Part shown: in pieces, positions 1-64,000 of the stretch
Layout of the letters: each line of letters begins with the position of its first letter
How positions within the stretch are numbered: position 1 is the first letter of the stretch
NCBI GenBank assembly: GCA_944391955.1
Contig: CALXVG010000005.1
Coordinates: forward strand, 1-64,000
Source: an uncultured Clostridia bacterium
Lineage (GTDB): Bacteria; Bacillota; Clostridia; TANB77; CAG-508
Direction: 5' to 3'
Length of the DNA stretch: 64,000 nt
The notes under the pieces: model-generated
The model's database searches: none
Told to the model about the DNA's origin: nothing
The model's input: only the letters and a program-made list of their open reading frames with translations
Program-made: the position numbers and the translations under genes

Positions 1-144
1 ATGTTAATGAAAGAATTAAAAATAAAAGAAAATATTACAGAAGAATTGAAGGAAAAAGATCAAATGAAATGGGTAGGACTTATGAATAATATTAGTAATA
101 TTGCAGATGCAATTGTAATAAAAAAATATGTATATGAAGAATAA
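1..144 (+). CDS. TnpV-like transposon protein, C-terminal part
   Basis: A 47-residue reading frame starts at the first base of the window and ends in TAA. Its last 30 residues (QMKWVGLMNNISNIAD near the end) resemble the conserved tail of TnpV, a small accessory protein of Tn4451-like and other clostridial transposons. TnpV proteins are normally over 100 residues, so this is probably the end of a gene that begins before the window, and the ATG at base 1 may be internal. The function of TnpV is not well known. It fits the mobile relaxase region that follows. Assignment is from memory of the family tail only. Confidence 0.5.
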   Translation: MLMKELKIKENITEELKEKDQMKWVGLMNNISNIADAIVIKKYVYEE

Positions 145-153
145 TAATGAGTA

Positions 154-190
154 AAAATGCTTAAGTTTCTGTATGAAATTTAGGCATTTT
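154..190 (+). terminator. Stem-loop after tnpV-like gene
   Basis: A 16-base-pair stem (two G-U pairs) with a 5-base TGTAT loop; the 3' arm ends GCATTTT. It lies 10 bases after the TAA of the TnpV-like frame and works on paper as an intrinsic terminator, although the T run is part of the stem. Confidence 0.5.
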
Positions 191-230
191 CAATCTCTGA
201 AGTTTTATAAATTATGTCTTAGCAAGCAAT

Positions 231-277
231 GAATTTCATCAGTCGAAATTCAAATATGGGGAAAATCCCCAATCCCC
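231..277 (+). other. Candidate oriT
   Basis: A perfect 7-base inverted repeat (GAATTTC/GAAATTC, 7-base loop, 231-251) is followed by a GGGGA/TCCCC hairpin (258-270) and a tandem AATCCCC pair (264-277). This lies 24 bases before a relaxase start, the usual place for the origin of transfer of small mobilizable elements. Origin function is inferred from position and repeat layout only. Confidence 0.4.
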
Positions 278-300
278 TTTTTCAGAGAGGAGGAATAAGA

Positions 301-1685
301 ATGGCGACTACAAATTTGTGGAAAGTAGACAAAAGATTAGATCATGTAATTGATTATGCAACAGATGAAGAGAAAACTAAAAATAAGAAATTAGAAGAAA
401 GTGATTATATAATTATGCAAACATTAAACTATGCAATTAATGCAGATAAAACAGAAAAGCAATTCTTTGTATCAGGGATAAATTGTGAGCCAAAGACAGC
501 TTTAAAACAAATGATAAAAACTAAAAAGAAGTTTAACAAATATAAATATAGCAAAAGAAATAAGATAATGGCTTTTCATGGGGATCAATCTTTTGAAGAA
601 GGAGAAGTTACTCCAGAAGTAGCACATGAAATTGGAGTAAAACTTGCTGAAGAAATGTGGGGAGATAGATTTGAAGTTATAGTATCCACTCATTTAAATA
701 CAAAACATATTCAAATCATTTTGTATTAAATTCTGTATCTTTTGTAGATGGAAAGAAATACTACAGTAATTATGAAAATACAGCACTACTCAGAAGGACA
801 TCAGATGATTTATGTGATGAATATGGACTTAGAGTTTTGAAAAAAGATCAGTATAAAAATTACAAGGTAAATTTTGATAAATATTATGAAAGTGCAATAC
901 AAAAATCAAGTTATTATACTTTTGCAAAAGAAGATATTGATTATGCAATAAAACAAGCATGGAGTTATAAGCAATTTGTAAATATTTTAAACAATATGGG
1001 ATATTTTGTGAATATAAGAGCGGGAAAAATTAGTATAAGGAGAGAACCATATAAAAGAAATATTAGAATTGAAAGGGCATTTGGAGAAGAATATTCTTTA
1101 GAGAGAATAGAGTATAGAATTTTATATACAAATCCAGAAAAAGAAGTATATCCAAAACCTCAAACATGGAATACGAAATTAAAATATAAAGGAACTTTAA
1201 AAACAAAACCTAAAGCAAAAGGATTAAAGGCACTATATTTGTACTATTGTTACTTATTAAAAGTATTTCCAAAGAAAAACATGCAACATAAGTTGACTCC
1301 AGAGATGAGAGAAGCTGTAAAGAAAATGGATGAATATTCTGAACAAACAAGATTGCTATGTAAATATAATATAACAACTCTTTGTGAATTAAATACTCGT
1401 AAAAACGATTTTAAAGAGGAATTACAAGCATTAATAAATGAACGAAAGAAATTATATTACACAAGAGATAAAATGCCTGAAAATCAAAATAAAGAGGAAA
1501 TACTAAATGATATTATAGCAATAGGAGAAAAAATTACAAAAGTTAGAAAAAAGATTAAGTTATGTGACAATATAGAAAAACAAAGCTTGGAAAAATTAGC
1601 GCAAATAAAAGCTTTTGAAGAAAGACAAAAACAGGAAAAGGAACAAAAGAAGAGCAAGAAAAAAGATAGAAGATATGAAAGATAG
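301..1685 (+). pseudogene. MOB-type relaxase, frameshifted
   Basis: Relaxase/mobilization nuclease of the clostridial family that begins MATT (PF03432-like). The ATG at 301 follows GAGAGGAGG. The first frame (301-729) carries the conserved MAFHGDQSF stretch and an ITPEKAN-like block (here VTPEVAHEIG). It breaks right at the histidine cluster: after THLNTKHI the frame runs into TAA at 727. One missing base near 713 restores the expected HxHNHFVLNSVSF sequence in the next frame, which stays open to 1685. The C-terminal part is basic and probably coiled coil (residues with KK/EE blocks to the end). The break removes the metal-binding His, so a strict reading gives a dead relaxase unless it is a sequencing error. 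Confidence 0.8.
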
Positions 1686-1814
1686 AAAATTAATAAAATA
1701 CAAATTTATTAAACTAAATATATTTAAGTATTTACAAAATATAAGTTTAATTATATAATATTAAATATAATTTATTGAATAAAATCTTTAATAAACTAAA
1801 TATAAGGGGGTAAA
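1686..1814 (+). promoter_or_regulatory. Promoter and repeat operator of the R-M module
   Basis: TTTACA (1731-1736), 17 bases, TATAAT (1754-1759) form a promoter for the XRE-methyltransferase genes. A 12-base direct repeat AAACTAAATATA (1711-1722 and 1793-1804) flanks it on both sides, the second copy touching the GGGGG ribosome binding site of the regulator. Paired sites around the promoter would suit autoregulation by the XRE protein; that is inference. Confidence 0.5.
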
Positions 1815-2030
1815 ATGATATCGTACAAACCTTTAAGAAAATTATTAATTGACAAAGATATGTCATGTGGAGAATTGAAAGATATTTTAAAGATATCTTC
1901 AGCAACAATGGCTAAATTGAATTCAGACAAAATGGTATCATTGGCTGTAATTGATAAAATATGTAAATATTTAAATTGTAATATTGAGGATGTAATGCAA
2001 TACGAAAGTAAGAAAAAGGAGAGAAAATGA
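1815..2030 (+). CDS. XRE-family helix-turn-helix regulator
   Basis: A 71-residue single-domain DNA-binding protein of the Cro/CI type. The helix-turn-helix is seen around residues 15-40 (SCGELKDILKISSATMAKL), with the typical ending KICKYLNCNIEDVM that marks the HTH_26/XRE group. Small regulators of this kind often control neighbouring restriction-modification genes. It ends one base before the first methyltransferase start, so the two are cotranscribed and probably translationally coupled. It may act as a controller protein that delays endonuclease expression; the endonuclease has its own promoter downstream. Start chosen for its GGGGG site 6 bases upstream. Confidence 0.8.
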   Translation: MISYKPLRKLLIDKDMSCGELKDILKISSATMAKLNSDKMVSLAVIDKICKYLNCNIEDVMQYESKKKERK

Positions 2031-2031
2031 T

Positions 2032-2985
2032 ATGTGTTTAGCTCAAGTATGTAGATCACCAATTAATTATACAGGCAATAAGTATAGAATATTGCCACAA
2101 TTTATTAAATATTTTCCTAAAAATGTAAATAAGTGTATTGATTTGTTTACTGGTGGGGCAACTGTGGCAATTAATCTTATAGCTGAAGAAGTCGTGGCTA
2201 TAGATAATAATCCTAGAATAATAAATTTATTAGAATTTCTAAAAAAACAAGACTACTGTAAACTAATAAAAAAAATAGACAATATTATAGATATATATGG
2301 ATTATCAAATTCTTATAAGAATGGTTATTCTTATTATAAAGAATATGTTAAAGGAAATAATGGACTAAAACAATATAATGTTGAAGGATTTAACAAACTA
2401 AAAAAAGATTATAATGATTTAAAAAACAAAAATACTAATAAGGCAAATTTATATCTATATATACTTATGGTTTACGCATTTAATAATGATATTAGATTTA
2501 ATTCAAAAGGAGAGTTTAATTTGCCTGTTGGAAAAACAGATATGAATAAAAATAATAGAGAGAAAATCAAAAAATATATTGATATCTGTAAGAGTAAAGA
2601 AATTAAATTTATATGTAAAGATTTTAGAAAAATAGATATAGAAAATTTTAATGATGTTGAATTTGTATATGCAGATCCACCATATCTTATTACTGATGCT
2701 GTGTATAATGAAAATTCTGGATGGGGAAAGCAGGAAGAAATGGACTTATTAAAAATGTTGGATAAACTAAATGATAAAGGAGTAAAATTTGCATTGTCCA
2801 ATGTTTTACAAAAAAAGAAACTTAATTTAAAAAATGAAATATTATATAATTGGTTGGAACGAAACAACGACAAATATTTTATTAATAAAATAGATTATCA
2901 TTATAGATCTGCAAGTTATAATAAAAAGAATAGAGACGGATTAGAGGAAGAAATATTAATTACAAATTATAAATTGGAGGAATAG
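2032..2985 (+). CDS. D12-class DNA adenine methyltransferase (M1)
   Basis: A 317-residue N6-adenine methyltransferase of the Dam/MethyltransfD12 class. The N-terminal SAM-binding motif is seen at residues 10-20 (INYTGNKYRI), FTGGAT at about 40-45, and the catalytic DPPY at about 213-216 (YADPPYLIT). The middle part is the target recognition region. It transfers a methyl group to adenine in a specific DNA site and would protect host DNA from the linked endonuclease. ATG 2032 is one base after the regulator stop. A second, different D12 enzyme follows after 2 bases, which suggests an asymmetric recognition site with one enzyme for each strand. The recognition sequence cannot be read from the protein. 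Confidence 0.9.
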   Translation: MCLAQVCRSPINYTGNKYRILPQFIKYFPKNVNKCIDLFTGGATVAINLIAEEVVAIDNNPRIINLLEFLKKQDYCKLIKKIDNIIDIYGLSNSYKNGYSYYKEYVKGNNGLKQYNVEGFNKLKKDYNDLKNKNTNKANLYLYILMVYAFNNDIRFNSKGEFNLPVGKTDMNKNNREKIKKYIDICKSKEIKFICKDFRKIDIENFNDVEFVYADPPYLITDAVYNENSGWGKQEEMDLLKMLDKLNDKGVKFALSNVLQKKKLNLKNEILYNWLERNNDKYFINKIDYHYRSASYNKKNRDGLEEEILITNYKLEE

Positions 2986-2987
2986 AA

Positions 2988-4010
2988 TTGGGATTAAATA
3001 TAGAAAATAGAAGATATATAGGAAATAAAAGTAAGTTACTTAAATTTATAGATGATGCAATTAAGAAGGAAAATATTGAATTTAAAACATTTGGAGATGT
3101 TTTTTCAGGAACAGGAGTTGTAGCAGAATATTTTTTTAATAAAGATAAAGAAATATATGTAAATGATTTATTATTTTCTAACTATGTTATATATAAAGCT
3201 CTATTAAGTAACGAAGATTTTGAGAAGAAAAAAATTGAAAGGATAATAGATGAATATAATGAAATAAATTCTGAAAATTTAGAAGAAAATTATTTTTCAA
3301 ATAATTTTAGTGGAAATTATTATCATTATAATGATGCTAAAAAAATAGGATATGTAAGAGAAGACATTGAAAACAAATATAGAAACAAAGAGGTAAATGA
3401 AAGAGAATATTATATATTGATATCAGCTTTATTATATTCAATGGACAAAATATCAAATACAGTTGGACATTATGAAAGTTTTTTGAATAAAGAACCAGAG
3501 TATAAAAACTTAAAAATAAGTTATATGAATATAAAAAAATATAATGCAAAATCGTATATATATAATGAAGATGCTAACAATTTAGTAAAAAAAATAAAAG
3601 TTGATGTTATGTATATTGATCCACCATATAATGCTAGACAATATGCTAATTTTTATCATTTATTAGAAAATGTAGCTGAATGGAAAAAACCTAAAGTATA
3701 TAATAAAGCAAAAAAAATGGAAAGAAAAAATATAATGAGTGAATATTGTAAAGCAAATGCAAAAGCAGTATTTGAGGATTTAATAAAAAATATTGATGCT
3801 AAATATATAATTGTATCTTATAATAACACATATAAGGCAAAAAGTACTTCTTCTGTTAATTCAATAACCTATGAAGATATGGTTAAAATATTAGAAAAAA
3901 AAGGGAAGTTAAAAATATATGAAACTGATTATAAGTTTTTTAATTCTGGAAAGACAAACTTAGATAAGCATAAGGAAAGATTATTCATATGTAAAGTAAA
4001 AGGAAAGTAA
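2988..4010 (+). CDS. D12-class DNA adenine methyltransferase (M2)
   Basis: A 340-residue adenine methyltransferase, distinct from the one before it. It begins with TTG after GGAGGAATAGAA. Motifs: RRYIGNKSKLL at residues 8-18, DVFSGTGVVAEYF at 37-49 (SAM binding) and IDPPYNARQYANFY at about 209-222. The DPPYNxRQY form is common in methyltransferases of type IIS and other asymmetric systems. It overlaps a strong terminator hairpin at its stop, so the XRE-M1-M2 transcript ends here and the endonuclease is transcribed separately. Two methyltransferases kept intact beside a broken endonuclease would leave a methylation-only module. Confidence 0.9.
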   Translation: MGLNIENRRYIGNKSKLLKFIDDAIKKENIEFKTFGDVFSGTGVVAEYFFNKDKEIYVNDLLFSNYVIYKALLSNEDFEKKKIERIIDEYNEINSENLEENYFSNNFSGNYYHYNDAKKIGYVREDIENKYRNKEVNEREYYILISALLYSMDKISNTVGHYESFLNKEPEYKNLKISYMNIKKYNAKSYIYNEDANNLVKKIKVDVMYIDPPYNARQYANFYHLLENVAEWKKPKVYNKAKKMERKNIMSEYCKANAKAVFEDLIKNIDAKYIIVSYNNTYKAKSTSSVNSITYEDMVKILEKKGKLKIYETDYKFFNSGKTNLDKHKERLFICKVKGK

Positions 4011-4030
4011 AAATCTTTCCTTTTTTCTTT
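3998..4030 (+). terminator. Terminator after M2
   Basis: AAAAGGAAAG pairs with CTTTCCTTTT across a 7-base loop, followed by TTCTTT. The 5' arm overlaps the last codons and stop of M2. Confidence 0.75.
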
Positions 4031-4056
4031 CAAATTTTTCCAATATATGATATAAT
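4028..4056 (+). promoter_or_regulatory. Weak promoter before the endonuclease gene
   Basis: TATAAT at 4051-4056 lies 22 bases before the ATG at 4078. The -35 (TTTCAA, 4028-4033, 17-base spacer) is poor. AAAGGAGG (4063-4070) is a strong ribosome binding site. Separate transcription from the methyltransferases is thus likely. Confidence 0.5.
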
Positions 4057-4077
4057 TCTCACAAAGGAGGCTCGGAA

Positions 4078-4707
4078 ATGAATTTGTTAAACAAGTATAA
4101 AGAAATGAACAGAGATAGAGAAATGTTTGATAAATATACTAAAACTGGAGAAGGAATGTATGGCAAAACTTTTAAGTTTATGAATACAAACTATAGGTAT
4201 ATTAAATCTATTTTGACAAATTATAATACATTTAAAACAGTAGATGGTATAGATAGATCAGAATGGGAAGTAGCTAGACATGGTCAAGAAAAATTAAAAC
4301 AGCATACAGTAAATATGCTTCAAATGAAGTTGTTTTCAAAAAATGAAAGAGTATACTACAAAACAAGAAAAGGAGAAGTTTTAGAAAAAGTTAATGAAGA
4401 CTTTTCAGAAGAAGAAAAATGGATAATAATATTTTTATTAATATTGGATTCGTATTTTTGTGATACACCCAATTATATTTTGGTAAGATCTAGAGAAGTA
4501 ATAGAAAATTTTATGCTTACTAATATAGAGGAAAAATTGCTATTAGATATAATAAGAAAATTTATTGTTGCATCAAGTACTATGGATATTTCTGAATTAT
4601 TTAAAGAGGATTACATCTATTTTGATTCATTCTATATGACGTTTAAAGATGTAAACTTTTTAAACATTTATGTAGAATCAAATAAAGAAGAAAAACAGGA
4701 ATTATAG
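4078..4707 (+). CDS. N-terminal part of a split HNH restriction endonuclease
   Basis: A 209-residue protein with an excellent ribosome binding site. I do not recognise its domain; it is charged and helical, with a hydrophobic stretch around residues 118-130. It ends in TAG at 4705-4707, but the same reading frame continues without another stop through 29 codons into the HNH protein at 4795-5472. Reading across the TAG gives one protein of 464 codons plus stop, a normal size for a type II endonuclease. I therefore think this is the N-terminal half of one gene cut by a nonsense codon. It could still be translated alone as a truncated protein. Confidence 0.65.
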   Translation: MNLLNKYKEMNRDREMFDKYTKTGEGMYGKTFKFMNTNYRYIKSILTNYNTFKTVDGIDRSEWEVARHGQEKLKQHTVNMLQMKLFSKNERVYYKTRKGEVLEKVNEDFSEEEKWIIIFLLILDSYFCDTPNYILVRSREVIENFMLTNIEEKLLLDIIRKFIVASSTMDISELFKEDYIYFDSFYMTFKDVNFLNIYVESNKEEKQEL

Positions 4708-4794
4708 AATTTTATTATAAAAAATTATCAAGAAAAATTATATAATTGTATAATATCAAAGAAATATAAACCAAGTGGTGTATTCGATAGGGGA

Positions 4795-5472
4795 ATGGTA
4801 AGAGATAATGCTAAAATATTATTCATGTCTCAATTTATAAATACACAAGGTGAAGAAAGATTTAAAGATTTTATAGATAATGTAATAAATAGATATACAT
4901 TAATTGAAAGTATTGATGTTGGAAAAATAAAACAATTTATTTATACTAATAGAGATGTATTTGAAATGGTTTACTATAATATATTTGATATAGATATTCT
5001 AGGTATTGATTCACAAGAAGAGATAAAGACAGATGAACAAGAAGAAAATAATATACTAAATAATGAAGAAAGTTTAGATAAAACAAGTGTAAATAATATT
5101 AAAAAGTTGAAAAGAATAAGTGGTGTATTAAAGAAAAAAGCAAAAGAAAGAGCTGAACATAAATGTGAATTAGAAGATTCAAATATGTGCCAAAATCATT
5201 ACTTCACAAGTAAAGAAACTCATAAAAATTATGTGGAAATACATCATTTAATCCCAAGAGAATTTAGTAATGATTTTGAAAAGAGTATAGAAGTTATAGA
5301 AAATTATGTATGCTTATGTCCGAGATGTCATAGATTAATACATCTAGCAGTTGACAGAGAAAGAAAAATGGCAATAAATCAACTTTTTAATAAAAGAGTA
5401 AATGCTTTAGAAAATAGAGGAATTAGTATAAGTATAGAAAAAATTAAAGAATATTATGGAATAAAAGAATAA
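4795..5472 (+). CDS. HNH endonuclease domain, C-terminal part of split gene
   Basis: The HNH nuclease lies at about residues 130-195 of this part: a Cys pair, then VEIHHLIPREF (first His pair), then ENYVCLCPRCHRLIHLA with the Zn-binding Cys pair and last His. This is the arrangement of HNH restriction enzymes and McrA-like nucleases. The only possible start, ATG 4795, has AGGGG one base away, too close to work, so independent translation is doubtful. It shares the frame of the upstream part, separated by one TAG. With two methyltransferases beside it, it is best read as the cleavage subunit of an R-M system, now probably silent. Confidence 0.75.
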   Translation: MVRDNAKILFMSQFINTQGEERFKDFIDNVINRYTLIESIDVGKIKQFIYTNRDVFEMVYYNIFDIDILGIDSQEEIKTDEQEENNILNNEESLDKTSVNNIKKLKRISGVLKKKAKERAEHKCELEDSNMCQNHYFTSKETHKNYVEIHHLIPREFSNDFEKSIEVIENYVCLCPRCHRLIHLAVDRERKMAINQLFNKRVNALENRGISISIEKIKEYYGIKE

Positions 5473-5482
5473 GGAGAAATAT

Positions 5483-7324
5483 ATGAATCTATTTAAGGAA
5501 CAGATAAAAGAAGATATTAAAATTATACAAGATAATATTAGAAAAAACAATCCTTTAATAGAAAAGGAAGAGTATGCATTTAATTATTGGGTATTATCTA
5601 AATTGTATAATATAGAAGAAGAAATTATAGAAGATAACATAACAGAATATTCTGATTATGGTGTAGACTGTTTTGTTTATTTTGAAGAAAGTAAAGACCT
5701 ATATATTATACAGAATAAATATTATTCTGAAGATACAAAACTAACTAAGGACTATGTTCAAAATGACTTCTTAACACGACCAATAAATATGTTATTAATG
5801 AACTCGTATACAAGATCAGCAGAATTACAAGAAATTTTTAATAAATATAAATTAGATTCAGAATTTAAAATTCATTTATATTTATATGTTTCAAATGATT
5901 TAAGAGATGATTATATAGTAAGATTATTTGAACAATATCAAGTGCCAATAGATAAAATAAAATGCTATGTAGATGCAAAAATATTCTATTTATCAGACAT
6001 TAAGGATGTTTACTTTGAAGATAGAAAGAAAGAAGTTAAAAATTTTAAATGTGATTTTTTAACTATAAATGATGGAACAGTTTTACAAATAAATAAAGAA
6101 AATTATGGATTACCAAACTTAATTGAAGCTAAGTATGTTCTTACTCCTGTAAAAGTAATATATGATATTGTTAAATTATCAAAAGAAAAAGGCTATTCAC
6201 TGTTTGACGAAAATATAAGAGAATATTTGGGAAATAAAGGAATTAATGCACAAATAGCAAAAACACTTGAAGACGAAAATGAAAGAGTTAACTTTTTTTA
6301 TTATAATAATGGAATAACAGTAATTTGTGATAAAATCGATAAAGAACCATCAAATAATATGAGATATAATAGAAGATTTATAACATATAATCCACAGATA
6401 GTAAATGGGTGCCAATCTGTTAATTCAATATATGCGGTATTAAATAAATATAACGAAAATGAATTAGAAAATAAATTTAAAGATACATTTGTTATGGTAA
6501 AATTATTAGTTTTAGATGCAGAAAATAGTGAACAATCAAAATTATATCAAGATATTGTAAGATATAATAATAGCCAAAATGCAATTACAGAAAAAGCTTT
6601 TGCTGCAAATCAACAATTATTCTTCAATATGCAAATAGAATTAGAAAAAAGAGGTTTTTTATTAGCAGTTAAACAAAGTGATCAATACAAATTTAAAGCA
6701 AATAAAAGATTTAATGATTACAGACCATTATTAAAAAAGTATGAAGAAATGTTCGGTTTGAATTTTGAAAAAATAGAAAATATAATTATACCATTAGAAA
6801 AATTATTACAAATATTTTTAGCATTTGATCAAAATGGTTATCAAGCATTTGTTAAAAAGTCACAAGTATTAAAACAGGATAGTGTAACTAATACAAATAT
6901 TATTAAATTTATTAAAGAAAAAGAATATACTATAAATGATTTATTATATATATACTTGCTATATTTGAAAGCTGAAAAAGACAAAAAGAGTAGTGAGGAT
7001 CAAAGAACACCTATACCATTTTATTTAATAGGATTTTTAGGAGCAAAATTTCAGTATAAATCAAATAAAAAATGCATAGATGTATTGAGACATATTTTTA
7101 AAGATAAAATAACGCTAAATGCAGTTTATAGTTTTTATGCATTAATTACAAAATTATACAAATCTCAATTTGCTAACACAAAGGGAATTGATTATAATAA
7201 AATGATTAAGTCGCCAATAGATGATAATATTTATATACAGTCTTATAATACAGCAAAAGATATTATGACAAAAGAAAATAGAGATATTATTACTGAAATT
7301 GAAAAATTATTAAACGAAAATTAA
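5483..7324 (+). CDS. AIPR-family abortive infection protein
   Basis: A 613-residue protein of the AIPR family (PF10592; abortive infection phage resistance). The family core is clear at residues 235-320: FDENIREYLG, FFYYNNGITVICDKI and NPQIVNGCQSVNSIY. The N-terminus has a nuclease-like signature, GVD at 60-62 and IIQNKY at 75-80, like a PD-(D/E)xK fold, so it may be a nuclease; that is inference. AIPR proteins are linked with phage defence in gut bacteria and lactococci. It starts 10 bases after the HNH gene with its own AAGGAG site and is surely in the same transcript. No frameshift or stop was seen, so this may be the one working effector of the island. Confidence 0.85.
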   Translation: MNLFKEQIKEDIKIIQDNIRKNNPLIEKEEYAFNYWVLSKLYNIEEEIIEDNITEYSDYGVDCFVYFEESKDLYIIQNKYYSEDTKLTKDYVQNDFLTRPINMLLMNSYTRSAELQEIFNKYKLDSEFKIHLYLYVSNDLRDDYIVRLFEQYQVPIDKIKCYVDAKIFYLSDIKDVYFEDRKKEVKNFKCDFLTINDGTVLQINKENYGLPNLIEAKYVLTPVKVIYDIVKLSKEKGYSLFDENIREYLGNKGINAQIAKTLEDENERVNFFYYNNGITVICDKIDKEPSNNMRYNRRFITYNPQIVNGCQSVNSIYAVLNKYNENELENKFKDTFVMVKLLVLDAENSEQSKLYQDIVRYNNSQNAITEKAFAANQQLFFNMQIELEKRGFLLAVKQSDQYKFKANKRFNDYRPLLKKYEEMFGLNFEKIENIIIPLEKLLQIFLAFDQNGYQAFVKKSQVLKQDSVTNTNIIKFIKEKEYTINDLLYIYLLYLKAEKDKKSSEDQRTPIPFYLIGFLGAKFQYKSNKKCIDVLRHIFKDKITLNAVYSFYALITKLYKSQFANTKGIDYNKMIKSPIDDNIYIQSYNTAKDIMTKENRDIITEIEKLLNEN

Positions 7325-7404
7325 TAATCATAAGAACAGATATTTAACATAAAACCAACAAATACGCTATATATATTTCATAAATTTGAAAAAAGTATCT
7401 TAAA

Positions 7405-7442
7405 ATCCAAAGTTTTTTCAAAATTTTGAAAAAACTTTGGAT
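7405..7442. terminator. 38-base perfect palindrome, likely two-way terminator
   Basis: A 19+19 base perfect palindrome with no spacer (core CCAAAG...CTTTGG, A/T-rich centre). It sits between the convergent AIPR and small hypothetical genes and may end both transcripts. A perfect palindrome this long without a loop is unusual for a terminator. Confidence 0.55.
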
Positions 7443-7453
7443 AATATTATTAA

Positions 7454-7747
7454 TTATTCCTCAAAACATCCCATAACTAATTGAGAGCCATCAACAAAAC
7501 CATTTCTATAATACTTCTCATTCCAATAGCCAAGATAATCAAGAAAATTATCATCTAGTATTTCTAATTGTTTCTGAACGTACTTTTTATTTTTCTTGGG
7601 TACATTTCTTAAAATTTTTTCAGAAATTTCGTCAAAATAAACCCAATGTTTTTTATCCTCATCACATGTTATAGAAGAAAGTTCATCCTCTCTAAATAAT
7701 ATCCATTCTTTTAAAATATCATCATTTACTTCTCTAAAATTATTCAT
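7454..7747 (-). CDS. Small hypothetical protein of mobile elements
   Basis: A 97-residue acidic protein with a good GGAGG site 5 bases before the ATG at 7747. I do not recognise a domain. It has many Asp/Glu and aromatic residues and ends YRNGFVDGSQLVMGCFEE, a tail of the type (YxxGFxDGxxL) seen in small proteins of phages and conjugative elements. It reads against the defence genes and is the last gene before the low-information stretch that separates the island from the chromosome. Confidence 0.6.
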   Translation of the reverse strand: MNNFREVNDDILKEWILFREDELSSITCDEDKKHWVYFDEISEKILRNVPKKNKKYVQKQLEILDDNFLDYLGYWNEKYYRNGFVDGSQLVMGCFEE

Positions 7748-8108
7748 AACAATCCTCCAATTTTATAAAATTAATATATATATCAAAACGATATATTGAG
7801 TGAATTTTTAGTCAATGTGATATACAAAATTTATAATTTTGGGGACACAATGGGGACAAAAGTACCCAAAATTGACTTAAAATCACTTAAAAAATCATTA
7901 CTTATAAATCAATAAAACCATTGAAATATAAGCAAAAACTATCAATTTCAATAAAATTCAAAAATTGCTGATAATACCCTCATAACCCGAAGGTACCCCA
8001 CAATAAAACCCACTTCAATTCACAAATCTATTTAAAAAAGTGCAGTATGTTCTTTTAAAACCCCTAACCCCATACTGTACACCCCACCACTTTTAACCCT
8101 TTTCTCTC
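7748..8108. other. Non-coding island boundary
   Basis: About 360 bases without a supportable gene. It holds a 9-base inverted repeat AATTTTGGG/CCCAAAATT (7835-7843, 7865-7873) enclosing two GGGGACA direct repeats (7841-7847, 7852-7858), and further on a nested repeat: AAAAGTGCAGTATG (8036-8049) facing CATACTG (8071-8077) and CACTTTT (8088-8094), with a C-rich top strand. No tRNA is present. The layout could be an integrase attachment or arm-site region of the element on the left, but no integrase gene is in view. Confidence 0.35.
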
Positions 8109-8136
8109 TTGACTTTCAGCTATTTTGTAGTATAAT
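8109..8136 (+). promoter_or_regulatory. Promoter of DUF84/thrS operon
   Basis: TTGACT (8109-8114), 16 bases, TATAAT (8131-8136), followed by an AAAGGAAG site before the ATG at 8168. Confidence 0.7.
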
Positions 8137-8167
8137 AATATGAGAATATTTTTAAAGGAAGATATAA

Positions 8168-8771
8168 ATGTTAATTTCGATAGGAACAAGAAGTATACCA
8201 AAAGTTACAGCAATAACAAGAGCGTTCTCAAGATATCCAGAACTTTGGTTAGATAAAGATGATAAAATTGAATATATAATCATGCCAAAAGAAGTAAGAA
8301 ACGACACAGAAACAGGACAAGGAAAAGATAGCTTCTCAGGTGTTTCTTGCAATCCATTAACATTAGAAGAAACCATAATGGGTGCAAAAAATAGGGCAAA
8401 AAATGCATTTGAACATGCAGAAGAGAGATGCCGGCACATGTGATTTCGCAGTAGGAATAGAAGCAGGAATGTACAAAGTTGCAGAAGTAGAAACAGGCTA
8501 TATGGATTGTAGCATATGCGCTATTTATGACGGAACAAAATATTATATAGGTTTTAGTCCGTCATTTGAATATCCAAAAACTGTTGTAGAAAGAGTATTG
8601 GAAGGAGAAGAGTTAGGCTATATGAACGACGTATTTGGAGGAACAGCAAAAGGGCGAAAAGGAGCAATAGGAGTATTAACTTCAGGTAGAGTATATAGAG
8701 ATGAATTAGAAGAATATGCAGTAATTATGGCACTAACCAAAATCGTTTCTCCAGAAATATATAACAAATAA
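8168..8771 (+). pseudogene. DUF84/YjjX-like inosine/xanthosine triphosphatase, frameshifted
   Basis: Two overlapping frames together match the DUF84 NTPase family (PF01931), which hydrolyses non-canonical ITP/XTP. The first frame has the N-terminal SIGTRSIPKVTAI and the LEETIMGAKNRA motif; the second has DFAVGIEAGM, GFSPSFEYP and GRKGAIGVLTSGRV. The switch lies in a GAGAGA run near 8424-8430: adding one GA unit joins them as AEERDAGTCDFAVG. So either a dinucleotide slip has inactivated the gene or the assembly is wrong here. Joined, the length (about 200 residues) is normal. It sits 50 bases before thrS and was probably transcribed with it. Confidence 0.8.
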
Positions 8772-8821
8772 AAGCATTTGAAAAAATACTTTTAAACTTA
8801 AATAAGAAAAGAGGAAATATT

Positions 8822-10564
8822 ATGTTTAAAATAAAATTAGAAGGTGGCAAAACACAAGAAGTACCAGAAAAAACATATTGGCATACAAGCTCACATATAT
8901 TAGCACAAGCAATAAAAAGATTATATCCAGAAATGAAATTAGCAATAGGACCATCAATAGATAATGGTTTCTATTATGACTTTGATACAGATAAACCATT
9001 CACACCAGAAATGTTTGCAGAAATAGAAGAAGAAATGAAAAAAATAATAAAAGAAGACTATATTATAGAAAGATTTGTATTACCTAGAGACAAAGCATTA
9101 GAACTTATGAAAGATGAACCATACAAACAAGAATTAATAAGAGACCTACCAGAAGATGAAGAAATATCTTTTTATAAACAAGGAGAATTTACAGACTTAT
9201 GTGCAGGACCACATTTACCAAGCACAGGAAAAGTAAAAGCAATAAAATTACTAACATCTTCAGGAGCATATTGGAGAGGAAATGAGAAAAATAAAATGTT
9301 ACAAAGAATTTATGGAATCTCATTCCCAAAAGCAAGCGAATTAGAAGCATACCTTAATATGCTAGAAGAAGCAAAAAAGAGAGACCACAAAAAATTAGGC
9401 AAAGAATTAGACTTATTCATGATTGCACCAGAAGGACCAGGATTCCCATTCTTCCTACCAAAAGGAATGGTAATTAGAAACATATTAGAAGACTATTGGA
9501 GAAAAATTCATGAAAAAGCAGGATATGTAGAAATAAAAACACCAGTAATATTAAATGAAGAACTATGGCATCGTTCAGGACACTGGGATCACTACAAAGA
9601 CAACATGTATACAACAAAGATAGATGATGTAGATTATGGAGTAAAACCAATGAACTGCCCAGGAGGAATGATTGTATACAAAAGTAAATTACACTCATAT
9701 AAAGAACTACCAATAAGAGCAGGAGAGCTAGGATTAGTACATAGACATGAAAAATCAGGACAATTAAATGGACTATTTAGAGTTAGATGCTTTACACAAG
9801 ATGATGCACATATATTCTGTTTGCCAAGTCAAATCGAAGACGAAATAAAAGGAGTTATGAAATTAGTTGATGAAGTATATAGCAAATTTGGATTTGAATA
9901 TACAATAGAACTATCAACAAGACCAGAAGACTCAATGGGTTCAGAAGAATTATGGAATATGGCAGAAAGTGCATTAGCAAAAGTATTAAATGATACAGGA
10001 AGAGAATATACAATAAATGAAGGCGATGGAGCATTTTACGGGCCAAAAATAGATTTCCACATCAAAGACTGCTTAGGAAGAGATTGGCAATGTGGAACAA
10101 TACAATTAGACTTCCAAATGCCAGAAAGATTTGACTTAACATATATTGGAGAAGATGGAGAAAAACATAGACCAGTAATGTTGCATAGAGTAATCTTTGG
10201 AAGTATAGAAAGATTTATTGGAATTATAACAGAACACTATGCAGGAGCTTTCCCAGCATGGTTAGCACCAGTACAAGTTAAAATATTACCTATATCAGAA
10301 GCACATCACGATTATGCAAAAGAAATAGAAGAAAAATTTAAAGCAGCAGGGTTAAGAGTAGAAATGGATTTAAGAGAAGAAAAAATTGGATATAAAATAA
10401 GAGAAGCACAACTTCAAAAAATCCCATATATGATAATCTTAGGAGAAAAAGAAAAAGCAGCAAATGCAGTTGGTGTACGTTCAAGAAAAGAAGGCGATAT
10501 AGGACAAATGGAAACAGAAGAATTTATAAACAAAATCAAAAAAGAAATTGAAGAATACAAATAA
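8822..10564 (+). CDS. thrS: Threonyl-tRNA synthetase without TGS domain
   Basis: Charges tRNA-Thr. At 580 residues it is about 60 shorter than usual because the N-terminal TGS domain is missing; only about 17 residues precede the editing domain. The editing (SAD) domain keeps its metal site: HTSSH at 21-25 and DLCAGPH. The class II core shows MNCPGG (zinc Cys), VHRHEKSG and FTQDDAHIF (motif 2 region), the later LHRVIFGSIERF (motif 3 and zinc His), and an anticodon-binding domain from about 480. The start follows AGAGGAAAT. No T-box leader is present in the 50 bases upstream. A hairpin terminator follows. Confidence 0.95.
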   Translation: MFKIKLEGGKTQEVPEKTYWHTSSHILAQAIKRLYPEMKLAIGPSIDNGFYYDFDTDKPFTPEMFAEIEEEMKKIIKEDYIIERFVLPRDKALELMKDEPYKQELIRDLPEDEEISFYKQGEFTDLCAGPHLPSTGKVKAIKLLTSSGAYWRGNEKNKMLQRIYGISFPKASELEAYLNMLEEAKKRDHKKLGKELDLFMIAPEGPGFPFFLPKGMVIRNILEDYWRKIHEKAGYVEIKTPVILNEELWHRSGHWDHYKDNMYTTKIDDVDYGVKPMNCPGGMIVYKSKLHSYKELPIRAGELGLVHRHEKSGQLNGLFRVRCFTQDDAHIFCLPSQIEDEIKGVMKLVDEVYSKFGFEYTIELSTRPEDSMGSEELWNMAESALAKVLNDTGREYTINEGDGAFYGPKIDFHIKDCLGRDWQCGTIQLDFQMPERFDLTYIGEDGEKHRPVMLHRVIFGSIERFIGIITEHYAGAFPAWLAPVQVKILPISEAHHDYAKEIEEKFKAAGLRVEMDLREEKIGYKIREAQLQKIPYMIILGEKEKAANAVGVRSRKEGDIGQMETEEFINKIKKEIEEYK

Positions 10565-10570
10565 AAAAGT

Positions 10571-10601
10571 AAGCTAGGTAAATTTGTACCTAGCTTTTTT
10601 T
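10571..10601 (+). terminator. Terminator after thrS
   Basis: AAGCTAGGTA pairs with TACCTAGCTT around a 6-base loop, then a T run. Confidence 0.9.
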
Positions 10602-10681
10602 AAAAAAGTAGTGTATAATAGAAATAATTGTAAAAGGAAGAAATATATATACTAATAAATAAAAAAGGAAGATGATGTAAA

Positions 10682-11458
10682 TTGTTTTCAGAAATGGGAA
10701 AATATGAAGCATGTGGAATGTTTACACAAAAACACTTTATTTTAATAACAATTACAATAATTATCATAGCAATTGCAATAAAAAATACTGAAAAAAAAGA
10801 CAAAGAACAAGTTCACAAGATAATTAGAAATTTAACTATTACGATGTGGATATTGGAAACAGTAAAAATAATTTTTAATATAATCAGAAACTCAATTCAA
10901 GCAGTTAATAACTATATACCGTTATATTATTGCAGTATATTATTATATGCAGGATTACTTAGCTCATTTGGAAAAGACAAATTAAAGAGAACAGGAGATG
11001 TATTTTTAGCAACAGGTTCAATTGTTGGAGGTATAATATTTATACTACTTCCAACAACATCATTACCATCATATCCAGTGTTTCACTTTATAAGTATTTA
11101 TAGTTTCATTTTCCATGGAACAATGGTATATTTAGGAATATTAGTAAACAAAACAGATTATATAAAACTAGAAAAAAATGATATTAAATACTTTATAGCC
11201 CTAGTGGGAATACTATGTATAATAGCACTAATGTTTAACAGTATTTTTGATAGCAATCTAATGTTTATATCAAAAAACTTTCCAAATACTCCAATTGCGT
11301 TATTATATGAATTAACAAATGGTACAATTTTGTTTAGTATAATGATGATATTAATTCAAATAACATTACCATTTTATGTACCATATTATATAATTAAAAA
11401 ACTGAAAGAAAAAAATGCAGAGATAGAAGTAGAAGAAGAAAAACTTGAAATATGTTAA
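10682..11458 (+). CDS. YwaF/TMEM164-like seven-helix membrane protein
   Basis: A 258-residue integral membrane protein with about seven hydrophobic segments. FTQKHF at the N-terminus, the LYYCSI block near residue 80 and the HFISIYSFIFHG block near residue 140 match the TIGR02206/YwaF family. The family's molecular role is unsettled (TMEM164 in animals is an acyltransferase). The charged tail is acidic. The start is a TTG at 10682 after AAAAAAGGAAG; the next Met is five codons in. A TATAAT at 10614-10619 may be its -10 box. It shares a two-way terminator with the convergent PBP gene. Confidence 0.7.
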   Translation: MFSEMGKYEACGMFTQKHFILITITIIIIAIAIKNTEKKDKEQVHKIIRNLTITMWILETVKIIFNIIRNSIQAVNNYIPLYYCSILLYAGLLSSFGKDKLKRTGDVFLATGSIVGGIIFILLPTTSLPSYPVFHFISIYSFIFHGTMVYLGILVNKTDYIKLEKNDIKYFIALVGILCIIALMFNSIFDSNLMFISKNFPNTPIALLYELTNGTILFSIMMILIQITLPFYVPYYIIKKLKEKNAEIEVEEEKLEIC

Positions 11459-11488
11459 AAAGAAGTTCCATATTGGAACTTCTTTTTT
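11459..11488. terminator. Two-way terminator
   Basis: A 12-base-pair stem AAAGAAGTTCCA/TGGAACTTCTTT with a 3-base loop and A/T runs on both sides, between convergent genes. Confidence 0.9.
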
Positions 11489-13706
11489 AATAACCTCCTT
11501 CAAGAGCACTCTTCAATGTTAAGTTAATTACACTTCCAGCTTCTATTTGAGTATTTGATAAAACATCTTGACTAACAACTAAACCAGAGCCTTCAGCAAC
11601 AATATTTAAATCAGCTTCTTGAGCCATATTGATACATTGTTCAAGAGTTTTTCCCTTAAAGTTTGGAACTGTAACAGATGTAGCAACATTTGAATTTTCT
11701 GTATATAAGAATACATCAGCACCTTCAAATAAAGTTACACCAGTTTTAGGCATTTGATTTGTTACAATTTCATTTTCATCTACATTATCAGGAATGTGAA
11801 CAGTAAACCCAGCACTTTTTAATAATTGTTTAGCTTCTTTTATAGTTTTACCATTTAAATCTGACAATGCAGTAGTTTTATATCCAGATGAATTAGAATC
11901 TGTTGCACTAGATGTAACACCTAAATGAGGTAATATCTCTGAAAAAATCTGTGCAACAACAGGACCTGCTATTTCTCCTCCTTGGAAAGAATCTCCTTTT
12001 GGATTATATAATGCTACTAAAACTACAACTTGAGTATTAACTGTAGGAGAAAGCCCAATAAATGAAGCAACGTAAGTATTATCAGCAGAAGTAAGAGTTT
12101 CAGATGTACCAGATTTTCCACCTATAGAATAACCAGTAACATCAGCATGTTTACCAGTACCATCGCTTACAACATAATCAAGCATTTCTAGTAATTCAGA
12201 AGCAGTTTGTTCAGAAACTACTTGTCTAACTTCTACCGGTTCTGGAGTAGTAATTGCACCAGTATCAGGATTTGCAATTTTATCAATAATTCTTGGGTGC
12301 ATCAAAACACCTTCATTGGCAATAGCGGAAACCGCTGTAATAAGTTGTAGTGGTGTAACTGTAATACCCTGTCCGAAAGACATTGCAGCAAGATCAACAT
12401 CAGTAAGATTATTTTGATTATGGAAAACACTACTAGATTCACCATAAAAATCAGAATTAGTAGATGATAACAATCCAAAAGCATCATAATATTTATAAAG
12501 CGTAGGGGCTCCAATTTTCAAACCTAATTGTATAAAAGCAGGGTTACATGAATTTGCTAATGCCTGTTTTAAAGATTGATAACCATGAGGTCTACCTGTT
12601 CTCCAACAGAAGATATTTGTACCATTAATAGTTTCATAACCTTCGCAAATAAAACTACTTGTATCATTAGGAGATACAATATTTTCTTCTAAACCGACTG
12701 CTGCAGTTATAATCTTAAAAACAGAACCAGGTTCATAAGTGCTCTGTACAGCAGTATTATTCCACATTGAATACAAATAATCATTTTGTTCTTGTGCAGA
12801 AAGTGCATCCCAAGTTTCTAAGATTGTAGAATCTGTAGGCTCAAAAGGAGTATTCAAGTTATAATCAGGATAGTTACACATTGCCAAAATATTACCAGTA
12901 TCAGGTTCTATAATTATAACAGTTCCACTATCAGCTTGATTATCTATAACCGCCTGTGAAAGATATTTTTCAGCAATAGATTGAATATTTACATCTATAG
13001 TGAGATAAACATTACTTCCATTTTTAGGTTCAATATATGATTTTTGTTGGTTTGGAATTTCAGAATTTACAGAGTCTGTTAATGTAACAACTTGTCCTGG
13101 AGTACCTGCTAAAATATCATCAAGAGAATTTTCTAAACCAACTAATCCATTATGGTCAGTTCCAGTAAAACCAATCACATGAGATGCTAAAGTATTATAT
13201 GGATAATATCTTTTAACAGCAGAATCTATATTTATACCAGAATAAATTTTATTATCATCCATCCATTTCTTTAAAGCATCAATTTTATCACTTTCAACCT
13301 TTGAAGCAATTGTAACATAAGAATTTGCAGAATTAAGTTTTTCTAAAAGTTCTGTATAATCAAGTCCAAAAATTTCACTAAAAGATTGAGCCAAAAATTC
13401 CTTATCGACTTCTGTATCATCAGAATACTTTATAATCTTTGGATTAACTGAGACAGTATCAACATCTGCACTGATTGCTAAAAGTTTTCCATTTGCATCA
13501 TATATTATGCCTCGAGTAGGCTCTAAAGTTCTTGTATCGGTTTGTTGTGCACTTGCTTGTCTACTTAAATCTTCACCTTGAACAAATTGTAAAACAAATA
13601 ATTTAAAAACTAATAGAATAAGTAAAATAAGTAGAACGGCACGTGTCTTTTTTAATCTATTTTTATTATCAATAGTAGCCTTTAAAATCTTTTTAGTTTC
13701 ATTCAT
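11487..13706 (-). CDS. Class B penicillin-binding protein with two PASTA domains
   Basis: A 739-residue transpeptidase of the FtsI/SpoVD group that cross-links peptidoglycan outside the membrane. One N-terminal membrane anchor (about 23-40), a dimerization domain, then the transpeptidase: SxxK at S328-K331 (PGSVFK), SxN at S386-N388 (NSCN) and KSGT at 531-534. Two PASTA domains follow (about 611-670 and 675-733). The start is the ATG at 13706, with GGAGG 5 bases before it; an upstream in-frame ATG 15 codons earlier has no site. It is divergent from gatCAB. A paralogue with one PASTA domain lies at 33880, so this could be the SpoVD or the PbpB role; the sequence does not decide. Confidence 0.9.
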   Translation of the reverse strand: MNETKKILKATIDNKNRLKKTRAVLLILLILLVFKLFVLQFVQGEDLSRQASAQQTDTRTLEPTRGIIYDANGKLLAISADVDTVSVNPKIIKYSDDTEVDKEFLAQSFSEIFGLDYTELLEKLNSANSYVTIASKVESDKIDALKKWMDDNKIYSGINIDSAVKRYYPYNTLASHVIGFTGTDHNGLVGLENSLDDILAGTPGQVVTLTDSVNSEIPNQQKSYIEPKNGSNVYLTIDVNIQSIAEKYLSQAVIDNQADSGTVIIIEPDTGNILAMCNYPDYNLNTPFEPTDSTILETWDALSAQEQNDYLYSMWNNTAVQSTYEPGSVFKIITAAVGLEENIVSPNDTSSFICEGYETINGTNIFCWRTGRPHGYQSLKQALANSCNPAFIQLGLKIGAPTLYKYYDAFGLLSSTNSDFYGESSSVFHNQNNLTDVDLAAMSFGQGITVTPLQLITAVSAIANEGVLMHPRIIDKIANPDTGAITTPEPVEVRQVVSEQTASELLEMLDYVVSDGTGKHADVTGYSIGGKSGTSETLTSADNTYVASFIGLSPTVNTQVVVLVALYNPKGDSFQGGEIAGPVVAQIFSEILPHLGVTSSATDSNSSGYKTTALSDLNGKTIKEAKQLLKSAGFTVHIPDNVDENEIVTNQMPKTGVTLFEGADVFLYTENSNVATSVTVPNFKGKTLEQCINMAQEADLNIVAEGSGLVVSQDVLSNTQIEAGSVINLTLKSALEGGY

Positions 13707-13821
13707 AGCTTCCTCCTTTGTATAGCAATAAGGGTTATAAAAATAACTCAAAAATTTAAAAAATGCTTACATTGTTATGAACATTTTATATTATAAAATA
13801 TGAAAAATCAATACTTTTATA

Positions 13822-13850
13822 TTGTTTTTTGCTTAAAAACGGTATATAAT
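13822..13850 (+). promoter_or_regulatory. gatCAB promoter
   Basis: TTGTTT (13822-13827), 17 bases, TATAAT (13845-13850). A leader of about 95 bases follows before gatC; no riboswitch was recognised in it. Confidence 0.65.
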
Positions 13851-13953
13851 ATTTACTATTAAATTTATTGCAGGAAAAATCCCACAACTTATATAATAGT
13901 GATTCAAAAATCATCCAAAGGATTCAGAGGGCAATAGAGAGGAGATGGAAAAA

Positions 13954-14241
13954 ATGAAAGTTGATAAGGAAGAAATTTTACACATTGCAAAACTAGCATG
14001 TCTTAATATAAAAGAAGACGAGATAGAAGCATACAGAAAAAATCTTCAAGATATATTAAATTTTGCAAATATACTTGATAATGTAAAAACAGAAGATGTT
14101 AGCGAAACAATAACTAGCACAAGTAATGTTAATGTTTTTAGAGAGGATGAAATTAAAGAATTTAAAGAAAAAGAATTGTTATTACAAAATGCACCAGAAA
14201 AGGATAGTGGTATGTTTTCAATACCAAAAGTTATACAATAA
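13954..14241 (+). CDS. gatC: Asp-tRNA(Asn)/Glu-tRNA(Gln) amidotransferase subunit C
   Basis: A 95-residue GatC, the small clamp subunit that holds GatA and GatB together in the transamidosome. The family start [13 protein letters not shown] and the end [12 protein letters not shown] are clear. I place the start at the ATG 13954, 9 bases after GAGGAG; the ATG at 13945 touches the ribosome binding site and is too close. First gene of gatCAB, 31 bases before gatA. The complex amidates misacylated Glu-tRNA(Gln) and often Asp-tRNA(Asn). Confidence 0.93.
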
Positions 14242-14272
14242 TTTTGTAATAATTAAAGAAGGGAGATTTTTA

Positions 14273-15733
14273 ATGGAATTATATGAATTAACAGTACATG
14301 AGTTAATAGAAAAATTAGATAAAAAAGAGATAACCCCTGAAGAAATTATGAAGAGCTATTCTAAAAGAATAGAAGAAAAAGAACCAGAGATTGCAGCATT
14401 TGTTACAAGAACAGATAAAGAAGCAATAGAGAGTGCTAAAAATGTAAATAGAGAAAAATCAAAATTTGCAGGAATACCAATAGGTATAAAAGACAACATG
14501 TGTACAAAAGGAGTAAAGACAACATGTAGTTCAAAAATGTTAGAAAATTTTATTTCTCCATATGATGCAACAGTTATAGAAAAGTTAAATGATGAAGGGA
14601 TAATAAGTTTAGGAAAACTTAACATGGATGAATTTGCTATGGGAGCTTCAACAGAATATTCAGCATTTAAGATAACTAAAAATCCTTGGAACTTATCTAC
14701 TGTACCTGGAGGCTCAAGTGGAGGTAGTGCAGCAGCAGTTGCAAGTCAAATGGTACCATGGGCATTAGGTTCAGATACAGGAGGTTCAATACGCCAACCA
14801 GCGGCACTTTGTGGTATAGTTGGACTTAAACCTACTTATGGACTTGTTTCAAGATATGGACTAGTTGCTTTTGCTTCTTCATTTGACCAAATTGGGCCAA
14901 TAACGCAAGATGTAGAAGATTGTGCTATATTATTAAATCTTATAACAGGTCATGATGAAAAAGATTCAACATCTATAAATACACCTAAAAAAGATTATAC
15001 AAAATCTTTAGTAAAAGATGTAAAAGGATTAAAAATAGGAGTACCTAAAGAATTCCTAGGAGAAGGAATTAATGAAGAGGTAAAAGAAAAAGTATTAGAA
15101 GCAATAGAAGAATATAAAAGAAAAGGTGCAATAGTAGAAGAATGTTCATTAGATATAGCAAATGAAGCATTAGCAGTTTATTATATAATCGCATGTGCAG
15201 AAGCAAGTTCTAATTTAGGAAGATTTGATGGTATTAGATATGGTTACAGAACAAAGAACTTTGAAAATTTAAAAGATATTTATAAAAATTCAAGAAGCGA
15301 AGGATTTGGTGCAGAAGTAAAAAGAAGAATAATACTAGGAACATATGTACTTTCTTCTGGATATTATGATGCATATTATAAAAAAGCGCAAAAAGTTAGA
15401 ACAATTTTAAAACAAGAATTCGCAAAACTATTTGAAAAATATGATTTCTTAATAACACCAACATCTCCAAGTGTTGCTTATGAGATAGGTACAAAATCTA
15501 CAAATCCATTAGAAATGTATTTAGCAGATTTATGTACAGTTTCTGTAAATATAGCAGGTCTTCCTGGTATGTCAATTCCTTGTGGAGTAGATAAAAATGG
15601 AATGCCAATAGGAATGCAATTAATAGGAAAACCATTTGATGAAGAAACATTAATAAGAGCAGCTTACACATATGAACAAGAAGTAAAATTCAGAGAAAAT
15701 CATAAACCAACATTTAGAAAGGCAGGTGCATAA
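14273..15733 (+). CDS. gatA: Glu-tRNA(Gln) amidotransferase subunit A
   Basis: A 486-residue amidase-signature protein that releases ammonia from glutamine for GatB. The Ser-cisSer-Lys triad region is visible: GIKDN (Lys, about residue 76), [11 protein letters not shown] and [11 protein letters not shown], then [11 protein letters not shown]. The start at ATG 14273 follows GGGAG by 9 bases. Length is typical. It ends two bases before gatB. Confidence 0.97.
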
Positions 15734-15735
15734 TT

Positions 15736-17175
15736 ATGATAAGAGATGATTATGAAGTTGTGATAGGATTAGAAGTACACAGCGAGCTTTCAACAAAAAC
15801 AAAAATATTCTGCTCTTGTCCAACAGAATTTGGAGGAGAACCAAATACACATTGTTGTCCAATATGTATGGCGATGCCAGGAACTTTACCGGTATTAAAT
15901 AAAAAAGTAGTAGAATATGCAATAAAAGCTGGATTAGCAACAAATTGTACAATAGCTAAAAACAGCAAAAATGATAGAAAAAATTACTTTTATCCAGACT
16001 TGCCAAAATCATATCAAATATCACAATTTGATATGCCACTTTGCACAAATGGTTATGTAGAAATAGATACAGCAAATGGACCTAAAAAAATAAGATTAGT
16101 AAGAATTCATATTGAAGAAGATGCAGGAAAATTAAATCACGATGAATATGGAAGCGGAAGCTTAGTAGATTTAAACAGAGCAGGAGTTCCATTAATAGAG
16201 ATAGTATCACAACCAGATTTAAGAAGTGCGGAAGAAGTAGATTTGTATTTGAAAAAATTAAAATCAATATTAGAGTATATAGAAGTATCAGATTGTAAAA
16301 TGCAACAAGGTTCATTAAGAGCAGATGTCAATGTTTCTGTTAGAAAAAAAGGAGACGAAAAATTAGGCACAAGAACAGAAATGAAAAATATGAACTCATT
16401 CAGATCAATAACAAGAGCAATCGAATATGAAGTAGAAAGACAAATAGAAGTATTAGAAGCAGGAGGAACAATAGAACAAGAAACTCTAAGATGGGATGAA
16501 GTATCAGGAAAAACATTTTCTATGAGAGATAAAGAAGATGCACAAGATTATAGATATTTTCCAGAACCAGATTTAGCAGTTATAAATATATCAGAAGAAA
16601 TGATAGAAGATATTAGAAAAAGCCTACCAGAAATGCCAGAAAGTAGAAAAGAAAGATATATTACAGAATTCAAATTGCCAGAATATGATAGTAATATATT
16701 GATATCTTCAAAATATTTATCAGATTTATTTGAAGGTGCAACAAAGAAATGTAATAATCCAAAAGCAGTAAGTAATTGGATTATGACAGATATTACAAAA
16801 ATATTAAATGAAAAAGAACAAGAACCAAATGAAATACCATTTACAGCAGAACAGCTTGGAGAACTAGTAATTTTAATAGATAAAGGAACAATCAGCTCAA
16901 GTATAGCTAAAAAAGTGCTAGACGAATTATTTGAAAATCCAAGAAGTCCAGAACAAATCATAAAAGAAAAAGGCTGGATTCAAATTTCAGATGAAGGAGC
17001 AATTAAAGAAGTAGTACAAAAAATATTAGAAGCAAATCCAAATTCAATAGCAGATTATAAAGCAGGAAAAGATAGAGCACTAGGCTATTTAGTAGGACAA
17101 GCCATGAAAGAAACAAAAGGAAAAGCAAATCCTCAAATGTTAAATAAAATGTTTTTAGAAGAATTGAATAAATAA
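15736..17175 (+). CDS. gatB: Asp/Glu-tRNA amidotransferase subunit B
   Basis: A 479-residue GatB. It phosphorylates the misacylated tRNA and transfers ammonia from GatA. VIGLEVHSEL at the N-terminus, the zinc-type Cys set CSCP...HCCPICM, RKNYFYPDLPKSYQ, and the C-terminal YqeY-like tail (residues 330-479) ending ANPQMLNKMFLEEL are all present. Length is normal. It closes gatCAB and is followed by a strong terminator. Confidence 0.97.
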   Translation: MIRDDYEVVIGLEVHSELSTKTKIFCSCPTEFGGEPNTHCCPICMAMPGTLPVLNKKVVEYAIKAGLATNCTIAKNSKNDRKNYFYPDLPKSYQISQFDMPLCTNGYVEIDTANGPKKIRLVRIHIEEDAGKLNHDEYGSGSLVDLNRAGVPLIEIVSQPDLRSAEEVDLYLKKLKSILEYIEVSDCKMQQGSLRADVNVSVRKKGDEKLGTRTEMKNMNSFRSITRAIEYEVERQIEVLEAGGTIEQETLRWDEVSGKTFSMRDKEDAQDYRYFPEPDLAVINISEEMIEDIRKSLPEMPESRKERYITEFKLPEYDSNILISSKYLSDLFEGATKKCNNPKAVSNWIMTDITKILNEKEQEPNEIPFTAEQLGELVILIDKGTISSSIAKKVLDELFENPRSPEQIIKEKGWIQISDEGAIKEVVQKILEANPNSIADYKAGKDRALGYLVGQAMKETKGKANPQMLNKMFLEELNK

Positions 17176-17183
17176 AAAATACA

Positions 17184-17220
17184 GACCCACCTGCTGTTGC
17201 AAGGTGGGTCTTGGTTTTTT
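17184..17220. terminator. GC-rich terminator shared by gatB and the GC-rich cassette
   Basis: GACCCACCT/AGGTGGGTC (9 bp) with a 9-base loop; T run on the plus side after TTGG and on the minus side after TGTA. It is far richer in G+C than other terminators in the window and belongs in style to the minus-strand cassette that follows. The adjoining ACACCGAGGTGT (17221-17232) is itself a small inverted repeat. Confidence 0.85.
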
Positions 17221-17250
17221 ACACCGAGGTGTGCTGTTGAGACTAAATGC

Positions 17251-17448
17251 TCACTTCGAGGAATGAATAAGATCATCTCCACTTTCTCCGAAGACCATGT
17301 CATCCACATCCTGATAAGGACGAGGAAAGGCATGGGACTCTGCGAATCTATCCGAGTCTACTTCCTCTGTCCCCCGCTTCAAAAGATCGAGACGTTTGGG
17401 ACAGACTTCCTTGTACTCACACACTTCGCATCTTTGCAGTTTCAACAT
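17251..17448 (-). CDS. GC-rich small Cys-motif protein (cassette 1)
   Basis: A 65-residue protein of unknown function. Its N-terminus carries CEVCEYKEVCPKR, a CxxC-x6-C set like a small zinc-binding knuckle; the rest is acidic with no membrane segment. Expression signals are excellent: GGAGG 7 bases before the ATG and a TTGCAT-17-TATAAT promoter. The coding sequence is close to half G+C and uses codons rare in the neighbours (CGC, CCG, GTC, TCC), while the promoter is A/T-rich like the host. This points to recent transfer. A similar cassette lies at 52681-53341. I found no family I can name. Confidence 0.7.
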   Translation of the reverse strand: MLKLQRCEVCEYKEVCPKRLDLLKRGTEEVDSDRFAESHAFPRPYQDVDDMVFGESGDDLIHSSK

Positions 17449-17478
17449 ATATATTACCTCCTAACGTGTGATTTATTA

Positions 17479-17507
17479 ATTATATCACGGATAGCTAGAA
17501 AATGCAA
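17479..17507 (-). promoter_or_regulatory. Promoter of GC-rich cassette 1
   Basis: On the minus strand TTGCAT, 17 bases, TATAAT followed by TAA, then CACAC and AGGAGG. The layout matches the promoter of the second GC-rich cassette. Confidence 0.8.
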
Positions 17508-17535
17508 ATTTATAGGCATTTTTAAGGGATAATTT

Positions 17536-17781
17536 TTAAATGATTCCTTTTTTTATTGTATTAAACACAAAACCACAAGAAAAAGATGAAACAAAAACAG
17601 TAATTCCTAGTCTTAGTAATGAAATACCACACTCAAACCAAAAGTGTGAAATAGGATTATATGTATATAAAAATAAAATATATGTAGCTAAAATTGACAA
17701 TATTAAAGCAAATCTATAGCAAGATTTCATAATTTTAATAATAGAAACATCTATATTCTTAAATTCTTTCAAAAAACTCAT
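17536..17781 (-). CDS. Small two-helix membrane protein
   Basis: An 81-residue protein with two hydrophobic segments (about 22-40 and 52-72) joined by a short loop with aromatic residues, and a short basic tail (FNTIKKG). I recognise the type from clostridial genomes but no function is known. The start at 17781 has GGAGG 7 bases upstream; earlier in-frame Met codons are too close to that site. Host-like A/T-rich composition, unlike its downstream neighbour. It has its own promoter (17801-17829). Confidence 0.7.
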   Translation of the reverse strand: MSFLKEFKNIDVSIIKIMKSCYRFALILSILATYILFLYTYNPISHFWFECGISLLRLGITVFVSSFSCGFVFNTIKKGII

Positions 17782-17800
17782 AAACATTCCTCCTAAAGTT

Positions 17801-17829
17801 ATGTTAACACAACAAAAGGGATAAATCAA
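17801..17829 (-). promoter_or_regulatory. Promoter of small membrane protein
   Basis: Minus strand TTGATT, 17 bases, TAACAT; 20 bases before the start codon. Confidence 0.5.
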
Positions 17830-17864
17830 TGTAAATTTATGGCAATATAAATTAGAATATAATA

Positions 17865-18725
17865 TTAAAACAAAGTAATTTCTTTATCTTTTAGATAATT
17901 TAAAATACTAGAATCAGACTTAAAATTAAATAACAATTTATAAGAACAAAGGTCTTGAGTTTTTTTATTAAAAGCCTTATTAATATTGTTTAAGCCATAT
18001 TTTCCATCACCAATTATAGGTAATCCAACATGAGCTAAATGTGCTCTGATTTGGTGAGTTCTTCCAGAAAATTCTAATTCAACAGATAAAACACTGGTAT
18101 TATTTTTTTTATTCATACTTAACATTTTATAAGAAGTAATGATTTTTTTGTAACCAGGCTTTGGAGTATCAGAAATATACACTAAAGATTTTTTAGTATC
18201 TTTAAACAAATAAGCCTGTAATGTTGCAGATGTTTTATCAGGAATTCCATAAACAGTACATTTATAATATTTTTTAATTTCCTTATCTTTAAATTTTTGA
18301 AGTAAAATGTTTAAAGCATCTACATTTTTAGCAAATAAAACAAGACCTGTAGTATTTCTATCTAATCTATGGCAAGGTGAAATAAAATCATAATCTTGTT
18401 GCAAAATAGCAGTTAAAGTTCGTTCCTCAAGATTAGAACTCACAACTTCCATACCAACAGGTTTATTAATAACCAAAATATTATCATCTTCATAAACTTT
18501 TTCAAATAATATTTTTTTAAAAAGATACTCATCAGAAATATATATGTTGATATTATCGCCTTTATGTATAACAACATTTTCCTTGATACGTACATTATTT
18601 ATTTTAATATCTTTATTACGAATAGCTTTATTTAAAACATTTAAAGAAAGTTCAGGAAAAGAGCTTTTAATAAAATTTATTAATTTTTTATTATCAAATT
18701 TATCATTAACAATCAAACTTCTCAT
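17865..18725 (-). CDS. RluA/RluD-family rRNA pseudouridine synthase
   Basis: A 286-residue pseudouridine synthase. An S4-like RNA-binding domain spans residues 1-70 (LNKAIRNKDIKINNVRIKEN), then the catalytic domain with HRLDRNTTGLVLFAKN (catalytic Asp in HRLDR) and the later GRTHQIRAHLAHVGLPIIGD. It isomerizes uridines in 23S rRNA; which positions (RluC- or RluD-type) cannot be told. The start at 18725 has no ribosome binding site; instead a TATAAT box ends only 6 bases before the ATG, so the mRNA is probably leaderless. No other Met lies near the N-terminus, and the S4 domain needs this start. Confidence 0.88.
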   Translation of the reverse strand: MRSLIVNDKFDNKKLINFIKSSFPELSLNVLNKAIRNKDIKINNVRIKENVVIHKGDNINIYISDEYLFKKILFEKVYEDDNILVINKPVGMEVVSSNLEERTLTAILQQDYDFISPCHRLDRNTTGLVLFAKNVDALNILLQKFKDKEIKKYYKCTVYGIPDKTSATLQAYLFKDTKKSLVYISDTPKPGYKKIITSYKMLSMNKKNNTSVLSVELEFSGRTHQIRAHLAHVGLPIIGDGKYGLNNINKAFNKKTQDLCSYKLLFNFKSDSSILNYLKDKEITLF

Positions 18726-18731
18726 AAAAAA

Positions 18732-18760
18732 ATTATACTATAAAAATAGAATTTTCGCAA
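18732..18760 (-). promoter_or_regulatory. Promoter giving a leaderless mRNA
   Basis: Minus strand TTGCGA, 17 bases, TATAAT, then TTTTTT and ATG. With a normal start point 6-7 bases after the -10 box, transcription would begin at or next to the ATG of the pseudouridine synthase. Confidence 0.7.
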
Positions 18761-18771
18761 TGTATTTTAAT

Positions 18772-18800
18772 TTGACAAAATAAGAAAGAAACAATATAAT
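18772..18800 (+). promoter_or_regulatory. Promoter of zinc-ribbon membrane protein
   Basis: TTGACA (18772-18777), 17 bases, TATAAT (18795-18800). A small AATCTAT/ATAGATT hairpin (18841-18860) lies in the leader. Confidence 0.8.
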
Positions 18801-18891
18801 ATAAAAGTATATGACATTATAATAAAAAATAATATGAAATAATCTATAAAAAATAGATTATGAAAAAAATTAATAAGAGGTGGGAATCAAA

Positions 18892-19434
18892 ATGAATACT
18901 TGTAAAAAATGCGGAAATAAATTAAGTAGTAATCAAAAATTTTGCCACAATTGTGGAGAGACAAATGATGAATATCAAGAGGAGATAGAAACTACAAATA
19001 TCAAAACAAAAAAAATATGGCAAGACAAAAAGAAAGTTATAATAATAGGAGCAGTGATAATTATTGCGATAATTATTATAGTAGCTGTAGTTAATGGAGA
19101 TAATTCAGATAAAGAAGTAGCAAAAAAAGGAGTAAATCTCAAGAAGATTTATGAAAATATAGATGGAGATGACTATTATGCAACACTTGCTACAGATAAT
19201 AGTTATATAAAAATAGATACAAATCCATTAGATACAGAAGAGTATTTTTCTTCAGTAGCTTGGGAAATGATTGAAGAAATAAATGATGAATTAGATTTGC
19301 CAGACTCATTAGAAGAAAAAATGGGAGAAACAAGAGCACTTGACGGAAGAATTACAGAGAAATTTGATGATGTAACAGTTAGTTGGACATATCATCCAGA
19401 TACTGGATTAGAAGTAATGTATGAAAAAAATTAA
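18892..19434 (+). CDS. Zinc-ribbon membrane-anchored protein
   Basis: A 180-residue protein: a zinc ribbon at residues 1-30 (CKKCGNKL then FCHNCGE, two CxxC), a basic linker, one membrane helix at about 48-66 (Ile-rich), and an outer domain of about 110 residues ending in SWTYHPDTG. The ribbon is on the cytoplasmic side. Proteins of this layout are common in clostridia and mostly uncharacterised. I choose ATG 18892 (AAGAGG 10 bases upstream) over the GTG at 18880. Confidence 0.75.
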   Translation: MNTCKKCGNKLSSNQKFCHNCGETNDEYQEEIETTNIKTKKIWQDKKKVIIIGAVIIIAIIIIVAVVNGDNSDKEVAKKGVNLKKIYENIDGDDYYATLATDNSYIKIDTNPLDTEEYFSSVAWEMIEEINDELDLPDSLEEKMGETRALDGRITEKFDDVTVSWTYHPDTGLEVMYEKN

Positions 19435-19600
19435 CAGACATGGGGATGAAGACTTTGTCTATAGAACAAATATAAAGCCTTTAACAGGGACGCAGTAGGC
19501 ATCAGCTGACTGAGGGTTCTATAGTGCAAATTGCATTTACAATAAACAATAAAAATTGCCAAAATGTACAGGCAAGTCTTGTGTTTACCAAAAATTTAAA
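19435..19600. ncRNA. Candidate structured RNA in a convergent gap
   Basis: The 219-base gap before the U32 gene has more G+C than other gaps and pairs well with itself. A 9-bp stem CTATAGAAC/GTTCTATAG (19459-19467, 19516-19524) is enclosed by AAGACTT/AAGTCTT (19449-19455, 19574-19580); inside are GCCT/AGGC (19477-19480, 19497-19500) and a CAGT/ACTG pairing (19493-19496, 19509-19512) that interlocks with it as a possible pseudoknot. I do not recognise a known RNA family, and the strand is unclear: plus ends in an A/T hairpin, minus ends in a T run near 19434. Confidence 0.35.
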
Positions 19601-19653
19601 AATTTTTAATGAAAAATGAATAATTAATAGTAAATAAGGAACATATTAATTAT

Positions 19654-22098
19654 TCACTTTTTATTAAAATGTTTGCAAAATTCAGAACCTTCAAATCTTT
19701 TTGAAGATTTTACGGTGTTAATTATTTCTTGAATTCTATTAGGCTCTTCATCTAAGATAGAAATTCTTACTGAATATGCGTGAAAATGTGAATAATCAAA
19801 AGATGTAATTTTAGAATTATAGATAGTGGTTATAGTAGAAATATTATCTGGCACAATTCTAAAATCTAAGCCTAATCTATCTCTTATATAAAATTTATGA
19901 TTTGAATTACAAAGTTTAGTACAAGAACTATAACATTTATTAGACTTACCAAGTAAGCAATAGTTCATTGTCATAAATGGAATTCTTCCATAAACCATTA
20001 ATTCCAAAGGAATAGAAGAAAGGTCTATCAGATTTTTTGTATCTAAAACATTAAGTTCAGGAGTAATACAAACCTCTGAAATACCTTTATTTCTTAAGTT
20101 TTCAATTGTATAAGAATTATATACATTTAAAGTATAATTTCCAAGTAATTCTAAATTGTATTTTCTCAAAATTTCAAATTGACTTAAAGAAGACAAAACA
20201 AACCCCTTCAGCTTAAATGTACTTACAATATTATCAAAATCAAGATGAATAGTATCTCTTAAAATACTAGGCATATAAACATATGTATTAAATTTATTAC
20301 AAAGCATTTTCAAACTTTCATTAAAATCGGGAAGTAAAAAATACTTCAAAGGAACAAATAATCTATCAAATCCACTTAAAATAGAATAATTAAAATTCGG
20401 ATTTAATATATTTAGAAGCAAATTAATTTTAGGAGTAATACATTTTGTTAAAGTAGAAGTATTATCAGAAAGTGGTTTAAAAACTAATTTTCTTGAACAT
20501 ATTTCCTTATCTATAATAGTATTCATAAGCTTTTCTAAAGCTGTACGTCTAATTTCATTTAAGCTACTTATAGGAACAAATAAAGCATCGTCTAGTACTA
20601 AATCAATATCTTTAAATACAAAAGGTGTATTTCCAGTTTTTGAAATTTGACTAATAATTTTTTCTTTACTAGTTGGATTGGTTAAAGCTTGGCTTGGAAT
20701 TACTGAAGAAGTTACAGATATTGTTTCTCCAAAATATATAGAATTTTTGTCATCACAATAAATCTCCATTTTAATAGGAGAATTTTTTTGAATATATATT
20801 TTAGAGCAAAGTGATAGTTTTTTTAATTCTTTGTTTTCTTTGAAAGTCGGAGCAATGTAGTCATTTAAAACTTTACTTTGAAGTCTATAAACTTTTAATC
20901 CAGGTTTTATATTCCCATTAATTCTGCCAATAGTAACAACATCAAAAACATTAGATTTTCTTATATTGTTACCATGAATCATAAGTTCTGAAACAGTGTA
21001 AGTATCAGAATTAATTCCAATTTTATCGCCAATTCCAACAGAAACAAAAGTTTTTAAAGTAATATAGCCTTTGCTTGGGTTAAACTTTTCTATTTTACCA
21101 AGATAAAATCCAGAGTTATTAGGTTTATCTTGAAAAATTAACTCACGATTAGCAGTATCAGCAAAATGACCACTAGAAAACCCACCACGGTTAAATACTT
21201 GAGTTATTTCTTCTAAATCAGTCATATCTGTAGTTTCATTTTTACGGTTTACTTCTTTAAAAATTTTTTCTAAAATCTGTTCATTAGAAAGATTGCCATT
21301 ATCTAAAACAATATCAATATATTTACGATAAAATTTTGTTATAACACCAACATATTCAGGAGATTTTAGTCGACCTTCAATTTTAAAACATTTAACACCA
21401 GCACGAATTAGTTCAGGCAAATAGTTAATACCATTCAAATCTCTAGGACTTAATAAATGTCCTTTATCTAAAATTGTATTTTTTTCATCTATTAAAGTAT
21501 ATGGAAGTCTACAAGGTTGAGCACAAAGTCCGCGATTACCAGATCTTCCACCTATTATGCTAGAAAATAAGCATTGTCCAGAATAAGATACACAAAGAGC
21601 ACCATGAATAAAAGTTTCAATCTCCACATTAGAATTTTGACAAATATTTTTAATTTCATTAATTGAAAGCTCACGAGAAAGTACAACCCTAGAAACACCC
21701 ATATTTTCTAATTGTTGTACACCTGCCAAATTGTGAGTAGTCATTTGAGTACTAGCATGAATTGGAATTTCAGGGTAATTTTTTAAAAGATATTGTAACA
21801 AGCCTAAATCTTGAATAATAAGTGCATCTGCACCTAAATTATATACATCAAGAGCAAGCTTAACAGCATCTTCAAATTCTTCATTTTTAATTAAAATATT
21901 CAATGTAACATGAACTCTAACATCTCTAAGTTTTGCATATTTAATAGCTTCTGCCAAAGTAGAATAGTCAAAGTTAGTTGCTCTCGCACGAGCATTAAAC
22001 CCACTAGTTCCAAGATAAACACTATCTGCACCATTTTGAACTGCTGCTTTTAAACATTCTAAATCTCCACAAGGAGCAAGTAATTCAGGCTTTTCCAT
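19654..22098 (-). CDS. Peptidase U32 family protein (RlhA/YdcP-like) with DUF3656
   Basis: An 814-residue U32 protein. The N-terminal TIM-barrel half has ELLAPCGDLECLKAAV, ADSVYLG, the ASTQMTTHNL block and IHGALCVSYSGQCLFS with the Cys set CAQPCR that is thought to hold an Fe-S cluster. Members include RlhA (23S rRNA hydroxylation) and TrhP (tRNA hydroxylation), which use prephenate-linked chemistry rather than proteolysis. The long form with a second half (about 400-814, further Cys in CYSSCTKLC near 740) matches the DUF3656 type. The start at 22098 has GGAG 5 bases before it. Own promoter, divergent from dinD. Confidence 0.88.
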   Translation of the reverse strand: MEKPELLAPCGDLECLKAAVQNGADSVYLGTSGFNARARATNFDYSTLAEAIKYAKLRDVRVHVTLNILIKNEEFEDAVKLALDVYNLGADALIIQDLGLLQYLLKNYPEIPIHASTQMTTHNLAGVQQLENMGVSRVVLSRELSINEIKNICQNSNVEIETFIHGALCVSYSGQCLFSSIIGGRSGNRGLCAQPCRLPYTLIDEKNTILDKGHLLSPRDLNGINYLPELIRAGVKCFKIEGRLKSPEYVGVITKFYRKYIDIVLDNGNLSNEQILEKIFKEVNRKNETTDMTDLEEITQVFNRGGFSSGHFADTANRELIFQDKPNNSGFYLGKIEKFNPSKGYITLKTFVSVGIGDKIGINSDTYTVSELMIHGNNIRKSNVFDVVTIGRINGNIKPGLKVYRLQSKVLNDYIAPTFKENKELKKLSLCSKIYIQKNSPIKMEIYCDDKNSIYFGETISVTSSVIPSQALTNPTSKEKIISQISKTGNTPFVFKDIDLVLDDALFVPISSLNEIRRTALEKLMNTIIDKEICSRKLVFKPLSDNTSTLTKCITPKINLLLNILNPNFNYSILSGFDRLFVPLKYFLLPDFNESLKMLCNKFNTYVYMPSILRDTIHLDFDNIVSTFKLKGFVLSSLSQFEILRKYNLELLGNYTLNVYNSYTIENLRNKGISEVCITPELNVLDTKNLIDLSSIPLELMVYGRIPFMTMNYCLLGKSNKCYSSCTKLCNSNHKFYIRDRLGLDFRIVPDNISTITTIYNSKITSFDYSHFHAYSVRISILDEEPNRIQEIINTVKSSKRFEGSEFCKHFNKK

Positions 22099-22177
22099 AA
22101 ACACTCCAATTTTTTAAATTTATTTTGTCATAACACTTTGAATAAATCAAAGATGAAAAATACAGTATTTTTCTTGA

Positions 22178-22206
22178 ATTATATAATTTATTTTTCAAAT
22201 TGTCAA
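22178..22206 (-). promoter_or_regulatory. Promoter of U32 gene
   Basis: Minus strand TTGACA, 17 bases, TATAAT: a near-consensus promoter. The leader has a GAAAAATAC/GTATTTTTC palindrome (22155-22173) and a CTTTGA/TCAAAG repeat just after it. Confidence 0.85.
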
Positions 22207-22233
22207 TAAATTATAAAAAATATAAAATTACTA

Positions 22234-22262
22234 TTGACAAACACAAACAAACGTTTTATAAT
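22234..22262 (+). promoter_or_regulatory. dinD promoter with LexA-like box in the spacer
   Basis: TTGACA (22234-22239), 17 bases, TATAAT (22257-22262). The spacer holds AAAC-N4-GTTT (22245-22256), the core of the Bacillota SOS box (GAAC-N4-GTTC) with a symmetric change at both ends. A repressor bound there would block the polymerase. This agrees with the DNA-damage gene downstream. Confidence 0.7.
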
Positions 22263-22300
22263 AACAGACAAATATTAAACTAAAAAAGGAGAGGATATTT

Positions 22301-23116
22301 ATGAGAGAAATAGATAAACAGAATAAATCATTTGAAGATATCAAGCATGTTGATGAAAATAATTTTGAATTTTGGTATGCAAGAGAGCTACAAATAGTTT
22401 TAAATTATAAAGAATGGAGAAAATTTGAAAATGTAATAAATAAAGCAAAGGAAAGTTGTAAGAATAGTGGTATAAATGTATTTGATTGCTTTGTCGATGT
22501 CGACAAGTCAATAATTTCTGGAAAAGGAAGAAAATCTATAATTAATGATTATAAATTAAATAGATATGCTTGTTATTTAATAGCACAAAATGGAGATCCT
22601 AGAAAAAAAGTTATTGCTCTTGCACAAACATATTTTGCAGTTCAAACCAGAAAACAAGAAATCACAGAAAAAGAATATAGTATTCTAACAGAAGATGAGA
22701 AAAGATTATATCAAAGGAACTTAACTAAAAGAGGTAATTACTTTCTTAATCAAACTGCGAAAAAAGCAGGTGTTAAAAACTTTGATAAATTTCATAATGC
22801 AGGATATAAAGGATTATATAATGGTGAAACAGCTAATGATATTGCTAAAAGAAAAGGATTAAGATATAGAGAAGATATTTTAGATAATATGGGAAGTGAT
22901 GAACTTATTGCTAATTTATTTAGAATTTCTCAAACAGAACAAAAATTAAAAAGGGATAATATACAAACGGAAAAAGATGTGTGTAGTACACATAATAAAA
23001 TTGGAAAGATAGTTAGAAAAGCTATTAAAGAAGCTGATGGAACGATGCCAGAAGATTTGTCAACACCTAAAAAGAGCTTGAAACAACTTGAAAAAGAGGA
23101 TAAAAATGTAGTATAA
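22301..23116 (+). CDS. dinD: DNA damage-inducible protein D
   Basis: A 271-residue DinD family protein. It has a BRO-N-like N-terminal domain (FWYARELQIVLNYKEWRKFENVI, residues 24-46, seen in parts) and the family block LNRYACYLIAQNGDPRKKVIA at about 85-105, then TEKEYSILTEDEKRLYQR. In E. coli DinD is SOS-induced and acts on RecA filaments. The promoter here carries a LexA-like box, which supports damage control. Good AAGGAGAGG site. The gene has host-like composition but sits alone before mfd, which has a separate promoter in its 3' end. Confidence 0.9.
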   Translation: MREIDKQNKSFEDIKHVDENNFEFWYARELQIVLNYKEWRKFENVINKAKESCKNSGINVFDCFVDVDKSIISGKGRKSIINDYKLNRYACYLIAQNGDPRKKVIALAQTYFAVQTRKQEITEKEYSILTEDEKRLYQRNLTKRGNYFLNQTAKKAGVKNFDKFHNAGYKGLYNGETANDIAKRKGLRYREDILDNMGSDELIANLFRISQTEQKLKRDNIQTEKDVCSTHNKIGKIVRKAIKEADGTMPEDLSTPKKSLKQLEKEDKNVV

Positions 23117-23117
23117 T
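23088..23117 (+). promoter_or_regulatory. mfd promoter inside the end of dinD
   Basis: TTGAAA (23088-23093), 18 bases, TATAAT (23112-23117), overlapping the dinD stop, 33 bases before the mfd ATG. Confidence 0.55.
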
Positions 23118-23150
23118 AGATAAGTAACTTTAAAATAAAAAGGGGACAAA

Positions 23151-26100
23151 ATGAACGATATTATAAAAGTATTGCCAAACTTTAAGAAATTTAATGATTA
23201 TATAGAAAATGTCAAAAACAGGACAAATCCTATAATGCTTTCAGGGTTAACAGATAGTGGAAAGGTGCATTTAGCATATTCCACTGCTTTTTATGTAGAA
23301 AAACCAATTTGCATAATAACATATAATGAAATACAAGCAAAAAAAATAATAAAAAATCTTGAATACTTTAAAGAAGAAATACATTTTTTTCCAAAAAAGG
23401 AAGTAATGGCATATAACTTTTTAGCAGAAAGCAAAGATGTAGCATATAACAGAATTTCTTGCTTAAACAATATATATGAAAATAAAGCAAAAATCATAGT
23501 TACAACAATAGAGGCAGTAAGTCAAAAAATAATAGATAAAAATGTTTTATTTAAAAACATAATTGAATTAAAAGTTGGAGAAACTTTAGATTTAGAAAAA
23601 ATAAAAGAAAAATTAATCGCATTAGGATATGAAAGAGCCGAAGTAGTAGAAAATAAGGCAGAATTCAGTATTAGAGGCGGAATTATAGATATAGCCATAA
23701 GTGAAAAGGAAGGAATAAGAGTAGAACTTTGGGGAGATGAAATTGATTCTATAAGAATTTTTGAAGTTTCTAACCAAAGGTCAAAAGAAAAAATAGAAAA
23801 AATAAAAATATATCCTGCTCATGAATATTTACTAGAAAAAAGCCTAGACGAAATTGTAGAAAATATAGATGATGAAAAAGATAGGGAAGAAATAAAAGAA
23901 GGAAACTATATATCAAAAATAGATAAATATTGGAATATTTTTTATGAAAATCCAAACAATACTTTTATAGATTATATTCAAAAAGATTATATAGTTTTTC
24001 TTGATGAAATAGGAAAAATAAAAGCAAGGTCAGAAAACATAATAAAAGATACACATAATTTAATAAAAAACTTAATTGAAAAGAAAAGACAAGTACCACA
24101 AGTGCTAGAAAAAATTGAAGATTATGTTCAATTTTCAGATAAAATAAAAAATCTGCAAACAATATATTTAGAAAGTAAAGACATTGGTTTTGTAGATAAA
24201 CAAAGTATGCATGCAAAAAGAAACGGATATAGTTTTAGCTATAGGGAGGTAAACTTTTTTCGTAGTTCAATGGATTTATTGTTTAAGGAAGTACAAGAAG
24301 GCATTGGAGCAGGAACAACAATAGCAATCCTTTGTGGAACACAAGAAAATGTAAAAAAGGTAAAAGAATTACTTCGTGAAAAAATAACAAATGAAGCACA
24401 CTTGGAAAAAGTTATAATAACAGAAGGAAGTTTAACAGAAGGATTTGAATGTTATGATTTTAATTTACTTGTAATATCAGTAAGTGAATTATTTGTTACT
24501 CAAAAGAAAAGACGTAAATTACCAGAGCAATTTAAACAAGGGGAAACAATAATATTTTCTGAACTAAAACAAGGAGACTATATTGTTCATAGAACAAATG
24601 GAATTGGACAATTTGTAGGAATAAATACTATAAAAACAGATGGAATAACAAAAGATTATATAAAAATAAAATACAAAGATGACGGAATACTATATATTCC
24701 AACAAGTAGTTTAGACAATATAAAAAAATATATTGGTTCAGGAGATAAAATACCAAAACTAAATAAACTTGGAAGTAAAGAGTGGAGCAAAGCAAAGGCA
24801 AAAGTTAAATCAAATTTACAGGAAGTGGCAAAAGATTTAATAGAACTTTATGCACAAAGAGAAAAGGCAAAAGGATACATGTTTTCTCCAGACACAGAAT
24901 GGCAGAAAGAATTTGAAAATAAATTCCCATATATTGAAACAGATGACCAATTAAGAAGTATAGAAGAAGTAAAGCATGATATGGAAAGCGAAAAACCAAT
25001 GGACAGATTATTATGTGGGGATGTAGGATATGGAAAAACAGAAGTTGCAATGAGAGCAGCATTTAAAGCGTGTATGGACCAAAAGCAAGTAGTATATTTG
25101 GTACCAACAACAATACTTGCAAGTCAACAATATGAAACATTTAAAGAAAGAATGAAAGACTATCCAATAAATATCGAATTATTAAGTAGATTTGTTAAAC
25201 CTTCAAAACAAAAAGAAATTATAGAAGGGCTAAAACTTGGAGAAGTAGATATAGTTATTGGAACACATAAATTGTTAAATGATAATGTAGAATATAAAAA
25301 CTTAGGATTATTAATAATAGACGAAGAACACAGATTTGGAGTAAAACATAAAGAAAAAATAAAAAAACTAAAGAAAAATGTAGATGTATTAACAATGACA
25401 GCAACACCAATTCCAAGAACTTTGCATATGTCAATAGTTGGGATTAGGGATATGTCTTGTTTATATGAGCCACCACAAGATAGAAGACCTGTAAAAACAT
25501 ATGTATTAGAATATGATGATGAAGTAATAAAAGAAGCAATAACAAAAGAATTAGAAAGAGATGGGCAGGTATTTTATTTATATAATAATGTTGAAAACAT
25601 TCCAGCAAGAGCAAATAAAGTTGCCAAACTTGTTCCAGAGGCAAAGGTCGCATATGCACATGGGAGAATGACTGGAGACGAAATTGAAGATATAATGATA
25701 AACTTTATAGAAAAGAAAATAAATGTGTTAGTATGTACAACAATACTAGAGTCTGGAATAGATATTCCAAATGCAAATACTATAATTGTAGAAAATGCAG
25801 ATAGATTAGGATTAGCACAATTATATCAAATAAGAGGTAGAGTAGGTAGAGCAGATAAACAAGCATATGCATATATAACATATAAAAGAGATAAATTAAT
25901 AAATGAAATTGCAAATAAAAGACTAAAAGCAATAAAAGAATTTACTGAATTTGGTTCAGGATTTAAAATTGCAATGAGAGATTTAGAAATAAGAGGAGCA
26001 GGAAGCTTACTTGGAGAACTTCAACATGGACATATAGATGAAGTAGGTTATGATACATATTGCAAAATACTAGATGAAGTTATAAAAGAAAATAAAGGAA

Positions 26101-26552
26101 TAGAAGTAGAAGAAGAAATAGATGTTGTAATAGATATAAATGTTTCAAGTTATATACCAGATTCATATATAGAAAATAATAGTCAAAAATTAGAAACTTA
26201 TAGAAATATTGCACTATGTAGAACAGAAGAAGACATTAATAACATTATAAATGACATAACAGATAGATATGGAAAAATTCCAGAAGAAGTAATAAATCTA
26301 GTAAATATAGCGAGAATAAAGGAAATGTGCAAAAATCTAGGAATAGTAAAAGTAATGCAAAAACAGAATAATATAATATTCTATGTAGAGCAGGACAAAT
26401 TAACACTAGATATACCAACACTAATACAAAAATACAAAAACAACATCAAATTTTCAACAGGAATAACACCATATATAACTTATAAAATACAAGATAAACA
26501 CAATGTAATTACAGAAATTAAGGAGGTTTTAAAAGTTGACAATAACGAGTAA
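23151..26552 (+). CDS. mfd: Transcription-repair coupling factor
   Basis: An 1133-residue Mfd, near the usual 1150. It removes stalled RNA polymerase from damaged DNA and recruits UvrA. Order: UvrB-like N-terminal domains (1-330, with EFSIRGGIIDI), the CarD-like polymerase-interaction domain at about 465-540 (LKQGDYIVHRTNGIGQF), then the RecG-like translocase with GDVGYGKTEVA (Walker A), DEEHRFG (motif II), TMTATPIPRT (III) and the QIRGRVGRADKQAY motif, and a C-terminal TRCF domain. The ATG follows AAAAAGGGG. The next gene starts inside its last codons. It lies next to SOS-type dinD, so the pair is a DNA repair group. Confidence 0.96.
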   Translation: MNDIIKVLPNFKKFNDYIENVKNRTNPIMLSGLTDSGKVHLAYSTAFYVEKPICIITYNEIQAKKIIKNLEYFKEEIHFFPKKEVMAYNFLAESKDVAYNRISCLNNIYENKAKIIVTTIEAVSQKIIDKNVLFKNIIELKVGETLDLEKIKEKLIALGYERAEVVENKAEFSIRGGIIDIAISEKEGIRVELWGDEIDSIRIFEVSNQRSKEKIEKIKIYPAHEYLLEKSLDEIVENIDDEKDREEIKEGNYISKIDKYWNIFYENPNNTFIDYIQKDYIVFLDEIGKIKARSENIIKDTHNLIKNLIEKKRQVPQVLEKIEDYVQFSDKIKNLQTIYLESKDIGFVDKQSMHAKRNGYSFSYREVNFFRSSMDLLFKEVQEGIGAGTTIAILCGTQENVKKVKELLREKITNEAHLEKVIITEGSLTEGFECYDFNLLVISVSELFVTQKKRRKLPEQFKQGETIIFSELKQGDYIVHRTNGIGQFVGINTIKTDGITKDYIKIKYKDDGILYIPTSSLDNIKKYIGSGDKIPKLNKLGSKEWSKAKAKVKSNLQEVAKDLIELYAQREKAKGYMFSPDTEWQKEFENKFPYIETDDQLRSIEEVKHDMESEKPMDRLLCGDVGYGKTEVAMRAAFKACMDQKQVVYLVPTTILASQQYETFKERMKDYPINIELLSRFVKPSKQKEIIEGLKLGEVDIVIGTHKLLNDNVEYKNLGLLIIDEEHRFGVKHKEKIKKLKKNVDVLTMTATPIPRTLHMSIVGIRDMSCLYEPPQDRRPVKTYVLEYDDEVIKEAITKELERDGQVFYLYNNVENIPARANKVAKLVPEAKVAYAHGRMTGDEIEDIMINFIEKKINVLVCTTILESGIDIPNANTIIVENADRLGLAQLYQIRGRVGRADKQAYAYITYKRDKLINEIANKRLKAIKEFTEFGSGFKIAMRDLEIRGAGSLLGELQHGHIDEVGYDTYCKILDEVIKENKGIEVEEEIDVVIDINVSSYIPDSYIENNSQKLETYRNIALCRTEEDINNIINDITDRYGKIPEEVINLVNIARIKEMCKNLGIVKVMQKQNNIIFYVEQDKLTLDIPTLIQKYKNNIKFSTGITPYITYKIQDKHNVITEIKEVLKVDNNE

Positions 26553-27321
26553 AGATAATGAAACTATAAAACATATTCGCAAATTAAAAGAGAAAAAATA
26601 TAGAGACGAATATGGAGAATATATTGTTGAAGGAATAAAACTTATAAATGAAGCAATTGAAGAAGAGGCAAATATAAAAACAATTATAGTATGTGATAAT
26701 TGCGATAAAATAGAAAAAATTAATCAATCTTCAATGTATGAAGTTGCAAAACATAATTGTTTATATGTAGATGAAAAAGTGTTTAATACAATTACAGATG
26801 TTCAAAATCCACAAGGTATATTAGCAGTAATAGAGAAAAAAAACAAAGAAAAAGAAATAAACTATAAAGAAGATATAATTGTTGTATTAGATGATATACA
26901 AGACCCTGGAAATATAGGCACAATATTAAGAACATTAGATAGTGTTGGATTATCACAAGTAATAGTATCTAAGAAAAGTGGAGATGTATATAATTCAAAA
27001 GTCGTTCGTTCAACAATGGGAGCAATTTTTAGAGTGAAAATTATAGAAAGTGAAAATTTAATAGAAACTTTAAAAACTCTAAAAAAACATAAATTCAAAA
27101 TAGTTTCAACAAGTTTAGATACAGATAAAAGCATGTATGACATAGAATACAAAAAGACTGTAATTATAGTTGGAAATGAAGCTAATGGAGTATCAAAAGA
27201 AATACAAGAATTAGCAGATGAGAAAATAAAAATTCCAATGTTAGGAAAAACAGAAAGTTTAAATGTATCAGTTGCAACAGGAGTAGTGCTTTATGAATAT
27301 GTAAGACAAAAATTAAAGTAA
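26536..27321 (+). CDS. TrmH/SpoU-family RNA 2'-O-methyltransferase
   Basis: A 261-residue SPOUT methyltransferase of the TrmH/RlmB group. The N-terminal substrate-binding part has SKDNETIKHIRKLKEKKYR (residues 4-22) and GEYIVEGIKLINEAI; the catalytic knot has LDDIQDPGNIGTILRT, VGNEANGVSKEI and MLGKTESLNVSVA (motifs 1-3). It methylates a ribose in rRNA; the site is not readable. It starts with TTG at 26536, 9 bases after AAGGAGG, overlapping mfd by 17 bases, so translation is coupled. No other start precedes motif 1 with a site. Confidence 0.9.
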   Translation: MTITSKDNETIKHIRKLKEKKYRDEYGEYIVEGIKLINEAIEEEANIKTIIVCDNCDKIEKINQSSMYEVAKHNCLYVDEKVFNTITDVQNPQGILAVIEKKNKEKEINYKEDIIVVLDDIQDPGNIGTILRTLDSVGLSQVIVSKKSGDVYNSKVVRSTMGAIFRVKIIESENLIETLKTLKKHKFKIVSTSLDTDKSMYDIEYKKTVIIVGNEANGVSKEIQELADEKIKIPMLGKTESLNVSVATGVVLYEYVRQKLK

Positions 27322-27352
27322 AATAAAACAGGAGATTATCCTGTTTTATTTT
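27320..27352. terminator. Two-way terminator
   Basis: A 14-base-pair stem around a GATTA loop (core AACAGGA/TCCTGTT), A/T flanks on both sides, overlapping the stop of the convergent DUF4364 gene. Confidence 0.9.
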
Positions 27353-27879
27353 ATTAATAGTTCCAATAATTTTGGATATAAAGTTTCAGCATTATTTTCC
27401 CAATTATCTACAATCATTTTTGCTTGCTCTCTTGAACCAGCAAAAGTTTTTATTTCAAAAATAACATTATTATTTTCAATAATTTTACAAATTACAGTAT
27501 AAGAATTTTCACTTTGAGGAATGAACTCAGCAGAAACAGAATGTTCATTCTCAATATTGTGCAAATCTTCTTTAAGATTATTATCAATTTGAAATCTAAT
27601 AAAACCAGGAATTAAATCTTGTACTAAGATAACAGCCTGTCTGCCTTCAGTAGTTAATTCATATACAGTTTCATTATTTTCAGAAGTACCTTTTAAAATA
27701 TATTTATTATCTAACAAATCTAACAAAAATTGTTGGAAATAAAAATAATTCATATTTTGAAAAGATAACACTAATTTATAAAAAGCAGTATTTTCTAATG
27801 GCTTATTAACTTTATTAAGCAAATATAAAATTAAAGCTTTATTTTCTGCTAAGGTCTCATTATCAGAAGCAAGTTTCAT
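27346..27879 (-). CDS. DUF4364 winged-helix protein
   Basis: A 177-residue DUF4364 (PF14277) protein. The start MKLASDNETLAENKALILYLL and the TTEGRQAVILVQDLIPG block at about 75-92 are typical. The N-terminal half looks like a winged helix and the C-terminal half is a beta-rich domain. The family is nearly confined to clostridia and has no settled function; a regulator role is plausible from the fold only. The gene has its own promoter and a GAGAGGAG site before ATG 27879. Confidence 0.85.
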   Translation of the reverse strand: MKLASDNETLAENKALILYLLNKVNKPLENTAFYKLVLSFQNMNYFYFQQFLLDLLDNKYILKGTSENNETVYELTTEGRQAVILVQDLIPGFIRFQIDNNLKEDLHNIENEHSVSAEFIPQSENSYTVICKIIENNNVIFEIKTFAGSREQAKMIVDNWENNAETLYPKLLELLIK

Positions 27880-27903
27880 TGTATTCTCCTCTCAAATAAA
27901 AAT

Positions 27904-27932
27904 ATTATAGCATAAACTTATATAAAAGCCAA
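27904..27932 (-). promoter_or_regulatory. Promoter of DUF4364 gene
   Basis: Minus strand TTGGCT, 17 bases, TATAAT; 24 bases before the ATG. Confidence 0.7.
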
Positions 27933-27968
27933 TAGAAAATCTAAAAATAAACACTCCATTATAAACAG

Positions 27969-28032
27969 AAACACACGGTAGTCTTTTTTGCCTATAGGTT
28001 TTCCGATAGACAAAATTTATTACCGTGTGTTT
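27969..28032 (-). terminator. Long two-part hairpin after the pilin-like gene
   Basis: Outer 12-bp stem AAACACACGGTA/TACCGTGTGTTT (27969-27980, 28021-28032); inner imperfect stem TTTTGCCTAT/ATAGACAAAA with a 10-base loop. On the minus strand it follows the pilin-like gene by 15 bases and ends TTTCTGTTT. It may simply be the terminator, but it is longer and better paired than needed. Confidence 0.6.
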
Positions 28033-28047
28033 AGTTTGAAGATTTCA

Positions 28048-29188
28048 TTATATACTTAGAGTCCTTGGATTTCCTGCTGTTCCACCGTCTTCTGAAATTT
28101 TTACATCAGCACCAAGAGTAACTACTGGACGCATTACATAACCGGCAGAATATGAACCATTAAATGAATAGAATAAATACTCTCCACCAATATTACTACT
28201 AATTACGAAACGTAACCCAAAACTACCGTCAGCTTCATCACAAAAACTACAACGAGTTGCAAGCCAATATATTGTATTCGTACCAAATATTAAACTATGA
28301 AAGATTTCATCAGTTAGATAAGAACTTGATACTGTTATATTATAATATGTTTGAGTTATAGTTAAAGAACCTTTTTGATTATGTCTTAAAGTAGTAGGAG
28401 AGGTATAATAATCTTTAGATTCCTCAGCTGTTGTTAGTCCAACGTTATCATATAAAGAAGGTGCATATGATAATTCTTCCGTATATGTTCTAGTGCCTCC
28501 ATATTTTAAACCAGCATATGTATATGCATCTCTTGCAGCTGTTCCGTGAATCATTAAAATTCTTTTCTATATCTTCTAAATTTAAACTTCTTCCAACAGC
28601 AGCTAGAGTACTATTTGAATATTGTGTTTTACATATGTCATTTAATACATATACACAATTGTTATATCCTATTGAGCTACTAAAATACACATTTGTTGTT
28701 GTTGGAACATCACTTATTAAATCTACAGTTCCATCTGAGTTTATAGTTAAAATTCTCCAGTTTAAGCTTGTTTCTTGAGATATACTTTGAGCACTACTAT
28801 ATCCAGAAACAGCTGTGGATAGAGAATAAGCTCCAGCAGTATCTGGTGTATATTCCACATAATCACCAACTGATAAATAAGTCCTGTCTAATTCAGGGTT
28901 AATAGGCGTTTCGGGTTCTTCTGGTGGAGTTTCAACTTGTGTTCCAGAACCTAAATTATCCCATTGATTAAGTAAATCATTAGAGTCATTCTGTAATTGA
29001 GACACTTTGTCATTAGTATCATCAACCGCTTTTTCAGTTTTACCAAATAAATCCCCGCCAATAGTTATATTAATAGTAACAGCAGATAAAATCAGCAATA
29101 TAATTACAGTTATTATTAAAGCTATCAAAGTAATTCCATGGTGAGTTTCTCCTGATTTATTAAATAAGTTTTTTAATAAATTTTTCAT
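28048..29188 (-). pseudogene. Pilin-like (type IV prepilin-type) surface protein, frameshifted
   Basis: The start at 29188 follows GGAGG. Residues 17-45 are a prepilin-type signal: after HHG comes ITLIALIITVIILLILS, the hydrophobic stalk. A Ser/Thr/Gly-rich outer domain follows (VGDYVEYTPDTAG, NWRILTINSDGTVDLIS). The frame then breaks near 28553: one extra base in the run AATTTTAATG. Without it the protein continues as EKNFMIHGTAARDAYTYAG to the C-terminal part ending GYVMRPVVTLGADVKI, a common end in clostridial pilin-like proteins. Joined, it is about 380 residues. It has its own promoter. Phase variation at the T run, true decay, or an assembly error are all possible. Confidence 0.75.
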
Positions 29189-29207
29189 TAGTTTCCTCCA
29201 AAAAAAT

Positions 29208-29236
29208 ATAGTATCACAGAGTAAAAGAAAACACAA
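29208..29236 (-). promoter_or_regulatory. Promoter of pilin-like gene
   Basis: Minus strand TTGTGT, 17 bases, TACTAT preceded by TGTGA (extended -10). The same TGTGATACTATA word occurs in the promoter at 62932-62961. Confidence 0.6.
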
Positions 29237-29334
29237 TAGTTTTGCAAAAAAACGATAAGAAAATACTATTTGAATAATGAATAATAAAAATAAGATAAAA
29301 ATTAATAAAAAATTAAAAAATTTCAAAAAAACTA

Positions 29335-29397
29335 TTGCATTTTAAAAAGTTATGGTGTAAAATGACATCGAAGTGGAGGAAAGTGGTAAAAAGTGGA
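29335..29397 (+). promoter_or_regulatory. mraZ promoter with three MraZ operator repeats
   Basis: TTGCAT (29335-29340), 18 bases, TAAAAT (29359-29364). Just after it AAGTGG occurs three times at exact 10-base steps (29372, 29382, 29392). MraZ is known to bind direct repeats of GTGG/GTGA-type words before its own gene, so this is a strong autoregulation site. Confidence 0.85.
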
Positions 29398-29421
29398 GCG
29401 AAGAAAAAGAGGTGAGAAAAC

Positions 29422-29853
29422 TTGTTAATTGGTGAATATGAACATTCAATTGATACAAAAGGAAGATTAATAATGCCAGCTAAATTAAAAGAAGACATTG
29501 GAGAAAAATTTATAATCACAAAAGGATTAGATGGATGTTTGTTTGTATATTCACAAAAAGAATGGCAAGTTTTTGAAGAAAAATTAAGAACATTTCCACT
29601 TACCAACAAAGATGCTAGAGCATTAATGAGATTTTTTCTAGCAGGAGCCACAGAATGCGAAATTGATAAACAAGGTAGATTTCTTATAGCAAGTAATCTA
29701 AGAGAATTCGCAGGATTAGAAAAAGAAGTAGTAATAATTGGTGTTCTAAATAAAATTGAAATTTGGAGCAAGGACAAATGGCTAAAATACAGCGAAGAAG
29801 AAAACATGGAAGCAGATGAAATTGCTGAAAAAATGTCTAATTTAGGTATATAA
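29422..29853 (+). CDS. mraZ: Transcriptional regulator MraZ
   Basis: A 143-residue MraZ with two SpoVT/AbrB-like halves: [19 protein letters not shown] (4-22) and [19 protein letters not shown] (about 76-94), each with the DxKGR-type motif. It forms a ring that binds repeated GTGG words and controls the division and cell wall cluster. The start is TTG at 29422, 9 bases after AGAGGTGAG. Three operator repeats lie just upstream. First gene of the dcw cluster. Confidence 0.95.
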
Positions 29854-30151
29854 CTTGAAAAAAGTTTATATAAACTACTAAAGAAGTTTAAGATACAAAA
29901 GAAACAAAATTAACAAAAGAAATTAAGAGAGAACAAAAGATAAAATATGAAAGTTTTAACAAAAGAAATAAAAAAACAAAAGATGAAATAATAAACTAAA
30001 GAAAAACCAAACGAAAGAACAATATTTATACAAATGATACTGTATAAATACAAAAGAAAGAAATAAATACAAAAGTCGCAACAGTTGGTAATACTTTATT
30101 TACCAACTGTTAAATGTTATTTAAACATGAATGTAAGGAAAGATATTTATA
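29854..30151 (+). promoter_or_regulatory. A-rich leader between mraZ and rsmH with repeats and a hairpin
   Basis: About 300 bases without a gene. The top strand is almost all purine in its first half and holds six exact copies of ACAAAAGA (starting 29895, 29913, 29933, 29959, 29976, 30050). A strong 12-bp hairpin AACAGTTGGTAA/TTACCAACTGTT (30080-30111, 8-base loop) comes 40 bases before rsmH; no T run follows, so it is not a plain terminator. The role is unknown. Confidence 0.5.
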
Positions 30152-31081
30152 ATGAAAGAATTTGAACATATACCAGTATTACTAAATGAATGTATTGAGG
30201 GACTAAATATAAAAGAAAATGGCATTTATGTAGATGGCACATTAGGAGGTGCTGGGCATAGCTCAAAAATCATACAGCAGTTATCTGATAAAGGCAAACT
30301 GATTGGAATTGACAAAGATACTGATGCCATACAAAAGGCTAAAGCAGTATTAAATAAATTTACAAATATTATATATGTTCAAGATAACCATGATAATATA
30401 AAAGATATTTTAAGAAATTTAGGTATAGCAGGAGTTGATGGAATACTGCTAGATCTAGGTGTTTCGTCATATCAGTTGGACGAAAAAACACGAGGATTTA
30501 GTTATATGCAAGATGCTCCATTAGACATGAGAATGGATAAGACACAAGAACTAACAGCAAAAAAAGTCATCAATACATATTCAGAAGAGAAACTAGCAAA
30601 AATTATATTTGAATACGGGGAAGAAAAATTCTCGAGACAAATAGCAAGGAAAATATGTGAATACAGAAAAGAAAAAGAAATTGAAACTACATTAGAATTA
30701 GTAAAAATTATAGAAAACATAGTTCCTAAAAATATTAAACAAGGACATCCAGCAAAAAGAACTTTTCAAGCAATACGTATTGAAGTAAATGATGAAATAA
30801 AACCGCTATATACTACAGTATTAAATGCAATAGAATGTTTAAACTCTAAAGGAAGACTATGTATTATAACATTTCATTCACTAGAGGATAGAGCAGTAAA
30901 ACAAGCATATATAGATGCATCAGGCAAATGCACATGTCCACCAGATTTACCATATTGTGTTTGTGGAAAAAAAGAAAAAGGAAAAATAGTTACTAAAAAA
31001 CCGATACTACCAAATGATGATGAAATACTAATAAATCCAAGAAGTAAAAGTGCAAAACTAAGAATCTTTGAGAAAAAATAA
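30152..31081 (+). CDS. rsmH: 16S rRNA (cytosine-1402 N4) methyltransferase
   Basis: A 309-residue RsmH (MraW). HIPVLLNECI at residues 6-15, the SAM motif VDGTLGGAGHS at about 27-37, LDLGVSSYQLDEKTRGFSY at about 97-115 and the end NPRSKSAKLRIFEK are family hallmarks. A Cys pair cluster (CTCPPDLPYCVCGK) near 256 is also usual. It methylates C1402 of 16S rRNA. Second gene of the dcw order; 18 bases before the FtsL-like gene. Confidence 0.96.
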   Translation: MKEFEHIPVLLNECIEGLNIKENGIYVDGTLGGAGHSSKIIQQLSDKGKLIGIDKDTDAIQKAKAVLNKFTNIIYVQDNHDNIKDILRNLGIAGVDGILLDLGVSSYQLDEKTRGFSYMQDAPLDMRMDKTQELTAKKVINTYSEEKLAKIIFEYGEEKFSRQIARKICEYRKEKEIETTLELVKIIENIVPKNIKQGHPAKRTFQAIRIEVNDEIKPLYTTVLNAIECLNSKGRLCIITFHSLEDRAVKQAYIDASGKCTCPPDLPYCVCGKKEKGKIVTKKPILPNDDEILINPRSKSAKLRIFEKK

Positions 31082-31099
31082 AAAAAGGAGGAACAGAAG

Positions 31100-31609
31100 A
31101 TGGCAAAGAGTTATAGTAGATATGAATATGAAACAAGCCCAAGAAAACTTGAGCCAGATTATGGTACTCCTAAAAAAACTGCGCCTAAAAAAACAAAAAC
31201 TGCTAAAAGAGGAATTTCTAAAAAAAAGCAAAAAGAATTAAATAGAAAAAAAGCAAAAACAATTATGTATGTTCTTATTGCATTTTCAATAGTGTTTTTA
31301 TTAAGCTCACGAAATGCACAAATAGATGAAAATTTTGCAAAAGTAAGCTCATTAAAAAGCAATCTAGAAGAAATAGAAAAGGAAAATTCTCAATTAGAAG
31401 TTGCAATAGAAAGCAGTTCAAATTTAGCAAATATTGAGCAACAAGCAAAAAGCTTATTAGGAATGCAAAAATTAACTAGCAAACAAATAGAATATATTGA
31501 ACTTCCTAAAACAGACTATATAGAACCAGCAGCAGAAAATGTAGTCATAGAAGAAGAAAAAGGATTTTTTGAAACAATAGGAGATTTTTTTACACAATTA
31601 TTTAAATAG
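31100..31609 (+). CDS. ftsL: FtsL-like cell division protein
   Basis: A 169-residue bitopic protein: a Lys-rich cytoplasmic tail (1-52), one membrane helix (about 54-72, IMYVLIAFSIVFLL), then a coiled coil (FAKVSSLKSNLEEIEKENSQLE) and an acidic end. Size, layout and place directly after rsmH fit FtsL of the FtsL/DivIC group. Such proteins are too variable for a call by motif, so the name rests on position and layout. A terminator follows at once, so the PBP usually next in order is displaced by two genes. Confidence 0.8.
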   Translation: MAKSYSRYEYETSPRKLEPDYGTPKKTAPKKTKTAKRGISKKKQKELNRKKAKTIMYVLIAFSIVFLLSSRNAQIDENFAKVSSLKSNLEEIEKENSQLEVAIESSSNLANIEQQAKSLLGMQKLTSKQIEYIELPKTDYIEPAAENVVIEEEKGFFETIGDFFTQLFK

Positions 31610-31647
31610 AAATAAAGAACATGAAACACATAGTTCTTTATTTTTTT
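31610..31647 (+). terminator. Terminator after ftsL-like gene
   Basis: AAATAAAGAAC/GTTCTTTATTT with a 12-base loop and a T run. Confidence 0.88.
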
Positions 31648-31702
31648 ATTCAAGTTAGTTATACTATAAAACAATACAGATATCTACAAAATTAGTAGAG
31701 AT

Positions 31703-31732
31703 TTGACTATTTATATAATTAAGTGGTAAAAT
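31703..31732 (+). promoter_or_regulatory. Promoter of glycosyltransferase gene
   Basis: TTGACT (31703-31708), 18 bases, TAAAAT (31727-31732). Confidence 0.6.
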
Positions 31733-31764
31733 AATACAAGGTGAGAAAAAATGAGGGATATTTT

Positions 31765-32952
31765 ATGAGAGTATTATTAGTAAACCACTTTCCACTTCAA
31801 GGTTCAGGTAGTGGAGTGTATGTATTAAACATAGCAAGAAGTTTAGAAAAAGCTGGACACAAGACATGTATAATAACACCAGAGAACACAACAGATTACT
31901 TAAATGTAAAAGATGTAAAATTACATCCAGTATTTTTTAAGTTTAAAGAAGAGATAGAAGGTCAGCAAGATTTTAATTTTGCATGTTTTGATCCACATCC
32001 TAGAAGTAGCTTATTATTTTCAGATATGACTGAAAATCAAATCGCACAATATGAAGAAGCATTTAGGAAAGCTATAAAAGAAGAGATAGAAGAATTTAAA
32101 CCAGATATTATACATGCACAACATATATGGTTAATATCAAAAGTTGCCTTAGAATTTAACCTACCAGTTGTAGTGACATCTCATGGTTCAGACATCATGG
32201 GATTTCAAGTATGGCCAAAATTTCATGGAATTATGCATGAAGTAGCAGATAATTGTAGAAAAATTATAGCAATATCAAACCACAGCAAAGAAGTTATATC
32301 TAATATATTTAGCAAAGATGCTCAAAAAGTAATAACAATTTCAAATGGTTATGATGAAAAAATTTTCTATAAAGAACAATATAACAAAGAAGAAGTATTA
32401 AGAGAATTAAATATAAATAAAAATTATGATAAAATAGTATGCTTTTCAGGTAGATTAACTAAAAACAAAGGAATAGATTTATTATTAAAAGCAGCAAAAA
32501 CATATGAAGACGGAAATACATTAACACTAATTGCAGGATTTGGACAAGAATATGAATATTTAAGTAATCTAAAAGAAAAATTAGAACTTAAAGATGTAGT
32601 ATTTCTAGGAAATAGAAATTATGAAACACTAAGAAAAATTTATAATATTTCAGATGTTTGTGCAGTTCCTTCAAGACAAGAAGCATTTGGATTAGTAGCA
32701 CTAGAATCACTAGCATGTGGTACACCAGTAGTAGCAGCAAAAGAAGGAGGAATCCCAGATTTTGTTAATGATAAAGTAGGAATTTTGATTCAAGGTGAAA
32801 ATATTTCAGAACTAGAAAAAGGCATTATGCAAATAATAAATAAAGAAAAAACTTTTGATTCAGAGTACTTAGCAAAATATGCAAGAGAAAATTATAGACA
32901 AGACTTATTTATAGATAAATTAGTAAATATTTATAAAGAAAATTTAAACTAA
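31765..32952 (+). CDS. GT4-family glycosyltransferase
   Basis: A 395-residue GT-B glycosyltransferase of family GT4. The N-terminal GSGSGVYVLNIARSLEKAGH, SHGSDIMGF and the C-terminal FSGRLTKNKGIDLLLKA, VPSRQEAFGLVALESLACGTPVVA (with the EAFGLVALE E-x7-E motif) and GGIPDFV are clear. It moves a sugar from a nucleotide donor to an unknown acceptor; the membrane glycolipid or wall polymer is possible but not shown. I choose ATG 31765 with GAGGGA 7 bases upstream rather than the GTG at 31741. It is followed after 14 bases by an aldo/keto reductase. Confidence 0.85.
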   Translation: MRVLLVNHFPLQGSGSGVYVLNIARSLEKAGHKTCIITPENTTDYLNVKDVKLHPVFFKFKEEIEGQQDFNFACFDPHPRSSLLFSDMTENQIAQYEEAFRKAIKEEIEEFKPDIIHAQHIWLISKVALEFNLPVVVTSHGSDIMGFQVWPKFHGIMHEVADNCRKIIAISNHSKEVISNIFSKDAQKVITISNGYDEKIFYKEQYNKEEVLRELNINKNYDKIVCFSGRLTKNKGIDLLLKAAKTYEDGNTLTLIAGFGQEYEYLSNLKEKLELKDVVFLGNRNYETLRKIYNISDVCAVPSRQEAFGLVALESLACGTPVVAAKEGGIPDFVNDKVGILIQGENISELEKGIMQIINKEKTFDSEYLAKYARENYRQDLFIDKLVNIYKENLN

Positions 32953-32966
32953 AAAGGAAGTTTAGT

Positions 32967-33779
32967 ATGTATGTAGAACTAAAAAATGGAGTGAATATGC
33001 CAGTTATAGGGCTTGGCACATCTTTAGTAGAAGGTCAAGACTGTGTATTAAATATAAAACAAGCATTGCAGTTAGGATATAGACACATAGACACAGCTTC
33101 AGCATATAAAAATGAAAAATCAATTGGAAGTGCAATAAAAAAAAGTAACATACCAAGAGAAGAAATATTTATAACAAGCAAGGTTTGGAAAGACTCAATG
33201 GGGTATGAGAATACAATAAAATCTTTTAATAAATCATTAGAAGATTTAGAATTAGAATATATAGACTTATTTCTGATACATTGGCCAAGAAATAATGATA
33301 AAAATCTGAATATAGAAACATGGAAAGCTTTAGAAACTCTATATAAAGAAAAAAAAGTAAGAGCGATAGGACTTTCAAATTTCTTAAAACATCATTTAGA
33401 AATAATTTTAGAAAATTGTGAAATAGAGCCAATGGTAGACCAAATAGAATTTCATCCAGGATTAACAAGAAAAGAAACATTAGATTTTTGTAAACAAAAA
33501 AATATAATTGTGGAAGCATGGGCACCTCTAGGAAAGGGTAAAATGCTACAAAATGAAGATTTGTTAAGAATTGCACAAAAATACAATAAATCTGTTGCAC
33601 AAATATGTATAAAATGGTGTTTACAAAATGGAGTAATACCACTTCCAAAATCTACAAATTTAAACCGAATGAAAGAAAATAAAGAAGTTTTTGATTTTAC
33701 AATTGAACCAGAGGATATGGAATTTATAAATAATATGAAATTCTTTGCCGGTTCTGATATGGATCCAAACAAATCATAA
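32967..33779 (+). CDS. Aldo/keto reductase
   Basis: A 270-residue NADPH-dependent aldo/keto reductase. The (beta/alpha)8 barrel motifs are present: GYRHIDTASAYKNE (Asp and catalytic Tyr, about 35-48), ITSKVW (Lys), LFLIHWP (His, about 107), AIGLSNF and PLPKSTN near the cofactor site. The substrate is not readable. It is in one transcript with the glycosyltransferase and is closed by a terminator. Why these two genes sit inside the division cluster is unclear. Confidence 0.92.
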   Translation: MYVELKNGVNMPVIGLGTSLVEGQDCVLNIKQALQLGYRHIDTASAYKNEKSIGSAIKKSNIPREEIFITSKVWKDSMGYENTIKSFNKSLEDLELEYIDLFLIHWPRNNDKNLNIETWKALETLYKEKKVRAIGLSNFLKHHLEIILENCEIEPMVDQIEFHPGLTRKETLDFCKQKNIIVEAWAPLGKGKMLQNEDLLRIAQKYNKSVAQICIKWCLQNGVIPLPKSTNLNRMKENKEVFDFTIEPEDMEFINNMKFFAGSDMDPNKS

Positions 33780-33806
33780 CATATTAATGAAAATATAAAA
33801 TTTTAG

Positions 33807-33842
33807 AATGTCTCATATACAAGTATGAGGCATTTTTTTTTA
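33807..33842 (+). terminator. Terminator after aldo/keto reductase
   Basis: An 11-pair stem AATGTCTCATA/TATGAGGCATT (one G-U), 6-base loop, T run. Confidence 0.88.
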
Positions 33843-33879
33843 ATAAACTAATAAAATAAAACAGAGAGAGGAGAGATGT

Positions 33880-35847
33880 ATGAAGATATCAAATTTAGAA
33901 AGAAAAAGAAGATTAAGAATAACTCTTATAATAGTATTTGTAATACAACTACTATTAATAACCAGAATAGGATATATTCAATTTGTTACAGGAACAGAGT
34001 TACAATCAATGGCATATGAACAACAAACACTAAATAGAAATGTAAATCCCAAAAGAGGGACTATCTGGGACAGCTCTGGAGAAATAGCTTTAGCAGTTAG
34101 TGCAAGTACAGAAACAGTTTCGGTAAATCCAGTAAATATAAAAACAGAAGACAAAGAAAAAGTCGCAAAAGAGTTATCAAAATTATTTGATTTAGATTAT
34201 GAAAAAACACTAAAGAAAATAAAGAAAAGAAGTGCAATAGAAATTATAGCAAAAAAAGTAGACAAAGAGAAAACAGATAGTTTAAGAATTTGGCTTGAAG
34301 AAAACAATATAACAGCCGGTGTAAATATTGACGAAGATACAAAAAGATATTATCCATACAGTACACTTGCATCAAATATTATAGGATTTACAGGAAGTGA
34401 TAATCAAGGATTAGAAGGACTAGAAAAACAATATGATGATATTTTAAGTGGAACTCCGGGAAGAATTTTAAAATTAACAGATGCTACAGGAACAGATAGA
34501 GAAAAGGAAGGGGAAGACTATATTGCAGCTGATAATGGAGATGACATCGTATTAACAATTGATATGACAATACAATCAATCTGTGAAAAATACTTAGAAA
34601 ATGCATGTATAGATAATGTATGTACAGATGGTGGAAACATTATAGTAATGAATCCAAAAACAGGAGACATATTAGGCCTGGCTGCATATCCTAATTATAA
34701 CTTAAATTCTCCTTTTGAAATAAATAATGAAGAATTAAAAGCAGCATGGGACAGTTTAGATTCAAGCCAAAAAAATGAAAGCTTACAACAAATGTGGAGA
34801 AATAAAGCAATAGCAGATACATATGAACCAGGCTCAACCTTTAAATTAATGACATCTTCAGCAGCATTAGAAGAAGGAATTACAGATACAGATAATAGCG
34901 GAGAATTTAACTGTTCAGGCTCAATAAATATTGCAGGAACTAGAATTAGATGTTGGAGATATTATAGACCGCATGGCTCCCAAAGTTTAAGGCAGGCACT
35001 AATGAATTCATGTAATCCAGTGTTTATAGGAATAGGACAAAAGCTAGGAGTAGAAACATATTATGATTATCTAGAAAAATTTGGACTTCTTTCAAAAACA
35101 GGAATTGATCTGCCAGGAGAAGCTAGTAGTATTTTCTTAAAAGAAGAAAAAGTGGGACCGGTAGAATTGGCAACAATATCATTTGGGCAAAGATTTGAAA
35201 TAACTCCAATACAAATGGCAACAATGGTATCTACAATTGCGAACAATGGAAGAAAAGTAACACCAAGAATAGTAAAAGCAACAATTGATAGTAAAACAGG
35301 AGAAAGAACGGACTTTGCAATAGAACAAGGAGAACAAGTAATTTCAGAAGAAAATGCCAAAAAAGTGTTAAGCATGATGGAAAGTGTAGTTGCAGAAGGA
35401 ACAGGAAAAAAAGCACAAGTTACAGGATATAGAATAGGAGGAAAAACAGGAACATCAGAAGATGGAGTAAATACAGGAAAATATATAGCATCATTTGTAG
35501 GAGTTGCAGACATATCAGATCCAGAAATAGTAATACTAATAATTTTATATAATCCAACAGGAGAAGGAGGACACCAAGGAGGTGGTATTGCAGCACCAAT
35601 TGCTTCACAAGTTTTAGGAGAAATTTTACCATATTTAGAAATTGAAAGTGATGAAATAGATATTAAAGAAACTGTTACTATGCCAAATGTAACAGGAATT
35701 ACTCTAAAAGAAGCAAAAACAAAATTAAAAGAACTAAATATAGAATATAATATTCAAGAAGAATTAACTGATGAAAGTATCATAACAAAGCAAGTTCCAA
35801 GTGAAGGAATACAAATTAATACAGGAACAGTTACACTATTATATTAA
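33880..35847 (+). CDS. Class B PBP with one PASTA domain (SpoVD/FtsI group)
   Basis: A 655-residue transpeptidase. One membrane anchor at about 13-30, then the dimerization domain, SxxK at S319-K322 (PGSTFK), SxN at S377-N379 (NSCN), KTGT at 522-525, and one PASTA domain (about 595-655). It is clearly a paralogue of the protein at 11487-13706 (same YYPYSTLASNIIGFTG-type blocks), but with one PASTA domain less. Its place in the dcw region (after mraZ-rsmH-ftsL, before uppS-cdsA) suggests the division or spore-cortex PBP. Start ATG 33880 after GAGAGGAGAG. Confidence 0.92.
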   Translation: MKISNLERKRRLRITLIIVFVIQLLLITRIGYIQFVTGTELQSMAYEQQTLNRNVNPKRGTIWDSSGEIALAVSASTETVSVNPVNIKTEDKEKVAKELSKLFDLDYEKTLKKIKKRSAIEIIAKKVDKEKTDSLRIWLEENNITAGVNIDEDTKRYYPYSTLASNIIGFTGSDNQGLEGLEKQYDDILSGTPGRILKLTDATGTDREKEGEDYIAADNGDDIVLTIDMTIQSICEKYLENACIDNVCTDGGNIIVMNPKTGDILGLAAYPNYNLNSPFEINNEELKAAWDSLDSSQKNESLQQMWRNKAIADTYEPGSTFKLMTSSAALEEGITDTDNSGEFNCSGSINIAGTRIRCWRYYRPHGSQSLRQALMNSCNPVFIGIGQKLGVETYYDYLEKFGLLSKTGIDLPGEASSIFLKEEKVGPVELATISFGQRFEITPIQMATMVSTIANNGRKVTPRIVKATIDSKTGERTDFAIEQGEQVISEENAKKVLSMMESVVAEGTGKKAQVTGYRIGGKTGTSEDGVNTGKYIASFVGVADISDPEIVILIILYNPTGEGGHQGGGIAAPIASQVLGEILPYLEIESDEIDIKETVTMPNVTGITLKEAKTKLKELNIEYNIQEELTDESIITKQVPSEGIQINTGTVTLLY

Positions 35848-35925
35848 AAATAAATTTAATTATAAAAACTATTCCATTTCATTATAGTTTTATGATAGAA
35901 TATAGAAAAGATTTTGGAGGTAAAA

Positions 35926-36660
35926 ATGGAAGGAATTGATATCAATAATTTACCAAAGCATATAGGAATAATAATGGATGGAAATAGAAGATGGGCAAAA
36001 GAAAACAATTTATCAACAAAAGAAGGACACAAAGCAGGTGCTAAAAACTTAGAAACGATAGCAAAATTTTGCAATAATATAGGAATAAAATATCTTACAG
36101 TATATGCCTTTTCAACAGAAAACTGGAAGAGAACTAAAGAAGAGGTATCAGCATTAATGTTTATATTAAAAGCAAATTTAGATTCAATGCTTAGAAAAAT
36201 GGATTTAGAAAATATAAAAATAAGAGTAATCGGAGAAAAAGAAAATATCCCTCCAGATATACAAACTAAAATTGATAAATTAGTAGAAAAAACAAAAAAC
36301 AATACAGGATTAACACTAAATATAGCATTTAATTATGGAGGAAGAAGAGAAATAGTGCATGCAACAAAAGTACTTGCAGAAAAGGTTAAAAACGGAGAAA
36401 TGGATATAAATGATATAACAGAAGATTCAATTTCAGAAAGTATATATACAGCAGGTCAACCAGACCCAGATTTAATAATAAGAACAAGTAAAGAATTAAG
36501 AATAAGTGGATTTTTAACATGGCAATCAACATATTCAGAATTCTACTTTCCAGAAACATTTTGGCCAGCATTTTCTGAAGATAATTTAATTGAAGCTATA
36601 AAAGCATATCAACATAGAAATAGAAGATTTGGTGGAAGACCAGACGAGGTGAAAGTTTAA
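35926..36660 (+). CDS. uppS: Undecaprenyl diphosphate synthase
   Basis: A 244-residue cis-prenyltransferase that makes the C55 carrier lipid for wall synthesis. HIGIIMDGNRRWAKE (catalytic Asp, residues 12-26), KAGAKNLETIAKFC, YAFSTENWKR and the C-terminal RTSKELRISGFLTWQ with the usual RRFGG end. The start at 35926 has GGAGG 5 bases upstream; the TTG at 35914 is that site itself. Its stop overlaps the start of cdsA by one base. Confidence 0.95.
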   Translation: MEGIDINNLPKHIGIIMDGNRRWAKENNLSTKEGHKAGAKNLETIAKFCNNIGIKYLTVYAFSTENWKRTKEEVSALMFILKANLDSMLRKMDLENIKIRVIGEKENIPPDIQTKIDKLVEKTKNNTGLTLNIAFNYGGRREIVHATKVLAEKVKNGEMDINDITEDSISESIYTAGQPDPDLIIRTSKELRISGFLTWQSTYSEFYFPETFWPAFSEDNLIEAIKAYQHRNRRFGGRPDEVKV

Positions 36661-37451
36661 TGGGTAAAATAAGAATTATATCAGGATTGGTATTATTTAG
36701 TTTACTATTAGTTATACTAGTATTTGGAAATACAACAATAGTAAATATAACTGCTTCAGCTGTGGGAATATTAGCAATAAACGAATATTTTAAAGCATTT
36801 AAAAATAAAAGTAAAGTAGATAGAATATTAGGTTTAATTACAGCAATAGCAATAGCATTTCTAGACTTTATTCCAAGAGAAGCACTTATATTGTTTACAC
36901 CAATAGTGATAGCAATATTATTTACTAAAATAATAATTACTAATATGAAAGAAAACTATGTAAATACAGCAGTAAGCGGATTTGGGATTTTATATGTGTT
37001 AGGATTTTTAATGTTTATACCAATGATTTATGCTGAAGAAAATGGCAAATTTTTAATATGGTATTTAGCTTTTGCAGCATGGGGTACAGACACTTTTGCA
37101 TATTTTGTAGGCTCATTAATTGGAAAACACAAATTAACACCAATAAGTCCTAAAAAATCTATTGAAGGAAGTATTGGAGGAGTAATAGGTGCAGCAATAC
37201 TAAGTCTAATATATACAATAATAATAAATGAATATGGAGGATTAGATATATCATATTGGGCAATACTAGGAATAACAGCATTATTAAGCATCTTAAGCCA
37301 AATAGGAGACTTAGCAGCATCTAGTATAAAAAGATTTGTAAAAATAAAAGATTTTGGAAATATCATACCAGGACATGGAGGAATGTTAGATAGAATAGAC
37401 AGTATAATATTTATAGCACCATTTGCATATTATTTATTAACTTTAATATAA
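36660..37451 (+). CDS. cdsA: Phosphatidate cytidylyltransferase
   Basis: A 263-residue membrane enzyme that makes CDP-diacylglycerol. Seven or so membrane helices and the family signature at the C-terminus (SQIGDLAASSIKRFVKIKDFG... then GHGGMLDRIDS) are present. TAATG overlap with uppS shows coupling. The usual next gene, dxr, is absent here; a site-2 protease follows directly. Confidence 0.94.
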   Translation: MGKIRIISGLVLFSLLLVILVFGNTTIVNITASAVGILAINEYFKAFKNKSKVDRILGLITAIAIAFLDFIPREALILFTPIVIAILFTKIIITNMKENYVNTAVSGFGILYVLGFLMFIPMIYAEENGKFLIWYLAFAAWGTDTFAYFVGSLIGKHKLTPISPKKSIEGSIGGVIGAAILSLIYTIIINEYGGLDISYWAILGITALLSILSQIGDLAASSIKRFVKIKDFGNIIPGHGGMLDRIDSIIFIAPFAYYLLTLI

Positions 37452-37462
37452 AGGGGTAATGT

Positions 37463-38188
37463 ATGATAATTATTAATGTGTTAAAAATAGCCTTTTTATT
37501 AGGATTTTTAATATTTATACATGAGTTAGGACATTTTATAGTAGCCAAATTATTTAAAGTAAAAGTAAAACAATTTGCTATAGGATTTGGACCTACAATT
37601 TGGAAAAAACAAGGGAAAGAAACATCTTACGAATTAAAACTAATTCCAATGGGCGGATTTGTAAATATGCTAGGAGAAGAAACACCAGTTGAAGATGAAA
37701 ATGCATATAATAAAAAAACTAAATGGCAAAGAGCACTTATTTTACTAGCAGGCGGAGGAGTAAATATCATATTTGGATTATTACTATGTTGGATAATTGC
37801 AGCAAGTCTATTTGGAATGAAAAATGGAGCTATTTTTACATTTGAATTTTTAAAAGCAACATTTCAAAGCATAATAGAATTATTTACAGGCAAAATACAA
37901 GTAGAGCAATTAACAGGAGTAGTTGGTATTTCAGATATGGTAGTTGAAACAAGCAGTCTTATAGATTTTTCATATATGCTTGCAGTAATATCTGTATCAC
38001 TTGGAGTAACAAACCTTTTACCATTTCCACCATTAGATGGAGGAAAAATTCTACTTTTAATAATAGAAGCAATTAGAAGAAAACCACTAAAAGAAAGTAC
38101 AGAAATAGGTATACAAATGGCAGGATTTTGTCTATTAATTGGATTAACCATTCTAGTTACTTTTAATGATATTACACGAGTTTTCTAA
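37463..38188 (+). CDS. PDZ-less M50 site-2 protease (RseP-like)
   Basis: A 241-residue intramembrane metalloprotease. HELGH at residues 20-24 gives the zinc ligands and catalytic Glu, and LLPFPPLDGGK (D192) gives the third ligand. Family members next to cdsA (RseP/RasP, 340-420 residues) carry one or two PDZ domains between these motifs. Here only about 85 residues separate GGGVNIIFG from LLPFPPLDGG, too few for a PDZ, so this is a short form. Four membrane helices are likely. It cuts membrane-bound regulators or signal peptides; the substrate is unknown. Confidence 0.85.
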   Translation: MIIINVLKIAFLLGFLIFIHELGHFIVAKLFKVKVKQFAIGFGPTIWKKQGKETSYELKLIPMGGFVNMLGEETPVEDENAYNKKTKWQRALILLAGGGVNIIFGLLLCWIIAASLFGMKNGAIFTFEFLKATFQSIIELFTGKIQVEQLTGVVGISDMVVETSSLIDFSYMLAVISVSLGVTNLLPFPPLDGGKILLLIIEAIRRKPLKESTEIGIQMAGFCLLIGLTILVTFNDITRVF

Positions 38189-38232
38189 CAATTTAAAATA
38201 CGATTGAAAGAGAGAAAGGAAATGAAAGCAAG

Positions 38233-41200
38233 ATGCAAAAGACAGTAAAAGAAGTATTTAGAGATTATACAAATAGTGACAATATATCAGAAGGAACAAT
38301 CGAAGCAATAAATTTATTTAAAAAAAGTAATAAATTAGAAATAGATATAAAATTAAAAAATCAACTAAAACTAAAAGAATTAGTTGACTTCGAAGATTAT
38401 TTATCAAAAAGATTTTTAATAAAAACAATTGAATTCAAAATAAAATATGAAAATGTAGAATTAAAAGAAAGTTTAATAGAAGATTGGTCAAATATCGAAA
38501 AATATCTTGGCAGAAAATTCCCAATAACAAAGGCAATATTGAGAAATAGTACAATTGATGTAAATGGAAATAAAGTAATTATAAATTTAAAATCTAAAAA
38601 TTCAGATTTTTTACATTCTTATGAAATCGATAAAGTTTTAACCCTTTTATTTATGAATCTATATGGAAAAAATTATAAAGTAGAATACAAAGAAAACGTA
38701 ACAGAAGCAGACATACAAAAACAACATGAATTTTTAGAAGAAGTTCAAAATAATGCATGCAAAAATTTAGTACATACAATAGAAACAAGAACTACAGAAA
38801 CCAAAGAAAACACAACGAAAAAAGACAAAAAAGAAGAACAAGAAGAAAAACAAGATACTCCGTTAATAATAGGAAGAACAGCAAATATAAAAGAACAAAT
38901 TGTTAAAATAAAGGACTTAACTGTAGATTATGGAAAAGTAGCATTGCAAGGAAAAATTATAAGAAAAGATTCAAGAGAATTAAAAAATGGAAAAACTTTA
39001 GTAATGTTTGATTTATATGATGGAACAAGTACAATAACTTGTAAATCTTTTGTAGAACCAGAGAAGGTTGAAAAGGTATTAGAAAGAATACAGCCTAAAA
39101 TGAAAGTAAAAATACAAGGAAATGTACAATATGATAATTATGCAAATGAATTGGGAGTGATTGCGAATATAGTATTAGAATTACCAAAACAAGAAGAAAT
39201 AACTAGAATGGATAATGCTATTACAAAACGTGTAGAATTACATATGCATACACAAATGAGCCAAATGGATGCAATAACTTCTGCAAAAGAATTAATAAAA
39301 AGAGCAGCAAAATGGGGAATGAAATCAATAGCTATAACAGACCATGGAGTAGTACAAGCCTTTCCAGAAGCAAAACATGCAGTAGATGATTTAGGATTAG
39401 ATATAAAAATATTATATGGTGTAGAAGCATATTTTGTACCAGATGATGAAATCCCAACAGACGTAGAAGATGGCTGGAAAAAAGTAAAACCATATCATGC
39501 AATAATATTAACAAAAACACAAGCAGGTTTGCAAAATCTATATAAATTAATATCAATATCTCACTTAAGCTATTATCATAAAAGACCACGCATACTTCAA
39601 AGTGTATTTGACAAACATAGAGAAGGACTAATACTTGGTAGTGCTTGTGAACAAGGAGAATTATATAGAGCAATTTTACTTAATAAGCCACAAGAGAAAA
39701 TAGAGAAAATAGTAAAATATTATGATTATTTAGAAATACAACCATTGGGAAATAATGACTTCATGCTAAGAGAAGGACTAGTACCAAATAAAGAAGCATT
39801 ACAAGATATTAACAAAAAAATAGTTGAACTAGGAGAAAAATTCAACAAACTAGTAGTAGCAACTTGTGATGTGCACTTTATGGACCCACAAGATGAAATA
39901 TATAGAAGAATATTAATGGCAGGACAAGGATTTTCAGACTGTGATAATCAAGCACCATTATATTTAAGAACAACAGACGAAATGCTTGGAGAATTTAACT
40001 ATTTTGATTCAGAAAAAGCATATGAATTAGTAGTAACAAATCCAAATAAAATAGCAGATATGTGTGAAGAAGTTTGTCCAATATCAAAAGAAAAATGCCC
40101 TCCAGTAATACCAGGTGCAGAAGAAGAAATAAAAGAAACTTGTGAAAACAAAGCAAAAGAACTATATGGAGATCCACTACCAGAAATAGTACAAGCCAGA
40201 CTAAAAAGAGAATTGGACTCAATCATAAAAAATGGATTTTCAACATTATATATAATTGCACAAAGGTTAGTGCTAAAATCAAATGAAGATGGATATTTAG
40301 TAGGTTCCAGAGGTTCAGTAGGTTCATCATTTGTAGCAAACATGCTAGGAATCACAGAGGTAAATTCATTACCACCACATTATAGATGTCCAGAATGTAA
40401 GTATTCAGATTTTACAGATTACGGTATAAAAAATGGAGTAGATTTACCAGATAAAATGTGTCCAAAATGTGGTGCAAAGCTATGTAAAGATGGAATGGAT
40501 ATACCATTTGAAACCTTCTTAGGATTTAATGGAGATAAAGAACCAGATATAGACTTGAACTTTTCAGGAGAATATCAAGGAAAAATACATAGATATGCAG
40601 AAGTTATATTTGGAAAAGGAAAAACATTTAAAGCAGGAACAGTAGGAACAATGGCAGAAAAAACAGCTTTTGGATATGTAAAAAAATATTTTGATGAAAG
40701 AAATATTCCAATAACAAATGCTGAAATATCAAGATTAGTAGATGGTTGTGTAGGAATAAAAAGAACTACTGGGCAACACCCAGGAGGAATAATAGTAGTT
40801 CCACATGGAAGAGAAATCTATGAATTTTGTCCAGTTCAACATCCAGCAGATGATCCAAATTCAGATATAATAACAACACATTTTGATTACCACTCAATAG
40901 ATAAAAACTTACTAAAACTAGACATGTTAGGACATGATGATCCTACGGTTATAAGAATGTTACAAGATTTAACTGGTATTGACCCTAAAACAATACCACT
41001 AGATGATAAAGTAACTATGTCATTATTCACATCAACAAAAGCATTAGGAGTTACTCCAGAACAAATAAATTCACAAGTAGGCTCATTTGGTGTACCTGAG
41101 TTTGGAACAAAATTTGTAAGAGATATGTTAGTAGATACAAAACCAACTACATTTGAAGAATTAATTAGAATATCTGGATTATCACATGGTACAGATGTAT

Positions 41201-41970
41201 GGCTTAATAATGCACAAACACTTATACAAGAAGGAATTGCTACTTTAAGTGATGCAATATGTACAAGAGATGATATTATGACATATTTAATAAAACAAGG
41301 ACTACCACCAGATAAAGCATTTAAAATAATGGAAAGTGTACGTAAAGGAAAAGGATTAAAACCAGACCAAGAAGAAATTATGAGAGAAAATAATGTACCA
41401 GAATGGTATATAGACTCATGTAAAAAAATAAAATACATGTTTCCAAAAGCACATGCAGTAGCGTATGTAACAATGGCATTTAGAATTGCATGGTTTAAAG
41501 TACATTACCCATTAGCATATTATGCAGCATTTTATTCAATAAGAGCAACAGAATTTGATAGTGAATTTATGATATATGGAAAAGAAAAAGTAAAAGCAAA
41601 GATGAAAGAATTAGAACTTCAAGGAAATAATATAACAGCAAAAGATAAAGGAATGTATACAATTCTAGAGATAGTTTTAGAAATGTATGAAAGAGGAATT
41701 GAATTTTTACCAATAGACTTATATAAATCACATAGTTCTAAATTTCAAATCGAAGATGGAAAAATAAGACCACCACTATCAAGTATAGCAGGACTAGGAG
41801 GAATAGCATCAGAAAGTATATATGAAGCAGCAAAAAGCGAAGGCAAATTTATGTGTATAGATGATTTACAACTAAAAGCCAAAATAGGAAAATCAACAGT
41901 AGAACTATTAAATAAATTTGGTTGTTTAGATGGAATACCACAAAGTAATCAAATAAGTTTGTTTGGATAA
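38233..41970 (+). CDS. polC: DNA polymerase III PolC, lacking the exonuclease insert
   Basis: The replicative polymerase of Bacillota. At 1245 residues it is about 190 shorter than the usual 1430-1450. The N-terminal domain (1-200), OB fold (about 225-320), PHP start (KRVELHMHTQMSQMDA at 332-347) and GVEAYFVPDD (396-405) are followed at once by KPYHAIILTKTQAGLQNLYKL, the second part of PHP. In B. subtilis the DEDD 3'-5' exonuclease sits exactly between these. The zinc finger (CPEC...CPKCGAKLC, about 718-755) and the catalytic PDIDLNFSG (about 769-777) are intact, as is the C-terminal region ending NQISLF. So the polymerase looks active but without its own proofreading. Confidence 0.93.
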   Translation: MQKTVKEVFRDYTNSDNISEGTIEAINLFKKSNKLEIDIKLKNQLKLKELVDFEDYLSKRFLIKTIEFKIKYENVELKESLIEDWSNIEKYLGRKFPITKAILRNSTIDVNGNKVIINLKSKNSDFLHSYEIDKVLTLLFMNLYGKNYKVEYKENVTEADIQKQHEFLEEVQNNACKNLVHTIETRTTETKENTTKKDKKEEQEEKQDTPLIIGRTANIKEQIVKIKDLTVDYGKVALQGKIIRKDSRELKNGKTLVMFDLYDGTSTITCKSFVEPEKVEKVLERIQPKMKVKIQGNVQYDNYANELGVIANIVLELPKQEEITRMDNAITKRVELHMHTQMSQMDAITSAKELIKRAAKWGMKSIAITDHGVVQAFPEAKHAVDDLGLDIKILYGVEAYFVPDDEIPTDVEDGWKKVKPYHAIILTKTQAGLQNLYKLISISHLSYYHKRPRILQSVFDKHREGLILGSACEQGELYRAILLNKPQEKIEKIVKYYDYLEIQPLGNNDFMLREGLVPNKEALQDINKKIVELGEKFNKLVVATCDVHFMDPQDEIYRRILMAGQGFSDCDNQAPLYLRTTDEMLGEFNYFDSEKAYELVVTNPNKIADMCEEVCPISKEKCPPVIPGAEEEIKETCENKAKELYGDPLPEIVQARLKRELDSIIKNGFSTLYIIAQRLVLKSNEDGYLVGSRGSVGSSFVANMLGITEVNSLPPHYRCPECKYSDFTDYGIKNGVDLPDKMCPKCGAKLCKDGMDIPFETFLGFNGDKEPDIDLNFSGEYQGKIHRYAEVIFGKGKTFKAGTVGTMAEKTAFGYVKKYFDERNIPITNAEISRLVDGCVGIKRTTGQHPGGIIVVPHGREIYEFCPVQHPADDPNSDIITTHFDYHSIDKNLLKLDMLGHDDPTVIRMLQDLTGIDPKTIPLDDKVTMSLFTSTKALGVTPEQINSQVGSFGVPEFGTKFVRDMLVDTKPTTFEELIRISGLSHGTDVWLNNAQTLIQEGIATLSDAICTRDDIMTYLIKQGLPPDKAFKIMESVRKGKGLKPDQEEIMRENNVPEWYIDSCKKIKYMFPKAHAVAYVTMAFRIAWFKVHYPLAYYAAFYSIRATEFDSEFMIYGKEKVKAKMKELELQGNNITAKDKGMYTILEIVLEMYERGIEFLPIDLYKSHSSKFQIEDGKIRPPLSSIAGLGGIASESIYEAAKSEGKFMCIDDLQLKAKIGKSTVELLNKFGCLDGIPQSNQISLFG

Positions 41971-41998
41971 AAAAGACACGGAAAAACCGTGTCTTTTT
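41970..41998 (+). terminator. Terminator after polC
   Basis: AAAAAGACACGG/CCGTGTCTTTTT, 5-base loop. Confidence 0.9.
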
Positions 41999-42021
41999 CA
42001 TGTATTTTTTATTACTTTTTA

Positions 42022-42050
42022 TTGAACTAATGTCAAAAATAGTATATAAT
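42022..42050 (+). promoter_or_regulatory. ychF promoter
   Basis: TTGAAC (42022-42027), 17 bases, TATAAT (42045-42050). Confidence 0.75.
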
Positions 42051-42085
42051 ATTTGTCAGAAAATAAAAAAGAGGAGACTTTAGTT

Positions 42086-43177
42086 ATGAAGATAGGGATA
42101 GTAGGTTTACCTAATGTAGGTAAAAGTACAATGTTTAACAGTATTACAAAAGCAGGGGCAGAGTGTGCTAATTATCCATTTTGCACAATTGAACCAAATG
42201 TTGGAATGGTAGCAGTTCCAGATGAAAGATTAGATAATTTGGCTAAATTGTATAATCCTCAAAAAGTAACACATGCAGTAATCGAATTTGTAGATATTGC
42301 AGGACTAGTTAAAGGAGCAAGTAAGGGAGAAGGATTAGGAAATAAATTTCTTTCACATATAAGAGAAGTAGATGCAATATGTGAAGTAGTAAGATGTTTT
42401 GAAGATGGAAATATTGTGCATGTTGATGGAAACATTAATCCATTAAGAGACATTGAAACAATTAATTTAGAATTAATTTTAGCAGATTTAGAAACAATAC
42501 AAAAAAGAAAAGACAAAACTATGAAAATGCTAAAAGCAGACAAGAAATATCAAATAGATTTAGATGGATTAAATAAAATAGAAAAAGCATTAGAAGACGG
42601 AAAAGCAGCAAGAACGGTTGAATTAACAGATGAAGAAAAAGACAGATTAAAAGACCTATTTTTACTTACAACAAAACCAATTATATATATTGCAAATGTA
42701 AAAGAAGAACAATTAACAAACATTGATAATGACGAAAATGTAAAAAAAGTAAAAGAATTAGCAAAACAAGAACATACAAAATGTATACCACTTTGTGCAA
42801 AAATAGAAGAAGAACTAACAAGTTTAGAAGAAGCAGACAAACAGGAAATGTTAGAAGCATTAGGACTAAAAGAATCTGGATTAGATACGGTAATAAGAGA
42901 AAGCTATGACTTATTAGGATTAATGTCTTTCTTAACAGCCGGGGAACCAGAAGTAAGAGCATGGACAATAAAAAAAGGGACAAAGGCACCAGAAGCAGCA
43001 GGAAAAATACATTCAGATATACAAAGAGGTTTTATAAAAGCAGAGATTGTTTCATATGATGACTTGATGAGAGAAGGCTCAATGGTAACAGCTAAAGAAA
43101 AAGGATTAGTTCGCTCAGAAGGAAAAGAGTATATTATGAAAGATGGAGATATTGTTTTATTTAGATTTAATGTTTAA
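42086..43177 (+). CDS. ychF: Ribosome-binding ATPase YchF
   Basis: A 363-residue OBG-type P-loop protein, the usual length. GLPNVGKSTMFNSI (Walker A), NYPFCTIEPNVG, the DIAGLV motif and a C-terminal TGS domain (AWTIKKGTKAPEAAGKIH...) are seen. YchF prefers ATP and binds ribosomes. The ATG at 42086, 9 bases after GAGGAG, matches the family N-terminus; the in-frame TTG at 42053 would add residues not seen in the family. Confidence 0.95.
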   Translation: MKIGIVGLPNVGKSTMFNSITKAGAECANYPFCTIEPNVGMVAVPDERLDNLAKLYNPQKVTHAVIEFVDIAGLVKGASKGEGLGNKFLSHIREVDAICEVVRCFEDGNIVHVDGNINPLRDIETINLELILADLETIQKRKDKTMKMLKADKKYQIDLDGLNKIEKALEDGKAARTVELTDEEKDRLKDLFLLTTKPIIYIANVKEEQLTNIDNDENVKKVKELAKQEHTKCIPLCAKIEEELTSLEEADKQEMLEALGLKESGLDTVIRESYDLLGLMSFLTAGEPEVRAWTIKKGTKAPEAAGKIHSDIQRGFIKAEIVSYDDLMREGSMVTAKEKGLVRSEGKEYIMKDGDIVLFRFNV

Positions 43178-43190
43178 AGGAGAAGAATAG

Positions 43191-44570
43191 ATGAAATTAA
43201 GGTTTTGGTTAGCTTTTTATATAGCAAAATTTGGACAAGCATTTTTAAAATTACTAAGAAAAAATGCAACATATTTTCCAGGAAAAGTTGCAATAAAAAT
43301 ATGTCCAGAATTTTTAAAATATATAGATAGACCGAAAAAAATAATTGCAGTTACAGGTACTAATGGAAAAACAACAGTATGTAACATGATTAATGATATA
43401 TTAATAGATAATAATTACAATGTTTTAAATAATAGACTAGGTTCAAACATAAATTCAGGGATAGCAAGTGCATTATTACAACATAGTAATTTCTTCAATA
43501 AAACTAAAAAAGACCTAGCAGTTTTTGAAGTTGATGAAAGAAGCTCAATATTAATTTATAAATATATCAAACCAGATTATTTAGTATGTACAAATCTTTT
43601 TAGAGATTCTATAAAAAGAAATGCAAATACAGATTTTATAGTAGATGTAATAAATGCAGAATTACCAAAAGATACAGTTGTTTTAGCCAATGCAGATGAC
43701 TTAATTTCATGTAGTCTTGGAAAAGAAAACCCAAAAATATATTATGGAATAGATAAGCTAGATACAGATGTTAAGGAAACAACAAATATCATAAAAGATA
43801 TAAAAACATGTCCTGTATGTGATGAAAAATTAAAGTATGAATATGCAAGATATCATCACATAGGTAAAGCATATTGCCCAAATTGTGGGTTTAAATCACC
43901 AGAAAGCAATTTCTTAGTAAAACATATAGATAAAAAACGTAGAGAAATTATAGTAAAAGAAACTAAAAAAAGTTATAAATATAGTATGCTATCAGATAGT
44001 ATTTTCAATATATACAATGAATTATCAGCAATAGCAATATTAAGAACAATTGGATTATCAGCAACACAAATAAATAATTCAATTAAAAAAATGAAAATTG
44101 TAGAAACACGTTTATCAGAAGAAGAAATTAATGGAAAAAAAGTAATAACACATCTTTCAAAAGGTCAGAATCCAGTTGCAGCTTCAAGAGTATTTGATTA
44201 TGTACAATCAGTAGAAGGTAACAAATCAGTTATATTAATAACAGATGACTGTGATGATGCAAAACATTCATCAGAAAATTTAACTTGGTTATATGATGCT
44301 GACTTTGAACTTCTTAACAAAGAAAATATAAAACAAATTATAATCGGAGGAGTACGTGCAAATGACCTTTATTTAAGATTTTTACTAGCAGGTATTCCAA
44401 AAGAAAAACTAATAAAGATAGAAGATGAACTAGAAACAGTAAATATGTTAAAATGTGAAGAAGTAGAAAAAATATTTATATTACATGATATTTATAAATT
44501 TGATGTGGCATCTAAATTAAAAGAGCTATTAAGAAAAAAATTAAATACCAGTGAAGGGGAAAAAGAATAA
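43191..44570 (+). CDS. murT: Lipid II isoglutaminyl synthase subunit MurT
   Basis: A 459-residue Mur-ligase relative. TGTNGKTT (55-62) binds ATP, and the zinc insert CPVCDEKL...YCPNCGF (about 207-235) is the mark of MurT. MurT activates the D-Glu of the stem peptide and, with ammonia from GatD, forms D-isoglutamine in lipid II. The stop overlaps the gatD-like start by one base (TAATG), as in staphylococci and streptococci. The DUF1727 C-terminal domain includes ITDDCDDAKHSSE...WLYDADFE, holding the conserved Asp near the active site. Confidence 0.93.
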   Translation: MKLRFWLAFYIAKFGQAFLKLLRKNATYFPGKVAIKICPEFLKYIDRPKKIIAVTGTNGKTTVCNMINDILIDNNYNVLNNRLGSNINSGIASALLQHSNFFNKTKKDLAVFEVDERSSILIYKYIKPDYLVCTNLFRDSIKRNANTDFIVDVINAELPKDTVVLANADDLISCSLGKENPKIYYGIDKLDTDVKETTNIIKDIKTCPVCDEKLKYEYARYHHIGKAYCPNCGFKSPESNFLVKHIDKKRREIIVKETKKSYKYSMLSDSIFNIYNELSAIAILRTIGLSATQINNSIKKMKIVETRLSEEEINGKKVITHLSKGQNPVAASRVFDYVQSVEGNKSVILITDDCDDAKHSSENLTWLYDADFELLNKENIKQIIIGGVRANDLYLRFLLAGIPKEKLIKIEDELETVNMLKCEEVEKIFILHDIYKFDVASKLKELLRKKLNTSEGEKE

Positions 44571-45280
44571 TGAAGATAGAAATTTTATTTCCAGAGTTTT
44601 GTAATATATATGGTGATTATGGAAATGTTATATATTTAAAAGCATGCTTGCCAGATGCAGAATTTATCGAAACCAGCCTAAATGATGAACCAAAATTTAT
44701 AACAGAAGATATAGATTTAGTTTATATGGGGTCAATGACAGAAAAAGTACAAGAAAAAATAATAAAAAAATTAATGCCATACAAAGAAATTATAAAACAA
44801 AAAATTGAAGACAACAAAGCTTTTCTTCTTACAGGTAATAGTTTTGAAGTATTTGGAAATTATATTGAAGAAGACAATAAAAATAAAATAGAAGGATTAG
44901 GAATTATTGATATTTATTCTGAAAGAAAAATGTTTGATAGATATAATTCAATATTTGTAGGAGACTTTGAAGGCATAGAAATAATAGGATTTAGAGACCA
45001 ATTTGCACTTCAATATGGCAACAATGCAGATACATATTTTGCAAAAGCAATAAGAGGAGATGGACTTAATAAAAGCAGTAAACTAGAAGGAGTAAAAATA
45101 AAAAACTTCATTGGAACAAGTATTTTAGGACCAATACTAGTTTTAAATCCAATTTTTACAAAATACTATTTAAGAAATATACTAGGAATAGAAAATGCAG
45201 AAATAGCATATGAACAAGATGCAATAGAAGCATATGAAAAACGACTATCAGAATTTAAAGACCCAAAAAGAACTTTTTAA
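44570..45280 (+). CDS. GatD-like amidotransferase lacking catalytic Cys and His
   Basis: A 236-residue partner of MurT with the GatD order: LFPEFCNIYGDYGNVIYLK at the N-terminus, GFRDQFALQYGNNADTYFA in the middle and GPILVLNP near the end. Working GatD has a nucleophile Cys in a CGGxQxxG elbow and a His in LHGPLL. Here the elbow reads LLTGNSFEVFG with Thr88 at the Cys place, and the His place is Leu186 (SILGPIL). Both catalytic residues are gone, so it should not hydrolyse glutamine. It may serve as a structural subunit while MurT uses free ammonia, or another amine. No other Cys is close to the elbow. Confidence 0.8.
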   Translation: MKIEILFPEFCNIYGDYGNVIYLKACLPDAEFIETSLNDEPKFITEDIDLVYMGSMTEKVQEKIIKKLMPYKEIIKQKIEDNKAFLLTGNSFEVFGNYIEEDNKNKIEGLGIIDIYSERKMFDRYNSIFVGDFEGIEIIGFRDQFALQYGNNADTYFAKAIRGDGLNKSSKLEGVKIKNFIGTSILGPILVLNPIFTKYYLRNILGIENAEIAYEQDAIEAYEKRLSEFKDPKRTF

Positions 45281-45310
45281 TTTATAGATAAAAGAAAGGA
45301 ACAAAAAAAT

Positions 45311-46309
45311 ATGGGAAATATGAAATATATATTGAGTAGACTATCAAAAATGGACTATAAAGCAATGTTAAACAAAGTAAATACAGTACACAAAAAAACA
45401 AATAAAAGCAGAATGTCAATTTTTTTAGATATGACTAAATGTGCAAAAAGATATGGGGCAGGTTATATGGATTATGATTTGTTTGAAATGTATAATCTTA
45501 CAGATGAACAAAGAGATACATATATAACAAGAGGTAGAAACAATGCCTTGATTGCCAAATATAATAATAAAGACTATTTCCATATATTTGAAAATAAAGA
45601 CGAATTTAATGAAAAATTCAATAAGTATTTAAAAAGAGATTGGATTAAAGTAAAAGAAACAGAAAAAGAAAAAGTCATAGATTTTATGAAAAAACATGAT
45701 ATTTTTATGGCAAAACCAATAGATGGTGGATGTGGAAAAGGAATAGAAAAAATAGAAACCTCAAAATGGAATTCGTTAGATGAATTATATGACCATTTAA
45801 ACAAGTCAGAATCAAATTTTGAACTAGAAGAATTAATAATACAAAACAAAGAAGTAAGCAATATTTATCCAGGGGCCATAAATACTGTAAGAGTTGTTAC
45901 AATTTTAAAAGATAATATACCACATGTAATTTGTGCATATTTTAGAATTGGGAATGGAAAATTTGTAGATAATTTTAATAGTGGAGGAATGGTAGCCCCA
46001 ATTGATATAGAAACAGGAATTGTACAAGACAAAGCAATAGATAAAAATAAAGTATTATATGAAGTTCATCCGGCAACAGGAACACAAATAAAAGGGTTCA
46101 AATTTCCAGAATGGGAAGAAGCTTTAGAAATGTGCAAAGAAGCATCAAAAATAGTACCACAAATGGCATATGTAGGCTGGGATGTAGGCTTTTCAGAAAA
46201 AGGACCAGTATTTGTAGAAGCAAATGAATTTCCAGGACATGATATATATCAATTACCAGAACATACACCTGATAAAATAGGTATGATGCCAAAATTTACA
46301 AATATATAA
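45311..46309 (+). CDS. ATP-grasp ligase (sugar-transfer-associated type)
   Basis: A 332-residue ATP-grasp protein of the ATPgrasp_ST kind (PF14397-like). MAKPIDGGCGKGIEKI at about 134-149 is the ATP-binding loop; NTVRVVTI (about 195-202) and the metal-binding FVEANEFPGHDIYQL near 302-316 complete the fold. These enzymes join an amino group to a carboxylate and are found with polysaccharide and glycan genes; few have known substrates. It lies 30 bases after the inactive-looking gatD and ends in the same terminator, so it may act on the same wall precursor. That link is inference. Confidence 0.8.
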   Translation: MGNMKYILSRLSKMDYKAMLNKVNTVHKKTNKSRMSIFLDMTKCAKRYGAGYMDYDLFEMYNLTDEQRDTYITRGRNNALIAKYNNKDYFHIFENKDEFNEKFNKYLKRDWIKVKETEKEKVIDFMKKHDIFMAKPIDGGCGKGIEKIETSKWNSLDELYDHLNKSESNFELEELIIQNKEVSNIYPGAINTVRVVTILKDNIPHVICAYFRIGNGKFVDNFNSGGMVAPIDIETGIVQDKAIDKNKVLYEVHPATGTQIKGFKFPEWEEALEMCKEASKIVPQMAYVGWDVGFSEKGPVFVEANEFPGHDIYQLPEHTPDKIGMMPKFTNI

Positions 46310-46318
46310 AAAAATAAA

Positions 46319-46365
46319 AGAGAGATTATCTTAGATAAAATAAGTATCTAGCTAATCTCTTCTTT
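46319..46365 (+). terminator. Branched terminator after ATP-grasp gene
   Basis: Outer stem AAGAGATTA/TAATCTCTT (46319-46327, 46353-46361) and inner TAGATA/TATCTA (46332-46337, 46345-46350), then TCTTTA. Confidence 0.75.
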
Positions 46366-46378
46366 ACATTAGCAAAAC

Positions 46379-46407
46379 TTTACTTTTTATAAAAAAAATG
46401 ATAAAAT
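46379..46407 (+). promoter_or_regulatory. murB promoter
   Basis: TTTACT (46379-46384), 17 bases, TAAAAT (46402-46407) with an upstream TGA (extended -10). Confidence 0.6.
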
Positions 46408-46462
46408 CTAATATGTTGAATATATATTAGTAGTTTTAGTTATCTAATTGAAAGGAATGTTT

Positions 46463-47362
46463 ATGGAAGAGTTATATAAAGATTTGCTTAAAGAAATACC
46501 TAAAGATAACATATATATAAATGAAAAAATGTCTAAGCATACATCACTAAAAATAGGTGGACCAGCAGATTTTTTTATAAAGATAAAAGCTTTAGAAGAA
46601 TTAAAATATATATTAAAAATATCTAAAGAAAGAAACATTCTAATTACGATTATAGGGAATGGAACGAATTTATTAGTAAAAGATAATGGAATAAGAGGAA
46701 TGGTATTGCAACTAAAATTGGATGAAATAAAAATTGATGATACAATAATTGAAGCGGGCTCAGGAGCTTTGCTATCTAAAGTATCAAAAACTGCGTATGA
46801 AAATTCATTATCTGGTTTAGAGTTTGCATCAGGAATCCCGGGAACAATAGGTGGAGCAATTACAATGAATGCAGGAGCATATGGAGGAGAATTTAAAGAC
46901 ATTGTAATTAGCACAACATATATAGATAACAATTTAAATATTAATACAATAAATAATATACAACACAAATTTGAATATAGAAGCAGTATTTTCAAAAACA
47001 ATAAATTTATTATATTATCTACTAAACTACAACTATGCAAAAAAGAAAAAGAAATCATAAAAAACAAAATGGAAGAAAACTCAAAAAAGAGAAAATCAAG
47101 TCAACCTATGAATTATCCTAATGCAGGAAGTATCTTTAAAAGGGGCAAAGAATTTATAACAGCAGAACTTATAGACAAATGTGGACTAAAGGGGTATAAT
47201 ATTGGAGATGCTTATGTTTCAGAAAAACATGCAGGATTTATTATAAACAAAGGAGAGGCAACTGCAAAAGATATGATTTGTTTAATTGAATATATTAAAC
47301 AAGTAGTATATGAAAAATATAGAGTTAAAATAGAAACAGAAATAAAAATAATAGGAGAATAG
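46463..47362 (+). CDS. murB: UDP-N-acetylenolpyruvoylglucosamine reductase
   Basis: A 299-residue type II MurB, FAD-dependent, forming UDP-MurNAc. HTSLKIGGPADFF (about 25-37), GNGTNLLV, SGIPGTIGGAITMNAGAYGGE and the catalytic YPNAGSIFKR (Ser as proton donor) are present. The start at ATG 46463 is 6 bases after AAAGGA; the TTG at 46448 would overlap that site. It sits before a yvcK relative, the old murB-rapZ-yvcK-whiA order, but rapZ and whiA are missing here. Confidence 0.95.
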   Translation: MEELYKDLLKEIPKDNIYINEKMSKHTSLKIGGPADFFIKIKALEELKYILKISKERNILITIIGNGTNLLVKDNGIRGMVLQLKLDEIKIDDTIIEAGSGALLSKVSKTAYENSLSGLEFASGIPGTIGGAITMNAGAYGGEFKDIVISTTYIDNNLNINTINNIQHKFEYRSSIFKNNKFIILSTKLQLCKKEKEIIKNKMEENSKKRKSSQPMNYPNAGSIFKRGKEFITAELIDKCGLKGYNIGDAYVSEKHAGFIINKGEATAKDMICLIEYIKQVVYEKYRVKIETEIKIIGE

Positions 47363-47386
47363 TTTAGAAAGGAATTGATTTAATTA

Positions 47387-49024
47387 ATGAAAAAATTTTT
47401 AAGATGGCTGAAAAGAAACTTTGGAGTAGGATTTTGGTTAGTTGTAGCAATTATAGGAATGTTACTTGCTTGTTATGGCTTTGCACAAGTATTGGTATTA
47501 GAAAGATTAGAAATTATGGACATCGTTAAAATTGCTGGTACCTTTGTTGCCGGTTTTGTATTCTTCATATTAGGACTATCTTTTATGCAAAAAAAACTAT
47601 TATCTGCAAAAGTAACTTATGAAAGAACAGAACAAAAATCAACAGATTCCAAGGACAAAGGACCAAAAGTAGTTGTTATCGGAGGAGGAGCAGGACTAGC
47701 AAGAGTACTTAGAGGATTAAAAAATTATACAAACAATTTAACAGCAATTGTTACAGTTTCATCGTATGGGAATGATAATGCAAGAAAACCAACAGATGAT
47801 ATGAGAAATAGCTTAATTGCATTAGCAAAAAATGAAGAAGAAATGCAAAGATTATTAAACTGTGAAATGGGGAATACACGATTTGGAGATATATATTTGT
47901 CAGTAATTGAAAAGGCAAATAAAGATTTAGCAATGGGAATTGAAAAAAGCAATGATATATTAATGATTACAGGAAGAGTATTGCCAGTAACACTAGACGA
48001 AATGAAAATATGTGTAGAATTAGAAGATGGAACAGTAATCGAAAATAGAGAAAAAATTGCAGAAATAACTTCAGAAAAAGCAACAAAAATAAATAGAGTA
48101 TATATAAATCCTACGAATTGTAGGGTAGCACCAAAAGTAATAGAAGCTATTCAAGAAGCAGATGCAATTGTTTTAGGACCAGGAGAATTATATACTGGGG
48201 TTATTCCAAATTTATTAATAAGAAATGTTGCAAAAACAATTAGAGAAAGTAAAGCATTCAAAATATATGTATCAAATATAATGACAGAACCAGGACATAC
48301 AGATGATTATGCATTATCAGACCATATAAATGCTATTATCGACCATGCAGGTAAAGATGTTATTAATTATTGTATATGTGATAATGGAGATATAGTTCCA
48401 GAAATAATACGAAAATATATAAAAGCAGGTTCAAATTTAGTAGAACTAGACAAACAAAATGTAAAAGGAATTAAAATTATCAGAGCAGATGTATCCTGTG
48501 TAGAAGGAGAGTATATCAGACATGATAGTGATTTGATAGCAAGGAGTATAATAGATTTGATTGTTAATGAACTAAAATTCAAAGACAAACAAAAAAATGA
48601 ACAATTTGTAATGTTAAATCAGAAATTAAAAGAAACTAAGCAAAAAGTAAAAGAAAGAAGAAAGCAGACGGTTAAAAAGAGAAAACCAAGATATAAACTA
48701 AAAAGTAAGTTTAGTAACAAATATAAAGACAGAATAATGTCTATAAAAGAAAGTGATGAAATAACAGAGCAAAACAGAAAAAAATATGAAAAAAGTAATG
48801 ACAAAAAAACTGAGAGAAAAAACAAAAATATCAAAAAAATAGAAACGACAGAAAAGGAAGAAAAAAATAAAAAAGAAAAAGAGAATAAAAAGGAAAACAA
48901 AAAAACACCAACAAATGCAAAACCAAATAAAACAGCAACAAAGAAACCAGTAAGCAAACATAGTAAAGGAATAAAAACAATTACAAAAAAATCAAGAACC
49001 AAAAAAAATAAAGATAAAAAATAA
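47387..49024 (+). CDS. Membrane-anchored YvcK/GlmR relative with Lys-rich tail
   Basis: A 545-residue protein. Two membrane helices (about 14-34 and 45-66) precede a YvcK/CofD-like domain starting VVVIGGGAGLARVLRGLK (about 94-111), with VLGPGELYTGVIPNLL, SNIMTEPGHTDDYALSDH and the ending that match YvcK. But the UDP-sugar loop, VADDGGSSGRLR in YvcK, here reads VSSYGNDNARKP, and the GHSLGN element is also lost. The last 130 residues are extremely Lys-rich (KK, KE, NK runs), a disordered basic tail. YvcK binds UDP-GlcNAc and controls carbon flow into the wall. This version may sense another ligand at the membrane; that is inference. Confidence 0.85.
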   Translation: MKKFLRWLKRNFGVGFWLVVAIIGMLLACYGFAQVLVLERLEIMDIVKIAGTFVAGFVFFILGLSFMQKKLLSAKVTYERTEQKSTDSKDKGPKVVVIGGGAGLARVLRGLKNYTNNLTAIVTVSSYGNDNARKPTDDMRNSLIALAKNEEEMQRLLNCEMGNTRFGDIYLSVIEKANKDLAMGIEKSNDILMITGRVLPVTLDEMKICVELEDGTVIENREKIAEITSEKATKINRVYINPTNCRVAPKVIEAIQEADAIVLGPGELYTGVIPNLLIRNVAKTIRESKAFKIYVSNIMTEPGHTDDYALSDHINAIIDHAGKDVINYCICDNGDIVPEIIRKYIKAGSNLVELDKQNVKGIKIIRADVSCVEGEYIRHDSDLIARSIIDLIVNELKFKDKQKNEQFVMLNQKLKETKQKVKERRKQTVKKRKPRYKLKSKFSNKYKDRIMSIKESDEITEQNRKKYEKSNDKKTERKNKNIKKIETTEKEEKNKKEKENKKENKKTPTNAKPNKTATKKPVSKHSKGIKTITKKSRTKKNKDKK

Positions 49025-49038
49025 ATTGGAGGAAACAA

Positions 49039-51093
49039 ATGATTTTAAGTAAAAAACAATTAGAATTAAGAGAAGGATTAACAAGGGAATGGCTTATAAC
49101 AAATGGAATAGGTGGGTATAGTTCGTCAACAGTATTAGGAATAAACACAAGAAAATATCATGGACTATTAGTAGCCCCACTTACACCACCGGCAAGAAGA
49201 ACATTAATTCTGTCTAAATTAGATGAAAGCATAGAAGTACAAGGCAGAAAATACAATCTATATTCAAATATATGTAAAGACTATATTTCAGATGGGTATA
49301 AGTATATAGAGCAATTTGAAAAAAAATATCTACCAATTTTTACATACAGAGTAGAAAATATAATTGTAAAAAAATCAATATGCATGGAATATGGAAAAAA
49401 TACAGTTTGTATATTATATAGAATAGAAAATAAGGGAGAAAATGCAAAACTTACAGTAACACCAGTTATGAATTTTAGAGATTTTCATACTATGAGTACA
49501 AACCATAATTTTAGTTTAAAGCAAGAAATAAAGGGAACAAAGATAAAAGTGGAGATTGATGAAAATTCTAATAATCCAGTATATTTTAATATATCACATG
49601 GAAATTATATAAAACATGAAAACGATACTTTCAAAAACATGTATTATATTGAAGAGGAAAAAAGAGGATTTTTCCCAGAAGAAAACCATGTAGTACCAGG
49701 AAGATATGAAATAGAAATAAAAGAAAATAGCATAAAAGAAATAAGCTTTATATGCTCTCTAGAAGAAAATATAGAAGAAATAAATGCTAAAACAGTTATA
49801 AATAAAGAAATTAAAAGATTGCAAAAACTAACAGACAAAACAAAAATCATACCAAGAAAAGAACTTTTAGGAAAAACAAAAAAAGAAAAAGAAAAATATG
49901 AAAAAGAATCTTTAGAAATGTTGGAATACTTTATGATAGCAATAGACAATTTTATAGTATATAGACCTTCATTTCGTTATCATACTATTATTGCAGGATA
50001 TCCATGGTTTTTAGACTGGGGGAGAGATTCATTAATTTCTTTTGAAGGACTATTACTATTAACAAACAAGTTTGATATTGCAAAAGAAGTATTATTAACA
50101 ATGATAAGAGATATAAAATTTGGGCTAATTCCAAATGGATATTCAGGATATGATAATAGACCATTATACAATAGTGTAGATGCATCATTATTACTTTTTG
50201 AACAAGTAAACAAATATTTAGATTATACCAACGATTTTGATTTTATAGAAAAAAGTATATATCCAAAATTAAAATCTATAATAGAGCGTTATTCAGAAGG
50301 TATAGACATAGATGATAATAATATCTTTTTGGATACAGATGGGCTAATATCTTCAGGCACAGAATATACTCAAAATACTTGGATGGATGCTAAATATGCG
50401 AATTTATGCTTTACTCCAAGAAATGGAAAAGCAGTAGAAGTAAACGGCTTATGGTATAATGCACTAAAAATAATAGAAGCATTAAGCAAAAAATTTGGAG
50501 ATAAAAAATTAACAAAAAAATATGCAGAAATGGCAGAAAAATGTAAAAAATCATTTAATGAGAAATTTTATAATGCAAAAAAGAAATGCTTGTATGATGT
50601 ATTAGGAGATGGAAAAGTAAGACCAAATCAATTATTTGCATTATCACTAACATATCCAATTATTGAACCGGATTCAGAAATAGCAAAAAATATTTTAACA
50701 ACAGTAGAAAAGAAATTATTAAATAAATATGGTTTAAAAACGTTAGCCAAAGGAGAAAAAGGCTATGTAGATACATATGAAGGCGATGGATTTAGAAGAG
50801 ATTCAAGCTATCATCAAGGAATAACATGGGTATGGTTATTAGGATTATATTATGACACATTAAAAAACATGATTAAAGCAGAAAAAGATAAAGAAAAGAA
50901 AAAAGAATTATCATTAAAGCTAGAAGAATTTAAAGAAAAAACAGAAAAAACTTTTGAAAAAGAATTATTAGAAAGAGGAACAATAGGATCAATTGCTGAA
51001 ATTTATGATTCTAAATTACCAAATTTACCAAAAGGTGCAATTGCTCAAGCATGGAGTGTAGCAGAAGTATTTAGAATTATTTATGAAATATAA
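49039..51093 (+). CDS. Glycogen debranching enzyme (amylo-alpha-1,6-glucosidase)
   Basis: A 684-residue GH133-type protein. The N-terminal GDE_N half begins EWLITNGIGGYSSSTVLGINTRKYHGLL (residues 15-42, seen in parts), and the C-terminal (alpha/alpha)6 catalytic half has RDSLISFEGLLLL, TWMDAK and VEVNGLWYNALK, with a late EGDGFRRDSSYHQG. It removes alpha-1,6 branches from glycogen. No other glycogen gene is near. GGAGG 9 bases before the ATG. Confidence 0.92.
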   Translation: MILSKKQLELREGLTREWLITNGIGGYSSSTVLGINTRKYHGLLVAPLTPPARRTLILSKLDESIEVQGRKYNLYSNICKDYISDGYKYIEQFEKKYLPIFTYRVENIIVKKSICMEYGKNTVCILYRIENKGENAKLTVTPVMNFRDFHTMSTNHNFSLKQEIKGTKIKVEIDENSNNPVYFNISHGNYIKHENDTFKNMYYIEEEKRGFFPEENHVVPGRYEIEIKENSIKEISFICSLEENIEEINAKTVINKEIKRLQKLTDKTKIIPRKELLGKTKKEKEKYEKESLEMLEYFMIAIDNFIVYRPSFRYHTIIAGYPWFLDWGRDSLISFEGLLLLTNKFDIAKEVLLTMIRDIKFGLIPNGYSGYDNRPLYNSVDASLLLFEQVNKYLDYTNDFDFIEKSIYPKLKSIIERYSEGIDIDDNNIFLDTDGLISSGTEYTQNTWMDAKYANLCFTPRNGKAVEVNGLWYNALKIIEALSKKFGDKKLTKKYAEMAEKCKKSFNEKFYNAKKKCLYDVLGDGKVRPNQLFALSLTYPIIEPDSEIAKNILTTVEKKLLNKYGLKTLAKGEKGYVDTYEGDGFRRDSSYHQGITWVWLLGLYYDTLKNMIKAEKDKEKKKELSLKLEEFKEKTEKTFEKELLERGTIGSIAEIYDSKLPNLPKGAIAQAWSVAEVFRIIYEI

Positions 51094-51144
51094 AAAATAA
51101 TTATATATTTATGGACGTTTTACATATGACAGAAAGGAAGCAAA

Positions 51145-51630
51145 ATGAGAATTTTAGGGATAGATCCAGGTTATGCAATAACAGGATATAGCATAATAGA
51201 TTATATAGGAAATAAATTTAATTTAATAGATTCAGGAGCAGTAACAACAAAAGCGGGATTATCATTTCCAGTAAGACTTACAAAAATCTATGATGATGTA
51301 AGTGATATAATAGATACATATAAACCAGATGCAATTGCAATTGAAGAATTATTTTTTAACAACAATGCAAAAACAGCTATTAATGTAGCACAAGCTAGAG
51401 GAATAGTATTAACAGTAGGTTGTAAAAAAAATATTCCTACATATGAATATACTCCATTACAAATAAAACAAGCAGTTGCAGGATATGGAAGAGCAGATAA
51501 AATCCAAGTTCAAAAAATGGTAAAAACCATTTTAAATGTAGACAAATTACCAAAATTAGATGATACAACAGATAGCATGGCAGCAGCAATTTGCCATGCT
51601 CATTCAGCAAAATTTTCACAAAAATTATAA
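51145..51630 (+). CDS. ruvC: Crossover junction endodeoxyribonuclease RuvC
   Basis: A 161-residue Holliday junction resolvase. The acidic catalytic set is visible: ILGIDPGYAITGY (Asp7), AIEELFFNNNAKTA (Glu about 66), and the C-terminal DDTTDSMAAAICHAH (Asp pair near 138-142). Length is typical. ruvA and ruvB are not next to it; holA follows after 11 bases. Confidence 0.95.
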   Translation: MRILGIDPGYAITGYSIIDYIGNKFNLIDSGAVTTKAGLSFPVRLTKIYDDVSDIIDTYKPDAIAIEELFFNNNAKTAINVAQARGIVLTVGCKKNIPTYEYTPLQIKQAVAGYGRADKIQVQKMVKTILNVDKLPKLDDTTDSMAAAICHAHSAKFSQKL

Positions 51631-51641
51631 TTGGAGGAACT

Positions 51642-52676
51642 ATGTTACAAGAAGAGTTAGAACAAAAACTAAAAACGCAAAATATAGCAAGCATATACCT
51701 ACTATATGGAGAAGAAGAATTCTTGCTAGAAAACTGTGTAAAAAAAATAAAAAAACTATTTGGTGAATTATTACCAGGCATAAATTACATACAAATAGAT
51801 GATAAAAATGTAACAAGTTTAATTTCAGACATAGAAACTCCAGCATTTGGATATGAAAAAAAATTAATTATAATAAAAAAATCAGGATTATTTAAAAAAG
51901 AAGGTAGAACCAAGAAAAAAGAAACTACAAAAAATAGTAGTAAAAGTGAGACATTACAGGAAAAAATTGCTTTATATATAAAAGAAAATATAGAAACAAT
52001 AAAACAGTCAGTAATACTTGTTTTTATAGAAGAAGAAATTGAAAAAAATGAATTACAAAAGACAATAGACAATTTGGGAGTAGTGTGTGAATTTCAAAAA
52101 TTAAAACCAATGCAGATATCAAAAAGAATAAAAGCAATTTGCAGTGGATACAAGGTAAACATAGATGATAGCACAATACAATATTTCATAGAAACTTGTG
52201 GTACAAGCATGTTAGTATTAATTAACGAGATAAGAAAATTAATCGAATATGCAGGAGAAAATGGAACAATAACAAAAGAAGATATAAACAAATTGTCAAT
52301 TAAAGAACTAGATAGTGTAATATTTGATTTAACAGATAATATAGGAAAAAAAGACATAGACAAATCATTACAAATACTAAAAGAATTATTGTACAATAAA
52401 GAACCTATACAAAAAATATTAATTACATTATATAATCATTTCAAAAAAATCTATATGGTCATACTTGCAGAAAAATATAACATGAATATTGCAGAAAGCC
52501 TAGAATTAAAACCAAATCAAATGTTTTTAACAACTAAATATAAGAAACAAGCAACATATTTTACAAGAAAAGAGTTAAGAGATATTTTACAAAAATTGAT
52601 AGATTTAGATTATAATTCAAAACAAGGATTAATAGACATAAATGTTGGATTAGAAACAATTTTATGTTTAATGTAA
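51642..52676 (+). CDS. holA: DNA polymerase III delta subunit
   Basis: A 344-residue clamp-loader delta protein. IYLLYGEEEFLLENCVKKIK at about 18-37, the LIIIKKSGLF strand, and the C-terminal collar region with YNSKQGLIDINVGLETILCLM are typical of HolA/YqeN. It opens the sliding clamp. An insert of Lys/Ser (KEGRTKKKETTKNSSKSE, about 86-104) lengthens a loop. Start ATG 51642 has GGAGG 5 bases before it. Confidence 0.92.
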   Translation: MLQEELEQKLKTQNIASIYLLYGEEEFLLENCVKKIKKLFGELLPGINYIQIDDKNVTSLISDIETPAFGYEKKLIIIKKSGLFKKEGRTKKKETTKNSSKSETLQEKIALYIKENIETIKQSVILVFIEEEIEKNELQKTIDNLGVVCEFQKLKPMQISKRIKAICSGYKVNIDDSTIQYFIETCGTSMLVLINEIRKLIEYAGENGTITKEDINKLSIKELDSVIFDLTDNIGKKDIDKSLQILKELLYNKEPIQKILITLYNHFKKIYMVILAEKYNMNIAESLELKPNQMFLTTKYKKQATYFTRKELRDILQKLIDLDYNSKQGLIDINVGLETILCLM

Positions 52677-52680
52677 TAAA

Positions 52681-52720
52681 ACACCGAGGCACCCGCTTTA
52701 GCAGCAGGTGCCTCAAGTGT
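52681..52720 (-). terminator. GC-rich terminator of cassette 2
   Basis: Stem GAGGCACC/GGTGCCTC (52686-52693, 52707-52714) extended by ACAC/GTGT, 13-base loop; on the minus strand TTTTA follows. The plus-strand edge reads ACACCGAGGC, like ACACCGAGGT beside cassette 1. Confidence 0.85.
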
Positions 52721-52746
52721 CATTGAGTTGAGAACTTCACATCCAC

Positions 52747-53259
52747 TCAGAGATTAGCTTTTTTTACAATTTCATTGTAGACATGTTCTCCCAAGGCGAT
52801 GTTTTTCAGCTTAATAGATTTTCCCTCAAATTGATTGATGATTACGTTGTAATCCTTTGCCAAAATAGGAAATCCCCTATTTTGTTTCCAAGAAACACTG
52901 TCAATGTCTTTCATGAAGATTGTCGTCTGCCATTTACCCAAGCGAGGCCGCTTGTAAACCAGCTTATCATCATAGATGAAAAGCTTGCTGAACCTACGAC
53001 GTAGGATGACAAGACACCTCACAAGGATAAAGAGCCATAGGAAGAGACTCCTAAACCCGTCGAAGATATCGACGAGATGCGGGTGCCCTTTCTCAAAAAA
53101 GAAGACAACCACATGGGGAGATACCATCTTGCTGACGAACCAGAAGAGAATGAGCCAGAGCAAGGTTTTGCCCATGTACTGGGACACCTCAAAGGGTATC
53201 GTTTTGACCGCGCATTCTTTCCGAGAGGAAGAAGTTCTCTTGTTAGTACGTGTTGTCAT
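52747..53259 (-). CDS. GC-rich membrane protein with a PH-like domain (cassette 2)
   Basis: A 170-residue protein: basic Ser/Thr/Arg N-terminus (1-20), two membrane helices (about 31-52 and 68-86), then a domain like the bacterial PH fold (bPH_2): KLFIYDDKLVYKRPRLGKW, IFMKDIDSVSWKQN and the ending LGEHVYNEIVKKA. Function unknown. GGAGG is 8 bases before the ATG at 53259, and the promoter is near consensus. G+C is near 45-50% with codons such as CGC, CTC, GTC, ACG that are rare around it. With cassette 1 it forms a pair of similar foreign-looking single-gene units. Confidence 0.75.
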   Translation of the reverse strand: MTTRTNKRTSSSRKECAVKTIPFEVSQYMGKTLLWLILFWFVSKMVSPHVVVFFFEKGHPHLVDIFDGFRSLFLWLFILVRCLVILRRRFSKLFIYDDKLVYKRPRLGKWQTTIFMKDIDSVSWKQNRGFPILAKDYNVIINQFEGKSIKLKNIALGEHVYNEIVKKANL

Positions 53260-53312
53260 GTCTTTAACCTCCTAAAATTATTGAGACAGGTGTGTGTGAA
53301 TGTACTACAATT

Positions 53313-53341
53313 TAATTATACATTAATTTACATAAAAAGGC
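53313..53341 (-). promoter_or_regulatory. Promoter of GC-rich cassette 2
   Basis: Minus strand TTGCCT, 17 bases, TATAAT followed by TAA, then further on CACACA and AGGAGG. The match with cassette 1 covers -35, spacer length, -10 and the bases after it. Confidence 0.8.
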
Positions 53342-53354
53342 AAATTTAAAACAA

Positions 53355-53384
53355 ATAAAAACGGTAATCTAAATAGATTACCGT
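53355..53384 (-). terminator. Terminator after rpsI
   Basis: ACGGTAATCT/AGATTACCGT with a 4-base loop, T-rich on the minus strand. Confidence 0.88.
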
Positions 53385-53392
53385 AGAAATTT

Positions 53393-53788
53393 TTATCTCT
53401 TTGAAAATTGTGGAGCTTTTCTTGCTTTCTTCATACCATATTTCTTTCTTTCTTTCATTCTAGCGTCTCTTGTTAAGAAACCATTAGATTTTAAAATTGG
53501 TCTGTATTCAGAATTAGCTTGTAATAAAGCTCTTGATATTCCATGACGGATAGCTCCAGCTTGGCCACTAATTCCGCCACCCTTTACAGTACAAATAATA
53601 TCAAATTTATCTAATGTATTTGTTACAGTTAAAGGTTGTTTTACTATAACTTTTAATGTTTCAACTCCAAAGTATTCATTAATATCTTTAGAATTAACAG
53701 TAATTTTACCATTACCATTAACTAATCTAACTCTAGCTATTGAATTTTTTCTTCTACCTGTTCCTAATAATGAAGTTTTTTCTGCCAT
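53393..53788 (-). CDS. rpsI: 30S ribosomal protein S9
   Basis: A 131-residue uS9. [21 protein letters not shown] at about 7-27, [21 protein letters not shown] in the middle and the basic end [21 protein letters not shown] reaching the tRNA P site. One base after the rplM stop. Confidence 0.97.
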
Positions 53789-53789
53789 A

Positions 53790-54227
53790 TTATTTTACCT
53801 CCCAAATTTCTGGTTTTTGTGCTTGTTGTTCATGCTCATTACCTGCATAAACTCTAAGTTTTCCAATCATTTGTCTTCCTAATCTATTTTTTGGAAGCAT
53901 TCCTTTTACAGCAAGCATCATAGCTTTTTCAGGACGATTTTGTAACATACTTCTTGCAGAAATTTCTTTCATATTTCCAATATATCCTGTATGATGTCTA
54001 TAAATTTTTTGATCTAATTTTTTACCTGTTAAAATAACATTTTTACAATTTAAAATAATAACATGATCACCTGTATCTACATTTGGTGTAAATGTAGGTT
54101 TATGTTTTCCTCTTAATAATTTTGCAGCTTCAGCAGCTACTCTACCTAGTGGTTTATTACTAGCATCAATTATATACCATTTTCTTTGAATATCGCTACT
54201 TTTAGCTGAATAAGTACTATTGTTCAT
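53790..54227 (-). CDS. rplM: 50S ribosomal protein L13
   Basis: A 145-residue uL13. [30 protein letters not shown] near the N-terminus (seen in parts) and [14 protein letters not shown] are typical. The start at 54227 ([10 protein letters not shown]) fits the family and has GGAGG 11 bases before; the ATG at 54245 overlaps that site. First gene of rplM-rpsI, with a leader hairpin. Confidence 0.96.
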
Positions 54228-54289
54228 GGTAAATTTTTCCTCCATTCATTAATAAAAAAATAATTAAATTTATAATAAATATATTTCTA

Positions 54290-54319
54290 AATATAAACTA
54301 CCGGGCAAGGGTTTATATT
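54290..54319 (-). promoter_or_regulatory. L13 leader-like hairpin
   Basis: Minus strand AATATAAAC/GTTTATATT (9 bp) with a GC-rich 12-base loop (CCTTGCCCGGTA), 63 bases before rplM. Place and loop suit the L13 leader known in Bacillota, an autoregulatory r-protein leader. Confidence 0.6.
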
Positions 54320-54341
54320 AAAAAATATTTTGCACTCAACT

Positions 54342-54370
54342 ATTTTAATACAAAAATTGAAAAATGTCAA
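54342..54370 (-). promoter_or_regulatory. rplM promoter
   Basis: Minus strand TTGACA, 17 bases, TAAAAT. Its -35 box is 8 bases from the -35 box of the divergent infC promoter. Confidence 0.85.
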
Positions 54371-54378
54371 GTAAAGTA

Positions 54379-54407
54379 TTGACATTTATAAGAAAAAGTA
54401 GTAATAT
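54379..54407 (+). promoter_or_regulatory. infC operon promoter
   Basis: TTGACA (54379-54384), 17 bases, TAATAT (54402-54407). Confidence 0.8.
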
Positions 54408-54411
54408 ATAT

Positions 54412-54532
54412 AAGGTTAAAGAAGAAGCATCCACTTCTCACCTTTACTTTTGAGGAAAAGGTTATATATTTTAAATATAATTTAAATGTATAGATATGTG
54501 GATTACTTGTTCTTTAGAACAAGTTTTTTTTT
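54412..54532 (+). promoter_or_regulatory. infC leader with attenuator (L20 leader type)
   Basis: AAGGT (54412-54416) and AGAAG (54420-54424) pair with ACCTT (54440-54444) and CTTCT (54434-54438). The same ACCTTT can instead pair with AAAGGT (54457-54462), so two folds exclude each other. A full intrinsic terminator follows: ACTTGTTC/GAACAAGT (54505-54524) and nine T, just before the infC ribosome binding site. This matches L20-controlled transcription attenuation of infC-rpmI-rplT in Bacillota. Confidence 0.85.
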
Positions 54533-54546
54533 CGGAGGTGAAAGAT

Positions 54547-55059
54547 ATTAAACAAGATTTATTAATAAATGAGCAAATACGATTCAAGGAAGTTCAAGTA
54601 ATAGATGAACAAGGACAGAAAGTAGGAAAATTACCAATAGATGAAGCTCTAGATTTAGCAGCAAGTAAAAATTTAGACTTAGTTTTAGTTTCAGGACAGA
54701 ACCAAGAAAATCCAGTTTGTAAAATAATGAATTATGGAAAACATAAATTTGAACAAGCAAAAAGAGAAAAAGAATCTAGAAAAAAACAAAAAACTATTGA
54801 ATCTAAAGAAATAAGAGTTACACCAAATATTGAAATTCATGATTTTACATTTAAAGCAAAAAATGCAAGAAAATTTTTAATGGATGGAAATAAAGTAAAA
54901 GTAACAGTTAGATTTAGAGGTAGAGAACTAAACTATGTAAAAATGGGTGAAGATGTATTAAACAAATTTATTGAAGAACTAAAAGATGTTTCAACAGTTG
55001 AGAAAAAACCTTTATTAGAAGGAAAAAATATGTTTATAATATTAGCACCTATAAAATAA
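54547..55059 (+). CDS. infC: Translation initiation factor IF-3 (AUU start)
   Basis: A 170-residue IF-3. LLINEQIRFKEVQVIDEQGQKVG starts the N-domain (seen in parts), the linker is Lys/Arg-rich (EKESRKKQK), and the C-domain has EIRVTPNIEIHDF...RFRGRE. The start is ATT at 54547, 8 bases after GGAGG; this aligns exactly with the B. subtilis start, also ATT. AUU is discriminated against by IF-3 itself, giving autoregulation. The ATG at 54496 is upstream of the terminator hairpin and would be translated through it, so I reject it. GTG 54538 overlaps the binding site. Confidence 0.95.
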   Translation: MKQDLLINEQIRFKEVQVIDEQGQKVGKLPIDEALDLAASKNLDLVLVSGQNQENPVCKIMNYGKHKFEQAKREKESRKKQKTIESKEIRVTPNIEIHDFTFKAKNARKFLMDGNKVKVTVRFRGRELNYVKMGEDVLNKFIEELKDVSTVEKKPLLEGKNMFIILAPIK

Positions 55060-55087
55060 AGATAAAAATATTAAGGAGGAAGATTTT

Positions 55088-55294
55088 ATGCCAAAATTAA
55101 AAACAAATAAAGCAGCAAAAAAGAGATATTCTTACACAGCTACAGGAAAAGTAAAAAGAACAAAATCAAATAGAAGACATTTATTAGCAAATAAAACTAC
55201 AAGACAAAAAAAATCTGGAAAAATTCAAAATGCTTATGCAGATAAAACATGTGAAGCAGGAATTAAAAAATTATTACCATACGGAAATAAATAG
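55088..55294 (+). CDS. rpmI: 50S ribosomal protein L35
   Basis: A 68-residue bL35. [24 protein letters not shown] at the N-terminus (first residues) and [10 protein letters not shown] in the middle are typical. AAGGAGG 9 bases before ATG. Between infC and rplT in the standard operon. Confidence 0.97.
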
Positions 55295-55314
55295 AGAAGA
55301 AGGAGGAAAGAAAT

Positions 55315-55665
55315 ATGGCAAGAGTAAAAACAGCAAGAATCACAAAAAAGAAACATAAAAAAGTTTTAAAACAAGCAAAAGGATATTTTGGAGCAAAAAG
55401 CATTAGATTTAGAAATGCTAATCAAGCAGTATTAAAATCTATGTCTTATGCATATGTAGGAAGAAAAGATAAAAAAAGTAATTTTAGAAAATTATGGATA
55501 ACAAGAATAAATGCAGCAGCAAGACAAAATGGAACAACATATAGCAAATTAATGGAAGGATTAAAGAAAGCTAATATAACAATAAATAGAAAAATGTTAG
55601 CAGAACTTGCAGTTAATGATAGTAAAGCATTTGCAGAATTAGTAAAAACAGCAAATAATGCATAA
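55315..55665 (+). CDS. rplT: 50S ribosomal protein L20
   Basis: A 116-residue bL20. [20 protein letters not shown] at the N-terminus is the long basic tail; [20 protein letters not shown] and the end are normal. L20 also binds the leader of its own operon in Bacillota. A terminator follows. Confidence 0.97.
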
Positions 55666-55675
55666 TATTAAATTG

Positions 55676-55704
55676 GAGCAGACAAGTATGTACTGCTCTT
55701 TTAT
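55676..55704 (+). terminator. Terminator after rplT
   Basis: GAGCAG/CTGCTC with an 11-base loop that can pair further, then TTTTAT. Confidence 0.75.
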
Positions 55705-55737
55705 ATTAGTGTTAAACAATAAAAGGAGATGTATATT

Positions 55738-56847
55738 ATGTACGAAAAAAACAGACAGACTGAGTTGCTAATAAATTTAGAGGCAATGGAAAAAAATTAT
55801 AAAACAATACAAAAATTACATCCAGATAAAAAAATATTACCAGTATTAAAAGCAAGCGGTTATGGAATAGGAGCGAAAAATGTAAAAGCCTTTATAGATA
55901 AACTAAATCTGCAAATTATAGGAACAGCTTTTGTTGACGAAGGAATCGTGCAAAGAGAACATTTAGACTATCAAGGAAAAATAGTAGTTTTAAATCAACC
56001 AGCAAAAGAAGAAATAGCAAATATTTTAAAATATGATATTACACCAGGTGTATGTTACATAGAATTTTTAGAAGAACTAAATAAAGCCGCTGAAAGAAAA
56101 AAACAGATTATAAATGTTCATTTGGAAATTGAAACCGGTATGGGAAGAACAGGAGTACAATTAGAAAATCTAGAAAAATTTATAGAACAAAGTAAAAATC
56201 TAAAAAATATTATAATTGAAGGAGTGTATACTCATTTTGCAACAAGTGATACAGATTTAGAATATACAAAAAAACAAATAGAAACATTTAACAAAGCATT
56301 AGAAATCATAAAAAAAGAAATAAATACAATAAAATATGTTCATGTAGCTAATAGTGCGGCAATAATGCAAATATCAGATTTACCAGGAAATATGATAAGA
56401 CCAGGCATTATGTTATATGGATACATGCCAGATGAAAATTTGAAAACAAAAATTCAATTAGAACCAGCATGTATATTAAAATCAAAAATATCATTTATAA
56501 AAACAGTAGAACCAAATACAAGTATAAGTTATGGAAGAAAATTTATAACAGAGAGAAAATCTAAAATTGCAAATGTTCCAATAGGTTATGCAGATGGAAT
56601 AAGAAGAACACTAAGTAATAAGGGGGAAGTTGTAATTAAAGGAAAAAAGGCACCAATAGTTGGAACAATATGTATGGACAGTTTTATGATAGATGTTACA
56701 GATATAGAAGATGTTAATATAGATGATGATGTATATATTTGGGATAATAAAAATATAACCATTGAAGATATTGCAAAAAAATGTGGAACAATAAATTATG
56801 AAATTTTAAGTACAATATCAAACAGAGTAATTAGAAAAATAACATAA
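55738..56847 (+). CDS. alr: Alanine racemase
   Basis: A 369-residue PLP enzyme that makes D-alanine for the wall. PLP Lys lies in VLKASGYGIG (about residue 37), a variant of the usual VxKAxAYGHG; the second catalytic Tyr is in ISYGRKF (about 262), and ANVPIGYADGIRR and GTICMDSFMID are normal. The start at 55738 has AAGGAG 9 bases before it; ATG 55729 touches the site. murD and acpS are nearby but with their own signals. Confidence 0.93.
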   Translation: MYEKNRQTELLINLEAMEKNYKTIQKLHPDKKILPVLKASGYGIGAKNVKAFIDKLNLQIIGTAFVDEGIVQREHLDYQGKIVVLNQPAKEEIANILKYDITPGVCYIEFLEELNKAAERKKQIINVHLEIETGMGRTGVQLENLEKFIEQSKNLKNIIIEGVYTHFATSDTDLEYTKKQIETFNKALEIIKKEINTIKYVHVANSAAIMQISDLPGNMIRPGIMLYGYMPDENLKTKIQLEPACILKSKISFIKTVEPNTSISYGRKFITERKSKIANVPIGYADGIRRTLSNKGEVVIKGKKAPIVGTICMDSFMIDVTDIEDVNIDDDVYIWDNKNITIEDIAKKCGTINYEILSTISNRVIRKIT

Positions 56848-56922
56848 AAGGCTTTTGGAAAAATATGTCATAATAGCTTGAAAAATATATGCAAGTTTGA
56901 TATAGTAATAATGGTGATTAAT

Positions 56923-58410
56923 ATGGGAAAAGGTAAGAGATATGATGAACCACAACTAAACAAGAAAAAAGTTTTAGGTGTTATTATAACAATTGCAGTT
57001 ATTATTATGATTATAATTTCTATAAAAGGAATTTTAAATCATGAAATTATACCAGTAGCAGAGATACCAAACAGTTATTATACAGTTTATTCCAACGGCA
57101 AATGGGGAGTAATAAACAATAACGGAGATACAATCATTTCATTAACAAATAATGAAATGATAGCAATTCCAAATAAAGAAAAAGCAGTGTTTGTTTGTGT
57201 GTATGATGTAAACGAACAAACAGGAGAATATAAAACAAAAGTATTAAATGAAAAAAATGAGCAAATATTTACAAATTATGAAAGAGTAGAAGTAATAGAA
57301 AATTTTGATTCAAAACAAAATATTTGGTATGAAAATAACATTTTGCGAGTATATCAAAATGGAAAATATGGATTAATAGACCTTGACGGAAATGTTATTT
57401 TAAATTGTGAATATGATGAAATAACAGCATTAAAAAGCGTTACAGAAAATTTTATAGTAAGACAAAACGATAAAGTAGGATTAGTAAACAGTAAAGGACA
57501 AGAAATTATAAAAACAGAATATAAAGAAATAAAAACATTGGAAGAAGGATACAAAAACGAATATTTAGTTATGGATGAAAATGATAATTATGGAGTTATA
57601 AGTACAAGTGGAACTATAATTGTAACACCTGCTTATAAAGACATAAAATATCTTGGAAATGCAGAAAATTATGCAGTTTTAATAGACAATGTATGGACAT
57701 TAATAAAGAAAAACGGAGAAGTGCTAAATAATACATATAATTATATATCAATTAAGGGTGATAATGTAATAATAGAACAAGAAGGAAAATATGGAATTAT
57801 AACAACTCGAGGAGAAGAAAAAATTGCTCCAACTTATGAAAGTTTAGAATATGCATTTTCTGTATATTATATTGCAAAACAAGAAGGAAAATATGGAATT
57901 ATAAATATAGAAAATGAAACAGTAATTCCATTTGATTATACAAATATGTACTATATAGAAGATAAAAGTATCTTAGTGGCAGATCTTACAGATGTGGAAA
58001 CAGTACTATTCGATAGTAATTTATCACAAAAACTAAAAGGTATATTTGTATTTGAGGATGAGTATATAAGAGCAAGAATAGATGGACAAAATAAATATTA
58101 TAATTATAAATTTGAAGAAAAACAAAATAGAGAATTATTAACAAAAAATACTATATTTGTTAGTGAACACAATGGAAAATATGGATATGTAAATGCTGCA
58201 GGAGACATTGTTGTTGATTATATCTATGATGAAGCTAAAGAACAAAATGAAGCAGGATATGCTGCAGTAAAACAAAATGGACAATGGGGAGTAATAGATA
58301 AATCAGGAAAACTAGTTTTAGAACCTTCTGTAAATTTAGATAACAATCTATATATAGATTTTGTGGGTACATACCATTTAGCAGATGAAGGATTTTATTA
58401 TACAAAGTAA
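56923..58410 (+). CDS. Membrane-anchored WG-repeat protein
   Basis: A 495-residue protein: a basic N-terminus, one membrane helix (about 18-38, GVIITIAVIIMIIIS) and then about nine WG-type repeats outside, each of the form GKWGVINNNG or GKYGLIDLDG followed by a YDEI-like turn (for example near 59, 150, 190, 225, 290, 322, 415 and 450). WG repeats (PF14903) form beta structures of unknown role in many clostridia. The start ATG 56923 has GGTGAT 6 bases upstream; ATG 56911 is an alternative. Confidence 0.8.
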   Translation: MGKGKRYDEPQLNKKKVLGVIITIAVIIMIIISIKGILNHEIIPVAEIPNSYYTVYSNGKWGVINNNGDTIISLTNNEMIAIPNKEKAVFVCVYDVNEQTGEYKTKVLNEKNEQIFTNYERVEVIENFDSKQNIWYENNILRVYQNGKYGLIDLDGNVILNCEYDEITALKSVTENFIVRQNDKVGLVNSKGQEIIKTEYKEIKTLEEGYKNEYLVMDENDNYGVISTSGTIIVTPAYKDIKYLGNAENYAVLIDNVWTLIKKNGEVLNNTYNYISIKGDNVIIEQEGKYGIITTRGEEKIAPTYESLEYAFSVYYIAKQEGKYGIINIENETVIPFDYTNMYYIEDKSILVADLTDVETVLFDSNLSQKLKGIFVFEDEYIRARIDGQNKYYNYKFEEKQNRELLTKNTIFVSEHNGKYGYVNAAGDIVVDYIYDEAKEQNEAGYAAVKQNGQWGVIDKSGKLVLEPSVNLDNNLYIDFVGTYHLADEGFYYTK

Positions 58411-58425
58411 TAATTTATATTTTTA

Positions 58426-58500
58426 GCGCCACATAGATGTTTTAATTTATTTTAGTGATTTAGCAAAAAATTAAAACATCTAGCAAGATGGCGCGGTTTT
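58426..58500 (+). terminator. Long two-part hairpin after WG-repeat gene
   Basis: Outer GCGCCA/TGGCGC (58426-58431, 58489-58494) and a perfect inner 14-bp stem (58435-58448, 58468-58481), ending GGTTTTAAT. Far longer than other terminators here. The outer arms and GC content resemble a mobile hairpin or a structured RNA, but a terminator is the simplest reading. Confidence 0.65.
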
Positions 58501-58532
58501 AATATGTATGCCTAAAAGAAGGAGCAATGAAA

Positions 58533-58910
58533 ATGAAGATTTTATGTGGCACAGATATAATAGAAATAGAAAGAATAAAAAAATCTATTGAAAATTTAGG
58601 AGATAAATTTATAAACTTAATTTATACACCAGCAGAAAAGGAATATTGCGAAAATACAAGAAATGCTAAATATTGCCATTATGCAGGTAGATTTGCTGCG
58701 AAAGAAGCAATATTTAAAGCAGTATCAGAATTGTTAAAAAATAAGTATGATATAAGTTGGCATAATGCACAAGTTATTAATGATGAAAATGGAAATCCTA
58801 AAGTTGAATTTTTAGATATTAAATTTGATAATATTAAAAATATAGATATTAGTATTTCTCATTGTAAAGAATATGCAGTTGCTACAGTTGTTATATTAGT
58901 TGAAAATTAG
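58533..58910 (+). CDS. acpS: Holo-[acyl-carrier-protein] synthase
   Basis: A 125-residue AcpS that transfers 4'-phosphopantetheine from CoA to ACP. CGTDIIEIERI (Asp, about 5-15), RFAAKEAIFKAV (Glu/Lys, about 52-63) and ISISHCKEYAVA are the three family motifs. ATG 58533 lies 8 bases after GGAG; ATG 58527 is too close. Confidence 0.93.
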   Translation: MKILCGTDIIEIERIKKSIENLGDKFINLIYTPAEKEYCENTRNAKYCHYAGRFAAKEAIFKAVSELLKNKYDISWHNAQVINDENGNPKVEFLDIKFDNIKNIDISISHCKEYAVATVVILVEN

Positions 58911-58926
58911 AAAAGGAGAATAAAGA

Positions 58927-59688
58927 ATGGAATTATTTGACTCTCATGCTCATTATAATGATGAAAAATTTGAAAATGAACCAGAAATCTTAAAAGAAAT
59001 ATATAATTCTGGAGTTACAAAACTTGTAACAGCTGGTTATAATATAGAAAGTACAAAAAAAGCAATAGAAATAGCCAATAATTATGATTTTGTATATGCA
59101 ACAGCAGGTATTTCTCCAAATGATATTGAAGGAATCACAGAAAAAGATTATGAAGAAATAAAAAAATTAGCACAAGATAAAAAAGTAGTAGCAATAGGAG
59201 AAATTGGCTTAGATTACTATTGGAACAAGGAAAATAAAGAAAAACAAAGATATGCTTTTATAAAGCAAATAGATATTGCAAATGAATTAAATTTACCAAT
59301 TGTTATACACACAAGAGAAGCTGTACAAGATACAATAGAAATACTAAAAAATAATAAAACAAAGGGGGTTTTCCATTGTTGCCCACTAAATATAGAGCTA
59401 ATCAAAGAAGGACTAAAACTAGGATTTTATATTTCTTTTGCAGGACCAATTACCTTTAAAAACTCAAAAAATGCTATACAGGTTATTGAATATGTACCAA
59501 TGGAAAAGATTTTAATTGAAACAGACTCGCCATATTTAAGCCCAGAACCATTAAGAGGGACAAGAAATGATTCGAGAAATGTGAAATATATGGCACAAAA
59601 AATTGCAGATGTAAAGGGCATTACAGTAGAGGAAGTTGCTAAAAAAACCTATGAAAATGCTGAACATATTTTTAGTATAAATACATAA
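58927..59688 (+). CDS. tatD: TatD-family DNase
   Basis: A 253-residue metal-dependent hydrolase. FDSHAHYND (first His pair, 3-11), AIGEIGLDYYW (Glu), IVIHTREA and ETDSPYLSPEP (Asp) give the complete metal site. TatD enzymes degrade single-stranded DNA 3'-5' and have other proposed repair roles. It follows acpS by 16 bases and ends at a two-way terminator. Confidence 0.95.
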   Translation: MELFDSHAHYNDEKFENEPEILKEIYNSGVTKLVTAGYNIESTKKAIEIANNYDFVYATAGISPNDIEGITEKDYEEIKKLAQDKKVVAIGEIGLDYYWNKENKEKQRYAFIKQIDIANELNLPIVIHTREAVQDTIEILKNNKTKGVFHCCPLNIELIKEGLKLGFYISFAGPITFKNSKNAIQVIEYVPMEKILIETDSPYLSPEPLRGTRNDSRNVKYMAQKIADVKGITVEEVAKKTYENAEHIFSINT

Positions 59689-59730
59689 TTTATATGAATG
59701 CCTTTATATAGTTAATCTAAGAAAGTACGA

Positions 59731-59764
59731 AAAAAGACTTTGCATAAGTGCAAAGTCTTTTTTT
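59731..59764. terminator. Two-way terminator
   Basis: AAAAAGACTTTGCA/TGCAAAGTCTTTTT, TAAG loop, between convergent tatD and lemA. Confidence 0.92.
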
Positions 59765-59769
59765 GTAAA

Positions 59770-60330
59770 TTAGTTATTGAAATTAACTCTAACATTTTTT
59801 CTTGCTTCTTCACTTTCAGCCTCAAATAATTCCTCAGGTTTAAATCTAAACATACCTGCAACAATATTAGATGGAACTACTTCTAATTTGATATTATATT
59901 TAGTTACAATATCATTGTAGAATTGTCTTGAAAATGCAATCTTATTTTCAGTATTTTGTAATTCCTCTTGCAATTGAGAGAAGTTTTGACTAGCCTTTAA
60001 ATCTGGATAATTTTCAGCAACAGCCATTATAGTTTTTAAAGATTCAGCAAGTTCAGTATCTAATGCAGATTTTTCTTTTACTGAAGAAGCATTTGCCCAA
60101 GAAGTTCTAAGTTCAGATATTTTTGTTAAAACACTATTTTCATGTTGCATATATCCTTTTACAGTGTCTACTAAATTTGGAATTAAATCAAATCTTCTTT
60201 GTAATTGGACATCAATTTGACTCCAAGCATTTCTAACTTTTTCTCTTAATTGAACTAAACTGTTATATATTGCGATTATGATTACTACTAATACTGCAAC
60301 AATAATTAATACAATCCAAACAGGACTCAT
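59770..60330 (-). CDS. lemA: LemA family protein
   Basis: A 186-residue LemA. One N-terminal membrane helix (about 3-23), then a helical outer or inner domain with NAWSQIDVQLQRRFDLIPNLV (42-62, in parts) and ENKIAFSRQFYNDIVTKYN, both typical. Function is not settled; homologues are linked to cell envelope stress and, in some bacteria, to methyltransferase or protease partners. GGAGG 6 bases before ATG 60330. Confidence 0.93.
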   Translation of the reverse strand: MSPVWIVLIIVAVLVVIIIAIYNSLVQLREKVRNAWSQIDVQLQRRFDLIPNLVDTVKGYMQHENSVLTKISELRTSWANASSVKEKSALDTELAESLKTIMAVAENYPDLKASQNFSQLQEELQNTENKIAFSRQFYNDIVTKYNIKLEVVPSNIVAGMFRFKPEELFEAESEEARKNVRVNFNN

Positions 60331-60367
60331 AACACAACCTCCTAAACATATATTTATTATGGTTAAG

Positions 60368-60397
60368 ATTATAACACAATATATAAACCAATTGCAA
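60368..60397 (-). promoter_or_regulatory. lemA promoter
   Basis: Minus strand TTGCAA, 18 bases, TATAAT; 37 bases before the ATG. Confidence 0.65.
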
Positions 60398-60405
60398 TAA
60401 ATTCA

Positions 60406-60434
60406 TTGTAAAAATAATATATTAATGATAAAAT
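60406..60434 (+). promoter_or_regulatory. murD promoter
   Basis: TTGTAA (60406-60411), 17 bases, TAAAAT (60429-60434) with TGA just before it. Confidence 0.6.
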
Positions 60435-60462
60435 AATTATCACAGCAAAAGGAGTGTTTTTA

Positions 60463-61812
60463 ATGATAGATGAAATTATGAATTTTTTGAGAAATAAAAA
60501 GATAGCAATTTTAGGATTTGGACTTGAAGGTAAGTCTTCATATAATTTTATTAGAAAACATATGAAAGAAAAAATGTTAACAATAATATGTGAAGAAGAA
60601 TGTGAGGAAGAGAAAAAACAAATATTAGAAAAAGATAAATTTGTAACTTTTGTAACAGGAGAAAATTATTTAGAAAATTTAGAACAATATGATATTATCC
60701 TAAAAACCCCAGGAATATCATTTAAAAACTTAGACATTAGCAAGTTTAAAGATAAAATAACTTCACAACTAGAATTTTTTTTAGAATATAAAAAATGTAT
60801 GACAATTGGAGTAACTGGAACAAAAGGAAAAAGTACAACAAGTACTTTACTATATGAGGTCTTAAAAAATCAAGGCAAAAAAGTATATTTATTAGGTAAT
60901 ATAGGAACACCAGTTTTTGATGATATAGATGAAATAGAAGATGACTCTATTGTAGTATTAGAACTATCATCACATGCCTTGCAATACTTAAAAAAATCAA
61001 CAGAAATTGCAATATTACTTAATATATATGAAGAACATTTAGACCATTACAAAGATTTTGATGAATATATAAACGCAAAATTAAATATTTTTAAAAACCA
61101 AGCTAATACAGGAATTGCAATATTTAATGCAGATAATAAGAATATTAAATATAAATTTAAACAAAATGATTATGGAATAACTCTTCAAGGAGAAAGAATA
61201 ACAAATAACACATTCGAATTAAAAGAAAATGAAATATTTTTTAATAATAAGAAAATATTCAAGCCAGATGAAAATAAAATGCTTTTAAAAGGAGAACATA
61301 ATATAAATAATATTATGTTTGTTTTAGCAGTATGTGAAATAATGAATTTGGATTTTCAAAAAGCAATAGAAATAATACAAACATTTAAACCATTAGAACA
61401 TCGCTTAGAATATGTAGGTAATATAGATGGCGTAGACTATTATAATGATTCTATTGCAACTATACCAGAAGCTACAATTTGTTCAATAAATGCTTTAAAA
61501 AATGTTAATACTCTTATAGTAGGAGGAAAAGATAGGGGGGTAAAATTAGAAAATTTAATTAGTTTTTTAAAAACTACTGAAATAGAAAATATAATTTGCT
61601 TACCTAAGACAGGAGAATATATTGCGGACGGAATGAAAAATTCAGATAAAAACATAGTAAAAGTTTTAAATATGGAAGAAGCGGTACAAGAAGCAAAAAA
61701 AATTACAGAAAAAAATAAAATTTGTTTATTGTCTCCAGCAGCTGCAAGTTATGGCTTTTTTAAAAATTTTATGGAGAGAGGAAAAATTTTTAAAAAAAAT
61801 GTTTTAAGTTAA
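60463..61812 (+). CDS. murD: UDP-N-acetylmuramoylalanine-D-glutamate ligase
   Basis: A 449-residue Mur ligase adding D-Glu to UDP-MurNAc-Ala. ILGFGLEGKSS (about 17-27, N-domain), VTGTKGKSTTST (ATP loop, about 121-132), LGNIGTP, LELSSHALQYL, EEHLDHY (carbamylated Lys region) and the C-terminal HRLEYVG...YYNDSIAT and LLSPAAASYGFFKNF are all in order. The start ATG 60463 is 8 bases after AAGGAG. It stands outside the dcw cluster with its own promoter. Confidence 0.93.
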   Translation: MIDEIMNFLRNKKIAILGFGLEGKSSYNFIRKHMKEKMLTIICEEECEEEKKQILEKDKFVTFVTGENYLENLEQYDIILKTPGISFKNLDISKFKDKITSQLEFFLEYKKCMTIGVTGTKGKSTTSTLLYEVLKNQGKKVYLLGNIGTPVFDDIDEIEDDSIVVLELSSHALQYLKKSTEIAILLNIYEEHLDHYKDFDEYINAKLNIFKNQANTGIAIFNADNKNIKYKFKQNDYGITLQGERITNNTFELKENEIFFNNKKIFKPDENKMLLKGEHNINNIMFVLAVCEIMNLDFQKAIEIIQTFKPLEHRLEYVGNIDGVDYYNDSIATIPEATICSINALKNVNTLIVGGKDRGVKLENLISFLKTTEIENIICLPKTGEYIADGMKNSDKNIVKVLNMEEAVQEAKKITEKNKICLLSPAAASYGFFKNFMERGKIFKKNVLS

Positions 61813-61884
61813 ATTTCCCTAAGAATATAGTGTTACCAAGGAGCATATAATGTAAATAGAAGATTACAACTTTATTACAAAAAT

Positions 61885-61913
61885 TTGACAAGTAAAAAAA
61901 AAAATAGTATAAT
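61885..61913 (+). promoter_or_regulatory. Promoter of YabE-like gene
   Basis: TTGACA (61885-61890), 17 bases, TATAAT (61908-61913): consensus. Confidence 0.9.
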
Positions 61914-61942
61914 GAATAAGGTCACTTTAAGGAGGGATTTAT

Positions 61943-62854
61943 ATTTTAAAAAATAATATAAGAAAGATAATATTTATTAGTTTAATATTTGTTATAATCT
62001 TAGGGGTAGCCGTATTAGGAAACAATGCAAAACTAAATAGTGTAAATATAAAATTTTCAAATAATCATGAAATAACAGTACTAACATCAAAAACAAAAGT
62101 ATCAGATATACTAGAAGAAAATCATATAGTATTAGCAGAAGATGAAACTGTAACACCTGGAATAGACTCAGAAATTACAGATGAAAAATCAATAGTGATT
62201 ACTTTAAAGGGAAATGAACCTTTAGAAATGGCAACAGATGTTCAAACAGAAATAACAACAGAACAAGTAAAAGAAGAGTATTCAAACATAAAAGAAGAAA
62301 TCCTTGTAGTTATTGAAGAAATTCCTTTTGATACTATAACAAAAGATGTCTCAAATGGTTCAGCTAGTACAAGAAATGCAATAATACAAGAAGGACAAAA
62401 TGGAGAAAAGAAAGTTACATATAAAGTAACTTATAAAGATGATGTTGAAATAAAAAGGGAAGAACTATCTTCTGAGATTATAAAAGAACCAGTGGATAAG
62501 ATAGTACAAGTTCAAACAAGAAGTATAATAACATCAAGAAGTTCATATTCAAGAACAAGTGGTATATCAGGTCAATCTGGAGTTTACAAAGTAACTGCTT
62601 ATTGCTCATGTGCAATATGTTGTGGAAAAACAAATGGAATAACAGCTTCAGGAACTAAAGCAACAGCAAACCATACAGTTGCAGCACCAAGCACATTTGC
62701 TTTTGGTACAAAACTAGTAATAAATGGAATAACATATACAGTTGAAGACAGAGGAGGAGCAATTCAAGGTAATAGAATAGACATTTATATGAACTCACAT
62801 AGTGAAGCATTACAATGGGGAGTAAGGTATGTAAATGTGGAAGTATTAAATTAA
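61943..62854 (+). CDS. YabE-like cell wall protein (DUF348, G5, 3D), apparent AUU start
   Basis: About 303 residues. A basic start (KNNIRK) and hydrophobic segment (about 9-25, IIFISLIFVIILGVAVLG) make a signal peptide or anchor; then a DUF348 domain (VNIKFSNNHEITVLTSK), a G5 domain (about 110-180, VTYKVTYKDDVEIKREE) and a C-terminal 3D domain (about 215-303) with YKVTAYCSCAICCGKTNGITASG and EDRGGAIQGNRIDIY, whose Asp residues match lytic transglycosylase-like YabE/YocH proteins. AAGGAGGG (61929-61936) is perfect, but the frame has no ATG, GTG or TTG before 62195; a stop at 61928-61930 limits it. The best start is ATT 61943, 7 bases after the site. Confidence 0.8.
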   Translation: MLKNNIRKIIFISLIFVIILGVAVLGNNAKLNSVNIKFSNNHEITVLTSKTKVSDILEENHIVLAEDETVTPGIDSEITDEKSIVITLKGNEPLEMATDVQTEITTEQVKEEYSNIKEEILVVIEEIPFDTITKDVSNGSASTRNAIIQEGQNGEKKVTYKVTYKDDVEIKREELSSEIIKEPVDKIVQVQTRSIITSRSSYSRTSGISGQSGVYKVTAYCSCAICCGKTNGITASGTKATANHTVAAPSTFAFGTKLVINGITYTVEDRGGAIQGNRIDIYMNSHSEALQWGVRYVNVEVLN

Positions 62855-62872
62855 GATATGTGTAAAATTTTT

Positions 62873-62893
62873 GGGCAAGTAGTGCACTTGCCC
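62873..62893 (+). terminator. Terminator after YabE-like gene
   Basis: GGGCAAGT/ACTTGCCC with a 5-base loop; the following ATATAATTTTAT is a weak T tract. Confidence 0.7.
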
Positions 62894-62931
62894 ATATAAT
62901 TTTATATTTCAAAATAAAATTATCTATAATA

Positions 62932-62961
62932 TTGACTTAGACAAGTCAAATGTGATACTAT
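62932..62961 (+). promoter_or_regulatory. Promoter with inverted-repeat operator
   Basis: TTGACT (62932-62937), 18 bases, TACTAT (62956-62961) with TGTGA before it. A 7-bp inverted repeat TTGACTT/AAGTCAA (62932-62938, 62943-62949) covers the -35 box and could bind a regulator. Confidence 0.55.
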
Positions 62962-63014
62962 AAGATAAATTGAATATATAATATATTCATAAATTAAAGA
63001 AGGGGGATATATAA

Positions 63015-64000
63015 ATGGAAGAAGAAAATTTCGAAAAAAAGAAGTCTTCAAAAAAAGGATTGAAGATAGCAATACTAATAATAGTATTATTAGCAATTGC
63101 AGGTGTTGTAACATGGTTTGTATTAAACAAGGTTAATTCTAAACCAGAAAAAGTATTCGACAAAGCTGTAGAGCAGATGTTTGAAGGGACAGACAAGATA
63201 AAAGAATATAAAACAGCAACAGTCGAAATGGATATTTCTGCATCAATAAAAGAAATGAACAATGGAAACATGGATGCAGAATTGAAATCACAAATTAGTA
63301 TGGTAAATCTTTTTTTACAATCATTAAAATTAAACACAAAAATGGGCGTAGACATGGAAAACAAAGTGCTTAATTGGCAAGTATCAGCAGATTATATGGG
63401 AGATAAATTAATTTCTCTTGATACAATAGTGCAAGACAGTAAAATATACTTCTATTTAGAAGATTTATATAGCAAATACATAGAAGTACCAGCAGAATAT
63501 TTAGAAGAATTTGACTTAGAATCTCTTTTCACAACAGCAACTGTTAATGAACAAATGCTAACAGATATTGAAGAAATTCTTAAAGCTAAAATAAGTGAAA
63601 GTGAATTTACAACAGAAGATGATAAAATAGAAGTAGAAGGTAAAGAAAAAAATGTTCAAAAATCAACAATAACACTTACAGTACAAGAAGTAACAGAACT
63701 ATTTAAAGATATTCTAAATAAAGTAAAAGAATATGACCTTGATTCTGAAACAAAGAGTATGATAAATGAGGCAATATCTGAATTAGAATATACTGACAAT
63801 GAAGATAGCAAAAATGTCGTAGAAATCAATATTTATACAGAAAAATCATCAAATGAAATTGTAAGATATGATATAAATCTTGTAAATAATGATGATGATG
63901 AAATTATAACTGTTGTTGGAGCAAAAGTTGATGATAAATCATGGGAAATAACAATTGGTATGAATGAAGAATCAACAAGCACAAGTAGTGTAGTAAATCT
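63015..64000 (+). CDS. Membrane-anchored hypothetical protein, 3' end outside window
   Basis: An open frame from ATG 63015 (site AAGGGGG, 7 bases) to the window end, 328 codons so far. A Lys-rich start (FEKKKSSKKG), one membrane helix (about 19-37, IAILIIVLLAIAGVVTWFVL in part) and then an acidic, Asp/Glu/Thr-rich outer domain. The order of blocks (KPEKVFDKAVEQMFEG, then strands such as DSKIYFYLEDLYSKYIEVP) resembles clostridial surface proteins of the DUF6583 kind, but I am not sure of that name. No Cys lipobox is seen. Function unknown. Confidence 0.75.
   Translation, partial: MEEENFEKKKSSKKGLKIAILIIVLLAIAGVVTWFVLNKVNSKPEKVFDKAVEQMFEGTDKIKEYKTATVEMDISASIKEMNNGNMDAELKSQISMVNLFLQSLKLNTKMGVDMENKVLNWQVSADYMGDKLISLDTIVQDSKIYFYLEDLYSKYIEVPAEYLEEFDLESLFTTATVNEQMLTDIEEILKAKISESEFTTEDDKIEVEGKEKNVQKSTITLTVQEVTELFKDILNKVKEYDLDSETKSMINEAISELEYTDNEDSKNVVEINIYTEKSSNEIVRYDINLVNNDDDEIITVVGAKVDDKSWEITIGMNEESTSTSSVVN

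Follow-up and report, generated by a model that had tools for sequence, protein, structure and literature searches.

GC-rich single-gene transcription units with a shared promoter element in AT-rich gut Clostridia

A minority of genes in the AT-rich gut Clostridia studied here form GC-rich transcription units that share a promoter type, are old and often syntenic, encode a fast-evolving protein and keep a high GC content from the leader to the terminator. In addition, their synonymous codons are arranged on the sense strand for RNA structure beyond chance, which was shown in the discovery genus and once more outside it. The analysis began with a 64,000-nt stretch of DNA (the window), which belongs to contig 5 of G000, an assembly of 1.27 Mb in 23 contigs that is ~97.5% complete. 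In the window, two units, c1 and c2, stand out most clearly by their GC content, and an initial annotation had proposed them as members of an undescribed family of cassettes that carry different cargo behind the same style of promoter. Such undescribed single-gene units do occur, genome-wide and family-wide, but they do not behave as mobile cassettes. Together the results suggest that the class genes are shaped at the RNA level and are not recent mobile cassettes, and c2 would be one member of a native, promoter-defined set of single-gene units in this bacterial family.

The two GC-rich units of the window

All of the elements listed by the initial annotation for the two units were found as described (Table 1). 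The elements of c1 (TTGCAT, 17 nt, TATAAT, CACAC, AGGAGG, ORF and terminator) follow the same order as those of c2. In c2 a TG lies immediately 5′ of the -10 element, without the usual one-base gap, the leader contains CACACACAC, and CCTCGGTGT sits on the 3′ arm of the terminator. The pattern TTATGTNAAN{2,7}TATAAT has a single match in the window, the c2 promoter. By recognition of their sequences, we take c1 to be placed after gatB and c2 to be flanked by a holA-like gene and rpsI-rplM.

Table 1. Coordinates of the features (window positions for c1 and c2; genome:contig:positions for the others)
Feature	Position	Strand	Remarks
c2 transcription unit, promoter to terminator	52681..53343	-	
c2 -35 element	53338..53343	-	TTGCCT; 17-nt spacer to -10
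c2 class motif	53327..53335	-	TTATGTAAA, inside the -35/-10 spacer
c2 -10 element	53315..53320	-	TATAAT, then TAA
c2 Shine-Dalgarno sequence	53268..53273	-	AGGAGG
c2 gene	52747..53259	-	170 aa; GC 0.43, GC3 0.54
c2 coding-sequence hairpin	52861..52884	-	perfect, 9 bp; CAAAATAGG-ggattt-CCTATTTTG
c2 terminator	52681..52721	-	GC-rich
c1 promoter	17476..17507	-	TTGCAT-17-TATAAT; extended -10 (TGATATAAT); without TTATGTNAA
c1 gene	17251..17448	-	65 aa; CxxCx5CP motif; GC 0.47
c1 terminator hairpin	17183..17211	-	
Zinc-ribbon member	G000:C9:2347-2586		
Zinc-ribbon member	G000:C1:377503-377796		
Zinc-ribbon member	G006:C2:40536-41345		
Zinc-ribbon member L179			
Zinc-ribbon member L230			
beta-CASP RNase-like gene L074	G000:C3:991-2406		471 aa; GC3 0.37
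Gene with two Hfq-like stretches L103	G003:C1:63093-63680		GC-rich
Motif 5′ of a Spo0A-like gene L190	G001:C4, ~12,500-13,300		

The similarity between the two units is one of layout. A genome-wide search with the c2 unit misses c1 even at E<=10, so the alignable similarity that had been looked for is absent and the units share no alignable DNA; they are therefore alike in layout and not by descent. In the entire 1.27-Mb genome, the word ACACCGAGG is confined to one copy in each unit, and it had been read as a far-edge border. However, in c2 it forms the outer stem of the terminator and in c1 a mini-hairpin that precedes the terminator, and terminator sequences differ in the counterparts from two other species of the genus, G003 and G006. 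As part of a terminator or hairpin, and not conserved in these counterparts, ACACCGAGG was rejected as a recombination end. The promoter pattern itself is real, but as a trait of the whole gene class rather than of these two units: the genome contains three copies of TTGCNTTTN13-16TATAATTA, of which the third also lies 5′ of a GC-rich orphan.

The c2 protein has two TM helices followed by a beta-rich C-terminal domain, and is likely a two-helix membrane protein with a PH domain, although its AlphaFold model is of low confidence (pLDDT 52). In this it resembles the bacterial bPH_2 membrane proteins (PF03703), which also have two TM helices and a PH-like domain. Divergence keeps the c2 protein itself below the Pfam cut-off of 22, whereas its counterparts in G003 and G006 score 31.2 and 24.8. 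The gene may thus make a PH-like membrane protein of small size that perhaps acts as an envelope factor. Neither the c1 nor the c2 protein has a PHROG match, and a phage origin was rejected on this ground. For P0001, searches of viral, plasmid and phage collections and of 84,980 genomes gave no homologue at the sensitivity used.

At the c1 and c2 sites, G003 and G006 each carry a GC-rich minus-strand gene between flanks that are 64-96% identical. The CxxCx5CP motif is common to the c1 counterparts. The c2 counterparts have in common, at 16-20% identity, a basic N-terminus, two TM helices and a PH-like domain. Since pairwise BLAST gave nothing significant, c2 orthology was assigned by position, strand and architecture. 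Synteny of both units across G000, G003 and G006 speaks against a common donor or mobile cassettes, and the initial annotation itself had named such synteny as a refutation. For another five class genes, synteny holds across two or more species. A GNAT unit is missing from G000, and the site has no clean insertion junction. Because the sites are syntenic and the GNAT-less site lacks such a junction, the cassette reading is unsupported. Mobile cassettes of the integron or transposon type would have shared ends on both sides and lie at different positions, or leave clean empty sites, in relatives; the downstream side of the units shows no shared end, and the positions are conserved. Likewise, the marks of recent transfer were not found, neither drift toward host composition nor, for P0001 in the collections above, close homologues elsewhere.

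A GC-rich gene class and its promoter element

The class was delimited with a simple ORF finder in ~777 kb of G000, 360 kb of G003 and 414 kb of G006, from organisms known here from metagenome assemblies alone. GC3 is bimodal in these samples, with a median of 0.13-0.14 and a separate minority at 0.35-0.80 that comprises 11, 18 and 9 genes, respectively. The class genes are mainly short, solitary orphans, most of them without family assignment. Members that do have a recognisable product are, among others, a beta-CASP RNase, a tandem Hfq protein, a GNAT and the PH-domain counterpart. The proteins evolve quickly: five class pairs between G003 and G006 are 41-88% identical (77.5% at the c1 site and 67.8% at the c2 site), compared with a median of 89-92% for low-GC genes, and fourfold divergence is 0.30-0.59 for the class and 0.25-0.29 for low-GC genes.

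Ten class proteins tested singly gave no strong PHROG match; one class member, presumed to be the beta-CASP RNase, is matched by phrog_36352. The best NCBIfam match of the class set, to a Cas14-type MBL/beta-CASP model, presumably belongs to L074, a beta-CASP RNase-like gene. A role as defence genes was also considered and set aside, since PADLOC returned only two weak matches. Phage morons are similar in being stand-alone genes of deviant base composition with their own promoter and terminator. In contrast to morons, the class genes lie in chromosomal intergenic sites, are syntenic between species and, in the ten proteins tested, lack a strong PHROG match. Among individual members, L103 has two Hfq-like stretches in one chain and its own promoter with TTGACATAA at -35. 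A small zinc-ribbon family (WPL...C, CPxC..EH) recurs downstream of the promoter motif described below and reaches a GC3 of 0.80 in G006.

The class promoter carries TTATGTWAA 14-16 nt 5′ of an extended -10 element. An extended -10 was found for 22/29 class genes and 92/400 controls (p = 1e-8), and TTATGTNAA, on either strand within 160 nt upstream, for 22/38 class genes and 20/400 controls (p = 8e-16). The start of the motif is usually 14-16 nt, and otherwise ~24 or 34 nt, 5′ of the -10; c1 and ~40% of the class are without it. These promoters are like the Gram-positive extended -10 type (TRTGN-TATAAT) in having TGNTATAAT with a 17-nt spacer. They differ in the addition of TTATGTWAA at a fixed spacer position and in its tight association with GC-rich orphans. 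Class leaders of G000, G003 and G006 are enriched in the word TTAGC (10/29 compared with 17/400).

Because the motif was found on the discovery data, it was tested in other data. Across the whole of G000, TTATGTNAAN{4,7}TANAAT has 10 sites, eight of which precede genes with a GC3 of 0.28-0.61, c2 included. In species outside the discovery set, counting motif promoters that lead to an ORF with a ribosome site, 22/37 had a GC3 of at least 0.28, compared with 4/175 in the background (p = 2e-16). The motif lay before elevated-GC3 genes in 10/12 cases when seven more genomes, from further genera of the family, were searched, and in 2/3 cases in family f4. In family f5 mostly AT-rich genes stand behind the motif, and elevated-GC3 genes are a minority. 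Thus, as expected of a regulon, a shared cis element predicts members in unseen genomes. A multi-copy AT-rich coiled-coil-like family (MESNGIKIESELLK...) also has the motif promoter in G016 (L214, L217, L218 and L219).

The family carries one true Spo0A together with several Spo0A-like paralogues, and in G001 the motif lies 5′ of a Spo0A-like response regulator gene (L190). As a pointer to the regulator of the class, this gene is a lead only.

Base composition and folding along the transcript

High GC content is retained over time. In orthologue pairs in which either member had a GC3 of at least 0.35, both members were high in 8/8. For class pairs, which were chosen for high GC in both members and among which no high/low pairs were seen, P(AT given GC) at fourfold sites was 0.38 between G003 and G006, compared with 0.79 for normal genes (p = 2e-12), and 0.39 compared with 0.87 between G000 and G006 (p = 4e-8). 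At fourfold sites the four bases are close to equally frequent in class genes (A.25, C.23, G.22, T.30), whereas normal genes are strongly skewed (A.64, C.03, G.04, T.29). Intergenic GC is 0.25.

The rise in GC also extends beyond the coding sequence. Leader GC is 0.316 in the class and 0.179 in controls (p = 5e-7), and terminator stems have a GC of 0.56 compared with 0.30. In the first 60 nt 3′ of the stop codon, class GC is 0.43-0.45 compared with ~0.25, with p = 1.6e-16 for the first 20 nt; by 80-100 nt past the stop it is normal again (0.24). There is little difference 5′ of the -35 element (0.241 and 0.212). Since the rise spans leader, trailer and terminator, codon choice alone is insufficient, and codon or tRNA adaptation is disfavoured as the cause. 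The class shares the host depletion of GATC, CGCG and GGCC, a sign of long residence. Avoidance of RNase sites was rejected as an explanation, as no clear k-mer emerged and GATC is depleted throughout the host. Normal genes of G000, G003 and G006 strongly avoid GATC (observed/expected 0.35), CGCG and GCGC, a genome-wide pattern that looks as if it came from restriction pressure.

Class messages are also more folded than expected. Coding windows have a z of -1.31 against dinucleotide shuffles, compared with -0.38 for normal genes (p = 1e-6), and of -1.45 compared with -0.38 when protein and codon usage are held fixed (p = 1e-6). For c2, the transcript folds at -211.5 kcal/mol, compared with -163.9 (sd 9.6) for shuffles (z -4.94), and the coding sequence has a z of -4.16. 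Over the first 300 nt in the genus set, the sense strand has a z of -2.40 and the antisense strand -1.30 (p = 1.4e-7); a mid-GC control genome gave -0.96. Held-out set 2 replicated the folding signal (z -1.37 compared with -0.52 for control, p = 1.4e-3), whereas in held-out set 3 (n = 10-17) it was not above control. A clear difference between sense and antisense is confined to the discovery genus.

Perfect hairpins are in excess in the class, at 0.63/kb for stems of at least 8 bp (0.13 in shuffled sequence) and 0.23/kb for stems of at least 9 bp (0.01/kb). Compensatory pair changes are only weakly above the null (0.50 compared with 0.40, sd 0.05), and Rfam gave no match above any gathering score. 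Because pair conservation is weak, we conclude that the class shows general foldedness and no specific conserved fold. Genome-scale ordered RNA structure (GORS) is known from some RNA viruses. In GORS, too, folding exceeds shuffles along the length of the RNA without a single conserved fold, as it does for class coding RNA against protein- and codon-preserving shuffles in the genus and held-out set 2. The class differs in consisting of promoter-defined chromosomal bacterial mRNAs with a large GC shift.

Origin and meaning of the class

Genes of odd GC content are routinely called horizontally acquired. Old acquisitions from mid-GC gut bacteria, with promoters adapted first and composition not yet drifted to that of the host, would account for a codon usage like that of a mid-GC genome, for patchy presence and for those members that are recognisable accessory genes. 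We regard this origin as unlikely, in that counterparts have diverged to ~20-43% identity and all are still GC-rich, with fourfold GC-to-AT change at half the host rate. The host-specific avoidance of GATC, CGCG and GGCC is already in place, leader and trailer are GC-rich as well, and a native promoter motif predicts class genes across genera. A local mutational process acting without selection, through hairpin template switching or transcription-tied GC-biased conversion, is rather unlikely too. The hairpin excess without a conserved fold, the fast evolution and an effect that tracks the transcribed unit would all fit such a process, but the ribosomal genes, despite their high transcription, are not rich in GC (rpsI GC3 0.106). 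Furthermore, sense folds better than antisense in the genus, and RNA-level selection is therefore favoured.

More improbable is that chromosomal Xer recombinases inserted or moved the units, with TTATGTWAA as the XerD half of a dif-like site at one unit end. Xer-using elements and dif modules carry single orphan genes of foreign composition, and the class cargo is of this kind. In many bacteria the XerD arm of dif is TTATGTTAA/TTATGTAA, and TTATGTWAA equals its core (PMC2731167). In contrast to those elements, the class has one half-site at the edge and long-term synteny. A second site is not found downstream (3/38 compared with 39/965), and aligned motif matches show neither an XerC arm nor the 6-bp central region upstream, which makes an Xer origin less likely. 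The motif is moreover locked 14-16 nt from the -10, the units are long resident, and the empty GNAT site has no clean junction. One candidate for a conserved dif-like site, G000:C1:247791, was discarded as coding.

The GC oddity is old, goes with one promoter element and is present in untranslated parts, and the composition therefore looks selected at the RNA level. The explanation that we favour, with a little less than even confidence, is a native, co-regulated and promoter-defined set of genes, with selection for GC-rich, folded messages that may serve stability. A common DNA-binding regulator would switch the class genes on together, and selection on the message itself would keep it GC-rich and folded. 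The likeliest purpose would be for such a message to outlast the AU-rich bulk of mRNA while cells grow slowly or lie dormant, an idea that we raise because these genomes encode Spo0A (14/14 genomes searched).

No description of such a gene class was found in the open-access literature; each component has known analogues, and we know of none for their coupling. If confirmed, the class would provide a rare bacterial example of coupling between base composition, promoter class and mRNA folding. With TTATGTWAA-TGNTATAAT as a simple sequence handle, a hidden set of genes can be listed throughout a family of uncultured gut bacteria. More tentatively, we propose that these bacteria keep two tiers of mRNA, one AU-rich and loosely folded, the other promoter-marked and fast-evolving, with whole transcripts selected to be GC-rich and folded. 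If this is true, the two tiers would give the cell a built-in second level of message stability or handling.
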